A DNA stretch of 64,000 nucleotides from NCBI GenBank assembly GCA_949358305.1, contig OX442314.1, positions 45,888,581 through 45,952,580 of the forward strand, written 5' to 3'. Positions 1 through 64,000 of the stretch are shown here, in pieces; within the stretch, counting starts at the first letter, position 1; each line of letters starts with the position of its first letter. The notes under the pieces were generated by a model. It searched no databases, was not told the DNA's origin, and worked only from the letters and a program-made list of their open reading frames with translations. The DNA comes from Strigamia acuminata (lineage: Eukaryota > Arthropoda > Chilopoda > Geophilomorpha > Linotaeniidae). The position numbers and the translations under genes are program-made.

Positions 1-2
1 TC

Positions 3-2615
3 CCCGAACCCACCTGTTCAAAGGATATACAGAGGTTTCATGGTCTGTCCAATTTCTTTAGGAAGTTTATTCCTAATCATGCGGATATCGCTAGACCACT
101 CACCTCAGTCATGCATAAAAATGCTGCTTTTGTGTGGGGCAAGGAACAGAAAGAGGCATTTGCAAAAATCAAAGAGATTTTGTGCGATAAGAAACAAGTT
201 TTGCATATGCCCGATATGTCAAAACCTATGGTAGTAATGACTGACGCGTCCCATACAGGGCTCGGTGCAGTCCTCTGCCAGGATGTCGAAGTGTTCAACG
301 AAAAAACACAAAAAATGATGATGGTCCCAAAACCCGTTGCTTATGCGAGCCGAGTTTTACGAGGGGCTGAAGAACGTTATTCCACTCCCGAACTGGAATG
401 TTTGGCAGTTGTGTGGGCAGTTGATCGCTTCCGCCCATACTTGGAATACACGACGTTCACGCTGGAGTCGGATGCGCAAGCGTTAGGCTGGCTAATGAGA
501 ACGCCGGAACCATCCGGCCGATTTGGACGCTGGGCAGTGAAAATCCAGTGCGGAGCATTCAAGATTGTGTTCAGAAAAGGCGCCCTGAACCAGGTAGCCG
601 ACGCTCTATCAAGAGCGCCGTTATCTGCAATGGATACGCCTATTACCGATTACATTGAGCCGGTAGAAATTAACCAATTCTATCCTCTATGGACCGGTAA
701 TAAGAAGACTCAAGTCATTCCAGTAGAAGGACGACGTCACTTTCTAACAAATGTGAATGTTCGTTTTAACGATTTCTCCGAATTAAATGAAGAAAATTCA
801 AATAATTCTGGAGAAAAGGGGGAAGTGAATGAGAAAGGCAAAACGAAACATCAAACAACAGTATTTAGTGCATTAACCGATGTACTAAATCAAGTTCCCC
901 CAACCCGAGCCGAAATAATCGCAGAACAATTGTTGGATGATGATTGTAAAAAGATTATGGCCCACTTGAAGTTAAGTGAGGAAGACCAAGAATTAGAGAC
1001 AGATCTAGACTGGCTAAATACCATAGCTGGATACTGTTTGGATGAAAGTGGGGAGGACGGCAGTAAAATGCTCATTTTCTTCCGTCCCACCTTTGAAGAG
1101 GAGTTGAACGACTCCGGAAATGGATTTAAGGCCGTGATTCCTAAATCTCTTGTAAGAAGAGCTTTATTTGCCTGTCACGGCCACCCCCTTTGTGGACATG
1201 CAGGAATGAGCAAGACTCTGGAAAGAGCAAAGCTCATTTATTATTGGCCAAAGATGACTAGAGATACGCGCAACTATGTCCGTGGTTGCCCGCATTGCCA
1301 GCAGTACAAGCCGAGCCAACACAGAAAACATCGAGCGGCTTACACTCCGCACAACATGACGAACCCATGGGAAACCGTGAGTATCGACTTGATGGGCCCC
1401 AAGCCCGCTGGTCGATCGAAGTTACAATGGATATTAGTGATAATAGACCATTGCACCAAATGGGTTGAAGTATTCGCGTTGACAAAGGCCTCTAGCGAGA
1501 GCATTGTCAACAAGATGAGTGACGTTTTTCATCGTTGGGGTTACCCCAAAAAGATATTGTCGGATAATGGAAGACAATTCGTGTCTACTGTCTATAGTGA
1601 TTTTTGTAAAAAACATCACATAGACATGGCACATGTCAGCCCTTATCATGCCTCGGCTAACCCGACAGAAAGGGCTAACCGTGACTTGAAGATGATGCTG
1701 GCAATTTATTCTGATGTGCACTCTCACTGGCCACGATTCTTGAACGAATTCGCGTTTGCCACGAGAACGGCCATCTCGGATGCAACCGGATTCAGCCCGA
1801 TGATGCTGAACACGGGAAGAACGGTACCACTACCATTCGATCCACGTATGGTGGAACACGGGGTAAAGTTCGATAAGAACAAACCCGAAGAATACGTACA
1901 TGGCATTCTGGATGTGCTTAGAAGAGCACATCAAGAAATGCACCGGAAAATCCAGGAGAATTATGTCCGACATGACAAGATTCACCGCAACAAATATCAT
2001 ATTTGTCAGTATGCTGTTGGCGATCTAGTCTGGAAAGCTACACATATACTGTCAAATAAAGAAAAGGGAATCACCGCTGGTTTCGCCGAAAAGCGAGACG
2101 GCCCCTGGGAAATCACAGCAGTATTAAAAGGAGGCTCGTATTCATTACGAAAAGTTGCTGACGGATCAATTGAGAAATCAATTAATATCCAGGATTTGTC
2201 ACCTTATATCCCGTCATTTCCGGTTGAAGCTTGGTCGGAAAACCAAACTGAAGGCAGTGAAGGGATTCATCCAACCCCAAATTGGATGGACGAACACTTC
2301 CCTGTCTCGCAACAGACAGAAGAAGAGGTTGTCCCCATGGAAACGGAGGATACCGTCGAAAACGATATCCTCCAACCCCCGGACGAAGTCGTTGAGGGAG
2401 TTATCGAAAATAACGAACTTGAACATATAAAGAGAAGAAATAAAAAATTATTACGGGCTGAAAGACGTTCTAAACGAACTCCTAAGCCTAATCGACAATT
2501 TAGCGATGATTTCGTGCAAAAAATGCAAGAAATAAGTATTTCCGAAAAGAATATTTATTTCACGAAACATGCACACCTCTACTTTGAAGAGACGACTCAT
2601 CCATGCTATTTTTAA
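3..2615 (+). CDS. pol: Ty3/gypsy Pol, C-terminal part (RT connection, RNase H, integrase), truncated by left window edge
   Basis: The frame is open from base 3, so the gene enters from outside the window. It starts in the RT/RNase H connection (motif GLSNFFRKFIPN). RNase H follows (DASHTGLGAVL near 240-270, ending in NQVADALSR). The integrase HHCC zinc finger lies near 1177-1310 (HPLCGHAGM, CPHC). The integrase core shows Asp at 1386 (SIDLMGP), Asp at 1563 (SDNGRQF) and Glu at 1668 (NPTERAN), with one residue fewer between the last two than the usual D-35-E. A basic tail (RRNKKLLRAERRSKR) precedes the TAA stop at 2613-2615. The order RNase H then integrase identifies Ty3/gypsy rather than Ty1/copia. 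The product would copy and integrate the element. There is no internal stop, so this copy is young or selected. Its gag, protease and RT core lie left of the window. A second large ORF follows 1.2 kb downstream. Confidence 0.95.
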   Translation, partial: PEPTCSKDIQRFHGLSNFFRKFIPNHADIARPLTSVMHKNAAFVWGKEQKEAFAKIKEILCDKKQVLHMPDMSKPMVVMTDASHTGLGAVLCQDVEVFNEKTQKMMMVPKPVAYASRVLRGAEERYSTPELECLAVVWAVDRFRPYLEYTTFTLESDAQALGWLMRTPEPSGRFGRWAVKIQCGAFKIVFRKGALNQVADALSRAPLSAMDTPITDYIEPVEINQFYPLWTGNKKTQVIPVEGRRHFLTNVNVRFNDFSELNEENSNNSGEKGEVNEKGKTKHQTTVFSALTDVLNQVPPTRAEIIAEQLLDDDCKKIMAHLKLSEEDQELETDLDWLNTIAGYCLDESGEDGSKMLIFFRPTFEEELNDSGNGFKAVIPKSLVRRALFACHGHPLCGHAGMSKTLERAKLIYYWPKMTRDTRNYVRGCPHCQQYKPSQHRKHRAAYTPHNMTNPWETVSIDLMGPKPAGRSKLQWILVIIDHCTKWVEVFALTKASSESIVNKMSDVFHRWGYPKKILSDNGRQFVSTVYSDFCKKHHIDMAHVSPYHASANPTERANRDLKMMLAIYSDVHSHWPRFLNEFAFATRTAISDATGFSPMMLNTGRTVPLPFDPRMVEHGVKFDKNKPEEYVHGILDVLRRAHQEMHRKIQENYVRHDKIHRNKYHICQYAVGDLVWKATHILSNKEKGITAGFAEKRDGPWEITAVLKGGSYSLRKVADGSIEKSINIQDLSPYIPSFPVEAWSENQTEGSEGIHPTPNWMDEHFPVSQQTEEEVVPMETEDTVENDILQPPDEVVEGVIENNELEHIKRRNKKLLRAERRSKRTPKPNRQFSDDFVQKMQEISISEKNIYFTKHAHLYFEETTHPCYF

Positions 2616-3781
2616 AACAAGATAGTGTAAATGAGTCATCAACCAATCACAGAGCTCGGTCTAAAAAATAGACACCTGCTTTGAGGTTGACCTGTGAACT
2701 CACTCTCGTTAGTTCCACTACAGCTGACACATCGCTTAACAATTGGTCATCTCGTAAAGTTTTCTGTCAACGCGAAAAATCGGATAAATTGTGAGTGAAT
2801 TAATTTACACAAGTCTCAAAAAAGACAACTTTTATTCGGTTTTGTTTTAGTTAGGAAGTTTGCCCAAACTTCGTAGCTAAACCACGTGGGTTTAGGCCCG
2901 GAAAACTTCGTCTCGTCGAATTTATTCGACAGTCACCGACACCGGACGTTAATACGCGCTTGTTGGAACGAACAACGAGGTTTCGTAGTAAGTTAAATTT
3001 ATTTAACGATAAGTTTAACCTTATTCCTAAAGAATTAAGTCTCCAAACCACATTCTGTTAGGAAACTACGTCCGTCATTCAACGGTGCGAGCACAACTAC
3101 GTCAGCGGAAGAGATTTTCGTGATTTTCAACGAAGTTACGAACAAAAGATTCAACAATGAGTGGTAAAGTGTTATTTTTGTATGATAAAATATTCAAATA
3201 CACCGCCATTAACTCGAGAAGTTATCTAGAAAGATAAAACTCGCCAAGTCATGTCATAAAGTACAGGAAGTTCTCACTAGAGGGTGTTCGCCACCTTTCG
3301 AACACGTATTAGAAATCCAGTATCTGAATTATCGTCTTTTAATCGATTAAATTAAATTGTTAAATTTATTAGTCGGTTAAAGGATAATATTTATGATATT
3401 ACGGACCTTTCCGAAAAAGGAAAATACGTAAATTAAGATGTTCTATGTTCGATTTAAATATTTAAACTCAACCGTTTAAAAGTATTTGATTGTTCAGTGT
3501 TTCGCAATAATGACGGTCAGGATATTAGACAAAGTAATTCACCTTACTTCGCTAATTAGCATCTCAATGAGAATAATCGAGAAGAACGAATTGATATATT
3601 TACCTCAAAATAAATATATCAACGTTTAGGCGGTTTATTTGAATTGATGTATTTATTTTACGATGAATACATTAATTATCGGTGACTTGTTGGTATTTAT
3701 ATGTTTATGTCACGATAAATATATTAAGTATCGACAATTCATCTGGATTAGGTTATTTTTCGATAACTTTAATTCATTTGA
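2616..3781. repeat. Non-coding spacer between pol and third ORF, dense in perfect hairpins
   Basis: No gene is seen. The stretch holds at least ten short inverted repeats. Examples: 2915-2930 (GTCGAAT with ATTCGAC), 2992-3007 (GTTAAAT with ATTTAAC), 3222-3237 (TTATCT, loop AGAA, AGATAA), 3284-3305 (GTGTTCG with CGAACAC), 3461-3480 (TTTAAAC, loop TCAACC, GTTTAAA), 3532-3549 (AAGTAA, loop TTCACC, TTACTT), 3591-3622 (12-bp stem TTGATATATTTA) and 3642-3677 (12 bp with one G-T pair). A splice-acceptor-like TTTAG sits at 3796-3800, just before the next ORF. Confidence 0.75.
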
Positions 3782-3946
3782 TGTGATTTCTCGAATTTAG
3801 GAAAGGATCGAGGGCCACGTAGGTCACCTAATAAACGTCGCCACGTCCATTATGACCACTCGTCTACCTCAGGGGATTCAAGCCCCGAACGCGGAAAACC
3901 GTCCCGACACGTAGAAACTTCAAGGAACGATGGCACCCAAGCTGTT

Positions 3947-5740
3947 ATGGACTGGGCCAAGGCGCGAGGAAAGGAGCTGCCCGACTACTTGAGAAAGTTG
4001 TTGAAGTCAGCCGAGTCGGCAGGAAGCTCCTCTTCCAGAACGGAATGCGCTCAAGCAATCATGGATTGGGCCAAAGCAAGAAATAAGGAGTTGCCAGATT
4101 ACCTGAAGAAGTTGGTGAAGTCGTCCGAGTCGACAGGATCGTCTTCAAAGAAAAACACACTTCGTGTCACGGTAGAAGACGACACATGGAATCGACCGTC
4201 CACTTCTCATTCCTCGTCGCATTCACGGGAGCGGACCAATTACCAGGCCCGGAATAGCAGTCACCCTTATCGTCCTCATTTCCATTCCGAGAACGAACCG
4301 CCCCGACCGCTGGCGGAAAGGCCACGTGTAGTTTACCACTACCCCTCCCAAAGGTCAGAACCGGCTAAGATGAACACCAGCTCCAATTGGACGGAATATC
4401 GTTCAACGAAATCCCGCAGCCAACATGTGCCGAAAAGAGAGGACCCGAGGAAGGTTTTCAAACCCACTCCGGTTCAACCCACGCCTGCCCCTCCAAAGGA
4501 GAAGATGGACGCAGCCACGACCGCGATAGTAAAAGAGCTCAAGAAATCAGCCCCGCTAGTTGGAACCAAGAAAGAACGGCGAGAACAAGTGGAGCAAGCT
4601 GTCAACGTAATCCTGCCCAAATGTCGTATTCCATATGACGAGAGGACCGAAGTGACCTGTCCGTTCTGCAACGGGGGAGGTTGGGCCATTGGAATCATCC
4701 AGGGCAGCCACGCCATGTTATGTCCGAACTGTTCCGGTTGGAAGATACGGGAAAAAATTACACCCTGGAACGACAACGTTTTGCCGTTCACTGTGATGGG
4801 AATTGCGCAGCCGGGACCCCGCATATGGTCGACCTGCGACCCCTGCCAAGTCATCCACTCCCATCTAGGAGAGGTGATTTTGGTAGATCCACGATTTATC
4901 GTGGATAATCATCGACCCGGTGGATACGAAGTCACCACTTGGACTCAGGACGAGGTCCGCATGTTGGCAGAATTGAGTTTGAAAGCTAAAAAGGCCAACG
5001 AGGAGCAAGAGGCGAAGCAAGCAACACTGACCGCGACAACTCCCGTCACCGAGGTGAAAACACAATGCGAAGCAGGTGTGTCATCCAAGATTCCTACTCC
5101 CGCGGAATCCCCGATAGCAAGCTCAGAAGTGACAACGCCGCCACCAGGCCCACCAGCCAAGAAGTTACCAGCGTTGAAGTCCGTTGTGACGGCGTATCCG
5201 TTCATAGTTCCAGCAGGCATCACGAATGAACACGCGGCCGATTGCGAGATTGAACATTACACCCCCATCATCAGAGAAGCCGCCTTGGATATTTCTCGAC
5301 GGCTTAATCAGAAGCGCAACGTTTACTACAATTTGCCCATCTTAGTCATGAGATGGATTATGAATCCCTTGCGCAACGAGCCTTTTCCCGTATTGGAGCA
5401 CATATGGTCACGATTATTGGAGCGTGTAAGCCAACTTCCTGCCGCCATCCATATCCGCGCAGATTGGAGTGTCGAGCTGCCAACGGCCGAAGAAGTGTTC
5501 CACCAAGAACGCCACGCCAGGGACCCACCAATTGCTAGCTTGCGCCCGTTACCCGACGGATTCGCCGCCAAAATTGGTCGACCGAGCACTTCACGAAGGA
5601 TTTCCCCGAGTGTAGAAACTCCTTTGCCGAGAAGTTCGTCGGAAGACTCTTCGAAACTCGTCATTGATGAGAGCGCCGACCCTGAATCGAGCAAGAAAGA
5701 CGATGAAAAGGGAGATGGCCGCCAGAGCCCCGTCATTTAG
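3947..5740 (+). CDS. Third ORF of the left gypsy element: 597-aa protein with N-terminal duplication and CPxC zinc motifs, function unknown
   Basis: I do not recognise this protein. The first Met is at 3947, but the frame is open back to 3782. An acceptor-like TTTAG at 3796-3800 means the true start could come from a spliced exon, as for third ORFs of some gypsy elements. The N-terminus is a tandem duplication of about 38 residues (MDWAKARGKELPDYL, then MDWAKARNKELPDYL). A Ser/Pro/Arg-rich region follows, then a possible zinc ribbon with CPFC near residue 238, CPNC near 259 and CDPC near 298. The rest is Pro/Thr-rich with an acidic, Lys-rich tail. There is no signal peptide or membrane segment, so it does not look like an envelope protein. 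It could be an accessory Gag-like or nucleic-acid-binding protein of the element, or an unrelated neighbouring gene. Confidence 0.7.
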   Translation: MDWAKARGKELPDYLRKLLKSAESAGSSSSRTECAQAIMDWAKARNKELPDYLKKLVKSSESTGSSSKKNTLRVTVEDDTWNRPSTSHSSSHSRERTNYQARNSSHPYRPHFHSENEPPRPLAERPRVVYHYPSQRSEPAKMNTSSNWTEYRSTKSRSQHVPKREDPRKVFKPTPVQPTPAPPKEKMDAATTAIVKELKKSAPLVGTKKERREQVEQAVNVILPKCRIPYDERTEVTCPFCNGGGWAIGIIQGSHAMLCPNCSGWKIREKITPWNDNVLPFTVMGIAQPGPRIWSTCDPCQVIHSHLGEVILVDPRFIVDNHRPGGYEVTTWTQDEVRMLAELSLKAKKANEEQEAKQATLTATTPVTEVKTQCEAGVSSKIPTPAESPIASSEVTTPPPGPPAKKLPALKSVVTAYPFIVPAGITNEHAADCEIEHYTPIIREAALDISRRLNQKRNVYYNLPILVMRWIMNPLRNEPFPVLEHIWSRLLERVSQLPAAIHIRADWSVELPTAEEVFHQERHARDPPIASLRPLPDGFAAKIGRPSTSRRISPSVETPLPRSSSEDSSKLVIDESADPESSKKDDEKGDGRQSPVI

Positions 5741-6691
5741 AGGAAGGAGTTACACCCACGCATTACGTCGTGTCGGACGATATTCGTCTACGTTGTGTTT
5801 TTCTTTAGCCTGTCCGGGCGACCAAAAAACTAAACTTTTCCAAAAAAACTAATCTTTTCTGAGACAGCGTTTGTGTTTGTTTTCATCTAAAAAGAACTAA
5901 TTGTTAAAAAACTTTATTCCTTTTGATATTAACAACAATGATGGACAGCTATAAGAGTCAACATTTTAACCGAACTAATTTTGTGATAAAACTTTTTTCG
6001 TGTTGTTTCTACAAATCCTAACGGATACGTAATTTGAAGATTTTTTGGTTTTGTCAATTTTTATAAGTTGAACAAAATAATTTAACCCGTGATATTTTAT
6101 TTTTCCATTTTTTAACCAAAATGTTAACTAAAAATCAGTATACTTTTTATTTTTTGAATTTGAAACAATTTCAATTAATACAAGCCATTGTTCCAGATAT
6201 TTTGTGTGTGATAGTTTGTTTACTTTTCGGAAAAATTAACAATTTTTTGAAATGATAAATAAAACAATTTCTTTGAACATTTAATAATGATTGAAAGATT
6301 TATTCAGTACACTCAAGATGATGTCATGCGGCGATGATAATATATTTTGTATAAAACATATTATTAATTCGGCGCGGAGTAACCTGTGTTTATAAACTTT
6401 TAATGAGCTAGTCCAAGTTATTAATTAGTTTAGTAAAACGATAAATGTAATATGAGTTGAATAAACCCTCACTCGATGTTATATTTTGCCGACGATCCGT
6501 ATTTCTCACAAAATACGTAAAGTTGCTGATCCACGATGAACAGTGTCGTATATCGAGACGATTATAGGCGGAATCATGTGTAATTATTTTTGATAATTCC
6601 AGTGATTAAGGGGGACGTATGACGATCATGCAGTCGCTCATCGATATAGCGACAAATTACGCCAATAGATGGCGCTGACGACCAAAAGCGG
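5741..6691 (+). other. 3' untranslated stretch with polyadenylation signals and a polypurine tract
   Basis: AT-rich with no convincing ORF. AATAAA-type signals lie near 6258 and 6461. A purine run AAGGGGGA at 6608-6615 resembles the polypurine tract that precedes a 3' LTR. I could not define an LTR start because no second copy is in the window. Confidence 0.4.
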
Positions 6692-8158
6692 CAAATTCGA
6701 ATAGAATTTGTCACTTGACGTAAAACCACATAAAATACAACTTTTATGTGATTTTAAGGCAGAAAATCAACGTTATCTTATGTTTATGGCAATAAATATA
6801 GATATTAGGTTGTTTTGTGGTAACTCTGCAAAGTTACCCCAAAAACTAGGCCTAGGGGATTAAATCTCCCCCTCGCACCTGCTCCAAGCGTGGACCCCCG
6901 CGGATCAAGTTGAAGGACTTAATCCAAAAGTGTTCCTCGCTATCCAGTTCCTGTCCCGACCTAGCAGAGAGCTATGGTTTGTCTAGCTGACCACCTGGAC
7001 TGAAAATGTGTCCTGAGTATCCCATCACCTGGACCAGTGATTGGGGGGATTTGCAGGACCATTGCTCTCATTGGAGCAATGGCCAAGCTATTGTTTTCCC
7101 CGAGTATATACTTCCTCGCAACAGGAAGTAGCTCGCTCTTGACCAGATATTTGACTATATGTTTTCTTGAGCCCTTTCTACTACTCCGGTTGTCATGTTG
7201 ATTGCGCAGACACTTGCTTGTCTGTTGATTGCGCAGTCAATGCCCCTTATACTGCGGGCCTATGACAACCTACATACGGCGTACACTTGACGTGGAGATG
7301 GGTGATATGATGCCTCCATGTCCGGGTGCCCGATGACGGCTGTGTGGCCGTGAGGAGATCAGGTCGCGGCGATGAGTAGTAAGAATCCCGTCGGGCCGGA
7401 TATAATTCAACAAGTGTTCCACAAGGCCTGCCAGTTACAGTAAACCACGGCTGCCGAACAGCGTGTCGAAAATGTAACATTAGGGTTGAAATAACTAAAC
7501 TCGGAAAAGTTTAGTTAGATTAAATCCCCAGCTAGTTTATGTCACAACTCAGCATTGTGCATAAACATGGATACTTCTTCCAGAACTGTACAAAACTGAA
7601 GACTAGCTACATTAGCATTTACTTGCCAGTAAATGTGTAGCTAAATTGCCAACTTTACGTAAGCAGAATTATTACGAGTATTTACTGAAAAGTAATACTC
7701 TAATAAATGCATCCATTGCACGGAACCAGAAGTTATGATTGTAAACTCGCAACAGTTTACTTTCGTATGAAGAACCAATTTGACGTATCACACCAATTAT
7801 AAATGTCTTAAAACATTTATAAGAGGCCAATTGGTAAATGGCTCTCACAAGCCATTTAAACCAATAACCGCCCCAAGTTTGTGGCGATGCAGATACAGTC
7901 AACCGGACGTCCTCGGATACTAACCTTTTCATTACAGATTTGAACCAGACCCCGATGTACAACTAGGACCCAATAATCAACCGATTTAGACGACATCTTA
8001 CTGACCCGACGAAGCCGACTTGATATTATCATAGCGCCGTTTAGGCGACTGTATGTATAGTTTATCTACCCATTTATACGGCCAATTGTCGGCATAGTTA
8101 ATGTATAACTGTAGTTTATGCGAATTGATTAATATAATCACTTCACGGTGATTATATT
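6692..8158. repeat. Array of at least 14 perfect or near-perfect hairpins, mostly with six-base loops
   Basis: No gene is seen. Hairpins read directly: 6692-6710, 6727-6750 (CACATAAAA, loop TACAAC), 6819-6838 (GGTAACT, loop CTGCAA), 7059-7082 (CCATTGCTC, loop TCATTG), 7109-7130 (TACTTCCT, loop CGCAAC), 7207-7224 (CAGACA, loop CTTGCT), 7493-7516 (AACTAAACT, loop CGGAAA), 7535-7566 (GTTTATG, bulge T, CACAA), 7604-7643 (TAGCTACA, bulge TTAG, CATTTACT, loop TGCC), 7676-7700 (GAGTATT, bulge T, ACT, loop GAAA), 7741-7760 (GTAAACT, loop CGCAAC), 7797-7822 (TTATAAATGT, loop CTTAAA), 7836-7857 (AAATGGCT, loop CTCACA) and 8131-8158 (11 bp, loop TTCACG). Every stem has a different sequence, so this is not a tandem repeat. 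It follows a polypurine tract and may be the 3' LTR or UTR of the left element. Confidence 0.8.
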
Positions 8159-8618
8159 TATATATCAATAAATCATGTTATGTCTTGATAACCGCATGTG
8201 TCATTATTTTACCCAGTTCACACTTTAGGTTTGTTAACTTATCTCTCAACTACTAGAATTGATAGACTTGCTTGTTATGCCAAAATACACATTTTGAGCG
8301 GATAGCGTCATCGAAAGGTCATCGTCACAAATTCGTAATTAATCTTGAATGGGAACTTGTTGAAATGATCCATTTGTGTTAGTCACTTTAATTAAAAATT
8401 TACAAATTCAAAATTCAAAATTACGAATATTACGAGTATTGCATACGCAATATATTTATCCTAAAATTGCCTGGAAACACGTGCTATTTTTGTCCTGTCA
8501 CGAGGGTCAAAACGAGACGTATCTCTCGCGTTTGGTTGAACATGAAATTGAAAACGCACACGGAAAAACGCACCTTTACGAGATTTGGCATCAATTGCTA
8601 GGTGACTAATTTTTTCGA
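8159..8618. other. AT-rich spacer, no supported gene
   Basis: A 77-codon open frame at 8376-8609 shows no recognisable domain and is not counted as a gene. Confidence 0.5.
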
Positions 8619-8873
8619 ATTCCGCGGTTATTCAGTTTCAATTTATATTCAAAATATTATTTCCGCACTTATTCAGTTTCCAATTTCTGATGATTTTATT
8701 ACATGTTATTTTCAATTTCCGCGCTTATTCAGTTTGGATTTCTACATTCCGCACTAATTCAATTGTTGGTTTTGCAATTCCGCGCCAATTCATTCCGCGC
8801 TCAATCAAACAATAAAAAATGCTATTTCAAAATAAAAAATTTATTCCGCGCCAATTCATTCCGCGCTTATTAC
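8619..8873 (+). repeat. Degenerate short repeat with core TTCCGCGC(T/C)(T/A)ATTCA
   Basis: About eight copies of an ATTCCGCGC-type core followed by TTATTCA or CAATTCA recur at irregular spacing. The last two pairs of cores sit close together as ATTCCGCGCCAATTCATTCC. The GC-rich core stands out in an AT-rich setting. It may be a decayed minisatellite or a cluster of protein-binding sites. Confidence 0.6.
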
Positions 8874-10106
8874 GAATCCCCATTTATTTCCTATTTTGAG
8901 TGTATTGACCTGTTCCAAGTTTGTCCAAGGTTTTTACCCCACGTTGATCCTTTAATTAGTGGGGTTTTCCCTAACTTGTGAGCACCGTTTTCATTGGTGC
9001 TCTGAACATGTCATCTACATTCCTTTACCCATTTTGCTTTGTTTAAAATAGAATAAAATTAGTGTACTTTTTACCTTTCAAACGTGTGGTTGTGTGTGTT
9101 ATTTCTCTCTACAAATTGCCATTTTAGACTTCAAGAACTTCAAAGAACTGAATCATTTGTATCCAGGACTTTAGTATTTGTTTGCTAGATTTGAGTTAAG
9201 ATATTTTATTCAAATTTAACACTAGTCTTCTGCAAGGTCAGGACCCGCTAACACCTAAAGTGTATTTAGATTTAGATTTAGATTTAGATTTTTAATTTTT
9301 AATGCTAAATGCTATTAAAATTTATTTCATTCTTAGAATTAATTATTTAATTACCTCAAAGTATCCTTTTCATTAAGAGATAAAAACAAGTAAATATCTG
9401 TAATGCAGGGAAGCATTACATATAAGACTTCTAAACCCCTTCTACACTCTCCTGTATAGAAATACATCTGTCCGACTGTCCCTAAATAAAACACCAAAAT
9501 AAAAGAAAATAATGCGAAGTTTCCGGGTTCGAGAAATGCACAGACGGGTGACAGCACGTCGCCGGAGGGCGTTCGGACGTAAATTGTGCATTTTGATACG
9601 TCCGATAAACGTTTATGATCTGATATTCATTGTATTTTCTCATATTATTCGTTATTTATCAGTTTACCGTGTATTCTAGCATGAAGTATCATGCTTGTTC
9701 TAGTTTGGATACTTATTTCGATATATTTTCATTTTGTAATACCGATTATTAGCACTAGAGTGCATCTCATGTATGTTTTCTATAATCCAACATGGCGCCG
9801 CACACGGTTATGTGCTGGCTATTTTTCACTACTCAGAAATGGAACAATTATGTAAGATATTCTTTGTTTATTAAACCTTTTATTGTTTTAAGAGTTTGTT
9901 GTATTCTTTAGAACACCTTAAGTGTTGAGTTTGCCTAGTTTTAGCGCATATAAGCGAGGTTAATGTTTTTATAATATCACGTGGTGACGCCCATTTATTT
10001 TTGGCGCTGCCACATCCTTTGTATCACTTTCAACTTGATGTAACACAGTGTAGATGTGCTTAACTGCATTAAATCCAAACTATTCGTTTATTCACATTAT
10101 AACATC
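8874..10106. other. Intergenic: further hairpins, hexamer microsatellite, possible LTR-like end
   Basis: No gene. Hairpins include 8982-9004 (GAGCACC with GGTGCTC) and 9400-9419 (GTAATGC, loop AGGGAA, GCATTAC). A short ATTTAG microsatellite lies at about 9263-9291. Bases 9400-9480 recur in inverted, diverged form near 41530-41610. The stretch ending near 10105 (TTATAACA) could be an LTR-like end, but no partner copy or target-site duplication was found. Confidence 0.4.
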
Positions 10107-10760
10107 GACGTCCCGGCAGAAACTGTCGTGGCCGCCCGATAGCTTTCTTTCGTTTCGTGGTTGACCTGTGCGACATAACTCTTTAGTTAAGTTATTTGTG
10201 TTGCAGAGAACACCTATCATCGCACCGCAATGAATGACGAATTACGAACAGCTATTGATTGGCTTATTACGAGTCTACCTACACCAAATTTTGGTCTCAA
10301 GATTTATTGGAGCGCTGTTTATGAGGTCCTTACACCAACCGAAGTTGCATTTAAGACTTTGGCTTCCACATCGCGCATTTGAGATGCGTTAAATCTACTT
10401 ATTTGACCCTTTTATTAATATATTTTTAGGTGCCCCAGTTGCATGTGTTACTTCTATGCTGGAGAAAAATTATCTTTCTTTGGATATGACACTGAGAATG
10501 GGCCCATCGGTTCGTGCCCAAATTGGGACAGGTGTAACCTTGAGTTTACTTTTGTACATATTTTTTTTTAATATTTTTAATTTTAAATTTCAATTTTTTT
10601 ATATCAATTTTCTTTTTTTAGGATGTTAGAGGGCGTTTTTTCGGCCTTAATATTAACACGTATCATTTGTGTCGTCTGCTTGAAAGAGCAATTGTTGTTT
10701 GTTTTGTTTGGTTATCGACTATACGTGTCGAATGATTTATTTCCTTTGTAAAGGATAAAT
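10107..10760 (+). pseudogene. Zinc-ribbon gene relic, copy 1 (5' leader, exon 1, zinc exon)
   Basis: The family is unknown to me and is defined here by repetition. A leader starting GACGTCCCGGCAGAAACTGT recurs at 36999. Exon 1, from ATG 10230, encodes a 50-aa reading including LPTPNFGLKIYWSAVYE, which recurs near 40970-41035. After an acceptor (TTTTTAG) at 10423-10429, a zinc exon reads CPSCMCYFY ... GPIGSCPNWDRC, with a related exon near 41647. The reading stops at 10382, and the copy lacks about 95 bp present in the second copy, so it is probably a relic. A hairpin at 10731-10764 has a 9-bp outer stem, a TT bulge on its 5' side, and a 5-bp inner stem closed by loop TGTA. Confidence 0.55.
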
Positions 10761-10867
10761 CATTGTGGAAAAACAATGATTTGTCCTATGTATTTTATTG
10801 TTTTATTCTCGAGTACAAAATAGTCTCGACTCTGTATCTTATGATTATGTTTTTCGACATTAAAAAC

Positions 10868-11130
10868 ATGGCGAACGCTTGTCGGTATCCCGCACCACTG
10901 AAAACCGTGTTTGCAATGGATTTCGACTCTGCCAGACCGGGAATATCTCTTCAGATAGATCGGGCCACCAGTGCGCAAAAAATTAAGCGAAGAAAATATA
11001 CTGCGAAAGAGAATGGAGAAATCTTAACGATTTTTTAAGACAAAACTGATGAATTGCGACGGAATATCATTTTAGCACAGTTGGTCAAGAAAATCTATCG
11101 GTTTTATTATGCAAAAGTAATCGTTTTTAT
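10868..11130 (+). pseudogene. Conserved coding fragment of the repeated gene block (KRRKYT ... AQLVKKIYRFYYAK)
   Basis: The ATG at 10868 opens a reading that ends at 11038, after KRRKYTAKENGEIL. The homologous stretch at 15785-15925 stays open where this one breaks and continues to AELVKKVYRFYFAK. Because amino-acid similarity is kept between copies (changes mostly at codon-tolerant sites), both derive from a real exon. Function unknown. It lies directly upstream of a small membrane-protein ORF. Confidence 0.5.
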
Positions 11131-11184
11131 AAATAATAATTATTAATTTCTGTAGTTTAACTTAAGTTCAATTGCTCAACTGAA

Positions 11185-11394
11185 GTGTCGATGGAACTAT
11201 ATATGGAAACAAAAAATATTTTCAAAAGGGAGTTAGAAACTTTTATCACCGAAAGCCATTTGCACAAGCTTCAAGAGAGTCCACGCTATTTGTATTGGGT
11301 GCTGGTTGGTGTGTTAATTGCCGTTGGATCGATCATTTTGTTTTGCTTACAAAAGATGGGCGTATTTAAGAAAGTTACCATAACCGTGGAATAA
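11185..11394 (+). CDS. Small single-pass membrane protein, hypothetical
   Basis: The 69-aa ORF has a charged N-terminal half (ELETFITESHLHKL), then a clear membrane segment (LYWVLVGVLIAVGSIILF), and ends CLQKMGVFKKVTITVE. The first part (YMETKNIFKRELETFITES) recurs near 16010-16070 and, diverged, at 18200-18270, but those copies lose the membrane segment. Only this copy reads through to a stop. It belongs to the repeated gene block, like the small membrane ORFs at 17531 and 36041. Its role is unknown. Confidence 0.45.
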   Translation: MSMELYMETKNIFKRELETFITESHLHKLQESPRYLYWVLVGVLIAVGSIILFCLQKMGVFKKVTITVE

Positions 11395-11439
11395 ATTTAT
11401 TTTTGGAATCTGCGAAATACAATTTTAGGCGAAACTTAA

Positions 11440-11880
11440 GTAGGACTCCTACTTAAGTTTTAACGTGTTTTAATTTTAATCCATTTTATTATTTTATTAT
11501 ATTTATTATTATATTTATTATTATTTTCTACTAGTTCCTTTTCTAAGAAGCGCCTAGATGTTGAAAGCTTAGGATATGCAATAAAGCAATTACTTAAAGT
11601 TATAGAAATCATGTTAAAAACCAATGAGTAACAAACGAAATTTGTCGATAGTTTTAAGCTTTGAAGATTTTTCTAAAGTGTGTGGTACATGTATAAACAA
11701 TTTTTCACTTTCAGAAGCTAATTAGCAGCAATGTGAATAGGTTTAATGAAACTACTAAAGTTCATTTTTTTTTAGGAAAGGCAGTTCAACTAAGGGTAAT
11801 TCAATGGAGAGGCAAATAAAATTAAACCTGCTCACTACGACCTAATGGATGAATTATTATCTGGTTATTCTCTGTAAACA
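11440..11880 (+). repeat. Segmental duplication, copy 1 of a Myb/SANT-like gene 3' part
   Basis: Nearly the same sequence is at about 16835-17225. It includes an acceptor-like TTTTTTTTAG and a reading AHYDLMDELLSG close to its right end. That motif resembles the tyrosine-rich end of Myb/SANT-like DNA-binding domains. Confidence 0.6.
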
Positions 11881-11989
11881 GGGATATTGTCAGTCATAAA
11901 AGAGCCTAATTTTTATGATTGGTGGCCACATTGGAAACCAACACACAACAAACCAGCAAATCATTGCCTTGAATAACACACCATGTCAT

Positions 11990-13385
11990 TTTTGACATTT
12001 TCGAGAGTACTGGGGTAAGAGAGCTACTAAGAAGATGGTGGGCACATTTGGTGCCAATTATTGTTATGCTTTTGTATGAAACAGAATAAAATATTCAAAC
12101 CTTTGGCATTGACATGTCTTGTTTTACAATGTCAAAAACCAAAACTGATGCAGAGTCAAGAAATGGATGGTCTGTTTTATGTGCATTGCAAAATTTTTTT
12201 TCAAGGTAATTATTAATTTGTTTTATCTATAAACTTGTCCAGACCCACTTGAAAATTGAAAAACCATAAATACGCATAAATATATTAGAATAAATGGAAT
12301 GCAGTCTTGCAGTATCTCTAATATTAATTAAATTTCATTTTTGGCAAATGCTACACTCATGCAGGCTTACAATGCCAAATATTACACTGATTTAATAGAA
12401 TGCAGTTTTATAGAACCCACATCGTTGTGTCAAATTAAGACACAAAATGCTTAAAAAGTAAAACAACAGTTATCGAGTTATCAGAAAAAATCAAGAGAGA
12501 TTGGAGAAGAACATGAAAACTTCAAACCAGTATAGGTTCAAGAATTGGAACAAAAATAAGAATGCAAATTCCAATACCAGAGCTCTCATTCAGTACCACT
12601 GGAACGACGGCCAGGTTCCAGGGGCAACCACGAGAAGGTAGAGAGTTGGATTTGCTGCCCCCAAATACACTTTTTTTTAAATGGGCATTCGATCGCTTAT
12701 GTTCGATGGGAGAAAAACGAAAAATAAGATTGTAATTGGTCGAGCAAGACTCAAAATGGGGTCATTTCACACGAACAAAACTTTCTCCTTTACAAAATCA
12801 CATACCACACGTTCGAACGTCGCCACTTTGTTTTAAATAAACTTGTTGAAAGAAACAATTTAAAAAACGAAAAAAATAGAAAAAAAGTACCAGTTGGATG
12901 AAAAAGGACAGTTTTCACTACAATTTTTACATCAACTTCTGTTAATGTAGCTAACGTAAAAATGGCGGCACGGGAGCCCATTGGAAACTCACAGCCAAAC
13001 ACATTACAAATATTTCATTTCAAATTACGATTAGGCCTAAAATGGAATCCAAACACCATCGATACGTCAAAAACCTAGAAATATTCACAAAAAAACTAAC
13101 CATCGACTCAAAATCCAACCTGAATCCAGCTCATTTGACATGCATCGATACAATTCTGTACGAATACGATCGAAAAACGAATAAAAATGCGAAAAATATC
13201 GAAGAGAAAATGCACGATCCCGAGAGAAAACAACGACTGTGAACGACGCAGGAAATGGAATTATAACAACACAAAACACGTCACTGTTGCTACGCCGACA
13301 GAAAAGCATCGCTATTGGTTGAAAATTTGTGATGGTAATAACGTAATTTTAAATAAAAGACTAAAATTGTATCAATAGATGGCGC
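11990..13385 (+). repeat. Repeated block, copy A
   Basis: Diverged copies lie at about 19373-20600 and 53660-55500. Shared landmarks are a stretch around GGCATTGACATG, a segment with CGACGGCCAGG near 12605, and a short reading beginning MESK near 13042 that ends NP.ENN in the other copies. No intact gene is apparent. This copy differs from B and C by indels, including its right end, where homology fades after about 13340. Confidence 0.6.
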
Positions 13386-13430
13386 GATTACTCATTTTAG
13401 TGATGAATTTGAACCCGCTTCCTAGACATA

Positions 13431-14450
13431 TACTGTATGGGTCCCATTTATTGGTCAACTAAAATTCCTTGGATTTACACTGAAAAAAAACTAATTCTCC
13501 CACTTACTGAAATTTCCACTAACGCTCCTTTTTTGTTCCACTAAATTTATACACTAAAAAAAAACTAAATTTTCCACTAAAATGAAATTATGGGGAAAAA
13601 AACTAATATTACCACTACTACTTCCACTTTTTTTTGTTTATTGTGCTGTAGCTGTGCGAACGTTTGGCTAACGTCGAGGACGACCAACCCTTCCCCCGCA
13701 TGGTCTATGAGCGCCCCAACAGTCGCCCGCTCCCGCAACCGAGTCCCCGCCAAGGCCCGAGTCCTAGTCCCCAGTTCTAGTCACGTGTCGGGACCCAGTC
13801 CCAACAAGACCTCGGGGCCCCTCGCCGGCCCCAACATCTTCATGGACGACTATGGCCACGCGAATGTCTACGACAACACACCACCCTCGTTTGTTGACTC
13901 CTGCCGCTCCTCGATGAGCCGGCGGACTCCCCAATTGTTTGAAGCTCCGCAAAGCGCTGCAGCAATTGGGGAGTCTAGCGACCACGCCGTGGATCATCGG
14001 GGCGCGGCGGGAGTCGACGAACGAGGGTGGTGTGTCGTCGTGGACATCCGCGTGGCCAATGAAGATGGACCCGATGTGCATGCCGAAGGCGATGTTGCGG
14101 CCGGCGAGAGGCCCCGAGGTCTTGTTGGGATGAGAGAACTTGTTCTTGTCCTATTATTGAGCAGTACCTAAGTAGAACGTGCCTTTGGGCGAGAAAAGGA
14201 AGCAAGGTAGACCATCAAACCCCAGGAAGGCCTTCCTTTTGTAATAAAAAAAATTAGTAGAAATAGTGGATGTACTTAGTTTTTTATAGTGGGGAAAGTC
14301 AGTAGTGGGAAATTTAGTTTTTTTTTAGTGTATAAATTTAGTGGAACCAAAAAGGAGCTTTAGTGGAAATTTCAGTAAGTGGAAGAATTAGTTTTTTTTA
14401 GTGTAAATCCAAGGAATTTTAGTGGATTAATAATATATTCCCATACTGTA
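13431..14450. mobile_element. Foldback/MITE element with long terminal inverted repeats and a GC-rich palindromic core
   Basis: The left arm from 13431 (TACTGTATGGG) matches the reverse complement of the right end (CCCATACTGTA to 14450). The arms share long stretches such as CTAAAATTCCTTGG and CTTACTGAAATTTCC. TA dinucleotides flank both ends, as in Tc1/mariner-type MITEs. The centre (about 13655-14215) is GC-rich, unlike the AT-rich arms, and is itself an inverted repeat around 13945: the segment with CAAGACCTCGGGGCC recurs inverted near 14115-14130. Because the core is palindromic, similar readings appear on both strands (NTPPSFVDS). I regard these as by-products, not genes. Confidence 0.8.
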
Positions 14451-15419
14451 TAACTAACAACAGCAGCTTTGAAAACATCTGATTGAAATTTTTTTTTCTT
14501 TTTTTTTTTTGGCATTTTCGATTCCAAAAAGTGCGTTTGTTGATCCAAAAAGTACTTTTTGGGCCTTCAACGTGCAGTTTGTTCATGTATGAAACGTTTT
14601 ATATTCATTTTATCTCGATTCAATATAGATTTGCGGGAGAATTAATAGAACAGTTTACAGTAGAAGTAATCTATTAAATCTGCTTTGTTAAAATCACCGA
14701 ATGTGTTGTGTGGAAAGACCCAGCAATTCTACTACGCAGTACGTTTGAACAAAGCCTAAGCTGATAATAAAGTAGTAATTAGAAGTCAATACAGTAATGA
14801 TCACACTCATACAAGGAATAGAATCTTGCGTGCTTATCTTGCTTGTGAAAATTGATCGTTTTCTTTTGTACTCACAAAGGTTAATTCGATTCTAATTCAT
14901 GATTCCAATTCATACAAACGATTAAGAGTGTCCTTGAAATGATACAGAATATAGACTACCAGCAGGTACTTCAAATTGAAGATTTAATTCATTATTGAGG
15001 GATTTGGACATCGCAATTTTATTTAGTTTTCGTGTAATGGTTACAAATATGCTAATATTTGTGGAATTTTAGCCTGGACAGGCATTCATTAGCTGACTAT
15101 GTACACATGGCGTGTGTTTTCTAATACTTTGACAGCACGCAATTATGTAGTATTTATGCAATAATTTTATTAATAATTAATTCTAGCAATCCAAAAATTA
15201 AAGATATGAAAATTCCAGCCACAATTAATACGAAATTGGGTTGTCTCGGTCACGCCTTATATTTCGTTTTAATTTAACAACTGTTTAACAACTGTTAGGT
15301 ATATAAAAACACTCGCTTATCTGAGTGCAACGTTGTGTCCAAATTTCCAAGCAATCGGTGGAAAACTTTCGGAGATTTTTATTTATATAGATTTATTTAT
15401 TAATTCCGAATTTAAGTGC
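14451..15419. other. AT-rich spacer with a short stretch of a 20-bp degenerate repeat
   Basis: No gene. Bases 14505-14580 (GGCATTTTCG, CCAAAAAGTGC, GGGCCTTCAACGTGCA) match the start of the degenerate repeat at 34465-34670. Confidence 0.45.
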
Positions 15420-16078
15420 AGGAAGCGAACAAAGAGAATGGCAATGACCACATTTCACTGCAGTTAGAGATTAGGGCTGCCCATATTAGCCAAAATAAGA
15501 AGTCCAGAGAATCTACCGGTATCTCCACTGGGTAAAATACTGATCCGGAAGGCACAATTTTTTAGCCATTTTTTCAGAGGGGGCGGGGCTTAGCATTTTT
15601 AATTCTAGTTTGTAGTAAAACTATAACACTTTAAATTATGAAAAATTGAGAAACATTTTGTTTAACAATACATGATGTAATTGTAAACTATGCCATTCAA
15701 TATATTTACTAAAAAATTCAATCTTTATTAAAAAATATTAATGTTGAAAAAGTACTATTTAATGTCAAACCTTTATTAGGTTGATTGATTAAGCGGAGAA
15801 AATATACTTCGACAGAATACGGGGAAATTTTGACAACCTTTTTTGAGATCCGCAATTTGGATGAATCCAAACGAAAGGTCATTTTAGCAGAGTTAGTCAA
15901 GAAGGTCTATCGGTTTTATTTTGCAAAAGTAATAGTTTTTATAAATAATAATTGTTAATTTCTGTAGTTCAACTTAAGGTCAATAACTCAACTTGTTGCC
16001 CATTGAAACTATATATGGAAACAAAAAATATTTTCAAAAGGAAGTTAGAAACTTTTATCACCGAAAGCGTGAGAAGCT
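15420..16078 (+). pseudogene. Repeated gene block, copy 2: zinc-ribbon gene 3' end and KRRKYT fragment
   Basis: Bases 15420-15500 match 42305-42400, including a shared C-terminal reading (EREWQ then stop), so this is the last exon of the zinc-ribbon family. Bases 15785-15925 encode KRRKYTSTEYGEIL ... AELVKKVYRFYFAK without interruption and match 10982-11130. Bases 15985-16075 encode YGNKKYFQKEVRNFYH or, in another frame, METKNIFKRKLETFITES. Intron-like, AT-rich gaps separate them. There is no complete gene. Confidence 0.5.
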
Positions 16079-16080
16079 AA

Positions 16081-17245
16081 GTGTCAAGGCACCGAACGAA
16101 GCAACGTCAAAGAGAGCGAAAATTAGAAGTCATCCGGGAGATGAATATTGTGACGTTATTAGATGGAACAACGAACGAAACAACGAACCAACAAAACAAA
16201 ACAATATTTTCCAAAGTTGTTAATAATTTAATTTCAGTTGGTGTGAATAAAACTGAAGATCAAGTCAGAACAAAGGAAGCAAGCATTTTTTGTACATACT
16301 TTAGATTTTTTTAAGTCCCCACTTCATATTGCAGGTGGAAAATCTGAAAGGCTGAATATTTAAAACTAAAACGAGCAAGTGTGAATGGAATCTTATAATT
16401 GCAAATATGTAGCTGTATCCCTGATGTATGCGGTATGGCCCAAAGACATAATTCATCGGCAAGAGTTATGCAACTACACTGAACGGAGTTATGTGCAGTC
16501 GTTCCGTTACAGGTGGTTGCCAGGATACTTCCGGAGTGAGGCAATAACCAACAAAGCATGCAGAGATATTAGTTGTATTTTGTTTTATGTTATGAAGTAA
16601 TAATTGGTTTTGTATATCTAGTTGCCAAATGCAGAAAGTGATTGGGTAGATAAACCAATATCAGCAACAGGAAATGGGAGAGGAGATTGCCAGGCAAGTA
16701 GTACAGCAATTAAAACCAGAATTGAAACTGCTGTTTGACGAGAGGATAGCAGAGCATTCCAAAAATCATTGGATTAAGATGTCTCAATGGGGCAACAGCC
16801 TAAAGAGAGTTGTAAAGTCAGTTAAACGGTACGTCCTACTAAGTTTTAACGCGTTTTAATTTTAGTCCATTTTATTTTATTTTCTACTAGTTTCTTTTCT
16901 AAGAAGCGCCTAGATATTGAAGGCCCTAAGCCTTCAATATGCAATAAAGCAATTACTTAGTTATAGAAATCATGCTAAAAACCAATGAGTAACGGACAAA
17001 ATTTGTCGATAGTTTTAAGCTTTGAAGATTTTTCTAAAATGTGTGGTACATGTATAAACAATTTTTCACTTTCAGAAGCTAATCAGCAGCAATGTGAATA
17101 GGTTTAATGAAACTACTGAAGTTTATTCTTTTTTAGGAAAGGCAGTTCAACTAAGAGTAATTCAATGGAGAGGCAAATAAAATTAAACCTGCTCACTACG
17201 ACCTAATGGATGAATTATTATCTGCCCGGCCACTCAGCGTAGCAA
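16081..17245 (+). pseudogene. Myb/SANT-like (trihelix-type) DNA-binding protein relic
   Basis: The reading from 16081 contains IREMNIVTLLDG, then KTIFSKVVNNL and VGVNKTEDQVRTK. This spacing matches the second and third helices of Myb/SANT-like domains ('W..I...L...G...T..QCR.KW'). A coiled-coil-like piece follows at 16674-16830 (EIARQVVQQLKPELKLLFDERI). The typical tail motif AHYDLMDELLSGPATQ is near 17192-17235. The pieces are in different frames, separated by intron-like DNA. Copies of parts are at 11440-11880 and 55925-56560. Such proteins often accompany Harbinger transposons or act as transcription factors. I call it a relic because no continuous model could be built. Confidence 0.55.
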
Positions 17246-17530
17246 GTTATTCTGGCTTTTGGTGCTATTTGACCTAAGTAATTAACCAGTACAGTGCGGT
17301 TTATTTTTGCATCATTAGTTGCTTGTAAAATTGAACTGGTTGTTGGCAGTGCTGGACTGGAAAGATATTTATACCGGCAAACACAGGTCCCTTATCGGAA
17401 GGAAAAAAACTCAATAAATAAGAACGAGACAGTGCTATCGATAAATAGTTGGTGCAATTAATCTCATTGGTCTTTTTTAAATTCCAACTTTTGTTTCTTC
17501 TTCAACCAGCCAAGGAGAAGAAATTATATA

Positions 17531-17929
17531 ATGTATAATGTATTAAAACATTTTCAAATTTTTTTCCAACAACAAATCCGACAGACATATTTCAAAAATG
17601 GATCGCCCATGGGTTTCATCCTCAGAAAAAAAGGTTCTTTCACTTTAAGTGAAAATCTAGCATTGTATTTGGGAGGAATAGTTGTGGTTGGCTATTTGGT
17701 TCATTCCCTAATTTCTTTTCTTTTGCTTGGGTACAACAAGGAGAATCTGGACACGCTCACGACCCTGCACCACGAAGTATACAACCGGTCAAAGGTTGAA
17801 AAGCTGGAGGCGGCTCGAGTGATCTGCAGAGGCAAATTCTGCAACGAGTACAAGATCGATGCGGAAGGAAAAAAAAGAATTCGTTATTTTTCCACTTCGG
17901 TAATGTTTTTGACTCACCCATGGCTATGA
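17531..17929 (+). CDS. Hypothetical membrane protein, 132 aa
   Basis: One open frame starts MYNVLKHFQIFF and contains a membrane segment (LALYLGGIVVVGYLVHSLISF). A polar domain follows with two cysteines (ARVICRGKFCNEYKIDAEGKKRI), ending SVMFLTHPWL. No family is recognised. An in-frame ATG at 17608 would give a shorter product that keeps the membrane segment. A repeated block begins right after its stop. The codon pattern and membrane segment make it plausible but unproven. Confidence 0.4.
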   Translation: MYNVLKHFQIFFQQQIRQTYFKNGSPMGFILRKKGSFTLSENLALYLGGIVVVGYLVHSLISFLLLGYNKENLDTLTTLHHEVYNRSKVEKLEAARVICRGKFCNEYKIDAEGKKRIRYFSTSVMFLTHPWL

Positions 17930-17934
17930 AGCTG

Positions 17935-18200
17935 AAGTTTTATTGTTACTTGTATTTTAAGAAATAAGGAGAGTGAGTGTTCTTTTGATGTAGTTGGAAT
18001 TAAATCTCGTTTGGAATAATAAAGATTGGATCGTTTTCCTTATGTGAAGTCTACAATCACCCAGCAAACCTCCCAAGATGATGCGGATTGGTGCCCAACA
18101 TTGTATACCACCATCCTTCGAAGCAAATCCAAAATTATTACAATATATTTAAACTCTCATATCACAAGGAGAATAGTGTCTGAAAAGAGTTGGAATTACA
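17935..18200 (+). repeat. Segmental duplication (copy at 43725-43992)
   Basis: The two copies are nearly identical over about 265 bp, starting at GAAGTTTTATTGTTACTTG and ending at GTGTCTGAAAAGAGTT. An AATAAA-type signal lies inside. They diverge abruptly on the right: here the copy continues into the METKNIF-like fragment, there into a 49-codon ORF. Confidence 0.8.
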
Positions 18201-18299
18201 TATGGAAGCAAAAGATATTTTCAAAGGGTTTGAATAAGGCGACAAGAAATTTTTATCATCGAAAGCGACTGAAGCAAAATGTCAAGGCACAGAGGTCGA

Positions 18300-18490
18300 A
18301 CCCAGCGAGGTCGGACCGAGCGCCGTCCGATCGAGCAGCGACGTGCCACCAAAAGGGAGCTTCCCACCAACATCTAGCGACATGCCACCAACATCGAGCG
18401 ACATGCCACCGACATCGAGCGACATGCCACCAACATCGAGCGACATGCCACCGACACGGAACGACGTCGCAACGAGGTCCCTCCAACTAA
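18300..18490 (+). repeat. 21-bp tandem repeat (AGCGACATGCCACCAACATCG type)
   Basis: Four clear units of about 21 bp alternate CCAACATCG and CCGACATCG endings at 18366-18456, flanked by decayed GCGACGT-type units. A shorter, related run is at 44270-44350. The period is a multiple of three, so several frames stay open. These readings (HATSERHATD) are repeat by-products. Confidence 0.75.
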
Positions 18491-19372
18491 GCGACGTCGA
18501 GCTATAGTGGATTAATTCCCAATGTGTTTCGGTTAATTTTGTTAAATAAATTCTAGATTTTTTGGATAAATTTTGACCAAATTCTTAATTCTTAATTTAA
18601 CGTAACCTACCAAACTGGAATTTCTCGCAAGATCTGCATACGATTTGCATGAAAACTGGCCACAATGTGCAGCTTGATGACCTGTTTCATCTCCACTTTC
18701 AAAATTATTCGTATCTTGTTCACTTTGAGAAATTAGTTAAAGTAATAAGAGTTGGCCATCAAAAAAAGAAACTGGTAGTGTTTTATCTTCAATTAATTTG
18801 TATCTAATTTTATTGATGTTATTTCGTTTTATTCACTCAGACAATATGCCAGTCATCAGCGTCGTCCTCACTGACTGCTTTTAAGTACTTTTCAATGGCA
18901 TTTGATAATTTTCTGCTGTTTTTAGTTATTTTCTGTAATATTTGAGTCATTTTAGGCCATTTTCAGTTTTTTTTTTGCAACATTTTTAGACGTTTGTTGC
19001 AGTTATTTTTAGTAACATTTATGTTATTTTTTCCAACATTTTCAGCAATTTAATTGTCACTTTTAGTCTTTACGAAACATTTTCGTCTTTTCGGAATAGT
19101 TTCGGTGGTTATCAGCAAGTTATTTGTCATTTTCGGTTTTTTTCGACAAATTTCAGTCATTTTCGGCTATTGGCGGTCATTGGCTGTTACCATTGGCGCC
19201 TATTGTATTGGCGGTAATGGATTTGGCGGTATTGGTTTGGCGGTCATGGTTTGGCGGTAATGGGTTTGGCGGTTTTGGCTTGGCGGTAAAAGTCTTGGCG
19301 GTTGTGAATTGGCGGTGGTGTCGTGGAACCGAACAAACGGAACGTGAAGACAAACCAACTAATTTTGTGAAC
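18488..19372 (+). repeat. Repeated block copy B, left part, with a TGGCGGT minisatellite insertion
   Basis: Bases 18488-18876 match 53127-53540, starting at CTAAGCGACGTCGAGCT. An acceptor (TTTATTCACTCAG) precedes an exon-like stretch in both copies. In copy C this exon reads NVPPANQPGQSSASSSLL and ends EDEPTNFVNV. Here about 450 bp (18878-19328) are inserted. The first part is TTTTAGTCATTTTC-like and the right part is a run of TGGCGGT units every 13-16 bp (19160-19315). Copy homology resumes at GAACGTGAAGACAAACCAAC. Confidence 0.65.
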
Positions 19373-20990
19373 GTGTAAGAGGGCAAGAGTCACCATAAGG
19401 CCAGGAAGAGGGTTGGTACATGTCATGCCAATTATTGTTATTATTATTTTTTATAAAAAAGAATAAAATATTAAAAACTTTGGCATTGACATGACAAGTC
19501 TTATTTTATGATGTCAAAAACCAAAACTGATGCAGAGTCAAGAAATGGATGGCCTGTCTGTTTTACGTGCATTGCAAGACCCACTTGAAAATTGAAATAC
19601 CCTAAATATACATAGATATATTACAATATATGGAATGCAGTCTTGCAGGTACTCTTATGCAGGCTTACAACACCAAATTTTATGCACAAAATTTCGACTC
19701 ATTTAATAGAACGCAGTCTTGCAGAAGCCAAATCATTGGTCAAATTAAGGCACAAAATCCATAAAAATTGAAGCAAGAGTTATCAAGTTATCAGAGAGAT
19801 TGAGATTGGAAAAAAACATGGAAACTTCAAACCAGTAGTTTCAAGAATTGGAACAAAAATAAAAATCCAAATTCCACTACCAGAGCTCTTATTCAGTACC
19901 ACTGGAACGACGGCCAGGGTGCAGGGGCAACCACGAGGAGGTAGAGAGTTGGATTTGCTGCCCCCAAATAACCTTTTTTTTAAAAATGAGAAAACGAGAG
20001 AAAAACGAAAAATAGGATTGAAATTGGTCGAGCAAGACGCAAAATAGGAAGTTGGAAAGCAACCAACAAAGCCTGCTCCTCTCACAAGTTGTATCCACTT
20101 TCTTTTTAAAAAAAAAAGACAGTTTTCAATACTCGAGGGTCAAAAATAAAATGGTTTCTGGAGACAAATTTCAGATGCAGTTTAAAACCTTTTTAAAAAC
20201 CTGTGTTGTGCTAAAACGTGCATTTAGACCCGAATAACAAATAGTTATTTTCTGAGCCTATTGAAATTCCCAGCCTACACATTAACAAATATTTCATTCC
20301 GAATTAAGATTAAGCCTAAAATGGAATCCAAATACACCGATACGTGTAGCCAAGAAAAATTAACCAAAATTCAAACCATCGACTCAAAATCCAACCTGAA
20401 TCCAGCTCCTGGGTCATTCATCGAAATAATTCTCCACGAATACGATCGAAAAACAAATGGAAATTGCGAATTGCGAAGATGCACGAACCCGATAGAAAAC
20501 AATGGCTGAAAGCACGAAATGGAATGATAACAACACAAAACACGTCACTGTTGCTATGCCGACGGAAAGCATCACTATGGGCTGAAAATTACGTAAGTTA
20601 ATAACAGTTGTTCCTACCAGAGCGCGCTGCAAAAACTCAGTGAGGGAATTTTGAATTTCGACATTGATATAAACAACACAATTTGAATAAAAATGTAAGA
20701 CATCTTCTATTGAAATTCCAAAGTCACGTTCTGAATCTGAATCTGCGAGATTGTACAATAACTCCCCTTTTGCAGACTTTCTTTTCGCGATGTCACCGGA
20801 ATTTAGCACTCTCGTGTGCGGTTCCTTGTCGTTTCTAAACGACACAGGTGTTTTTCGACGTTTTTCAACGATTTTTCGCGTTATTTCGACATAAATCAAT
20901 GGTACACACTCAGTGTGTGCAAAGAGGGATTTTGCGAGTTGTTTTTGCATTTTTGGAGCTCTTCCTGATGGAAGACACTGAGTTATAAGA
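19373..20990 (+). repeat. Repeated block copy B, right part
   Basis: Homologous to 53660-55830 (copy C) and, in its first 1.2 kb, to copy A at 11990. A minus-strand reading at 20414-20998 (KEPHTRVLNSGDIAKRKSAKGELLYNLADSDSERDFGI) is kept in copy C with few changes. It may be a real exon, but no family is recognised. A donor-like ACGTAAGT is on the plus strand near 20592. No intact gene. Confidence 0.55.
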
Positions 20991-21405
20991 ATTCTCAAAA
21001 GGGGAGATAGAAGGATGGTTGCAACTTTAAAATGAAAGAGTAAGTAATAAATAAAGATTTTTTTTTTACAATAAAAAATAAAATAAAATTATAAATGAAA
21101 TTTAGTTTCCAGATATGAATACTACACATGCGTTGACAGGAAAATGTAGATTAATTTGGCAACAAAACCTTCCCACTGAAGATTTACCTCCGAATATTGC
21201 AAACCACTACCGACACAAAAGAAGAAAGTGTCTATCAAACCTATGAAACCAATTCAAAAATAGGAAGCCCGGAAATGTACATAAAGTATCAACAAATGTT
21301 TTTTCTGTACTATAATGAAGTTAAATCCAAAAAATTGTGCCCATTTTGAAGAATAAATCCAATTACTGTATATTTATAACATTTTGTTTAAAATACTGTG
21401 GTGGA
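20991..21405. other. AT-rich spacer, nothing recognised
   Basis: Poly-A and AT-rich runs, no gene. Confidence 0.5.
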
Positions 21406-21458
21406 TAAGGGAGTTGCGGATGAAATTTACCAACCAATCGCATTTTCGGATTGGGCAA
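21406..21458 (+). pseudogene. Older gypsy pol relic, piece upstream of the young insertion
   Basis: The frame beginning near 21410 (KGVADEIYQPIAFSDW) corresponds to the stretch just before the ATPLV motif of gypsy RT. It stops at the GGCAA target sequence (21454-21458), where the young element starts, and the same frame resumes after the second GGCAA at 27192. Nothing recognisable as pol lies further left, so the relic is 5'-truncated. Confidence 0.8.
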
Positions 21459-21707
21459 TGCAGTGTTCTGCACTAATTGATTCCAGATTGTTAATTATAA
21501 TGTGTTGTAGTAATTGACTCTAAATTGATAATAATGAGTAGACAACTCACTGTTGTTGTAATAATACGTGATCACCTTTTGAATAATACAATGTAACCAT
21601 GGCAATGCAGTTCTGGAATTGCAGAGTGAATAAAGTATGAATTGATGAATGAAGCAAAGCAGATGGCTGTAGCAAATGACTGAGTTATTTCCAAGTGGAA
21701 TCCTGCA
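21459..21707 (+). repeat. 5' LTR of the young gypsy element
   Basis: Ends are TGCAG and CTGCA. The first 14 bases form a hairpin (TGCAG, TGTT, CTGCA). AATACAATG and GAATAAAG provide polyadenylation-like signals at about 21587 and 21631. The base after the LTR is A, followed by TGGTATCCACG at 21709, the likely primer-binding site; I cannot assign the tRNA. Confidence 0.95.
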
Positions 21708-22030
21708 ATGGTATCCACGATTTGCGGACGAGCGCCGCAATATCTGAGACTGTAAGTAGTCGTTTTGGACATTAATCGCGATTTTGTGTATTTTCGGCCG
21801 TGTTTGGGTCGATTTTCGCCCGGCGATCCCGTGGAAGTCGCAGACGAGCGACGATCGTCGCGACAACGTTCGCAGCACCGCAGTGAAGCCGCACGCCAGA
21901 GGAGCGAGGCGAAAAAAGCGATTTTGGAGACGAATTTCGAAGACGAATTTCGAGAACGATTCGAAGACGCGAATTTCGAACGGAATTTCGAAGGCAAGTC
22001 AGGTGACAAGTCGATTTTTGACCAAGCCAG
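21708..22030 (+). promoter_or_regulatory. 5' leader of the young gypsy element, including the primer-binding site
   Basis: Starts with the probable primer-binding site TGGTATCCACG. It contains repeated TTTCGAA-type motifs near 21935-21990 that could fold. No upstream ATG in a strong context is obvious before the gag ATG at 22031. Confidence 0.55.
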
Positions 22031-22783
22031 ATGGCGCAACCCATGTTAGGGAATCTTCCGCCGTTCAAAGGAGCCACGTGGCAGGAATGGCTCACGTGGA
22101 AAGAAATGCTGGTTCAGTACGTGAAACTGAACGACGTGGAAAAGGACAAGCAAGCGGCGCTTCTCCTGACCACAGTTGGAACCCCCATGTATGATAAAAC
22201 TAAGAGGTTGCTGCACCCGAAGGAGATAGCGACGCTCGGTTTGGAGGCGATCGTCGAGGCGGTCGATTTACATTTTAAAACCGTAGACACGCCGTATATG
22301 GCTCGCCAGCGATTTGGGGCGAAGAGGCGCAAGCAAGGAGAGTCGGTGGACACGTATATCGCTGACCTGCGCGTGTTGGCGCAACGTTGCAACTTTTTGA
22401 CGAAGGACGAGACCGACAACGCGATAGTCGAGCAGGTGGTTCGCGGCATCAAAAACCCAGTTTTGGTGCGCGAAATTTTACTCAACATGCCGTTGACCGT
22501 TTTGGAAGTGACGAAACGTGCGGTGGCGCACGAGATGGCACACATGGCGGCTGAAAGTAAGGATGAGGCATTACCAGTGATCGATTCGGACAGCGCCCCG
22601 TCGACTTCTGCCGTGGTGCTGCAGACCACGGCAAATTTTCGGCGGAATGGACAGAGAGGACGGGGTCAAACTTTTGGCCCGCCAACGCCAGCGAGTACAT
22701 CAGCAGGGCGAGGCGGACGAGGTGGAGGTTTTCAGCGACCTTGGCGCGGGCGCCAAGAGTCGTCGAGGGCACGAATAGGATGA
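22031..22783 (+). CDS. gag: Gag of the young gypsy element (matrix/capsid part)
   Basis: The 250-aa product starts MAQPMLGNLPPFKG. It has the gypsy Gag capsid pattern (WQEWLTWKEMLVQYV, LHFKTVDTPYMARQRFGAKRRKQGESVDTYIADLRVLAQRC) and a C-terminal Arg/Gly-rich tail (GRGGRGGGFQRPWRGR). It would form the virus-like particle shell. The zinc knuckle is absent from this part: it lies just beyond the TGA (22781-22783) in the same frame, as the start of the Pol reading. Gag alone would thus end in an RG-rich RNA-binding tail, and readthrough would add the knuckle and Pol. The start is chosen as the first ATG that gives the full capsid. Confidence 0.92.
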   Translation: MAQPMLGNLPPFKGATWQEWLTWKEMLVQYVKLNDVEKDKQAALLLTTVGTPMYDKTKRLLHPKEIATLGLEAIVEAVDLHFKTVDTPYMARQRFGAKRRKQGESVDTYIADLRVLAQRCNFLTKDETDNAIVEQVVRGIKNPVLVREILLNMPLTVLEVTKRAVAHEMAHMAAESKDEALPVIDSDSAPSTSAVVLQTTANFRRNGQRGRGQTFGPPTPASTSAGRGGRGGGFQRPWRGRQESSRARIG

Positions 22784-22807
22784 CCGTTTAAACGGGACGG
22801 CACTCCG

Positions 22808-25800
22808 GTGCAGTGTTTCAGGTGCGGCGGCCCCCACTTTGTGAGGGACTGTCCGTACGACCCCCTTTTTGGGCCATCCGGCGCGCCCATTCCGAAGACG
22901 ACTGGCAGATTGACTGGTAATTGGGTTAGAACTGGAAGAGAAGCTGACCAAACCTGCCCCATGGTGTCATTTCCGACGGATACCGACGGTGCGAGTGGCG
23001 GTGGCGTTCCAGAGGAAAATTGGCGGCAACGTCGGGTCCCCGTCAACGCCATCCAAGAGCAAGAAGAGGAGGACTACGCGCTGTTCCAGTTGGGCAGCTC
23101 TCGAGCGCGGCCACCTCCATTGATGGTTCACGCACTTGTGAACACGTTTAATTTTGACTTTTTACTAGATACGGGAAGCGAGCTTTCCATCCTCAACGTC
23201 AATGATTGCAACATCTTATTGACCAGAGGTTTGATTGACATGCGGGACATTAAGGTGACTACAGTTAGACTTTATGCATACCAGCAGCAACCTGTTGAGG
23301 TATTGGGTGTTGTACAAGTTCATTTGACCATCGCAGGGAAGCTGAAGTTTGTTAGTTTCATTGTGGTGGGCAAATTGGGCCCCAGCTTGATTGGGAGAGA
23401 TCTGGTGTCCCTGTTTGGTTGGCAAACAATTTCCAGCGCCCTTACCCCTAATGTATATGGCACGACGCGGGGGGGCGCGCGAGATGACAGTGGAGGACTC
23501 GAACGAGACTTGGTAGGGCAGTTGTCAACTGGGCATGTTTTGGGGTCGGCGGAGTCGACATTAAAGACGTTGTTAGATCGTTACAAGGGCGTGTTCCGCA
23601 AGGGCCTGGGCACGTACACGGGCAAGCCGGTGGAGCTCGTGTTGCGACCAGATGCTGTGCCCAAATTTTTTAGACCACGACCCGTTCCCTTGCCCCTGAG
23701 ACCAGCGGTGGCAAAAGAAATTGATCGCTTAGTGGCGGAGGGGGTGTTTCAACCTGTCCCTTTCACCGAGTGGGCCACGCCGTTGGTGACAGTGGTGAAG
23801 AAGGACGGGAGTGTCCGGCTCTGCGGCGACTACCGCTCGACCGTCAACTCCAGCCTCCAGCCCGACCCTTACCCCTTGCCTAAAATTTGGGATTTGTTGG
23901 CCTCGATTGGGAGAGCCAGATTTTTCAGTGTGCTCGACATGCGACATGCTTACCAACAAATACCCTTATCTGCCCGGTCAGCGGAGATAGCCGCGGTCAG
24001 CACGAAGAAAGGGGTGATGGCAGTGACCCGCCTGCCTTTTGGGACGATGCCGTCCGCTGGAAAGTTCCAGCGGATTATTGTGATGGTTTTGGACGGGGTC
24101 GTTCACATATTCATTTATTTGGACGACATACTTGTCGCTACTTGGACGCTTGAGGAGCACTTTGAGGTGCTAGAAGAAGTGTTTAAACGGTTGGCTAGTA
24201 AGGGTTTACGTCTTGCCCTGGAGAAGTGCGAGTTTTGCAAACAGAGAGTGGATTTTTTGGGTTTTACAGTTAGTGAGCGCGGTGTGGAACCCATAACTTC
24301 AAAGATTGAGGCGGTGGTGGCAATTCCCTCGCCGCAGGACGTGAAACAATTGCGCACTTTCCTCGGCATGGTGGCCTTTTACGCCGTATTTGTGTCCAAA
24401 TTGGCGGACCACGCGGCGCCGCTGTATGAGTTGTTGTGTACGGATGCTGTGTGGACCTGGAATCAGCGCAGGCAGGAGGCCTTTGACAAAATCAAACAAG
24501 TGCTGACAAGAGCCCCAGTCCTCACCTTTTATGATTTGGTGCGGCCGTTGACGATCGCGACCGACGCTTTGCCTTATGGCGTAGGGGCAGTTTTGGCCCA
24601 TGTGGGACAGCGGGAGTGCGAGATGCCGGTCGCCTACGCTTCTCGCTCGTTGACTAAGGCTGAAGTCAACTACGCCCAAATCGATAAGGAGGCGTTGGCG
24701 GTCGTGGTCGCCATCAAAAAATTTCATGTCTATTTAATGGGCCGCCATTTTACCATTTTCACGGACCACAAGCCACTGTTGGGCATTCTGGGCCCGGATC
24801 GCCCAATTCCGCTTGTAATTAGCCCTAGAATGTTGCGTTGGGCACTGCTGTTAGCTGCTTACGATTACAGCCTGGTGTATAGAAAGGGAGAACAAAACCA
24901 AAATGCAGATACTCTCAGCAGATTTCCGGTTGGCCAGCCACGTGAGGAGGTTGAAGAGTGGCCACTATTTCTAATCGAACTCGAGAGAGAGGAGCTGCTG
25001 TTGGCAGCCGACGTGGTGGTGTCGACGGGTAGTGATGCTGAATTGACATTAGTAGTGGCAGCGGTTCGAGCAGGGAATCCCCATTTAATTAAACACTTGA
25101 GGGACTTCTGGGTGAAGTTTGAGGAGTTTAACGTTGTGGCTGGCGTATTGATGTGGGGCGACCGGGTGGTGATGCCGTTTACCTTGCGGCAGAAGATGCT
25201 TCGGCTGCTCCACGAGGGCCACCCCGGGATCGTGAGTATGAAGAAGCGAGCCCGGAGTGTGGTTTGGTGGCCAGCCATGACACCACAAATTGTGACTTTT
25301 GTGCAAGCCTGTGCTGTTTGCGCTCAAAATAGAGTCCTGCCAGCGAGGGCAGTTCCTATTTCGTGGCCGCGCGCGGAGGAACCGTGGGCGCGCATTCACA
25401 TCGATTACGCCGGGCCCATCCAGAAAAAGATGGTGCTGGTAGTGGTAGACGCGTTTTCTGGGTGGGTGGAGGCGCGAGTGGTGACTGTGGCAACGTCGGC
25501 ATCGACAATTTTGGTGTTGCGACGCATCTTTAGTTCTTTTGGGTTGCCACACCTGTTAGTGAGTGACAATGGCCCCCAGTTCAGTTCCAGAAAGTTCGCG
25601 TCATTTTTGGAAAAAAATGGCATCGAACACATCTTCTCTCCGCCGTACCATCTACAATCTAACGGCACGGCAGAGCAGGCCGTCCGGTGGGTCAAAGATA
25701 AACTGGCTAAATTTACCCAAGGAGACTTGGAACTGAGACTGTTGCGTTTGGTCCTGTTCCAACATGCTAACTTTAAGAGCAGGAACAACGAGACGCCTGC

Positions 25801-26833
25801 CATGAACTTTCTGGGGAGGCAGCTTTTCACACACATCGATTTAGTGCGCCCCAGATTGGGCACGACGCGCGGCGAAACTAATTTTCGTTTCAGATCATTC
25901 CTGGTTGGTGATTTAGTCTGGTTTCGGTCGTTTCCAACAACCAAGCCACCATGGAGAGCAGGAACGGTGACGAAACGTCGTGGTGATCTCGTTTATGCAC
26001 TGAAAGATGCAGAGTCGGGGCGTGTTGTGGTGCGACACGTGAATCACCTCATTGCAAGGTTCGAGAGCGCTGCAGCTCCTACAGAGAACGCGACGGAGTT
26101 GGAGCAGCGAGTTGGGCCAAGTTTGGAGACCCAGCCACCGCCTCAGTACTTGAATCGGCGGCGACAGGGGCAGCGGCTGCTGCCAACGACGGTGGCGACG
26201 TCAATAGGAGTCCTCCAAGCGCCGAGTGCACAGGCGACCACCTCGCAGGCCGCAACAACGACTCCGACCCAGGCGACTCCGCCAGCGACGATAGCGCCGG
26301 CGATTTTACCAGCGGCGGCGACGCCCGTACCAGTTGCAACACCTCCGACGTCGCCGGGCGCACCTACAGGAGGGCCGGTTCAAACCCTCACCTCCACGAC
26401 ACCACAAGCCCTGACGATCCCCCAAGCAGCAATCGACGAGCAGCAGGCAATTCCACCACGACAAATCGCGCACGACCCACCTCAGAGAGTGCGCACGCGA
26501 GCGACCAGGAACGTGGATGTGAATTACAGAGAGCTGTCGTCGGGGGAGGAGGATGATGAGAGCGATATGGTGATGCCAAATTATCACAATTTGCCACCGG
26601 CAAGGCCGCCTAAGCGAGGGCTGAAAGTGGCGAAGATGGTGCATTTGGAACCTGTAATGGACCCAGACCAGCCAGGCCCAAGTTCAGCGACGATTCCCCC
26701 AGTGAGGGAGGCACCGCGTACCGGTGCGCCTACAAGGAAGACCAGCACCGAAACAACTCAGCTGTACAGCAAGGAGGACGCGGAGCGCACGCGCCTGTTG
26801 CTACGTAGGATGGCCGACAAGAACAAGGAATAG
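22808..26833 (+). CDS. pol: Nucleocapsid knuckle-protease-RT-RNase H-integrase polyprotein of the young gypsy element
   Basis: The reading is in the same frame as gag and open from the codon after the TGA at 22781. Domains in order: zinc knuckle CFRCGGPHFVRDC at the start (spacing C2C3H4C, one residue shorter than usual); protease DTGS at residue 121 (FLLDTGSELS); RT with WATPLV, LCGDYRSTVN and YLDD near 438; RNase H (TDALPYGVGAVLAH, TDHKPLLGIL, NADTLSRF); integrase zinc finger near 802 (HEGHPG ... CAVC); core D866, D920, E956 (D-35-E). The C-terminal 300 residues are Thr/Pro/Ala-rich with an acidic patch and no chromodomain. No internal stop or frameshift. The usable N-terminus is set by readthrough or processing, because no ATG is seen at the start. 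Confidence 0.95.
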   Translation: MQCFRCGGPHFVRDCPYDPLFGPSGAPIPKTTGRLTGNWVRTGREADQTCPMVSFPTDTDGASGGGVPEENWRQRRVPVNAIQEQEEEDYALFQLGSSRARPPPLMVHALVNTFNFDFLLDTGSELSILNVNDCNILLTRGLIDMRDIKVTTVRLYAYQQQPVEVLGVVQVHLTIAGKLKFVSFIVVGKLGPSLIGRDLVSLFGWQTISSALTPNVYGTTRGGARDDSGGLERDLVGQLSTGHVLGSAESTLKTLLDRYKGVFRKGLGTYTGKPVELVLRPDAVPKFFRPRPVPLPLRPAVAKEIDRLVAEGVFQPVPFTEWATPLVTVVKKDGSVRLCGDYRSTVNSSLQPDPYPLPKIWDLLASIGRARFFSVLDMRHAYQQIPLSARSAEIAAVSTKKGVMAVTRLPFGTMPSAGKFQRIIVMVLDGVVHIFIYLDDILVATWTLEEHFEVLEEVFKRLASKGLRLALEKCEFCKQRVDFLGFTVSERGVEPITSKIEAVVAIPSPQDVKQLRTFLGMVAFYAVFVSKLADHAAPLYELLCTDAVWTWNQRRQEAFDKIKQVLTRAPVLTFYDLVRPLTIATDALPYGVGAVLAHVGQRECEMPVAYASRSLTKAEVNYAQIDKEALAVVVAIKKFHVYLMGRHFTIFTDHKPLLGILGPDRPIPLVISPRMLRWALLLAAYDYSLVYRKGEQNQNADTLSRFPVGQPREEVEEWPLFLIELEREELLLAADVVVSTGSDAELTLVVAAVRAGNPHLIKHLRDFWVKFEEFNVVAGVLMWGDRVVMPFTLRQKMLRLLHEGHPGIVSMKKRARSVVWWPAMTPQIVTFVQACAVCAQNRVLPARAVPISWPRAEEPWARIHIDYAGPIQKKMVLVVVDAFSGWVEARVVTVATSASTILVLRRIFSSFGLPHLLVSDNGPQFSSRKFASFLEKNGIEHIFSPPYHLQSNGTAEQAVRWVKDKLAKFTQGDLELRLLRLVLFQHANFKSRNNETPAMNFLGRQLFTHIDLVRPRLGTTRGETNFRFRSFLVGDLVWFRSFPTTKPPWRAGTVTKRRGDLVYALKDAESGRVVVRHVNHLIARFESAAAPTENATELEQRVGPSLETQPPPQYLNRRRQGQRLLPTTVATSIGVLQAPSAQATTSQAATTTPTQATPPATIAPAILPAAATPVPVATPPTSPGAPTGGPVQTLTSTTPQALTIPQAAIDEQQAIPPRQIAHDPPQRVRTRATRNVDVNYRELSSGEEDDESDMVMPNYHNLPPARPPKRGLKVAKMVHLEPVMDPDQPGPSSATIPPVREAPRTGAPTRKTSTETTQLYSKEDAERTRLLLRRMADKNKE

Positions 26834-26942
26834 GCAGAATCGCATTTCGTTTAAGTTATTTTAAATTGGAAATATTTATTAGCGTTTAACAAAAAAATTG
26901 AAATGTTCAGAATTACAAAGGGAGTTTGTATTTGGGGAGGAA
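26834..26942 (+). promoter_or_regulatory. 3' untranslated stretch and polypurine tract of the young gypsy element
   Basis: GGGGAGGAA at 26934-26942 lies directly against the 3' LTR and is the likely plus-strand primer. Confidence 0.8.
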
Positions 26943-27191
26943 TGCAGTGTTCTGCACTAATTGATTCCAGATTGTTAATTATAATGTGTTGTAGTAATTG
27001 ACTCTAAATTGATAATAATGAGTAGACAACTCACTGTTGTTGTAATAATACGTGATCACCTTTTGAATAATACAATGTAACCATGGCAATGCAGTTCTGG
27101 AATTGCAGAGTGAATAAAGTATGAATTGATGAATGAAGCAAAGCAGATGGCTGTAGCAAATGACTGAGTTATTTCCAAGTGGAATCCTGCA
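26943..27191 (+). repeat. 3' LTR of the young gypsy element
   Basis: Identical to 21459-21707. Followed by the duplicated target GGCAA. Confidence 0.95.
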
Positions 27192-27729
27192 GGCAACTCC
27201 GCTGGTTATAGTTGACAAGAAAGACGGTACGGTGCGGTTATGCGGAGATTACCGGTCAACTGTGAACCGAGCTATTTTACCAGATCCACACCCATTGCCT
27301 ACAGTTTCTGATATTTTGGCTAGACTTGAAGGAAAAAAATATTTTTCCAAGATTTACATCAGACAGGCTTACCAAAAGGTGATGCTCATCGAAGAGAGTT
27401 CATACGTAGCTGCAATTAACACCCATAAAGAACTCTTCGCAGTCACGAGATTACCGTTTGGAATGATATCAAGCAGCGGAGTCTTCCAGTGAACAATGTT
27501 TGCTGACCTCGATGATGTCTCACCATATCAAGACATTTTAATCGCGACGGACACATATGAACAACATGTGAAGATGGTGAGGGAAGTTCTGAAAAGACTG
27601 AAGAAAGCGAATTTCTGACTGGTAAGAAGGAAATGTGAGTTTTTCAGGAAACAAGTTGGATATTTGGGATTTCAAGTGGATTTCAGAGGAATTCGACAAT
27701 CTGAAGACAACGTCGCGCCAATTAAGAAG
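27192..27729 (+). pseudogene. Older gypsy pol relic, RT domain (continues the host frame of the insertion)
   Basis: The reading resumes at the second GGCAA with ATPLVIVDKKDG, LCGDYRSTVNRAI and TRLPFGM. It is open to 27490. A TGA at the VFQ motif and later frameshifts follow; DILIATDTYEQHV and KCEFFRKQVGYLGF are still readable to about 27715. The catalytic YxDD region is damaged: only part of it is visible (YQDILIAT). The sequence differs clearly from the young element that interrupts it, so it is a different and older family member. Confidence 0.85.
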
Positions 27730-28071
27730 GGATCCGAATTAAACACCGCCCATTTATGAGTCATTTCTCCCCTAAATTGATTTTATTTTCCCCACAGGCA
27801 AAATCCCCCCATATAAACTACAAAACCCCCTAACTTTACTGTCCCCTAATAATGTTATTCCCCCAACCCATTTTACCCCCAACACTTTCAAATTTCCCCT
27901 CAACACTTTCGAATGTCTCCCCAACACTTAGAATGTGTTCTTTCAGCACTGTCCAGCTTGAAGAAACATTTGACGACACATTCTGCCAAATGTGATGTTG
28001 TGTGCTCTCGTGGCTTCAAGTTACTTCAACAACTCGGAATGCATTCGAGAATTCATTCTGCTGAAAAGAAG
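27730..28071 (+). mobile_element. 342-bp insertion in the older pol relic, carrying a C2H2 zinc-finger fragment
   Basis: It sits between pol readings ending APIKK and starting MPAPNNLQEL, flanked by the direct repeat AAGAAG (27724-27729 and 28066-28071). The left half is rich in CCCC runs. The right half reads CDVVCSRGFKLLQQLGMHSRIHSAEKK, a C2H2 finger with the correct C-12-H-3-H spacing and a HSAEK linker, preceded by a shortened finger. It is probably a captured or retroposed exon fragment. No terminal inverted repeats were seen. Confidence 0.55.
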
Positions 28072-28300
28072 ATGCCAGCACCTAACAACTTGCAAGAACT
28101 ATGCTCATTCCAAAGAATGGTTCAATTTTATTTGCAATTTTTACTGCATTTTGCAGAGGTCGCAGAACCATTTCGAGAATTATTGCAGGGAAGCACACCC
28201 TGGGAGTAGACGCAGAGAAGGGATACCGCTTTTCAATCTATAAAAGAGATGATTACCAGTGAGAGCCTCCTAGCACACTACTCACTCTATCATCCACTGG
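28072..28300 (+). pseudogene. Older gypsy pol relic, RT/RNase H connection
   Basis: Reads MPAPNNLQELCSFQRMVQFY (connection), LQGSTPWE, an internal TAG at 28207, then an RNase H start (ITSESLLAHYSLYHPLV). Homology to pol ends abruptly near 28300, where gag-like sequence begins. Confidence 0.75.
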
Positions 28301-29040
28301 TCTGTGGCCGCAAGTGTTGCTGTTCTCCGCGATCTTGCAGAGAGGGGAGAGTACGGAGACTCCAAGCAGGTGGACTTTGCAGTCATGGACCTGTTGATCG
28401 AGGGCCTGGGGAATGCCACGGCAACACAGTATATCCTATTGCAAAAACCGAGTACCCTAAAGGAAGCAATGGAGATGGCCATGGCATTCAAAGGCGCCGC
28501 AGCTGGTAGTTCGAACATGCAAGCCACTACATGGTTTGAACCCCGATAGCGGAGGGGATATGGTTTTACCCATGTTTCCCACTAGCATAGTGGCTTACAC
28601 ACAGCCTCCTATGGCCCATGTTTATACCAAGGGAGTGGTTTTGCCACAAAGGCCTTTTGTGAGCACTGGTCAGTCCACCCCTGTGCGCCCGCGAGGTGGT
28701 TTACCTTACGGTGCCTGTTGGTATTGTGGTGAAGTGGGACACCTGAAAAGAGATTGTCGTATGAGACAATGAGACAGGCAAGAAATGCAACAGACAGGTC
28801 GTGTTCAACCGATGCAGATGCAGGACCGTCTGTGACCCAACAGCGTGGTCAAGGTGGGCGTACCGGGCGCGGATGCGCACGCGGTGGTGGTCAAAAGCCT
28901 GCATACCAGCCCTTTCAGCAGAGTTGCACCCCGATGAATTATGTTCCCTCGGTCACTCAACCGGGATGCCAAATCCGGAATCCCGATTAACTTATGACCA
29001 GGATGACCCCTTTCGCATGTCAATGTGACTGGGTAAGATC
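28301..29040 (+). pseudogene. Gypsy-type gag relic with a zinc knuckle
   Basis: The reading from 28304 (VAVLRDLAERGEYGDSK, DLLIEGLGNATATQYILLQ, LKEAMEMAMAFK) resembles the capsid C-terminal region of gypsy Gag. A second frame from 28536 ends in the knuckle CWYCGEVGHLKRDC (28714-28756), then a stop. Gln/Gly/Arg-rich coding traces continue to about 29000. Stops and frame changes show decay. It joins RNase H sequence on its left, which is not a normal element order and indicates a deletion or a separate element. Confidence 0.75.
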
Positions 29041-29376
29041 CCCGTGGTAGCAACAGTGAACACTGGCTCAAGATATTGTCCGAGGTGGAAAGATTTTCTG
29101 GTAGATTAAGGTCGACACCCACGGGGGTATTTTGCGATCGATAACCATATAACTAAGTCGCATTAATGATTTTTCTCTTCATTTCTAGCGACTCTGGGGG
29201 CTTTGTGAAACAGGCACGACATGTGGGCTTGTATTTTTCGACCCCTCCTATCACCTGGACTTGGGTTTCGTGCGAAATTCGCCTCGAAAAAGCGGCTTGA
29301 TGAGTTGATTTCCGCAAAAATGACATTTTGCGTGTAGCTTCACAACCGACTCAGCCAGTGGAACCAACTTGGATAT
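29041..29376. other. Spacer with weak pol-like traces, no supported gene
   Basis: Nothing convincing on either strand. The sequence may be decayed element DNA. Confidence 0.35.
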
Positions 29377-29548
29377 ACCGTACTGCCTCGAATTAACGCC
29401 GGGCGTAATTAAACGCCGGGAATCGATTAAACGCCGGGGGCTCGGCAACGTGTAGTGCACTAAACGCGGCCGCAAACCGACCCGCCCGGGAGGGGGTCGG
29501 GCCTGGAAAATTAATAAACGCCCCGGCGTTTATTCGGGGCAGTACGGT
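29377..29548. mobile_element. Small MITE (172 bp) with AACGCCGGG-rich arms
   Basis: The ends ACCGTACTGCC (29377) and GGCAGTACGGT (ending 29548) are perfect inverted repeats. Homology continues inwards as CGAATTAACGCCGGG against the inverted CGAATAAACGCCGGGG. The left arm also repeats AATTAAACGCCGGG two to three times directly. No clear target-site duplication. Too short to encode a transposase. Confidence 0.7.
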
Positions 29549-29760
29549 GTTAGATTCTGATTATAAATTAGTTGTTAAACGTAATACGATGGTTGTAACA
29601 ATATGCCATGGCTGGTAATTGTTTGTAAACTAGCCATGGCAACACAGGCATTCTGGAATTCAGTCGTGAGCGACAGTCTAATAAATGAGGAAGTTGAGCT
29701 TATTCCCCCTATCTAAATTGAGAGTTGTGTTTTATTTATAAGGATTTATCATACGGTATG
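29549..29760 (+). repeat. LTR-like sequence, probably the 3' LTR of the older gypsy relic
   Basis: The layout resembles the young element's LTR: the shared order CCATGGC, CAGGCATTCTGGAATTC, then AATAAATGAGG (polyadenylation signal). Plausible ends are TGTTAG at 29547 and TTATCA near 29752. It holds a 9-bp hairpin (GCCATGGCT with AGCCATGGC). There is no second copy to prove the boundaries. Confidence 0.4.
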
Positions 29761-29878
29761 GATGTACTTCATTTTAGCGATTTCATTTTAGCGACACACC
29801 ATTTTAGCGACACAAAAACCTAGGTTTAATTCCTAAGAAGGGCTAATAAGGGGAGGCTGATGGAAATGATGGAGTCGA

Positions 29879-30193
29879 TTGGAATTGATAAGTGAAGATT
29901 TAATAAGAGATGTGAAAAACTTGAGCCATGTGGCTAGCTTGACCAAACAGGAAGTGATGCCCCTGAAGGTCGCGTGCCCTGGGGCTACAAAAATCGCCAA
30001 CTGGCGGACAGGTGTGCCAACAGACCCACAACAAATATTGGATCTGAGGCGACACATACATAATATAATTAAAACAATGCAACAAACACCTCCTTCGCCT
30101 CATCAATATCTTAACTCTATACAAAATGTAATAAAACAAACATTTAGGCGACCGGAGGGCTCAAAATCAATAAAAATCGAATGTTACACATGA
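29879..30193 (+). CDS. Hypothetical 104-aa ORF
   Basis: An open frame with balanced composition (SEDLIRDVKNLSHVASL, KIANWRTGVPTDPQQILDL, HQYLNSIQNVIKQTF) predicts soluble alpha-helix. I recognise no family. ATTTTAGCGAC repeats lie just upstream (29770-29815). It may be an exon of a host or element gene. No splice sites were assigned. Confidence 0.3.
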   Translation: MELISEDLIRDVKNLSHVASLTKQEVMPLKVACPGATKIANWRTGVPTDPQQILDLRRHIHNIIKTMQQTPPSPHQYLNSIQNVIKQTFRRPEGSKSIKIECYT

Positions 30194-30318
30194 AAAGTCG
30201 GTCAGTGTGATTACAAGTCCAAAAACGAATTGAATGCCCGATAACTTCCGCTAATTACTAAATAAACAACGAAAAGAAAAACAAAAACATTAGCACGAAA
30301 ATAATATTTGAATAATAC

Positions 30319-33300
30319 CTAATATAGCCCGCTCGCTTCGGAGCACCAACACTGCTTCTTCACAGAAACAGGTTTGGTTAACATGTCGGCTATCATGTAA
30401 TCAGTTCCCGCATGCACTAACTCTATCTCGCCCTGCTCTATCTCGTCTTTAATGAAGCAATAGCGCAATTTTATGTGCTTGGATCGTTGGTGTTGCGAGA
30501 CTCCCTTTGCCAATCCCTCGGCCGACTCGCTGTCGGTGTAGATGCGCGCCGATTTTCCGACCAGGCGTTCCAGTCCCAACTCGAACATAAACTTTTTCAG
30601 CCATAAAGCTTCCTTTGTCGCTTCGCTTATGGCCATGTATTCGCTTTCGCAAGATGACATGCCGACACTTGCTTGTTTTGTGGATTTCCAGCTGACGGCG
30701 CCTCCACACATCTTGTATAAAAATCCGGTTGTGGACTTTGCGTCGTCGGTCATGGAATTCCAACTTGAGTCGACGAATCCCTCCATTTGCTGATCATCTC
30801 GCTTGTAGTGCAGTTTCTTCGCCTTCGTTCCACTCAGATATCTGAGAATTCTTTTTCCCATTTTCCAATGTGCTTGAGTGTAGTTATGGTTGTATCTGCA
30901 CAGGAAATGAGTGGCAAAAGCAATGTCCGGCCTTGTGCCTTGCACCAAGTACATTAAGGAGCCCATGAGGCTCTGGTATGGAATGTCGTCTGTCGGTTGA
31001 TTCGGATTGGGTTCCGGCGGCTCGCCCTTTACCATTGGTGTGGACACTCGGCTCTCTCCATTGAAACCAAATGCTACCAACACCTCCTCAATGTATGCTT
31101 CTTGTGAGATTGTGACGTGTCCCTTTTCCGTGTCACAATCCACGTCGAGTCCGAGGATTCTGGTTGGTGTGCCTAAGTCCTTTATTTCCATTGAGCTTTT
31201 TAATATATTTCTCGTCCAATCTTCAATTTTGATGGTTGATGCTGCGCAGCACATGTCGTCCACGAAAACCCCGATGATTGTAATCCCGTCCTCGTTTTGT
31301 AAGAAATAGACCCCTTCGTCCGAGTAGAGTCGCTTGAATCCGTTTTTCTTTAGTATTGCATCCAGGGTGAGGTACCACATCCTGCCGGCTTGCTTCAATC
31401 CATAAATTGCCATTATGAGCTCGCAGATCCACTCGCCTCGGTCCCGTTCTTCGTGGCCTGGGGGCTGCTCCATGTAGACCTTTTCTTTTAGTTTCCCGTG
31501 AAGGTAGGCCGTTTTGACATCATACTGGCGGAGTCGCCATCCCATTTGAGTTGCTATCGCCAAAATGAGTCGAAGGCTTGTTAGACGCATCACGGGTGAA
31601 TATGTTTCATCATAATCGAGTCCTGGCCTCTGTCCACAGCCAACAGCAACCAGTCTTGCCTTGTAGCGTTCTATTTCTCCCTGTTGGTTTTTCTTTATCG
31701 CGAAAACCCATTTGCTTTTCAGCACGTTTTTGGCTACGTTTCGTTTGACCAATCTCCATGTCCCAAACTGCCTGTGTGATTGGAGTTCTTCTTGTATGGC
31801 GTGCAGCCATTCATCGGATTGTGGCGATTGTCGAGCTTGAGTCAAGTTGTTTGGTTCTAAATACTTCACGGAGTGGCAATAAGTAGCTTCTCTCGGTTGG
31901 ATAATTAGTCTTTCTGGTGGTCGCTTCGTTCTTGAGGATCTTCGGGGTTCGGTGGGTGCTTGCGGCACCTCTTCGTCGTCCCCATCTTCAGTTTCGGTGT
32001 CCAGTGGCGTATCGTGTTCGTCGTCGCTTTGTGAGTCGTCCTCAGTGTCGTACGGTGTCCTGAAATCTGGAAGTGTAGAGTTGTTGTCCAATAATACACT
32101 CCCCCTCTTCTCTTCTTCAAATTTCAGGTCTCTGGACGGCTCTATTTTTCGTGTAGTTGCGTCGTATGCCCTGTATCCTTTTCGGTGCAGGCAGTAACCA
32201 AGGAAAATAACTTGCTTCGTTTTGGGGTCCAGTTTTGTCCGTTTCGAGGTGGGAATCCACATGTGCGCCAGGCAGCCAAATGTACGAAAATATCCGACGT
32301 TTTGTTTTCGACCGGTCCACAATTCTTCGGGTATTTGATTTCCGTTTCCCTTCGTCGGGCATCGATTTCGGACGTGGATGGCTGTGGCGACCGCTTCCGC
32401 CCAAAATTCGCGTGGCAGTCGTGCCATGGAAAGCATGGTCCTGGCGGCTTCCATGATGGTGCGGTTTCCTCGTTCTGCGACGCCGTTTTGGGGAGGTGAG
32501 AATGGAATCGTTTTTTCGTGGTGAATGCCAAGTTTCTTCGTCAGTGCGTCCATTTTTCTGTTCACAAACTCGCCCCCATTGTCCGATCGAATTCGCTGTA
32601 ATTTTAGGCCCGTCCCTCGTTCTTGCGCAGCCACAAAGTCGGTGAAAACGTCGTACACTTCGTCCTTGTGTTTTAAGAAGAAGGAAAAAAATTTTCGCGA
32701 GTAGTCGTCGATCAGCAGGTATAAGTACTTGCTGCCCCCAATTGACTCTTCCAGTGGACCGCACAGGTCCATGTGTACTAGCTCCAGCAATCTCTTTGAC
32801 TGCCCCTTTTCTACAATGTGGAATGGTTTTCTTGCTTGTTTTCCTTCTGGGCAGTGTTGGCAGGCTGTGGCGATTCCCTTTGCGTCCTCCATCCCGAAAA
32901 CCGAATTTTTTTGACTCATTGTGGCTATTGTGGTCGTGTTGACGTGCGCGAGCCTGCGGTGCCATTTGTCGAGCTCGTTTAGTGCGTGGCAGGCCTTTGC
33001 CTGTGGGTGGACGATCGTGGTGACGTTTAAGCGATATACGTCGCCAATCTTGGTTGCTGTCATCACGATCTTGCTGCCGGACAAGATAGAGCATGCGCCA
33101 CCCCCAAAAGAAGTCGTCAGTCCGATATCATCGAGTTTCGGAACTGAAATTAAATTGTCATTAAGTTCGGGTACATATAACACATCGGTTGCCGTCAAAT
33201 CTGCATTTGTCGTTTGCAGTCGGACGTTTCCTGATCCCCGAATTGGTGTTTTGCGGCCATCTGCGAGCGTCACGTGTCGGGTGCCTTCCTCCGGCGTGAA

Positions 33301-34065
33301 TGTGGCAAAGAAGTCCCTGTTTGCCGTCATGTGTCGTGTGGCTCCCGAATCCAGGTTCCATTTTCGTCCGTCCGGGTCGTCTGCACGAACCTGTAAAAGA
33401 AATTCGTCATGGTGTACCCTCGCGGCCTTGGCGTCGTTCACCGACGCCCGTTTCTCTGATGGCTTCGTCCGATTTTGCGCGTTCGCCGATTTCGTCTCCG
33501 CTGGCTGGGATCTGCAATATTTGGCTATGTGGCCGAATTTATTGCAATTATAGCATTTTACCCCCTTTGAAAATTTTTGGTCTGGTCTGCGGTCCGAGGG
33601 GCGGTCATGTCGAGAAAGAATTGTCCCTCGTCTATTCCGATTGTATTCACTAATCCTGTTTTCACTATAGCATGGCTTAAGCTACTGGTGGCGATTGCTG
33701 GTTGTCGATGGCCATCGTGGGTCACGACTTCGTCTTCACCGTATCGTTTGTCCCTGGAATGCTTTATGAGCAGGGACGACGTTTTCTCCTCTTTTTCTAG
33801 TAGCTTCAGTAACTGTCGTTTTTGCTGCGTACATAGGGCCGACGATGAGGTGAATTCTCCCGTGATTGCTTGATGAAGCATCTCTCTTCTTCCAAAAATT
33901 AATAAGCAAGTTCCTGCTCCATTCCGTGGTTTCCTGCCATTTGCAAGAGTGTCTGTTTTGGATTTCACTTGTTTTGACTCTCTTTTCCAGTCCTCTGATG
34001 TGCCCGCCACCTCTGACCTTTTTTCTAACAATCTGTCCCTCATGTCCGAATGGTACTCCACTCAT
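30319..34065 (-). pseudogene. Ty1/copia Gag-Pol relic, minus strand, frameshifted in Gag and truncated at the 5' end
   Basis: The minus-strand frame is open from about 33680 to the stop at 30319-30321. In order: zinc knuckle CYNCNKFGHIAKYC (about 33505-33545), protease DSGATRHM, integrase zinc finger (HRRLAHVN ... CQHC) and core (LVHMDLCGP, RSDNGGEF, NGVAERGN), RT with VFVDDM (the copia variant of YVDD), RNase H ending IADMLTKPV. Integrase before RT is the Ty1/copia order. Upstream of 33680 the Gag C-terminal half (KRQLLKLLEKEEKTSSLL, RDKRYGEDEVVTHDG) is in another frame. The N-terminal Gag and both LTRs are not visible. The long open Pol suggests moderately recent loss of function. Confidence 0.9.
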
Positions 34066-34464
34066 GACATGAGTTTAAACCATTCGAAAACTAAAATCGT
34101 CTCGTTCAGTTGTACTCATGCCCGTGCCCGCTACCCCTTTTGGTAACAAATGATGCATTTTTGGTTACCAAAAGTACATTCTTGGCGCTTGCCGCTCGGC
34201 GATTTCCATTACAGCTCGGCACATGGTGCCGAGTAAGTATAGGGCAAGGTTTTCATGGCGGGTGGTGGGTGGTTGGCATAGCACGATAACGGATTGCATA
34301 CGTGCTTAGTCACATCATCAGATTAGCGATTTTGCACACCTTGGAAGTCCGAGGGGCATATTGAGAGAACCGTTACCGTCGAGAAGGGGTTTGCGAACGA
34401 GAGGCCGCCGATGGAACCAGTATAGTGCAACAGTTGCATTTTTTTTATTTTTTTTATTTTTTTT
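34066..34464. other. Spacer, no gene recognised
   Basis: Contains repeated TTTTGGTTACCAAAA-type and TCGGCGATTT-type short motifs, with nothing coding. Confidence 0.4.
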
Positions 34465-34670
34465 GGCATTTTCGGTTCCAAAAAGTGCTTTTTGGGCCTT
34501 CAACGTGCATTTTTGGTTCCTAGAGTGTACTTTTGGTTCCAAAAAGTGCCCTATTGGTTCCTGAAAGTGCCCTTTTGGTTCCTAGAGTGCGCTTTTGGTT
34601 CTGAAAAGTGCATTTTTTGTTCAAATCAGTGCACTTTTGGTTGCCGAATGTGCATTTTTTGCTTTTTCCT
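34465..34670 (+). repeat. Degenerate tandem repeat of about 20 bp (AGTGC..TTTTGGTTCC)
   Basis: About nine units vary around GTGC(A/C)(C/T)TTTTGGTTCC(T/A)A. The first units match 14510-14580. The phase drifts and units are only partly conserved, which indicates an old minisatellite. Confidence 0.65.
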
Positions 34671-35008
34671 CACGGCGAATGCCAACAGCTCTTTTTTTTG
34701 CTTGTTTATTAGGTTTTTTGGGTTGAAATGGCTGTTTATTGTTAGCGATTATATAAGATACATCATAATTATACATCATACATTATCCGAGTAGTCGAGT
34801 ACATCATATTATGGTTCTACTACGTGGAAAAGTAGTTCTGTTTATTTTCAATGTATTTTCAAGTGTAAAAAGTGATTAGAATGATGAATTTTATTTAAGT
34901 AATAATAAAATGTTTATTTAATTTCCTAAATCTGCTGTTTCGCTTATTTTTATTCTATCAAAAATGTTCACAGAGTTTATTGGTTAGTTTTGGCAGGCAA
35001 TGAAACAC

Positions 35009-35874
35009 TAGCTGCATTCAAAAATTAAAATACTTGTGTTTTAACAATTGTAGTTTAAGTGTATTTTAAGTTTAAATTTTGAGTGTGAGAATTTTACTTC
35101 TATTTTATAAAATTGACAACATGTGTTAACTTTTACATGACATCATTGATCACCTGATCTGTAATAAATTCCAAAATGTAGCATATAATACTCTCCAAGT
35201 GATTAGAAAGAAGTATGCATTGTTGGAATGTAATTATTTTTAGTAAGATTTAAAAATTTTATGCTTTGCTAGTAAAAGGGAGGAAGAAATTTTAAAAGAG
35301 TATGACCAACTGACACCAGAGGTCATTGACAGCATCAATTCAACGATAAAGTGATTGGACAAGACAGAAGAAATTAATTAATAATAAAGCAACTAAGTAT
35401 TTATTATCAATCTTAGTTAGAAAAATACCAAAATTTATGGTTTGAATAAGAATGGTGAAAAATTAAAGAAACAATTTAAAAACATGTTCACATGTGAGTT
35501 ACCTATTTTCATAAAAATTCTTCAGAAATTGAAATTCAAAATTTTTGTATTTATGTTTTATGAGTGTGTAGCACAAAAATTTAAAATATAACAGGAAGTG
35601 ATGTGATAAGTTGTGAAGTGATGTCATATAACTACAGATAAAATATTAATTTGTGAGTGCTTGAATTTTAACTGAATTTTGCTTCAATTTTAATAAATCT
35701 TTGTATTCAAATGTAATGCATAACTACACTTAAAATTGAAGTGAAATAGAGTTTAGTGAAATTGTATTTTAGTTTGTATTTTAACCAATTTTAGTTTTAT
35801 AGACAGGAAATGATGTCATTTCTGTTTTAAAATTGAACTAAAACACAAAATGTTTTAATTTTTGAATGCAGCTA
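35009..35874. mobile_element. Non-autonomous DNA transposon with terminal inverted repeats (866 bp)
   Basis: The left end TAGCTGCATTCAAAAATTAA and its reverse complement at the right end (to 35874) form a TIR. Similarity continues inward for roughly 45 bp (ACAC, TTTTAA, TTGTAGTTTAA). The inside is AT-rich with one short coding trace near 35275-35353 (EEEILKEYDQLTPEVIDSINS), which might be a transposase remnant. No clear target-site duplication. Confidence 0.65.
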
Positions 35875-36040
35875 CTGTTGTTGATCGATCACAATGTCTG
35901 GGAGTTCTTTACGATTCTTTTGTGCCACTACACCAATGATATGGCTTGACCAATAGAGAAATAGATCAACGTTGGGGTGGTTTTGAGTATAGGTGGGGCA
36001 ACCTTAAGTATTTAAGCCTTGGTTATTCTGTTTGAAAATA

Positions 36041-36172
36041 ATGTCAGATTTCAGCAAGAAGATAATAGAAAAAATAAGATTTATTTCAGATCAGACGGTC
36101 GGACATCTAGCTTGGGCATTCAGTGTTTGCTTCGTTGCTGTTCTGGCTTATTTGGCTTTGTATAATTTATAA
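36041..36172 (+). CDS. Very small membrane protein, 43 aa, hypothetical
   Basis: ATG at 36041. The product has a charged head (MSDFSKKIIEKIRFISDQ) and one membrane segment (LAWAFSVCFVAVLAYLALY), ending NL then TAA. It resembles in design, not in sequence, the small membrane ORFs at 11185 and 17531. It lies upstream of zinc-ribbon gene copy 3, so it may belong to the same repeated gene block. Chance occurrence cannot be excluded. Confidence 0.35.
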   Translation: MSDFSKKIIEKIRFISDQTVGHLAWAFSVCFVAVLAYLALYNL

Positions 36173-36224
36173 ATATTTTAATTTTTAAGTTTTTAAAATA
36201 ATTTTATCCGATATAGAAAATTTT

Positions 36225-36973
36225 ACATCTTGAGACAAGAGACGAGATCACCAATTTGTGTCCCGGTTTTTTTGGAACCGGCAACAGTTGGCCCATTGCC
36301 ATTGCAAGCAAATTTGATTCAAAATGAAACTCCACATGGATTCCTATTGTCAGCAAGCAGTATGCATATTGCGGGAACCTCACAAGCAAGTTGACATTTT
36401 TAATGATTTTAGGCCTGGACCTTTCGAGATACCAGCACTTAGTGGCCACATTTTAATGGCCTGACATACATATTACTTATTTGTAGATACTACATGGATG
36501 CAGACACAAATATTAGAAGTGGTAAGTTCTTTTATTTATTTATTTATTTTATTTAACTTGGCTTGAATGTTTGTGTCTTAACTTCCAACTTGGTATTTGT
36601 CGAAAAAGTATGAAAAAAATAATTGAGATTGAATTCAAAAGTTATGGGTAAACAAAGGAATTTAATTAAATTTTTTTTTCAATTTTTAGAATGCCCAAGG
36701 GATGCATGTACAGGTCCCACACAGAGGAACCATTCATTTTTTCCAATTCCAATTCCCATTGGTTTACCAGTGTCCATTCCGAATCAACCAAGACCCACGA
36801 CAATTTTACCGGTGACAGCAGCACCTCCCTTTAGTGGGGCTGTCAACAAAGCTATAGTAGATTGCCATTTTAATAACCAAACCCAATTTGGATACATTCA
36901 AGAAACAGAATGGAAGAAACTACTAAATAATACTAAATCTTCAATAAACGATAAACAAGGTGCGAAAACGTAA
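36225..36973 (+). pseudogene. Exon-like fragments of an unrecognised protein
   Basis: Bases 36235-36390 read RSPICVPVFLEPATVGPLPL and ETPHGFLLSASSMHIAGTSQ. Bases 36412-36462 read PGPFEIPALSGHILMA after an acceptor-like ATTTTAG. After another acceptor (TTTTTAG, ending about 36688), 36691-36973 read CPRDACTGPTQRNHSFFPIP, PFSGAVNKAIVDCHF and EWKKLLNNTKSSI, then stop. Short AT-rich, intron-like gaps separate them. Proline-rich, no known domain. Confidence 0.35.
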
Positions 36974-36998
36974 ATATAAATTAAACGAGTAGTCGACG

Positions 36999-37581
36999 TC
37001 CCGGCAGAAACTGTCATGGTCGCCCGATAGCTTTATTTTGTTTCCTTTCTCGCTTCACGTTCTCCTTGCTTGACCGGTGCGACAGAACTCTTTAGGTAAG
37101 TTATTTGTGTTGCATAGAACACCTATCACCGCACCAATTTATGTTTCTTAGATCCCGCAATGAATTACGCATCTTAGCGATGGCTTGCTCGCCGCCTCGC
37201 ATCTCAGCGATGGCTTGCTCGCCGCCTCGCATCTCAGCGATGGCTTGCTCGCCGCCTCGCATCTCAGCGATGGCTTGCTCGCCGCCTCGCATCTCAGCGA
37301 TGGCTTGCTCGCCGCCTCGCATCTCAGCGATGGCTTGCTCGCCGCCTCGCATCTCAGCGATGGCTTGCTCGCCGCCTCGCATCTCAGCGATGGCTTGCTC
37401 GCCGCCTCGCATCTTAGGGATGGCCCGCTCGCTGCTTCGCATCCTCGCGATGGCCCGCCGCACTACCTCTGCGTGGCTCGCAATGCCACCTCCGCATCTG
37501 CGTGGCTCGCAGCGCCACCTGCGCCCTCGTTTTGGCCACCTTCGTGTCGGCCATTTGCGCGTGGTCCGCTGCACTACCTAC
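36999..37581 (+). pseudogene. Zinc-ribbon gene copy 3: leader and exon 1, expanded by a 30-bp tandem repeat
   Basis: The leader GACGTCCCGGCAGAAACTGT to CACCTATCACCGCACC matches 10107-10228. Exon 1 starts like copy 1 (CGCAATGAATTACG) but then runs into eight near-identical 30-bp units (37171-37410) and two decayed ones. The copia-type LTR begins at 37582 inside this gene, and the gene resumes at about 40969. Confidence 0.6.
37171..37470 (+). repeat. 30-bp tandem repeat, eight near-identical units plus two decayed
   Basis: The unit begins ATCTCAGCGATGGCTTGCTC and ends GCCGCCTCGC, with period exactly 30. No unit contains a stop in three of the frames, so long readings appear on both strands (ISAMACSPPR repeated). 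High identity suggests recent expansion. Confidence 0.95.
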
Positions 37582-37811
37582 TGTTGGTATTTTGTGTCAC
37601 CTGGCCAATTGTATTGTTAAATCCCGAATGAGGGTCTCCCACCGCCAGGGGGAGTTGGGTGTAATCTCACGAACCAATCACGTTGTCACGTGACTTCCGG
37701 TCACTTCTTGTGACGTGACCAGAGCGTGGGGTTCGTGTTCGATGTGTGTGCCAGAATAAACGAACTTTATCTTCAACAATCAATGCAATCGTCCTCCATC
37801 ATAATACAACA
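37582..37811 (+). repeat. 5' LTR of the non-autonomous copia element
   Basis: TGTTG...CAACA, 230 bp. CAGAATAAACG near 37752 is a polyadenylation signal. Contains GTCACGTGACTTCCGGTCAC, a palindromic CACGTG setting that could bind an E-box factor. Confidence 0.9.
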
Positions 37812-37963
37812 AAGGGTTATGGGCCACAGCATCCTCAACTGCGTGAGTTTATGAATTCGTATCAATTTTCGGGCGTTTTGACGAAGGAGTGACCGCTGAC
37901 CGGACCACGAGACGTTAGGCCTAAAAATCCGACGAGTGGTAGCTTGCCAATCAACCTTCGAGA

Positions 37964-40102
37964 ATGGCGGACAGAGATGCGATGAGGATCGAGAAGTTGG
38001 AGGACGATAATTACGCCACATGGGCGTTTAAAATGCGTGTTTTTCTGCGAAAATCCGAATGGTGGACGGTCATTGTGGACGAGCCACCGGGAAACGGAAC
38101 GACAGCAGCAGTACGTAACGCATGGCGAGGAAAGGACGAAAAGGCGATGAACGCGATCGTGCAGTCATTATCACCTGCCCAGACCGTCTATGTCATTAAC
38201 AAAGACACGGGACGCGAATGCTGGGAGAAACTGGAAGAAGTCCATCGAGGGCGAGCGCGCCAAAGACAAACGATTTTGCGCCGAGAGCTGACCAAAATGA
38301 GATGGGAGAAAGCGGAGACGGCCACAAAGTTTCTACAGCACGTGGAGTGGACGGTAAACCAGTTGCGAGCGGTCGGAGGCGAAATTTCGGAGCAGGAGGT
38401 CGGGACGATGATAATACAGACACTGCCGAAAGCGTACCACAGCATTCCGAGGGCGTTCGACATGTGCGACGACGACGCTGTAACGATGGTGAAGCTGCGC
38501 CACATGATCCTGCAGGAAGAGTCGCGCCAGACGGATGACGACAAAATAATCGAAAAGCTGCACAAGGTGAATTTGTCGCACCGCACGAACGGCAACAATC
38601 GGGGCGGTGAACGCAACAGCGACGGAAACGGCGAGCAGTACGGTGAACGAAACAATGATCGGAGACGAGACATGAAGCACGTGAAGTGCTACAATTGTCT
38701 GGAATTTGGGCACATTGCCAGGAACTGTCGGGGCCAAGCCGGGACCAAGACCACAAATGATGCGAGCCAGAATCAGCCAAAGCAGAGTGCGAGGAAGGAA
38801 CAGCAGCCGGACGTCAGCGCCAGGGCTGTGAAAGCCAATAATGAATTTTCCTTTCAGGTTAGGTTCGACAAAGAAGAGAAACGACAATGGATCCTCGACT
38901 CGGGCGCAACACGACATATGACGGGCAATCGAGACTTATTTGAGACATTTGCAGCGGACGACGGGAGAAACAGAGTGACGCTCGCTGATGGACGAAAAGC
39001 CTGTATAATGGGGACCGGGAACGTGCGACTAGCCACGGACGATTGCGATTTAGTCGCGAAAAACGTGCTGTTTGTCCCTGACCTAAGTTACAACTTGATT
39101 TCTGTTCAACTGTTAGATAATGCGGGATTACGAATTGTTTTTGGGGGTGGAATGTGTAAGATTTCATTCGGGGATCGAGCGCTAATGACTGCCACAAAAA
39201 TGGGTAATGTGTATCGTTTGAACGTTGAAACCATCGTAAATATGGACACAACTAAACTCTTGGAGACGCAAGAAGGTGCTGTGTGCACGTTCGTGGGCCA
39301 GGACGAAGAAGCAGATGCGGAGGAAATGCAGCCACGAGATAACGAGGCGAACGAGGGTGAAACGTACAGCAACGCAGACGAAACGTGGAGCATGGACGGC
39401 CGTATGAGAAACGATTTGGACGAGAAAAGAGACGATTTGAGCAGCAAAAGTACCAAACTTGACGAAAAACTGGCCGAGTTGGATGCGAAGATGGACGAAC
39501 TCGATGCCAAGCGAACCGAAATAGATGCGAAATTGGCTAGACTTGACGAAAAAGAAGCGAAATTGGATGCAAAAATGGACGAATTCAATGCCGAAAGAGA
39601 TAAATTGTATGCGAAATTGTCCAAAGCTAACGAGAAGTTAACAGAGTTCGGCGGAAATGGCGAAGACGAGTTGGGTGATTTGCTGTCATGCGGGGAAGCA
39701 CAACCCAATATTTCCGAAAATGAGGAAGCAAACGAATCAAATTTGGATAAAATGGACAAGAGTTTGGACGCTGTTGACGTGGAAATCGATGTAAAATCAA
39801 ACGACGGCCAAGGAAAACGAACGAAACGAGGCAGAAACAAGAAACGAGGGAGAAATAAACGGGTGACGAGCAATGACGAGACGTGCGAGAAGCTGAAGTT
39901 GCACCACGACGATCCAGTTGAGAAGGTGCTTGTGAGGCGACCACCGGAACGAGAGGAATACGACCGAACCGACTGGAAATCTGGGCTGCCTAAGATGATT
40001 GATGAATCGAGACAAGCGGGACGAAACAAGCGTGACGAAATACTGCGCGAAAACGGATTCGAACGAGGAGCAAAAGAACTGCAAGACAGTGAATTGAATT
40101 AA
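37964..40102 (+). CDS. Gag-protease-coiled-coil fusion protein of a non-autonomous copia element
   Basis: 712 aa. The N-terminus is copia-type Gag (MADRDAMRIEKLEDDNYATW, a DUF4219/UBN2-like fold), with a zinc knuckle at residue 242 (CYNCLEFGHIARNC) and protease at 312 (LDSGATRHMTG, LADGR). After the protease-associated region (TATKMGNVYRLNVE), where integrase should follow, there is instead an acidic stretch. A long coiled coil comes next, at about 480-560, of LDAKMDELDAKR-type repeats. A very basic patch (KRTKRGRNKKRGRNKR, near 616) and a charged tail complete it. No stop or frameshift breaks this fusion, so it is maintained or very recent. It may package into particles made by an autonomous relative, with the coiled coil giving oligomerisation. 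Confidence 0.88.
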   Translation: MADRDAMRIEKLEDDNYATWAFKMRVFLRKSEWWTVIVDEPPGNGTTAAVRNAWRGKDEKAMNAIVQSLSPAQTVYVINKDTGRECWEKLEEVHRGRARQRQTILRRELTKMRWEKAETATKFLQHVEWTVNQLRAVGGEISEQEVGTMIIQTLPKAYHSIPRAFDMCDDDAVTMVKLRHMILQEESRQTDDDKIIEKLHKVNLSHRTNGNNRGGERNSDGNGEQYGERNNDRRRDMKHVKCYNCLEFGHIARNCRGQAGTKTTNDASQNQPKQSARKEQQPDVSARAVKANNEFSFQVRFDKEEKRQWILDSGATRHMTGNRDLFETFAADDGRNRVTLADGRKACIMGTGNVRLATDDCDLVAKNVLFVPDLSYNLISVQLLDNAGLRIVFGGGMCKISFGDRALMTATKMGNVYRLNVETIVNMDTTKLLETQEGAVCTFVGQDEEADAEEMQPRDNEANEGETYSNADETWSMDGRMRNDLDEKRDDLSSKSTKLDEKLAELDAKMDELDAKRTEIDAKLARLDEKEAKLDAKMDEFNAERDKLYAKLSKANEKLTEFGGNGEDELGDLLSCGEAQPNISENEEANESNLDKMDKSLDAVDVEIDVKSNDGQGKRTKRGRNKKRGRNKRVTSNDETCEKLKLHHDDPVEKVLVRRPPEREEYDRTDWKSGLPKMIDESRQAGRNKRDEILRENGFERGAKELQDSELN

Positions 40103-40298
40103 TGATTGAAGTGTATTGTTTTGAGAACTGTGTTTATTTTAATTGTTCATTCCATTGTTAGTTGTATGAATGTATTTCATTAATCCTTTCGTTTATTGCA
40201 TTACAAGTGTATTTTGATTTTATTTATGTTTATTTTGAGATTACAATTTATGGGATTTGTTTTTGAGTTTTATACAATGATCAGGTGAAGAAGGTGTG
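40103..40298 (+). other. 3' UTR of the non-autonomous copia element
   Basis: AT-rich, ending in a purine-rich run GGTGAAGAAGGTGTG at 40284-40298 directly before the LTR, the likely polypurine tract. Confidence 0.6.
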
Positions 40299-40528
40299 TG
40301 TTGGTATTTTGTGTCACCTGGCCAATTGTATTGTTAAATCCCAAATGAGGGTCTCCCACCGCCAGGGGGAGTTGGGTGTAATCTCACGAACCAATCACGT
40401 TGTCACGTGACTTCCGGTCACTTCTTGTGACGTGACCAGAGCGTGGGGTTCGTGTTCGATGTGTGTGCCAGAATAAACGAACTTTATCTTCAACAATCAA
40501 TGCAATCGTCCTCCATCATAATACAACA
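40299..40528 (+). repeat. Second LTR of the non-autonomous copia element
   Basis: Matches 37582-37811 except G to A in CCCRAATG. Acts as 3' LTR of the first unit and 5' LTR of the truncated second unit. Confidence 0.9.
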
Positions 40529-40680
40529 AAGGGTTATGGGCCACAGCATCCTCAACTGCGTGAGTTTATGAATTCGTATCAATTTTCGGGCGTTTTGACG
40601 AAGGAGTGACCGCTGACCGGATCACGAGACGTTAGGCCTAAAAATCCGACGAGTGGTAGCTTGCCAATCAACCTTCGAGA

Positions 40681-41133
40681 ATGGCGGACAGAGATGCGAT
40701 GAGGATCGAGAAGTTGGAGGACGATAATTACGCCACATGGGCGTTTAAAATGCGTGTTTTTCTGCAAAAATCCGAATGGTGGAAGGTCATTGTGGACGAG
40801 CCACCGGGAAACGGAACGACAGCAGCAGTACGTAACGCATGGCGAGGAAAGGACGAAAAGGCGATGAACGCGATCGTGCAGTCATTATCACCTGCCCAGA
40901 CCGTCTATGTCATTAACAAAGACACGGGACGCGAATGCTGGGAGAAACTGGAAGAAGTCCATCGAGGGCTGATTGTGAATCTACCTACACCAAATTTCGG
41001 TCTAAGGATTTATTGCAGCGCTATTTATGAAGACCTTACGCCAGCCGAAATTGAATATCGAATAAGATTCGTCAATGCCCTAAAAGAAATGTACACATCG
41101 TACACGTTTTATTATTTGAAAACTGTTTGGTGA
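40681..41133 (+). CDS. Chimeric ORF: copia Gag N-terminus fused in frame to a zinc-ribbon family exon
   Basis: Residues 1-96 match the Gag at 37964 except for a few substitutions (FLQKSEWWKV versus FLRKSEWWTV). At about 40969, after EEVHRG, the sequence switches to the zinc-ribbon family exon (LIVNLPTPNFGLRIYCSAIYE), which is also at 10275. The frame is kept through KEMYTSYTFYYLKTVW to a stop at 41131-41133. A donor-like TTTGGTGAGTT lies at the end, so splicing to the zinc exon at about 41647 is possible. An LTR promoter (40299-40528) sits upstream. Could be a retrotransposon-driven chimeric gene or a chance in-frame junction. Confidence 0.6.
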   Translation: MADRDAMRIEKLEDDNYATWAFKMRVFLQKSEWWKVIVDEPPGNGTTAAVRNAWRGKDEKAMNAIVQSLSPAQTVYVINKDTGRECWEKLEEVHRGLIVNLPTPNFGLRIYCSAIYEDLTPAEIEYRIRFVNALKEMYTSYTFYYLKTVW

Positions 41134-42355
41134 GTTGCAAATTAGCGCGCATTCACAACTTCGATGCCTAGAGCGCGCATTCGAGACTTCGGCGTCCATA
41201 TCGTGCATTTGAGACGCGCTAAATGTTAAATCTAATTATTTGACGCTTTAGCCATTCGGTTTTACCCCAAATTTGCTTTTCTATGCTTCCTTTCTGTTAT
41301 GTATTCATAACAATCATAATCTACTGCTTTTATATACCATTGTACAGCAGGTTGCTAAGCGTGTGTGCTTAGCAACCTCGCCCCCTTTTTTCCATTAATA
41401 AATTACTTCACATCCGAAATCATAAGCGTAAAGACTTGGCTCTTGTTCTTTGGGGTTTTCGGCCCTCCAAGTTGACCATGCCATGAAGACTAGCCACACA
41501 CTAGTCTGATAAGTAATAAGCAGTATATTACACTTTCCTATACAGAAAAGTGTCGAAGGGGTTTAGAAGTCTACGATGAAATGCTTCCACGCATTACATA
41601 TATTTACTTATTTTTTTTTTTATTTGCATATATTAATATATTTTTAGGTGTCCCAAATGCTGGTGTGGCATCAGATCAGAATCAAGAATACTACTAGCAG
41701 GCTTTGATCCTCATAATGGACCACGAGACATTTGAAAAACAAATGGCAACATCGCTGAATTATTTAGAAATTGTGAGAATGGCCAAAAAAGGACCAGGGC
41801 GACCAACGAAACGATCCTCATAATGGACCCTTGGGTTTCTGTTCGAATTTCAGGTGTGACCGTCAGTTTAGTTATGTATGTATTTTTTTTTAATATTTGT
41901 AATTTTACATTTCAATTTTTTTTATATCAATTTAGGATGTAAGACGACGACTGGTCAGATGCAATTTTTTTCCTTTTTAATGCATAGTGTTTGTTAAAAT
42001 TTATTCTTAAGTAGTAGATATTAGAGAGTTTGCGGGATACATTTTTATTTATATAGATCTATTTATTAATTTTGAATTTAGGTGCGGAAAGTAGGTTGTT
42101 CTTCACCCCAAGTTTTATGAGTGTGTTTGTGTTTACGATATAATGGTGGTCCTGCCCTTGAGCTGCACTCCCAGTTTTTGGGATGTGTGTCACCCCATTG
42201 TAAAACCATGTAATAAAGCCATTCAGACTAGAGAGCTCGACCAGCTAGCATCGCATCAAATCTGTCTCTCTCCATTTCTTACACTACAATTTACAAGGTA
42301 CAACTACCAAGCACCACAATACACACCAGAAAGCGAAGAAAGAGAATGGCAATGA
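41134..42355 (+). pseudogene. Zinc-ribbon gene copy 3: zinc exon and last exon
   Basis: After an acceptor (ATATTTTTAG, ending about 41646) the exon reads CPKCWCGIRSESRILLAGFD, then, beyond an internal duplication or insertion, GPLGFCSNFRCDRQFSYV. This parallels CPSCMC ... GPIGSCPNWDRC of copy 1. Another acceptor (ATATCAATTTAG) is near 41936. The last exon ends YTPESEEREWQ and TGA at 42355, with the same ending near 15420. The part at 41240-41640 is intron or inserted DNA. Cysteine spacing suggests a zinc ribbon; function unknown. Confidence 0.5.
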
Positions 42356-42522
42356 CCACATTTCACTGCAGTCAGAGATTAGGGCTGCCCATTATTGGTT
42401 AGGTTATTGAAGAAGAAGAAGAAGTTGAAAACTTGGAAATTTTTTTTGAATGACTTTTCATTATTTCTTTTAATCTGTTTTACATTATTATTTCATTTAA
42501 TCTCTTTTATATTCATTTTCAG

Positions 42523-42800
42523 GTTGAAATTGGAAATGGTGTGATGTTAGGTAAATTGCAACTTGAAAATGAGAAATCATTTAGCAATTCTCCCTCAATC
42601 TTTGCTAGACAAGTAGCAAGATTGGTATTTAGCCCTAATAAATTGGCCACATGTTCACTCAATGGCAGATAGAGCAACTCAAACAAGGATAAAAAGGTTT
42701 TGCCTTTTTCTGAAGAAAAGGTTATCATTTTGCTGCAAAATTATACAGAATTTGATAATTTTTTCTGCAAAATACTTTATTGCATAGCATGTCGAATTCT
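42523..42800 (+). pseudogene. BEN-domain exon with an in-frame stop
   Basis: An acceptor (TTCATTTTCAG) is followed by the reading VEIGNGVMLGKLQLE, PSIFARQVARLVFSPNKLATCSLNGR, an in-frame TAG at 42670-42672, then SNSNKDKKVLPFSEEKVIILL. This is the BEN pattern: glycine-containing start, 'FAR.L...LF....L...S..G', then a Lys-rich segment and final helix. BEN proteins bind DNA and regulate chromatin. A short acidic reading (IEEEEEVENLEI) lies just upstream at 42405. The stop makes this copy non-functional unless it is a sequence error. Confidence 0.75.
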
Positions 42801-42906
42801 GCAGAACTTTTTTTTACCTAGGAAGTGAGTTGTTTTTGGAACTTGCTTGAGTTTGTAAGAGCCAAACTACGATAGCTCATAGCTCTTTTCACACTTTCTT
42901 AATGAC

Positions 42907-43311
42907 ATGTTCTATTCAGTTTCAGCCCGGAACATGTCGGTTACGAACATTTATAAAGAAATTGTGGGGCAGGTTGCAATCAACATAATCTCCAACGTTG
43001 CGGGAGAATTAGTGGACCACTTCTTTCATGATCTAAATCCGTTTGAAGAAAATACCGAAAAATCGACCAAAAAAATCGATTACAAAATCGACCAAAAAAT
43101 CGATTACAAAATCGACCAAAAAATCGATTACAAAATCGACCAAAAAATCGATTACAAAATCGACCAAAAAATCGATTACAAAATCGACCAAAAAATCGAT
43201 TACAAAATCGACCAAAAAATCGATTACAAAATCGACCAAAAATCGATTAAAAAATCGACCAAACGTGAAGAAGCAAATGTCGTGTTTTCTGATCTCAAAG
43301 ACCGAAAGTAA
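42907..43311 (+). CDS. Hypothetical protein with (KIDYKIDQ)n repeat
   Basis: 134 aa from ATG 42907, or 125 aa from ATG 42934 after an acceptor-like TTTCAG. The N-terminal 45 residues (MSVTNIYKEIVGQVAINIISNVAGELVDHFFHD) look like a normal amphipathic helical domain. A KIDYKIDQ unit then repeats about seven to eight times and the ORF ends in a basic tail. The opposite strand is also open across the repeat (VDFVIDFL). The strand and reality of the gene rest on the non-repeat N-terminus. It follows the BEN relic in the repeated gene block. Confidence 0.4.
   Translation: MFYSVSARNMSVTNIYKEIVGQVAINIISNVAGELVDHFFHDLNPFEENTEKSTKKIDYKIDQKIDYKIDQKIDYKIDQKIDYKIDQKIDYKIDQKIDYKIDQKIDYKIDQKSIKKSTKREEANVVFSDLKDRK
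43065..43262 (+). repeat. 24-bp tandem repeat (AAAATCGATTACAAAATCGACCAA type)
   Basis: About eight almost perfect units. Each unit contains two related halves (AAAATCGATTAC and AAAATCGACCAA), so a 12-bp duplication preceded the 24-bp expansion. Confidence 0.95.
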
Positions 43312-43724
43312 GAAGTAAGAAGTAAGAAGTAAGAAGTTGGAGTGAAGAGTGCACTCTGCCCGAATTCGCTGGGCAATGCAAGAGAATCCAGCATTGGCTT
43401 GACTAATCACAGAACGTAATTACACATTCGCGCAGATCAGAGACAGGGTTTCCACCTTTGTGCAAAAGGAACAAAAGAAACTACACAAGTAAGATTCATT
43501 GTAACCAAGGGGCCACCAGGACAGAGGATTGGACAAAAAATCCCGAATGATAAAGTGAATAAGCAAATTCCACTTAATCCGCATTGTTCTCCTGTAGATT
43601 TCGGTTAGTTAACATTAATTTCGTCAACTTAATCGACAATTTTTTTTACACCGTGTGGAACTTTTTAATTAGTAGTTTTTTCAAATTTGCCGGAGATAAT
43701 ATCTGTATGTTCAAATATGTTTTT
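43312..43724. other. Spacer, no gene
   Basis: AT-rich; begins with a short AGTAAGA microsatellite at 43306-43340. Confidence 0.5.
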
Positions 43725-43992
43725 GAAGTTGAAGTTTTATTGTTACTTGTATTTTAAGAAATAAGGAGAGTGAGTGTTATTTTGATGTAGTTGGAATTAA
43801 ATCTCGTTTGGAATAATAAAGATTGGATCGTTTTTCTTATGTGAAGTCTACAATCATCCAGCAAACCTCCCAAGATGATGCGGATTGGTGCCCAACATTG
43901 TATACCACCATCCTTCGAAGCAAATACAAAATTATTACAATATATTTAAACTCTCATATCACAGGGAGAATAGTGTCTGAAAAGAGTTCAAA
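43725..43992 (+). repeat. Segmental duplication (copy of 17935-18200)
   Basis: Nearly identical to the other copy. Divergence starts immediately after GAAAAGAGTT. Confidence 0.8.
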
Positions 43993-43995
43993 ACG

Positions 43996-44145
43996 ATGAA
44001 GAATTGGTCCAGAGAGTTCGGATTATTTATTGCTGCCATCCATAAATGTGGCAATGCTGCAGAAGTTCTAAAAGTGGACCAACCGCAGGGGGTCTTTTGC
44101 CACAAGACATCACGTTCGCAAGGTGTCATGCATAAGAATAAATGA
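43996..44145 (+). CDS. Hypothetical 49-aa ORF
   Basis: MKNWSREFGLFIAAIHKC ... HKTSRSQGVMHKNK then stop. Starts right at the end of the duplicated block. No family recognised, low support. Confidence 0.2.
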   Translation: MKNWSREFGLFIAAIHKCGNAAEVLKVDQPQGVFCHKTSRSQGVMHKNK

Positions 44146-44269
44146 AGACTTTGTTGAAATCAGTTGTGGGACCCTTTAATTTGTTAATTTGCTTTAGGAA
44201 CTGCTATAGAATTTACTACAAGGTTTTGTAAATAAAGATCAAGTCAATAGATGTGGTAAATGCGACTAC

Positions 44270-44480
44270 GTCCCACCAACATCGAGCGACATGTCACCAA
44301 CACGGAGCTATGTCACACCGACACCGAGCGACGTCGCACCGAGGACCCTCCAAGACGTCGGGTCAGTTTAGCGACTAGTGTTTAGCGACGGTGGTTATAG
44401 CGACGGCATTTTGTTGACGGGGACAGTTTAGCGACGCCGTTAATCGCTATAATGAACCCGTCGCTACAGTGACGGGCGCT
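44270..44480 (+). repeat. Decayed GCGACGT-type repeats
   Basis: Units such as CATCGAGCGACATGTCACC recall 18300-18490. They are followed by TTTAGCGACGG and CGCTATAGTGA-type motifs in both orientations. Confidence 0.55.
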
Positions 44481-44574
44481 ATAGTGATTAATGAATTAAA
44501 TAGGTTAACAATTTTTTTTATTTTTTTTTATTTTTTTTAAATGTTTTTTAACTGGTTTTTAATGTGTTTTAAGT

Positions 44575-45580
44575 TTAGTTTAGTAATTGTTTACTGTAAC
44601 AGCGTGCAATACCACGCAAGAACTTGAGAACAGGCGTTTGTTGCCTGCTTCTCAGTAGGGTTGCACCGAATATTCGGTTTATATTCGGTTATTCGGCCTA
44701 TTCGGCCAAAAAACCGAATATTAAGTATTCGGCCGAATATCAACCTAATATTCGGCCGAATACATAATAATTAGAAAATTAGAATAATTTGCACATTTGA
44801 ATGGAAAGTTTCGCCTTTTTAGGACAAATACTGATTATTTTACGTAGTTTCTACTATATAAATTGCATTTCATCAGAAAACTTTATATTTTTCAATGAAA
44901 AAATGCAATTTTGACAAAATAATTTTAATTTTGGCTTTACGAAGTCATTATATGGGGAAAAAGTCGTTTTTACGGTGAAAAAGTGACGTTTTTACGTTTA
45001 AAATGACGCTTTTACATTTAAAATGTCATTTTTACATAAAAATTGTGGTTTTTACATTTAAAAAGCCATTTTTACATTAAAATTTGCGATTTTACCTGAA
45101 TTTTTATAGCAAATTTGACATAACGATGACATAAAATGGCTTTTTTCTTCAGTGAAAAAACACTTTTCCACCATAAAATAACTTTTTTCACCCCAAATGT
45201 TTATTATTTTTTATTATTCGGTTATTCGGCCGAATACCGAATATTCGGCCACTGTATTCGGTTCCGAATATTCGGTATTCGGTTATTCGGCTTTTTTAAT
45301 ATTCGGTGCAACCCTACTTCTCAGCAAGCTGTGCAGCTTCACCTCACGAAGCTTCAACAAGCGACTTTGTTTCGGCTTTGGTACGCCGCTGAATATACCT
45401 TCACGTGTTTGATCGGTGTCCGCTTGTTCGCGCCTTAATGCTATAAGCATTCTGAATATGCCAACATGTTTTGCTCCCACAAAGCTGTTCAACCTAGAAT
45501 GCCAGGACTCTACCGCATTGGTTGACCGTGGCTGACCGTGGCGGTTCATCTGGTATGAACTCCAGAGGTCTGGTGGAAAC
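44575..45580 (-). pseudogene. Mutator-like (MULE) transposase, C-terminal part, interrupted by a hAT MITE
   Basis: Minus strand. From 45580 it reads PPDLWSSYQMNRHGQPRS, TNAVESWHSRLNSFVG and HVGIFRMLIALRREQ, the typical MULE C-terminal signature (TN..E.WH..F). The frame reaches 45317 and, after the hAT MITE (44656-45316) and one copy of its target duplication, continues to a stop at 44575-44577. The N-terminal two thirds lie at 52370-53126, on the other side of the copia element, and join in frame across its GAAAC target duplication. So the gene was one piece before two insertions. Confidence 0.85.
44656..45316. mobile_element. hAT-type MITE (661 bp) with ATTCGG-rich arms
   Basis: Terminal inverted repeat TAGGGTTGCACCGAATATT at both ends. 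An 8-bp target-site duplication, CTTCTCAG, is at 44648-44655 and 45317-45324; 8 bp is diagnostic for hAT. The arms repeat TATTCGGCCGAATA-type motifs; the middle is AT-rich with recurring TTTTTACATTTAAAA phrases. No transposase. Confidence 0.95.
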
Positions 45581-46137
45581 TGTTGGACTTTGGAACCGCT
45601 TTTCACCTAATTAAATCGTTTTTCGATGTGAAATGGCTTTAAAATGTTCATTTTATCATTTATCGGTAATTGTTTCCATTTTCCTGGGTTATTCAGTGTT
45701 TATTTAGTGTTTTCATGCTTGTTTGTAAAGAGAATGCATGATACCGGGTTAAATGTACTCAATACATTAGGTTTCATGCATCCTCTATCTTGTTCTTATG
45801 TTTTTCATTATTATTGTTTATAATATCGGCCACCAGATGTCTCTGGCACATTGCAAATGGCCGCGCACACAGCCAGTGTGTTTCTCTATGTTTTCCAATG
45901 GTTTTTGGATCAATTATGTAAGTTTTCTCGAATTAAAGTGTATTTTGTTAATTATCAGTATTAGTTTATGTGCCACACGTCTTTATAAGTGTGGTACACG
46001 CGTTTTCTGGCCCAATACAGACCCGAACTCGCGTTTACGCATCACGGCAATTTTTCCAGCTCATGCATTGCCGTGAGCACGTTATTTTCACGCTTCCAGC
46101 ACGATTTATCGTGCATTTATTGCGCCACAGAGCTACA
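45581..46137 (+). repeat. 5' LTR of the MBD-bearing copia element
   Basis: 557 bp. Near its end it contains strong hairpins at 45970-45991 (CCACAC with GTGTGG), 46042-46076 (TCACGGCAAT with ATTGCCGTGA) and 46099-46114 (GCACGA, TTTA, TCGTGC). Confidence 0.95.
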
Positions 46138-46858
46138 AGTGGTAGCAGAGGCCTGGAAAGACACCAGTGCCTCGTTTTTTCACTAATTTTCCGTAAATTT
46201 CGCGATTTTTTCGCGATTTGTGCGGAAATTTTTGTTTATTTCCAGTTTTTCGCCGAATTTCCGATGTCTCGACACACTTTGTACCCCGGAGTACAGTGTG
46301 GCCACATAGAACTTCATCTCGCTTAGTACCCCGGTGTACGGCGAATTTTTTTTCAGAAGTTTTTCCCGATTTTCACAATCGGACGGCGATTTTTTTCCCG
46401 ATTTTCGAAATCGGTCGGCGATCTTTCGAAGAATTCCGCATTTTTTATGCGCGGTGTGCACAGGGACGTCTGTGCACACAGATTCATCAACTTCTCCTTC
46501 TTTTTATTTCAGATTTCGAATTTATTTGTTAGTTTTAAGTTTTTTGGTGTGGGTCAATTAGAATCCTTGGCGCCCTTCGTCCAAATCTGGGCAAGCGTCA
46601 CTGTATTCTTAGACAAGGCTGAGCCCTGCGCCACCTAACATTCCCGCGGCCCCAGGTGGTCATAAAGGACGTTAGGGGGACACTTGTCTAAGGTTCTCAG
46701 CCAATTTTAGCATTGGCTCCCCGTCGAGGTCTTTCCGCTTCGAACAACGTTTGTGTGTGCGTCGGTAGTGCTTCGAGTGCTTCGAGTGAAAAGTGCTTCG
46801 ATTTCGTCAATTGTGCTTCGATTTTCGGAAATTTTTCGACGATTTTTCCTCCGCAATC
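46138..46858 (+). promoter_or_regulatory. 5' leader of the copia element with primer-binding site and hairpins
   Basis: The primer-binding site TGGTAGCAGAGG starts at 46140. Hairpins: 46273-46300 (CACAC, bulge TT, TGTAC, loop CCCGGA, GTACA, GTGTG); tandem CCGATT/AATCGG hairpins at 46366-46382 and 46398-46414 with different loops; and 46454-46479 (10-bp stem GTGTGCACAG, loop GGACGT). Such structure could serve dimerisation, packaging or translation. Confidence 0.7.
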
Positions 46859-49800
46859 ATGCAAAAGGCTTCCGAAGCGACGTCGGGACGTGTACCGGTC
46901 CTGACGACCGGCAACTACGAACAATGGCAACGAACAGTTAAGATGTTGCTCAAAAGTGAAGGCCTGTGGCATCACGTCACAGAAGACGGCGAGGAGGATT
47001 TTCTGAAGACGGCGGATGACAAGGGGAAACGCAAATATCAACGTCGGAAGGAACGAGCCCTAGGAACCATTTATTGTTTGGTATCCGAAGCCAAACAGTC
47101 GGCACTCGATGGCTGCGAGACACCGAAGGAACAATGGGACATGCTCGCCAAGATCTACGCCCCCAGTTCACTCGCCCGTCAGGCAGCTATGCGCCGACAG
47201 TTCTTGCAATTGAAACTGGAGCCGAACGAGGAGATGCCCGATTTCCTGGGGCGTGTAGACCTGATGGTTCGTCAATTGAAGGACATCGGAGAGGACATTC
47301 TCCCTCGACACCAGGCCTACCAGTACCTCGATTTTCTTCCGGCGGATTACGACCAGGCAACGTTCTCCATTTACCATTGGCCGTTGGCGAATTTTACCCC
47401 GGCCAAAGTCTCCGAACAGCTCTTGTCGGAATACCTTCGTTTGAAGTCGAAATCCGATCACAATACGAAGAAGACGTCGGCATTCGCCGCGGACAATCGC
47501 AACCGCAGTCAATCTCGCAATCCTCGTCCACTATCGAAAATTCGTTGTTTCAATTGCGATCAGATGGGCCACTACGCGAACAAATGCCCTCTTCCGCGCC
47601 GACAATTGAAGGAACAGCAACCGGCAGCTGCACTACAAGGACGATCTCGCAGCAAAAACCGACGTCGAAAGGGAACCAATTCTCAGCAACCGGGTGGTCA
47701 AAGCCGTGAAATTTCCCGCCCGCGACGTGATGCTGCGTACCTCTTGTCTGCGCCACCAGTTGTTACAGCACCGACTGTGCATTTCCTCCAATCCCACGAA
47801 TGGATCGTTGATTGTGGCGCAACAGACCACGTCTCGCACGTTCAAGCGTGGTTCACGAACTTTGTTTCCGTTGTCCCGTTCAACATCGAGTTAGGACAAG
47901 GCAGTTCGAAGGTCACAGGCAAAGGTGACGTTCCGGTCAAGTCGCTCATCGATGGCTGCGAATGCACCGTAATGCTACGCGACGTCTTATTCGCACCTGA
48001 CTTCGGCGCCAATCTTATCTCGGTTTCTCGGATTGATAAATGCGGACATCACATCCACATTCACAACTCGGAATTGCACACGTATGAAACGGATATCAAA
48101 CTAAGTGTTCTTCGGGCGAAACAGAAGTCTGGACTTTATTTCGTGGATGGGCTTATCTCGCCATTCGCCGCTCCGACTAATGTTTCGAGTCCTCCACCCG
48201 TTTCATCGTTGCCTCCGACTCCGACACCGACCACTCTAGTGACGAAGGAAGAGGACTTTCCCGCATTGCCCAAGTCTTCCAACAAGGCTAAGACGAAGTC
48301 GGCTGACAATATGACCGATTTCCGCTTGCCCGTCTCCTCCAACACCTTACTGGTCCCTTCACTTTTTCCTACCAGTCCTGCTCCTATTCCCGGATCCCAA
48401 CCTCAACAGATCCGGATGTATTCCAATGCCCTCACATCTCCTCTTCCCGTTGCCAAGTCAAACGCAACACCACCTCCTCCTGTTGCTAAGTCAAATGCAA
48501 CATCACCTCTTAAACCGGTTACTACGTCGGTCAACGTCGCGGATGCCACGGGATTGTGGCACAGCAGACTGGGTCACCTGCACACCAAAGCCATGCGGAC
48601 TTTGGCTGCTAACTCCCAGGTTTACGGACTTGATCCAGCTGCTGTTCGACAGGAACTTTCATGCAACACGTGCCGTGTCGCCAAGTCTACGCGTGCTTCG
48701 CATAAGCCGATTTCCGCGCCTTCGACCACGAAACCGCTTGAATTGCTTCACATGGACGTCTGGGGCCCGTCGAGACTGCCTTCCATTGGTGGCGCTAATT
48801 TCGCCTTCACCATTATCGACGACGCCACCAGGTATGCCTGGCTTTTCCCGATCGCCCGTAAATCCGATGTTTTTGCTACGTTCAAAGACTTTGTTTCCCG
48901 CGTTGAACGTATTGCCGATTGCCGGATAAAAACAATTCGTACCGACCGTGGAGGAGAATTCATTTCAAGGGATTTTGACCGTTATCTCGCCGACAAGGGC
49001 ATTGTTGCACAACGGACCAATCCCGCGAGCCCACAAATGAATGGAGTCGCCGAACGCCTGAACCGGACGATGGGCGATTATCTCCGCTCCGTTAGATCCG
49101 AAACCGGATTTCCGCATACGCTTTGGGCCGAACTTGCTGTGACATTCGTGTACATCAAGAACCGAAGTCCACATTCGAAGCTCAACGACGAAATCCCGTA
49201 CATTTTGTGGCGCCAGCGAGCTCTTTCCGTCAGACATTTTCGTAAAATCGGTTCCAAGTGCTGGGTGCACTTCACCGCGCCTGGACGCAACAAACTGGAT
49301 CCTCGAGCGTGGGAGGGATTTCTCGTCGGCTACGCTTCTGGTACTCGCGGTTATCGAGTTTTGAATCCGGCTACGAACACTGTCACCGAAACTGTCCACG
49401 TCCAAATCGATGAACGGCAGAACTTTAAACGCTCGCCCTTTTATGTTCCGGATCCGGATGACAATGCTCCACCCATGGAGGAGCCTGCTCGTGGCCACAC
49501 CCCGTCGCGTGTCACTCTTCATGATAATTTCCCAACTCAACCTTGGCCTCGACGACGTCGCGATTCGGATAACGATTCTTCCGCCGGCAGTAGTGACGAT
49601 GATGGAATTATCAGTCGTGCTCAGTCTGTCGCTTCGACCGCTCCGTCTTTCGCTTCATTTGCCCCGTCCGCCGCTGCAAGCGTGCCTCTGGATGGTGAGG
49701 CTATTCCTGATGGCTCCGTGACCGCTGCCGATGACTCCGTTACTGCAGCGACCGTTGCAGGACATGGCCAATTTTCTCCAACCATACGTTCCACGCGTTT

Positions 49801-51766
49801 ACCCCAGCTGCGACGTTCGATCTCTTACCCAACTCTTCCATGTCTTGACGATACCACGGCGATGTCTGTACAGGGTTCTGACTTTGACGACGACCTTCTT
49901 GACGAAGCGGCCGCCTTGCCTATTCCCGCTCCGGGTACGCCTAATTTGGCCCCTTTACGTGCTCTTCATTGCCCTTGGAGTTTCATTGGCGGCGTTTCGC
50001 CCTTCAGCGGATGGAGGAGAGAGGAACATCTCCGGAAAGATCAAATCCCGGGAAAGATCAAGGTCGACGTTTATTATTATCCGGAACACGGTGTCCGCTT
50101 GCGGTCGCAGAACGATATCGCCGCTTATTGTTTCGCACATCGGCTACCGTATGACGAGTCTATTTTCTTTTTTGGCAATTTGGAACACCACATGCCCTAT
50201 GTTCCACCATCGCCTCATCGTGTCTTCATGTGTTTTCGGGAACCGGCCACATATGCCGAAGCAGTTAAATTGCCCGAAGCACCGAAATGGACCAAAGCAA
50301 TCGACGAGGAGCTTTCTACTTTCAAGAAGCGCGAGGTTTACAAAGAGGTTCCGCGTCCACCGGATAAGACAGTCCTAGGTTGCAAGTGGATTTTCAAGTT
50401 AAAATCTGACGCCACCGGGACAATTCATCGATACCGTGCCCGACTTGTCGCACAAGGTTTCCGCCAAACAATGGGCGTTGATTTCGATGAAGTTTTTAGT
50501 CCGGTAGTTAACTTCGTGCTCATCCGATTTTTCTTCTGTCTTCTAGTCGTCTTGTTAGGATGGAGGGATACTCATCTCGACGTAAAATGTGCCTACCTCT
50601 ACGGCGACCTCGACCACGAAATCTACATGCGGATTCCCGCCGGTGCCACATGCTCCTCGCCCGACAACGTCTGGTTGTTGACCAAGTCGCTTTACGGTCT
50701 TCATCAGTCGGGGCGCATGTGGTACCAAAAGCTCGATGAAACGTTAACCGGACTCGGATTCCAGAAATTTCCGGCTTGTAATTGCGTTTACGCATTTGGA
50801 CATTCGGCCATCATGTTAGTTTACGTTGACGACATCGTTTTATTTTACGCGTCGGAGAACATCCGAGACCGTATTCTTGCATTGATCACGAGCAAGTTCG
50901 AAATCGTCAACCTCGGCCCGATAACCAAGTTGCTCGGAGTGGAATTCGAGCGTCGTGACGGGAAAGTTTTCATGACTCAACGCAATTACATCGATAAACT
51001 CCTCAAAAAGTTTAATGTTTCGTCCGATGCACTCATTAAAGTGCCTGTTACACCGGGAACCACGCTCGTGAAAGGCTCGTTGGACAATCTTCCGGATTTC
51101 CCGTATCGGTCGCTCATCGGATCGTTACTTTTTCTCGCTTCTCGCACTCGTCCCGACATCTTATACTCGGTCATCGCTCTCTCTCAGTACAACAACTGCT
51201 ACGACCAAAGCCACATTAAGTGTTTGCTTCAAGTTCTTCGATATGTGGCCAATACGAGTGATTATTCCATCGAACTTTCGAAATGCGATTCGAGTCAACT
51301 GTGGGGTTGCACAGACGCCTCTTGGGCCTCCGACATCGCTACATCGAGATCATTCGGCGGATACATTGTCTACATCGGAAGTGTGCCCATTGGCTGGAGC
51401 TGCAAAAAACAGACCAGTGTTGCTTGCTCCACCATGGAAGCCGAGTTTGTGGCATTAGTCGAAATCGTCAAGGAATTATACTGGTTGGACAGTATTTATC
51501 AAGTATTTCCGCCTTTACGTCGATTATCGAAACCGATCATATTTTCCGATGCCCTCGCCTCGATTCAGTTCACGAACAACGACATCGAGAACTCGAAAAC
51601 GAAACATATTCGAGTAAAATTTCACTGGCTTCGTGAGTGGCATATTGCCGGATGTTTCGAACTCCGCAAGATTCCGGGTGAGATAAATGTATCCGACATT
51701 TTCACCAAGTGGCTCAGTTCAGAGCGCCTCCGGAATTTATTATCACGCATTTTCGTCTCGAAGTAG
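46859..51766 (+). CDS. gag-pol: Copia Gag-Pol polyprotein with MBD/TAM-like insertion between integrase and RT
   Basis: 1635 aa from ATG 46859; an upstream in-frame ATG at 46793 is less likely because Gag similarity starts at MQKASEATSG. Order: Gag (NYEQWQRTVKMLLKSEGLW), zinc knuckle at 230 (CFNCDQMGHYANKC), protease Asp at 318 in VDCGATDH (Cys where DSGA has Ser), a Pro/Ser-rich linker with EEDFPALP, integrase zinc finger (HSRLGHLHT ... CNTC), core D633, D696, E732 (D-35-E). An insertion at about 1051-1107 (GWRREEHLRK, KVDVYYYPEHGVRLRS, DIAAYC, SIFFFG) matches the methyl-CpG-binding/TAM fold. RT follows with YVDD at 1322, then RNase H (CTDASWASD, CSTMEAEF). No stop or frameshift. The MBD could tether the pre-integration complex or sense methylated DNA. 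Confidence 0.95.
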   Translation: MQKASEATSGRVPVLTTGNYEQWQRTVKMLLKSEGLWHHVTEDGEEDFLKTADDKGKRKYQRRKERALGTIYCLVSEAKQSALDGCETPKEQWDMLAKIYAPSSLARQAAMRRQFLQLKLEPNEEMPDFLGRVDLMVRQLKDIGEDILPRHQAYQYLDFLPADYDQATFSIYHWPLANFTPAKVSEQLLSEYLRLKSKSDHNTKKTSAFAADNRNRSQSRNPRPLSKIRCFNCDQMGHYANKCPLPRRQLKEQQPAAALQGRSRSKNRRRKGTNSQQPGGQSREISRPRRDAAYLLSAPPVVTAPTVHFLQSHEWIVDCGATDHVSHVQAWFTNFVSVVPFNIELGQGSSKVTGKGDVPVKSLIDGCECTVMLRDVLFAPDFGANLISVSRIDKCGHHIHIHNSELHTYETDIKLSVLRAKQKSGLYFVDGLISPFAAPTNVSSPPPVSSLPPTPTPTTLVTKEEDFPALPKSSNKAKTKSADNMTDFRLPVSSNTLLVPSLFPTSPAPIPGSQPQQIRMYSNALTSPLPVAKSNATPPPPVAKSNATSPLKPVTTSVNVADATGLWHSRLGHLHTKAMRTLAANSQVYGLDPAAVRQELSCNTCRVAKSTRASHKPISAPSTTKPLELLHMDVWGPSRLPSIGGANFAFTIIDDATRYAWLFPIARKSDVFATFKDFVSRVERIADCRIKTIRTDRGGEFISRDFDRYLADKGIVAQRTNPASPQMNGVAERLNRTMGDYLRSVRSETGFPHTLWAELAVTFVYIKNRSPHSKLNDEIPYILWRQRALSVRHFRKIGSKCWVHFTAPGRNKLDPRAWEGFLVGYASGTRGYRVLNPATNTVTETVHVQIDERQNFKRSPFYVPDPDDNAPPMEEPARGHTPSRVTLHDNFPTQPWPRRRRDSDNDSSAGSSDDDGIISRAQSVASTAPSFASFAPSAAASVPLDGEAIPDGSVTAADDSVTAATVAGHGQFSPTIRSTRLPQLRRSISYPTLPCLDDTTAMSVQGSDFDDDLLDEAAALPIPAPGTPNLAPLRALHCPWSFIGGVSPFSGWRREEHLRKDQIPGKIKVDVYYYPEHGVRLRSQNDIAAYCFAHRLPYDESIFFFGNLEHHMPYVPPSPHRVFMCFREPATYAEAVKLPEAPKWTKAIDEELSTFKKREVYKEVPRPPDKTVLGCKWIFKLKSDATGTIHRYRARLVAQGFRQTMGVDFDEVFSPVVNFVLIRFFFCLLVVLLGWRDTHLDVKCAYLYGDLDHEIYMRIPAGATCSSPDNVWLLTKSLYGLHQSGRMWYQKLDETLTGLGFQKFPACNCVYAFGHSAIMLVYVDDIVLFYASENIRDRILALITSKFEIVNLGPITKLLGVEFERRDGKVFMTQRNYIDKLLKKFNVSSDALIKVPVTPGTTLVKGSLDNLPDFPYRSLIGSLLFLASRTRPDILYSVIALSQYNNCYDQSHIKCLLQVLRYVANTSDYSIELSKCDSSQLWGCTDASWASDIATSRSFGGYIVYIGSVPIGWSCKKQTSVACSTMEAEFVALVEIVKELYWLDSIYQVFPPLRRLSKPIIFSDALASIQFTNNDIENSKTKHIRVKFHWLREWHIAGCFELRKIPGEINVSDIFTKWLSSERLRNLLSRIFVSK

Positions 51767-51812
51767 CTTTTTCGATTATTCAACACCGACATTTTACATC
51801 GAAGGAGGGAAT
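51767..51812 (+). promoter_or_regulatory. 3' UTR and polypurine tract of the copia element
   Basis: The purine run GAAGGAGGGAA at 51801-51811 abuts the 3' LTR. Confidence 0.85.
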
Positions 51813-52369
51813 TGTTGGACTTTGGAACCGCTTTTCACCTAATTAAATCGTTTTTCGATGTGAAATGGCTTTAAAATGTTCATTTTATCATTTATCGGTA
51901 ATTGTTTCCATTTTCCTGGGTTATTCAGTGTTTATTTAGTGTTTTCATGCTTGTTTGTAAAGAGAATGCATGATACCGGGTTAAATGTACTCAATACATT
52001 AGGTTTCATGCATCCTCTATCTTGTTCTTATGTTTTTCATTATTATTGTTTATAATATCGGCCACCAGATGTCTCTGGCACATTGCAAATGGCCGCGCAC
52101 ACAGCCAGTGTGTTTCTCTATGTTTTCCAATGGTTTTTGGATCAATTATGTAAGTTTTCTCGAATTAAAGTGTATTTTGTTAATTATCAGTATTAGTTTA
52201 TGTGCCACACGTCTTTATAAGTGTGGTACACGCGTTTTCTGGCCCAATACAGACCCGAACTCGCGTTTACGCATCACGGCAATTTTTCCAGCTCATGCAT
52301 TGCCGTGAGCACGTTATTTTCACGCTTCCAGCACGATTTATCGTGCATTTATTGCGCCACAGCGCTACA
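51813..52369 (+). repeat. 3' LTR of the MBD-bearing copia element
   Basis: 557 bp, matching 45581-46137 with one seen mismatch. Followed by GAAAC. Confidence 0.95.
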
Positions 52370-53126
52370 GAAACATGGGCGGAGTCCGAACGCCGGTGCG
52401 GGTTCTACGTAACTTTCCTAGCACATAATTGCCTTCCCACCACTCCAGTAAGCCACCAGCCTCTGGACCAAACAATGGTTTCAGTAAAGCGTATGCGTCA
52501 GGAATATCGCGTACAGGCAGGAATGACAAGGCGGGCAATTGTCTAACCAGAATATTAAACTCCTTATCTGCCAAGTACTGAGTTTGCAAGTGCTCGCTTT
52601 GAACATGGCGGTACACACTTTGAGCTAAGTGGAAATAGCAGCCATGCAAAATTGTGTCTGGGAACACCTCTTTGGCTGCATTGAGAGCTCCGACCTCAAA
52701 GTCACTGATGAAATACTCTGGGTCTAACTCCTCGTCAAACAATTCACGAATAAGGCTTTTCACCTTCTGAAAGAGTAGTATGTAGCTAGCCTTGGTCTTA
52801 TTTTCCATGAGACAATACACCGCAGGTAAGCAGCATCATTTTTGAGCCACAAGCAGTCTCCATCATGTCATAAACGAACTGTTGACCATCAAACGTAGAA
52901 GTAAATGGCTCTAACGCAGCCCATTGCAAATCAGACAACTTTAGTGGTTCTGTTGGCAATTCCTTGCGACGCGAGCGCTTGACAGCTTGTGTCAAGGCAT
53001 CTCGGCTTGGCAAACTCTGCTTAACTTCCTTCTCCTCTGGTTCTAATGTTGCGACAATAATTTGCCTAGGCTTCTCATTGGTTAGTATAGCACGGTCTTT
53101 TAGAGCCTGCGTCACTCTTATCACAC
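52370..53126 (-). pseudogene. Mutator-like (MULE) transposase, N-terminal and catalytic part
   Basis: Minus strand. From 53124: KDRAILTNEKPRQIIVATLE, LPSRDALTQAVKRSRRKELP, STFDGQQFVYD. Then, in another frame from about 52820: VYCLMENKTKASYILLFQKVK, ISDFEVGALNAAKEVFPD, HGCYFHLAQSVYRHVQ. The last motifs are the MULE transposase core (conserved Asp in SDFE, C..H in GCYFH). About 50 residues expected between the two parts, including the first catalytic Asp, are missing at the frame change near 52820, so it was inactive or deleted. It continues at 45580 beyond the copia element. Confidence 0.85.
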
Positions 53127-53940
53127 TAAGCGACGTCGAGCTCTAGCGGATGAATTCCCAATGTTTTTCGGTTAATTTTGATAAATAAATTCTAGATTTT
53201 TTGGATAAATTTTGACCAAATTCTTAATTCTTAACCTAACATAACCTCTATACCAAACTGAAATTTCTCGCAAGATCTGCATACGATTTGCATAAAAAGT
53301 GGCCACAATGTGCAGCTGGATGACCTGTTTCATCTCCACTTTCAAAATTATTGGTATCTTGTTTACTTGGAGAAATTAGATAAAGTAATAAGAGTTGGCC
53401 AGCAAAAAAAGAAACTGGTAGCGTTTTATCTTTAATCAATTTGTATCTAATTTTATTAATGTTATTTCGTTTTATTTACTCAGACAATGTGCCACCCGCA
53501 AACCAACCTGGCCAGTCATCGGCGTCGTCCTCACTGCTATCAACAAACGCTGTTTCAACTTTGTCAGAACTGAAGAAAATGAAGATGGAAGTTTTTTGGA
53601 GGAATTTGCTAGAACAAACGAAACGTGAAGACGAACCAACTAATTTCGTGAACGTGTAAGAGGGCAAGAGTCACCAGAAGGCCAGGAAGAGGGTTGGTAC
53701 ATGTCATGCCAATTATAGTTATTATTTTTTTTTATAAAAGAGAATAAAATATTAAAAACTTTGGCATTGACATGACAAGTCTTATTTTATAATGTCAAAA
53801 CTGTTGCAGAGTCAAGAAATGGATGGTCTGTGTCTGTTTTACGTGCATTGCAAGACCCACTTGAAAATTGAAATACCCTAAATATGCATAGATATATTAC
53901 AATATATGGAATGCAGTCTTGCAGGTACTCTTATGCAGGC
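53127..53940 (+). repeat. Repeated block copy C, left part, with an exon-like reading
   Basis: Matches 18488-18876 and 19329-19660 without the minisatellite insertion of copy B. After the acceptor TTTACTCAG (ending 53483) an exon reads NVPPANQPGQSSASSSLL ... VFWRNLLEQTKREDEPTNFVNV, stop at 53657-53659. Its 5' partner exon is unknown. Confidence 0.65.
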
Positions 53941-54541
53941 TGTGAGTGTTTGGGCGGACGCCACGTGGTCGGGGGAGAGCCACAGGACGCTGGACACAAC
54001 ACACACGATAAATTACACTTCCGAAATACACAAGAGACACAAGTTTAGTTTAAGGTAAGCTTTATTATGTCTAGGGGTATGATGTGGTGTCTCTACAGTG
54101 CATTTCCCAATGCGATGGCTGAGGAACAGCCATCCCTAACAAGACCGCGTGGCACGGCGGCCATTGGCCGAATGACACGCGTGGTCTAAATACTGTTCGG
54201 CCGCGTCGTCGCTACGTTCACGGAGAACGCAGGACGGGCGCGGGGAACATGGACTATCAAGTCCCGGTGGGCGACAGAGTCGCCAAACCAATCGGATTCG
54301 TCATATTCGCCAGTGTGGAAGAGCGATCGTGGAAGCGACCGTTCGCCACGCTGGTTGCAAGAGAACTCTTTTGGGCCTTCTGCGGGGCCCACCACTTCCG
54401 GAAGGGCACTTTCGGTTCCCAATTGGCTGGACCAACGACCATCAGCTCCACCTGGTGCGGGGAACCGCGCCAGGTGCGCGAGAGCCGTGGAAGCGCCGTG
54501 TGTTGCAGGTAAGTGAACGGACTGATCGGGCAGCCGGTCAC
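53941..54541. mobile_element. Solo LTR, 601 bp
   Basis: Begins TGTGAG and ends GTCACA, with TGTGA/TCACA inverted ends. It is flanked by the 4-bp duplication AGGC (53937-53940 and 54542-54545). The uninterrupted target is seen in copy B near 19670 (ATGCAGGCTTACAAC), which confirms the boundaries. GC-rich compared with its surroundings. The family (gypsy or BEL) cannot be told from an LTR alone. Confidence 0.9.
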
Positions 54542-55924
54542 AAGGCTTACAATACCAAATTTTATGCACAAAATTTCGACTCATTTAATAGAACGCAGTC
54601 TTGCAGAAGCCAAATCATTGGTCAAATTAAGGCACAAAATCCATAAAAATTAAAGCAAGAGTTATCAAGTTATCAGAGAGATTGAGATTGGAAAAGAACA
54701 TGGAAACTTCAAACCAGTAGTTTCAAGAATTGGAACAAAAATAAGAATCCAAATTCCAATACCAGAGCTCTTATTCAGTACCACTGGAACGACGGCCAGG
54801 GTCCAGGGGCAACCACGAGGAGGTAGAGAGTTGGATTTGCTGCCCCCAAATACATTTTTTTAAAAATGAGAAAACGAGAGAAAAACGAAAAATAGGATCG
54901 AAATTGATCGAGCAAGACGCAAAATAGGAAGTCGGAAAGCATGGAGTCATTTCAACCAACAAAGCCTGCTCCTCTCACAAGTTGTATCCACTTTCTTTTA
55001 AAAAAAAAAGGACAGTTTTCAATACTCGAGGATCAAAAATAAAATGGTTTCTGGAGACAAATTTCAGATGCAGTTTAAAACCTTTTTAAAAACCTGTGTT
55101 GTGCTAAAACGTGCATTTAGACCCGAATAACAAATAGAGTTATTTTCTGAGCCTATTGAAATTCCCAGCCTACACATTAACAAATATTTCATTCCGAATT
55201 AAGATTAAGCCTAAAATGGAATCCAAATACACCGATACGTGTAGCCAAGAAATATTAACCAAAATTCAAACCATCGACTCAAAATCCAACCTGAATCCAG
55301 CTCCTGGGTCATTCATCGAAATAATTCTCCATGAATACGATCGAAAAACAAATAGAAATTGCGAATTGCGAAAATGCACGAACCCGATAGAAAACAACGG
55401 CTGAAAGCGCGAAATGGAATGAAAACAACACAAAACACGTCACTGTTGCTATGCCGACGGAAAGCATCACTATTGGCTGAAAATTACGTAAGTTAATAAC
55501 GGTTGTTCCTACCAGAGCGCGCTGCAAAAACTCAGTGAGGGAATTTTGAATTTCGACATTGATATAAACAACACAATTTGAATAAAAATGTAAGACATCT
55601 TCCGTTGAAATTCCAAAGTTACGTTCTGAATCTGAATCTGCGAGATTATACAATAACTCCCCTTTTGCAGACTTTCTTTTCGCGATGTCACCGGAATTTG
55701 GCACTCTCGTGTGCGGTTCCTCGTAGTTTCTAAACGACACGGGTGTTTTTCGACGTTTTTCAACGATTTTTCACGTTATTTCGACATAAATCAACGGTAC
55801 ACACTTAGAGTGTGCAAAGAGGGATTTTGCGAGTTGTTTTCCTTCGTTTTCAGCGTTTTTCAGCATTTATTTCGCCTTCTTAAGTGTTGGAGTGGGTCCC
55901 ATCGTATCATTAGTCTTTCTCGGT
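54542..55924 (+). repeat. Repeated block copy C, right part
   Basis: Matches 19670-20960. The minus-strand reading EPHTRVPNSGDIAKRKSAKGELLYNLADSDSER is kept at 55309-55740. The plus-strand short reading MESKYTDTCSQE ... NPIENN recurs at 55215. Confidence 0.65.
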
Positions 55925-56560
55925 CATCCGGGAGATGAATACTGTTTCATCATTAGATGGAAAACACCAACGAAACAAAACAATATTTTGCAAGGCTGTT
56001 AATAATTTAATTTCAGTTGGTGTGAATAAAACTGTAGATCAAGACAGAACAAAGTAAGCAAGCATTTTTTTACATACTTAAGATTTTTTTTTAACTTGAA
56101 CCCATGAGCAATGTAACAGCTTATGATGAAATAGAGTTAATACAGTCAATGGAAGAGCCTTTTCAAGAACATCCACAAACCATGAGTGCCCCCATCATCA
56201 TCATCAGCAGTAGCACCAGACCAAATCCAAGACCAAACTTCAAGCACCTCTCTCCCATCGGACATTCCAGTAACATCTAAACGTATTTCATTTGTTTACA
56301 ATTTTAGTTATTTAATTATAGCTATATTACTTAATTAAAACACCGTCAAGAACGATGCAGCAGCGCCAAAAAATTAAACAACAGAGTTGCTGATTTACTT
56401 GAGAGACAAATCAAATGAATTTGGATCGGGAAGAAAACAAAAAAGAAATTAAAGAGCAGAGAGACTGGGAGCAGAAAATGCAAGGCTTTTAAACTTGTAT
56501 GTCAAGTATTGCCCAAATGTTTGTGGCAAACAATCAGCCAATGCCATTTATGGTGTGAAA
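55925..56560 (+). pseudogene. Myb/SANT-like protein relic, second copy
   Basis: Bases 55925-56095 match 16130-16310, with traces of the SANT-like motif (ISVGVNKTVDQDRTK). Downstream, separate readings look like the rest of such a gene: YDEIELIQSMEEPFQEH (about 56130) and NLDREENKKEIKEQRDWEQKM (about 56415), the Glu/Lys-rich coiled coil typical of the C-terminus. Frames are broken. Confidence 0.5.
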
Positions 56561-56589
56561 GCAATTATTTACCTTCACATTAGCTTTGA

Positions 56590-56880
56590 ATGTGGTTTTA
56601 CAACAACAGAAAATGTAAATGCCGCAATCATATGGGACTACAGACTTACAATACAACAGAAAATGTAAATGTCGCAGTTATTTCGAGCGACAAAACGAAC
56701 GACATTTCGAGCTATTTTGTGTTCTGTGGAAGCGAGATTCATACGTGCGGAAAGATGAGCGATCATACAGACGAGGAGGTCGAAATCATGGCGCACAACG
56801 ACGAAATGGAATGGGAATGGGATGAAATGAAATGGGAATGGGACCAAATGGAATGGGAGTGGAATGGGACCAAATAAAAT
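56590..56880 (+). repeat. Internal short duplication and GAATGG-type microsatellite
   Basis: CAACAGAAAATGTAAATG is duplicated at 56605 and 56654. 56795-56880 is a run of GAATGGGAATGGGA-like units. The open readings across it (EWEWDEMKWEW) are repeat by-products. Confidence 0.6.
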
Positions 56881-56899
56881 AGAACGAAATGGAATACCG

Positions 56900-57045
56900 T
56901 GAATATTGAAAAACAAACCAAAATTAGGAATGGACCAGAGCTCTGTTTTGGTTCCACTGTGAGCAATCAAGTCATCAGTTTCTCCAGGGGTGACCACGAG
57001 GAGGTACAGAGTTGGATTTTACACCCCCAATAAACCATGACAAAC
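56900..57045 (+). repeat. Fragment D of the repeated block
   Basis: The segment with GACCACGAGGAGGTA and GAGTTGGATTTT recalls 12620-12680, 19910-19970 and 54790-54860. All four end in a CCCCCAA stretch. Confidence 0.6.
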
Positions 57046-58198
57046 ATTTCGGTGTTCCGTCTTTCAAATTTCTTCAAATTTCTTCAAAACGGACGATAAT
57101 CTGAAAAAACATAATCAAAGTGATTAAAAAACATGAATACTCATAGATGCACATCGAAATAAGTCACCATATTTGTGGATCGAAACAAAGGGATGGTCAC
57201 TCGAGTTGAAATTTGATCGCAAATCACGAGTACGAACAAAGAAAAATGGTAAAGTTCATTTAAATCATTTTGTTCTTACAAGTTAGATCAATGGTCAAAT
57301 ATTACACAAAATGTCAAAATTAAGCTAAACAATTCATTAACCAACTAAATAATATCCGTAACCAAACCTTAAAATCAAATCCTAACCGAATTTTCCGGAG
57401 CGCGGACAACGTAGAACGAGGAACGTGAAACTGACTACGGGGATCACAAACCTAAAAACAAAATTAATTACTCGCGGTAGAAAGAATCTTTAAGGCCGTG
57501 GCTAGATAGACAGAACCATTCTCACACTAGAAACATATCCTCGCTCATGATTGGCTACACACGAAATGGCGGCAATTTCAAACATTCTCACTCAATGAAT
57601 TTGAAACAAAACTTTATAACTGATAATAATATAATTTGTTCATAACAACAATAATAATTTAATTTATGGACATTATAACATTAATGTGTGAATCACATTC
57701 CCCGAAGTATGAAAACATTACAAAATTACATGCTCGTTGTCATCAATGTTGTTTGTTTTTAGTAAAAATAAAAAGATAACCATTTCATATTGAATAATAA
57801 ATAGTTAATTTTAGTTAATATAATTCACCCATGAGTAGAGTTAATTACACACCAATATGTGTATGAACCAGTTGAAGAAGATGTATTCACAAATCTCCAC
57901 GACGAACTAAATGGAGCTTTATCTATACTCCGCCGAAGAAAACGGTAAAAGAAAAAATAGAAACAATGTAAAACGTCGCCGTAGCAACCGCCGCTTGTTG
58001 TCGCCAGTTGTGTCAAAGAAATGCGGTTAGGCTTAACTTACGGATTGCGGATAGGCTAAATTTACGGATGCGTTTGTCGCCTAACGGTGTTTCAAGAGTG
58101 CAAAGATGTGTCCCAGCGAGCAGTGCCGAGAATTAACAATTGTTTTTGTGTTTTTCCTGCCGAAATTGTAGGTTCATTTCGCAGAAACAGAGTCTGAT
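57046..58198. promoter_or_regulatory. Intergenic region and promoter of the MOSPD-like gene
   Basis: AT-rich to about 57930, then base composition rises and short paired motifs appear: GTAGCAACCGCCGC near 57983, ACTTACGGATTGCGGATAGG and ATTTACGGATGCG near 58035-58065. This is a likely core promoter/5' UTR region. No TATA box is evident. No gene is seen before it. Confidence 0.4.
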
Positions 58199-58257
58199 GT
58201 GAGTTTGGCGAGTTGAGTCATTCGGTTCGTTGTTGAATTTGATTTAAATGTTCGCAG
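58199..58257 (+). other. Probable 5' UTR intron of the MOSPD-like gene
   Basis: Donor GTGAGT at 58199 and acceptor TTCGCAG ending at 58257; 59 bp, the same size as the coding introns that follow. Confidence 0.6.
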
Positions 58258-58261
58258 GTCG

Positions 58262-58288
58262 ATGTGCCAGCTTCACCCGCAGCCATGA
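58262..58288 (+). promoter_or_regulatory. Upstream ORF whose stop overlaps the MOSPD-like start codon (ATGA)
   Basis: ATG TGC CAG CTT CAC CCG CAG CCA TGA: eight codons. The TGA at 58286-58288 overlaps the main ATG at 58285. This arrangement fits termination-reinitiation or repression of the main ORF. Confidence 0.6.
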
Positions 58289-61088
58289 GGTGCAATACCA
58301 CCATTGCGGCCTCTCATCGTGACGATCCTGTGTTGAATTACACCGGAAGGTTATTACGAATCAAGTAAATCCATCGAGTGGAAATTGAATTGATTTATTG
58401 TTACTGTTTTTTGTTATTTTTTGCTAGTCCTGCCGAGGAATTGAATTTTACAATGGATGGGAGTCGCGAACCCAGTGCGACAATCACGTTAACTAACAAT
58501 TCTGTCCAATGTGTGGCTTTCAAAGTGAAAACAACCTCGCCGGAGAAGTACAGAGTTCGGCCGAGCTCGGGCATCATTCGTCCGTATTGCCAGTGCGAAG
58601 TTGTCGTCCAATTACAATCGAGTAACACGAGTGCCGTTTATTTTGTTTGTCCACCATTTTTAATCCGTCGCAAATTCTAGCATATCAAACATCTTGCTTA
58701 ACTAGGGATAAGTTTCTAGTGATGGCGATACCGTTGGAACATTCCGATATTTGTATGCAGGAGTTGTGCGAAATATGGCGGCTCACACCGAAAGATAAAA
58801 TAATGGACTACAAGTAAGAGAATTGGATTTGGAATGTGAATTTTTGTAATTATTTTTTTTTATAAACTGTTTTGTCAACGCCACAAGATTGCGCTGCGCA
58901 GTGGTTGCAACCTGCCCGAATATTTTCGCTTGTCCCGAGCCGATGACCCACGGAATGGGAGACGTTAAGGAGTGCAGCAAACTGGTACGATGGGGCATTG
59001 TTTTGTTTTCAATCAGGGTGTCCTGTAAATATATCACAGACATAAATACTACTGGACTGCGCACTACAAATGGCGCCCGGCTCTCAAACTTCCTGTTTCG
59101 CTGTCTTACTTCCTGTCTTACTCAACTAATTTCGATCCTATTTTTTGTTTTTTTCTCGTTTTTCTCTCGTTTTATCCTCGTTTTATCTTTTTTTCTCTCG
59201 TTTTATCCTCGTTTTATCCTCGTTTTATCTTTTTTTCTCTCGTTTTATCCTCGTTTTATCTTTTTTTTTCTCGTTTTATCTTCGTTTTATCTTTTTTTCT
59301 CTCGTTTTATCATTTTTTCTCTCTTGCACTAACTAAGCATACACTTTTTACCCACAATCCCTCAGTTCGCAGTCTAGTATATTTATGTTTGTGATACAGT
59401 CGAAACTCTTTATAACGAATCGCGATATAACGAATTATCGATATAACGAATTGTTATGAATGATTTGGTTGGCCAGCCGTAGAACACCATGTTAATTATT
59501 TTCGTTATAACGAATTTCAATATAACGAATTATTCGTTATAACAAACAAGTTTTCAAGTACACTGTAATAGCAACAACCCCTCGTTATAACGAATTTTCA
59601 AAACTGATCACATGACTCACAACATCCTATGCCTATGTTAGGAACACATTTAGAAAAAATGAAAAATTTTCTGTTTTAAAATGGCTGCCAAATGAAAAGA
59701 AATTTTGATTTAGGACAAGTTGAACATTTTTAATGCCATTAACAATGGCAAAAAGCTATCAATTGTAGCAGTTGAGTTAAATTTGTCCCGTTTTACAATT
59801 TCAACAGTTTTTAAAAATCGGGATAAAATTAACATGATTTTATGAATAAATAATGTTGTTTAAGATAAAATTTTATTTATTTTAGCTAATTCGTTTTAAC
59901 GAATTCTCGTTATAACGAATCGATTTGTCCGGTCCCTTGCGATTCGTTATAAAGAGTTTCGACTGTAATACGCGGCAAATTGGGGATTCCATAAAATTAA
60001 GTCAGAGATTTCCATGAATATGAATCGTGGAATTACGAAAATAATAATTTAAAACATTAAAATCTAATTTAAAAAGTTTTGTAAAAGTAACATTTTTATT
60101 TATTTATAAAAATTGTTTCTTTTGCATCTTATCGTCCAAAAAATATTTTTTTCAAAAATTGGCTGATAAATTGTTTGGAAACACCTATTTTTCTTGATTA
60201 TGACTTAAGATATATCAATTCTATTGGTGTGTTCATGTAGGAAGTCGATGGTGAGCTAGCCAGTGGTGACCTTAAATTTAACCCGGAAGGTCATCTTTAA
60301 GGTCATTCATTTTGTACTTTTCAAACCATTTAAGATACAGCAAAATTTCCAATTACAAAGTCGTAGAGCTCCATCGAATTAGTACTATGCAACTTATCTT
60401 AGTCATCTTAAGTTAAATGTCTTTTTTTAAAAAAGAAAAACAAATCAACAAATTGAAATTTTTTCTTCGTATGAAAATAAACTACGGTAATTGTTTTAAT
60501 TTAAATTTTTAATTTTAATTTTAATTTTTTTAATAAAAGACAGTAATGATTTTTCTTGTTTACGCGCACAATAATGCAAATTTGAATACATTTATTGAAG
60601 AAATTTAGTTCATTTGCCGTAGAAATTTAAGTTTTGCCACAATCGCTGGTTTTACTTCAACTGATTTGTTTATTTTCCTTTTAAAAAGAAAACATTTAAC
60701 TTAAAGTGACTAAGATAAGTTGCATAGTACTAAATCGATGGTGCTCAACAACTTTGTAATTGAAAATTTTTCTCTATCTTAAATGGTTTAAAAGTTAGAA
60801 AGTGAATGACCTTGAAGATGTGGATAGCCCACCAATCACCATCAACTTGGATTTTGTGTTTGATTTTGTGTTTGATTTTCGTTGCAGCAGCCGCCAATGC
60901 ACTGTTTAATGGAGACAATCGACTGCTTGCGAGCAGAGATCTGTTTTTTACGTCGGCTGGTTTTTTTCGTGTTATTTCTGCTATTGCTTTTAATAGGGAC
61001 GCTTTTTATCATGATCCGATGGGGCATCGAGCCTTTCGTAGTGAGGCAAATCGTCGTGAATTCGTTTGTCGGGCCAAACATCGCCTGA
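58285..61088 (+). CDS. MOSPD-like MSP-domain membrane protein (spliced, 5 coding exons, 234 aa)
   Basis: Exons 58285-58364, 58428-58621, 58681-58813, 58888-58984 and 60888-61088; all junctions are GT-AG and in phase. Residues about 22-110 form an MSP domain closest to MOSPD2: RLLRINPAEELNF, TITLTNNSVQCVAFKVKTT, PEKYRVRPSSGII, RDKFLVMAI, CEIWRLTPKDKIMDYKLRC. The last exon gives a short helix and one membrane segment (FFVLFLLLLLIGTLFIMI) near the C-terminus. MSP domains of this kind bind FFAT motifs and place proteins at ER contact sites. MOSPD2's CRAL-TRIO domain is absent; the length matches MOSPD1/MOSPD3. The final donor (CTG|GTACGA) is the weakest. Intron 4 is 1.9 kb and full of repeats. 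An AATAAA signal lies near 61291. Confidence 0.85.
59148..59330 (+). repeat. CTCGTTTTATC tandem repeat in intron 4
   Basis: About 14 copies of an 11-12 bp unit, some separated by TTTTTTTCT. Confidence 0.9.
59397..59965. mobile_element. pogo/Tigger-type MITE with a transposase remnant
   Basis: Terminal repeats CAGTCGAAACTCTTTATAACG and its inverse end at 59965; TA target duplication at 59395-59396 and 59966-59967. Many TATAACGAAT motifs lie inside. A remnant reading at 59735-59845 (INNGKKLSIVAVELNLSRFTISTVFKNRDKI) is the CENP-B-type helix-turn-helix of pogo/Tigger transposases. The catalytic part is deleted. Confidence 0.92.
60240..60850. mobile_element. Foldback element with about 150-bp inverted arms
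   Basis: The left arm around 60296-60450 (AAGGTCATTCA, AAACCATTTAAGATA, TAGTACTATGCAACTTATCTTAG) matches the reverse complement of 60660-60830. The centre is AT-rich. It lies in intron 4, just upstream of the last exon. Exact ends and target duplication were not determined. Confidence 0.75.
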
Positions 61089-61800
61089 TATATCTATTCG
61101 AACATGCTCATTATTATTTCTTTTCTTTTCTAACGTGACATTTAAATTGCTCAACGATAATGTGTAAATGGTTTATTATTTTTTTTCTTTTCTTTTTTTT
61201 TTTTTTTTATATATTTAAATTTTTGTGCTCAATCGCTATTTTTTTTAAGTTTTCAACACATAGATAATCATGTCATTTTATGGGTACGCTCAAAATAAAT
61301 TTTTAATTTCTGTATAATATTGTAATCCGCTTTATTATTCTCGACGCAATAAATGTCAATGTACAATTTATTCACATCAGCCACGCAGAAACATTAATTT
61401 GCACCTCGAATAGTCGAATCATTGGGGATAATCGGACACTTCTCATCTTTAAAAAGGACAAAAATAATAATTGCAATTTGTAGACACAAAATTAACCATA
61501 AAATAATAATTCTAATTCATAGACACAAAATTGACCATAAAAAATAATAATTCTAATTTATAGACACAAAATTGACCTTAAAAATAATAATTCTCATTTA
61601 TAGATACAAAATTGAGCATAAATACCAGAAACAGTTCTGGCTTTCGTTTGCTTTGGACGCTGCCATATTTTCTTGTTAAAATGGTGATTAATGTACGTGA
61701 TTAATGTTGCAGGGGCGGATTATGCACAGACAACACGAATATTTATTTTTAGACCATAAAAATTCAATTTTAGACAATAAAATAATTCCACAAGTTTAAT
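61089..61800 (+). other. 3' UTR and spacer with a tandem repeat of about 41 bp
   Basis: AATAAA near 61291. At 61460-61625 four units share ACACAAAATTGACCATAAAA and ATAATAATTCTAATTTATAG. Nothing else is recognised. Confidence 0.6.
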
Positions 61801-61805
61801 TTATG

Positions 61806-62147
61806 CTACCAGGAGCCTGGAAAAAAAAATCTGTCTAGGATCCCAAAACAGTTTAATCCGACCCCTGACCGGTCGTCTTGCACGGCGTGAATCGTGCACA
61901 AATTCCCGTCTTCCAAGAACTGCACCAAGAAGGCTTCGGCCGCCTCCTGCAGCGCTTCCAACGCCCGCACTTTCCACCGAAAAAAAATACTCGACGAATC
62001 CCCGCAGATTTCGCGCACCACTATCGAAAAAGGCAACTTAGGGATCAACAAATCGGTCGAATTTTGATATCGACGTATTTCCTGCAGCACTTTTGTGCTG
62101 CAAGGCGTAAGCCCTCCTCTCGCACGTGCCTGGCTCAATTGTTGCAC
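61806..62147 (-). pseudogene. CENP-A (centromeric histone H3)-like histone-fold fragment
   Basis: The minus-strand reading shows the H3 alphaN and core: [65 protein letters not shown], the extra residue in loop 1, the Trp in FRW and [11 protein letters not shown] are CENP-A-type features rather than canonical H3. After IHA the expected alphaC continues only in a different frame ([11 protein letters not shown]), about 20 bases off. Upstream there is no ATG, only a short tail after an in-frame stop near 62200. This suggests a pseudogene or retrocopy, or an exon whose partners I cannot place. There are no introns where H3 genes would need them. Confidence 0.75.
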
Positions 62148-62426
62148 ACAACCCGAAGGTGGCCGTGTGGGATCTTTACGAAACTCGTCTTCTGCGCAGC
62201 TTTACTGAGCAGTTTTCGGAGTGAGCCAAACGGTTTTGACCCATTCTGCTCTCTCTTGATTCTGCTTCCAAACTGTTCACATCCGTGTCAAACTTATGCC
62301 CATTTGCTAAGTGTGACCTGTGATTTATTGGAAGAATTGAGACATCTTGCTGGTCTGTACCAACTGTATGGAATAGCGCCCTTTGCTTGGATCACTAAGT
62401 GTGATTTGAGCCATCATATCTGAGTG
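62148..62426. other. Spacer, probably the start of the LTR/leader of the right-hand element
   Basis: No gene. Repeated CTAAGTGTGA phrases at 62307 and 62395. The ATCAC-TAAGT-GTGAT hairpin at 62391-62405 precedes the array. Confidence 0.4.
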
Positions 62427-62639
62427 AAGCTGACATTGAGCTTGCTCTGTCAGTTTGAAGTTCTTTGTGTCGAGTCTACTCCACAAAGAAGACTGTGTGT
62501 TGACGGATTGTTACGTCGAGCTTGCTCCGTAATAATCAAACCGCTGTGTGCTAGACGTATTCTCGTGTCGAGCGTGCTCCACGGAAATTCAGGTGTAATT
62601 AGAGGTTGATTTTGGCATCGAGTCTACTCTGCCAAAATC
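62427..62639 (+). repeat. Array of five bulged hairpins with a shared core and divergent, compensated stems
   Basis: Each unit is: outer stem, two-base bulge (TT or TC) on the 5' side, GAG, four-base loop, CTC, outer stem. Units: 62427-62456 (CTGACA with TGTCAG, loop CTTG); 62461-62490 (TTCTTTGTG with CACAAAGAA, loop TCTA); 62506-62537 (GATTGTTACG with CGTAATAATC, one G-T pair, loop CTTG); 62559-62588 (TCGTG with CACGG-type partner, one G-T and one mismatch, loop CGTG); 62608-62639 (GATTTTGGCA with TGCCAAAATC, loop TCTA). The outer stems are unrelated in sequence yet remain complementary. Located upstream of a gag gene. Confidence 0.88.
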
Positions 62640-62820
62640 CACGCTCATGCGACGCCATCGACACCATCTTGGAGCCGACTGATAACCGTGAGTGTGAGTG
62701 TGTGTTCGAGAAGAGAAGACTGGTCGACATTATTATTATTTCCCCGTATTTATTTTGTACTTTTGAAACGATTAAAATGATTGCATTATTCCTTTATTCG
62801 TGTGTGTAAAATCATTCCCT

Positions 62821-63105
62821 ATGACAACCATTTGGCCGCTGAGTAGAAGTCCTAAAAAGCATCTCAACGGTGATAACTTGTTAGATTTGACCAGTTTAGC
62901 AAGTAAAAACCCGGATCGCCGCAAGTTTGCGAACAACTGTTTCAAGAGGCAGAGGTTATTCCCCTGCTTACTTGAATTTTTTTTTAGAAAATTGAGAATT
63001 CCCTGGGATCCGAGAATTCCAGATGGAATTTTAATTATCGATCCTGAAAATCCGCACATTTATCTGCAGAAACTCGAAGCAGTTATCGCTGAAACGAGGA
63101 AATGA
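62821..63105 (+). CDS. gag: Gag N-terminal part of the right-hand LTR element (partial or frameshifted)
   Basis: ATG 62821; 94 aa (MTTIWPLSRSPKKHLNGDNL, NPDRRKFANNCFKRQRLFP, ILIIDPENPHIYLQKLEAVI) to a stop at 63103-63105. The assignment rests on position: the following reading, one frame over and overlapping at the end, carries a Gag zinc knuckle. Either Gag is split by a frameshift mutation or this is a short separate ORF. The capsid-type motif is not obvious. Confidence 0.5.
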   Translation: MTTIWPLSRSPKKHLNGDNLLDLTSLASKNPDRRKFANNCFKRQRLFPCLLEFFFRKLRIPWDPRIPDGILIIDPENPHIYLQKLEAVIAETRK

Positions 63106-63127
63106 CCCTATCAGAGGAAGTGCAAAA

Positions 63128-63427
63128 TTGAGGCAACCTAGATCACAATTTGCCATACCTAAAAAGACTTCACCAGAAGAAGCGGAGAGCGCTGACAATA
63201 ATGGTCAAGCTACAACCGCGACAGTTAAGGTGGAAGGAAGTGCGGGAGCAACAGCAACGGCTCCAGTGAGAATGACGCCCGAAAATTCACCCTGTCACAA
63301 TTGTGGCACACTAGGACATTGGGCAAGACAGTGCCAAAAACCAAACAAGCAGTCTTCACCAAAAGTGGATATACTTGTAGAGAAGTTGGTGAACGCCATC
63401 ACGAAAGCTGTCCAAAAAAACTTGTGA
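63128..63427 (+). CDS. gag: Gag nucleocapsid part of the right-hand LTR element
   Basis: The frame is open from about 63092 (RGNDPIRGSAKLRQPRSQF). It contains a Pro/Ala/Thr-rich linker and the knuckle CHNCGTLGHWARQC (C2C4H4C) at about 63295-63336, then KVDILVEKLVNAITKAV and a stop at 63425-63427. No ATG at the start, so it is probably made by continuing from the upstream Gag reading. Confidence 0.65.
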   Translation: MRQPRSQFAIPKKTSPEEAESADNNGQATTATVKVEGSAGATATAPVRMTPENSPCHNCGTLGHWARQCQKPNKQSSPKVDILVEKLVNAITKAVQKNL

Positions 63428-63795
63428 GCACGGGTCAAGAAAATCAGGAACCCGTGCTCCCAACTGAATCGGAAACATTGCAGGAAAGTGAAGGCGCAAC
63501 TGCAAGTGGGAAAGAAGTGGCACCTCACAAAATCTTGGAGACAGTTTATTTACCGATAGAAAATATAGTCCGATAGTCAATCGTATCCAACCTGGCCTCG
63601 CCCCATCGTAAAGAGGCGGTCGCCATGACGCTTGGTTTGTAAAGCAAAAAGAAGAAATGGTATGCGAAATTGAATGCGATCAAATAGTTGGAATTCGATT
63701 TCCGCCACCAGAGATAACACCATTTTCAAAAATTGAAAAGGCAAAAGAAGTTGACAAGAAATTTGTACGAAAATACGCCTTCTGAAGCCGCGTGA
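63428..63795 (+). other. Gag-pol spacer with broken coding traces
   Basis: Short open frames (QENQEPVLPTESETLQESEG) with no recognised domain. Confidence 0.4.
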
Positions 63796-64000
63796 ATGAT
63801 GGACGAGCCGGCAGAGCCATTTGAATGGGACGAGTTATTTTATGAACTCCCAAGGTTGCAACCGAAAGAGAGTCCGAAAATAAGAGTTTTCAACGCCTTA
63901 ATCCCAGACCACGAGATACTAGAAGGTATGACGACGATGGACATCCTCACAGAAAGTGAAAGCATAATGGCGACATTGGATTCTGGTGCAAACAGAAGCT
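63796..64000 (+). CDS. pol: Pol start with aspartic protease motif, truncated by the right window edge
   Basis: ATG 63796 after an in-frame TGA. Reads MMDEPAEPFEWDELFYEL, ESPKIRVFNALIPDHEIL and SIMATLDSGANRS, where DSGA is the retropepsin active site. The open frame runs to the window end, so RT and the rest lie outside. Could be the same family as the element at the left edge, but no shared part is available to compare. Confidence 0.75.
   Translation, partial: MMDEPAEPFEWDELFYELPRLQPKESPKIRVFNALIPDHEILEGMTTMDILTESESIMATLDSGANRS

Follow-up and report, generated by a model that had tools for sequence, protein, structure and literature searches.

A tandem array of conserved bulged RNA hairpins in the LTRs of a Ty3/gypsy-type element of Strigamia acuminata: a possible arginine-sandwich response element

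To our knowledge, TAR is usually regarded as a lentiviral speciality. Rev and Rex bind RNA via arginine-rich motifs, and the Rex and Rev response elements are each one large folded element. According to excerpts of PMC12789967, both are RNA structures, that of Rex lying in the LTR, and are bound by a regulatory protein produced from doubly spliced RNA. Excerpts of PMC11885821 describe the requirements of HIV-1 TAR: U23 forms a triple with A27-U38, and the substitutions U23C and U23A abolish Tat binding, as does a swap of G26-C39 or G28-C37; any base works at position 24, U25 is deletable, and HIV-2 naturally has UU as its bulge. The arginine sandwich is defined in PMC6189040, of which the excerpted part describes the U40U41 site of 7SK, with U40 on A43-U66, as identical in secondary structure to the TAR bulge.

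The DNA analysed here (the window) is a 64-kb stretch (C1:45888581-45952580) of the 237.5-Mb genome of S. acuminata. Positions 62427-62639 carry an array of five hairpins of one design, in which an outer stem is followed by a two-nucleotide 5' bulge, GAG, a four-nucleotide loop and CUC. The first-pass annotation of this DNA had described five neighbouring units sharing an outer stem, a TT or TC bulge, GAG, a four-base loop and CTC, and all of these were recovered at the place it gave. The hairpins are listed below with the DNA core of each unit, always preceded by TT or TC.

62385..62411, forward strand: H0, plain 11-bp hairpin without a bulge, directly 5' of the array; fold z -3.18
62427..62456, forward strand: H1, 9-bp outer stem, UU bulge, GAG-CUUG-CUC; core of unit 1, GAGCTTGCTC at 62438; fold z -2.15
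62461..62490, forward strand: H2, 9-bp outer stem, UC bulge, GAG-UCUA-CUC; core of unit 2, GAGTCTACTC at 62472; fold z -2.75
62506..62537, forward strand: H3, 10-bp outer stem, UC bulge, GAG-CUUG-CUC; core of unit 3, GAGCTTGCTC at 62518; fold z -3.70
62559..62588, forward strand: H4, outer stem of 5 bp plus 3 beyond a mismatch, UC bulge, GAG-CGUG-CUC; core of unit 4, GAGCGTGCTC at 62570; fold z -0.62
62608..62639, forward strand: H5, 10-bp outer stem, UC bulge, GAG-UCUA-CUC; core of unit 5, GAGTCTACTC at 62620; fold z -6.30

G-T pairs instead of breaks had been reported for units 1, 3 and 4; this needs correction for unit 4, where the window copy has a real break, a C-A mismatch at 62562/62585. 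This hairpin folds poorly by itself and is absent from the minimum-energy fold of the whole stretch, while in the L037 copy H4 is complete and all five units are present in the minimum-energy fold. The sense strand of a 266-nt stretch folds with -87.8 kcal/mol (z -3.52), the antisense strand with -69.2 kcal/mol (z -2.40). The window has five matches to T[CT]GAGNNNNCTC flanked by a minimum of 5 outer pairs, all of them inside the array, and 20 windows simulated with first-order Markov composition had no match; a chance origin of the array was rejected on these counts. In the spacers, the motif CUGUGUG is repeated before H3 (62493-62499) and H4 (62544-62550) and also precedes H1 in L037 (about 1317-1325, counted on the L037 minus strand). 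Because the spacers before hairpins share this motif, the repeat unit of the array may be a UG-rich spacer plus hairpin.

A query of the genome for other copies of the array, as the first-pass annotation had proposed, returned 40 scored places among 272 first-look candidates, with stems that covary among the copies. Three equal-scoring pairs of places lie 11.7-11.8 kb apart. In one of them both array copies are found within 1091-bp repeats that are 100% identical and whose ends read TGTGG..CCGCA. Inspection by eye showed a target duplication of 4 bp, a primer-binding site following the 5' copy, which may resemble a tRNA-Pro type, and, ahead of the 3' copy, a polypurine tract. Since the paired copies sit in identical end repeats, the array lies within the LTR, at about positions 574-803 of the 1091-bp form, and hence in both LTRs of complete copies. 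The complete element is of the Ty3/gypsy type, with 1091-bp LTRs and a length of about 12.9 kb. L007/L008 was rejected as an LTR pair, the two being identical over all 3250 bases and thus a duplicated stretch.

What the window carries is an LTR fragment truncated on its 5' side, with the first 261 bp of the LTR not recognisable; homology to other copies begins at 62112 in 35 of 39 cases and ends at 62923-62937 in 36 of 39. Its main landmarks other than the hairpins are the following.

62112..62923, forward strand: LTR fragment bearing the array, corresponding to LTR positions 262-1091 of the 1091-bp form
62688..62693, forward strand: GTGAGT, candidate splice donor 3' of the array, present in 25 of 27 LTRs
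62771..62776, forward strand: ATTAAA, candidate polyadenylation signal, RATTAAA being present in 27 of 27 LTRs

No primer-binding site follows the LTR end at 62923. The adjoining stretch 62924-63096 recurs on C6 at 81% identity, matching from the very first base after the LTR end and with no LTR preceding it, as expected if the LTR fragment had been inserted into pre-existing sequence with an edge at 62923/62924. From query base 239 on, the 1076-base stretch that follows the LTR end matches copies of another family at 75-77%, and a degenerate gag-like stretch at 63163-63524 belongs to this other, older retroelement family (75-77% match). Among the places matching the 1076-base stretch, only the window's own is near any of the 40 array places, as judged by eye. 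The array had first been placed upstream of the gag of an LTR element; since the gag-like stretch is of another family and the C6 match has no LTR, a role of the array as leader of the downstream gag was rejected in favour of its position within an LTR. Elsewhere in the window, a Copia-type polyprotein (46793-51766) has a methyl-CpG binding domain match (PF01429, 24.5 bits, cut-off 21) between integrase and RT, and tandem repeats were observed at 37168-37454 (30-bp unit, 9.6 copies) and 61460-61622 (40-bp unit, about 4 copies).

Motifs were counted in 32 full-length LTRs, reduced to 27 by removal of 5 near-duplicates. Upstream of the array, ACCAATC and GGGCGG are each present in 25 of 27 LTRs. 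This arrangement, with CCAAT/GC boxes upstream and the candidate splice donor and ATTAAA downstream, suggests that the array lies in R. A TATA box was not used as a landmark, the exact ATATAAAAC being found in just 13 of 27 LTRs. H0 is kept in most LTR copies, with the CTTGAATTAC arm in 22 of 27, and its arm variants (CTTGAATTAC, CTTGGATCAC) appear compensated by eye. Right 3' of the array, at about 62652-62672, lies a GACGCCATCTTGG-like stretch, exact in 19 of 27 LTRs, which presumably resembles a YY1 site on the other strand. At LTR position 376 of L037, the near palindrome CCAAACGGTTTTGGC is identical in 25 of 27 LTRs.

Examination of the copies makes it nearly certain that an RNA structure in the LTR is maintained by selection, as had been proposed from the window alone. 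In 36 distinct rows obtained from 40 fetched copies, 1633 of 1683 outer-stem cells (97%) pair, and pairing falls to 34-48% when one arm is slid by 1 to 3 bases (pairs were counted cell by cell in scripts; for the last H2 pair just 27 of the 36 rows contribute letters). On a tree of the 32 full-length LTRs, built with the array left out and near-duplicates included, 12 double changes, 34 changes of the G-U type that keep pairing, 8 mending and 18 breaking changes were counted, against 0-4 double and 7-25 G-U-type changes in the slid controls; an H2 loop insertion in some copies seems to misalign three H2 rows of the full-LTR alignment and to inflate the breaks counted for H2. Covariation is exemplified by CTGACA/TGTCAG, TTGACA/TGTCAA and CTAACA/TGTTAG in H1, and by GGCA/TGCC, GGCG/CGCC and AGCG/CGCT in H5. 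In the outer stems G-U is found in 135 cells at 24 pairs and A-C in 12 cells at 9 pairs, although the G-U cells are not independent, 47 of the 135 being at two pairs; in the inner stems the two are about equal (8 and 9). The excess of G-U over A-C in the outer stems therefore points to pairing that acts as RNA of the LTR sense strand.

A strict palindromic two-core pattern matched 332 places in the genome and its reversed control 4; the number 332 refers to pattern places, several per array, and is not a count of proven members of this LTR family. As the first 50 of these places fall in 41 arrays, the genome probably contains over 200 arrays. Under a strict count, the 79 loci retrieved, which partly overlap, have five units in 32 cases, four in 21, three in 13, two in 6, seven in 5 and one in 2. 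The five loci with seven units are fetches of two places, so 7-unit arrays stand at two places. Array size is about 4 to 7 units. Seven diverged copies, 75-100% alike to the L059 query (itself one of them), have 4 or 5 units each, near variants included, and further altered stems; L063 and L064 are the same places as L059 and L060, and the window copy is 76% identical to L059 over 181 bases.

Within the core of the 36 distinct arrays, 179 of 180 cells have U as bulge base 1, and the same proportion, 179 of 180, have A-U as inner pair 2. G-C makes up the first inner pair in 171 of 180 and the third in 173 of 180, and neither is ever C-G in this set. When the bulge was left free, 332 units in the 79 partly overlapping loci (a number unrelated to the 332 pattern places) had T at base 1 in 330 cases and, at base 2, C in 197, T in 130, A in 4 and G in 1. 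On the tree, where H2 was kept apart and per-site counts of the core cover H1 and H3-H5, a single change is seen at the four base-1 sites and 13 changes at base 2. Base 2 is mostly C or U and as C forms a CpG with the next G, and CpG decay rather than freedom may be a partial cause of its difference from base 1. A point against strict constraint on the core is that the first and third G-C pairs change 0.75 and 0.62 times per site, versus 0.78 in the outer stems, the products being G-U, A-C or mismatches. A search of the seven diverged copies without sequence constraint listed 38 hairpins, of which 24 have T[TC]-GAG-CTC without deviation, 6 count as near variants and 8 are other or unrelated. 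In L069 two units are such near variants, one having the first inner pair flipped to C-G and another C at bulge base 1, and in L068 one unit has A at bulge base 2. Across loci the loops have 4-5 nt and are mostly CUUG, UUUA or CGUG; they vary between units and hardly within a unit (two loop bases, 1 change in 8 sites).

The near-invariant bases are the residues that make up the U23.A27-U38 triple of TAR, a triple that the array hairpins may form likewise. The first-pass annotation makes no mention of this likeness. The features of the arginine sandwich, a bulge pyrimidine that could form a triple with a stem pair and a paired base before the bulge, are seen here by sequence and covariation. 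The other constraints mostly fit the Tat-TAR mutants described in the excerpts of PMC11885821; base 2 and the outer stems show the variation that these rules permit, base 2 mostly between C and U. Arginine-sandwich recognition of the hairpins appears somewhat probable.

The separately read pieces of one element copy show a 964-aa gag ORF that contains Retrotrans_gag and a CCHC knuckle, followed by RT, RNase H and integrase in Ty3/gypsy order; the protease match is weak and below the cut-off. gag was found in 47 scored copies, 43 of them without a stop. Gag carries two arginine-rich motifs. Both are kept in all three subfamily copies compared, which are 86-91% alike across this region, and one of the three has a single substitution per motif; other stretches of this region are conserved too. 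A third ORF (L043 1-2178, minus strand) is open for at least 726 codons and rich in Arg/Ser. It has no ATG near its start, where a good 3' splice site, TTTTACAG, is seen by eye, and its protein looks to be made from spliced RNA. This ORF was found in 79 scored copies, 70 of which have no stop. In five diverged copies nearly all arginines of the Arg/Ser-rich stretch are retained, and codon changes relative to the reference amount to 11-29 synonymous and 10-23 nonsynonymous, the latter outnumbering the former in one of the five copies; because nonsynonymous sites are roughly three times more numerous than synonymous ones, these counts suggest purifying selection on the stretch. A search with the later 551 aa of the protein found no relative among 7997 scored candidates, and the ORF had no Pfam match and no PDB match. 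Viral contigs searched with an RT piece gave no relative, and nematode SL1 had no exact match in the genome. The element has seemingly been active recently.

We propose that the array would serve as a multi-site RNA response element of the LTR transcript. Each hairpin would be an arginine-sandwich bulge of the TAR/7SK type, with the bulge U docked onto the A-U pair that lies one step higher, itself placed between two G-C pairs whose guanines would be gripped by arginine, and an arginine-rich protein would bind the sites, several at once. The loop may be recognised as well, given that its two bases are almost constant within each unit. The first candidate for the ligand would be the element's own Gag, with its two conserved arginine-rich motifs, and the second the Arg/Ser-rich protein of the third ORF. 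Because of its LTR position between promoter-like boxes and the candidate splice donor and polyadenylation signal, the array would be carried by element RNAs, probably at both ends of the full-length RNA. A likely use would be cis-recognition of the element's own RNA, comparable to Tat/TAR or Rex/RxRE, in transcription, splicing or export, with packaging as a close alternative. With a transcription start close to the CCAAT/GC boxes, the array would be some 300 nt downstream, which is far for a TAR. A further point against the proposal is that a cut-out piece of host 7SK stem 1, which lacks part of the 3' strand, does not form the bulge fold alone. The C-G flip and the C at base 1 in a diverged copy slightly lower our confidence, and the full statement, with ligand and role, is offered as a tentative one that falls a little short of being probable.

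Packaging or dimerisation offers the best of the other explanations, though an unlikely one. Gag, through its arginine motifs or its zinc knuckle, would bind the array to pick genomic RNA, a task for which many bulged stems of the same shape would serve. The long Gag with its two conserved arginine-rich stretches and CCHC knuckle would be an apt partner, and tandem copies would suit multivalent assembly. However, the array is 5' of the candidate splice donor and would thus be part of spliced RNA as well, inspection by eye shows no self-complementarity of the loops, and packaging does not by itself explain the near-invariance of the bulge U and the A-U pair.

Rather improbable is mimicry of a host factor, by which the hairpins would imitate stem 1 of host 7SK. 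Their binding of HEXIM, or of an arginine-rich host protein related to it, would release P-TEFb or draw it in close to the element promoter, with no need of an element protein. The two host components exist, as a 7SK gene (match to RF01052, 58.8 bits) and a HEXIM gene (152.4 bits). Stem 1 of host 7SK reads ACAUUGA, of which the Rfam structure line shows the UU as unpaired, and H1 likewise reads ACA-UU-GA. According to the title of PMC5673678, 7SK-responsive P-TEFb target genes are regulated by latent HIV-1 TAR when Tat is absent. Against this, the likeness amounts to 7 bases and is whole only in H1 among the units of the window, and the further bulges that excerpted descriptions give for 7SK stem 1 are missing from the array units.

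Control of splicing or 3'-end formation would involve no arginine recognition; the stems would act by masking the splice donor and ATTAAA or by spacing them. This reading draws on the presence of GTGAGT and RATTAAA just downstream in nearly all LTRs, but it is very improbable. Several like units with one core exceed the apparent need of masking, and the folds computed end 5' of both signals. Finally, DNA-level inverted repeats (protein sites, cruciforms) or a residue of unit duplication devoid of RNA function would fit the variable size of the array, whose units are duplicated or lost, but are practically untenable, and DNA-only palindromes were rejected, given the preponderance of G-U over A-C on one strand and the compensating changes.

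Returning to the response element, the near-exact retention of the arginine-trap residues of TAR and 7SK in many LTR copies, in tandem units with covarying stems, would suggest a repeated origin of such RNA-protein recognition, and would indicate that Ty3/gypsy elements can be controlled at the RNA level. The copies would also represent a natural mutation series for the needs of an arginine-sandwich site. A bolder and doubtful extension is that the element evolved its tandem TAR-like element independently of lentiviruses, copying the arginine-sandwich bulge of host 7SK, and that its own arginine-rich protein reads this element and controls transcription or export, which would constitute a Tat/TAR-like circuit outside retroviruses.

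Comparison with known systems places the array close to, and yet apart from, each of them. The first-pass annotation knew of no described element with this exact array, a statement that neither Rfam nor the open-access papers retrieved contradict: no such hairpin array was described in the titles and abstract openings of those papers, subscription journals being mostly outside this scope, and none of 4227 Rfam families, which may not include HIV TAR, matched the window or L037 at gathering score, the weak matches (E up to 10 for the window, 5 for L037) being all far below the cut-offs. With Ty3/gypsy elements the present element shares a gag with CCHC, RT-RNase H before integrase, a 4-bp target duplication, TG..CA ends and, by eye, the polypurine tract and primer-binding site; it differs in the third ORF without Pfam or PDB relatives, the LTR hairpin array and the weak protease match. 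With the Rex and Rev elements the array shares an RNA structure, in the case of Rex also one in the LTR, and differs in consisting of simple tandem hairpins. With arginine sandwich motif 3 of 7SK stem 1, as excerpted in PMC6189040, it shares a UU bulge followed by G-C and A-U, whereas 7SK has four bulges in one helix and the array one per hairpin, repeated, with no Rfam match to 7SK. The likeness to HIV-1 and HIV-2 TAR lies in the location within the LTR, present in both LTRs of complete copies, and in a lower stem and a U-first 5' pyrimidine bulge followed by G-C, A-U and G-C; the near-invariant residues of the array are those whose change abolishes Tat binding in the excerpts of PMC11885821. 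In contrast to TAR, the array has about 4 to 7 tandem units, a 2-nt bulge as in HIV-2 and loops of 4-5 nt in place of the hexaloop, which in the excerpts of PMC6189040 contacts Tat:CycT1:AFF4, and it belongs to an arthropod Ty3/gypsy-type element. Lacking the hexaloop and an Rfam family match, the array is not filed as TAR, and may instead represent an arginine-sandwich-type array that works like TAR.
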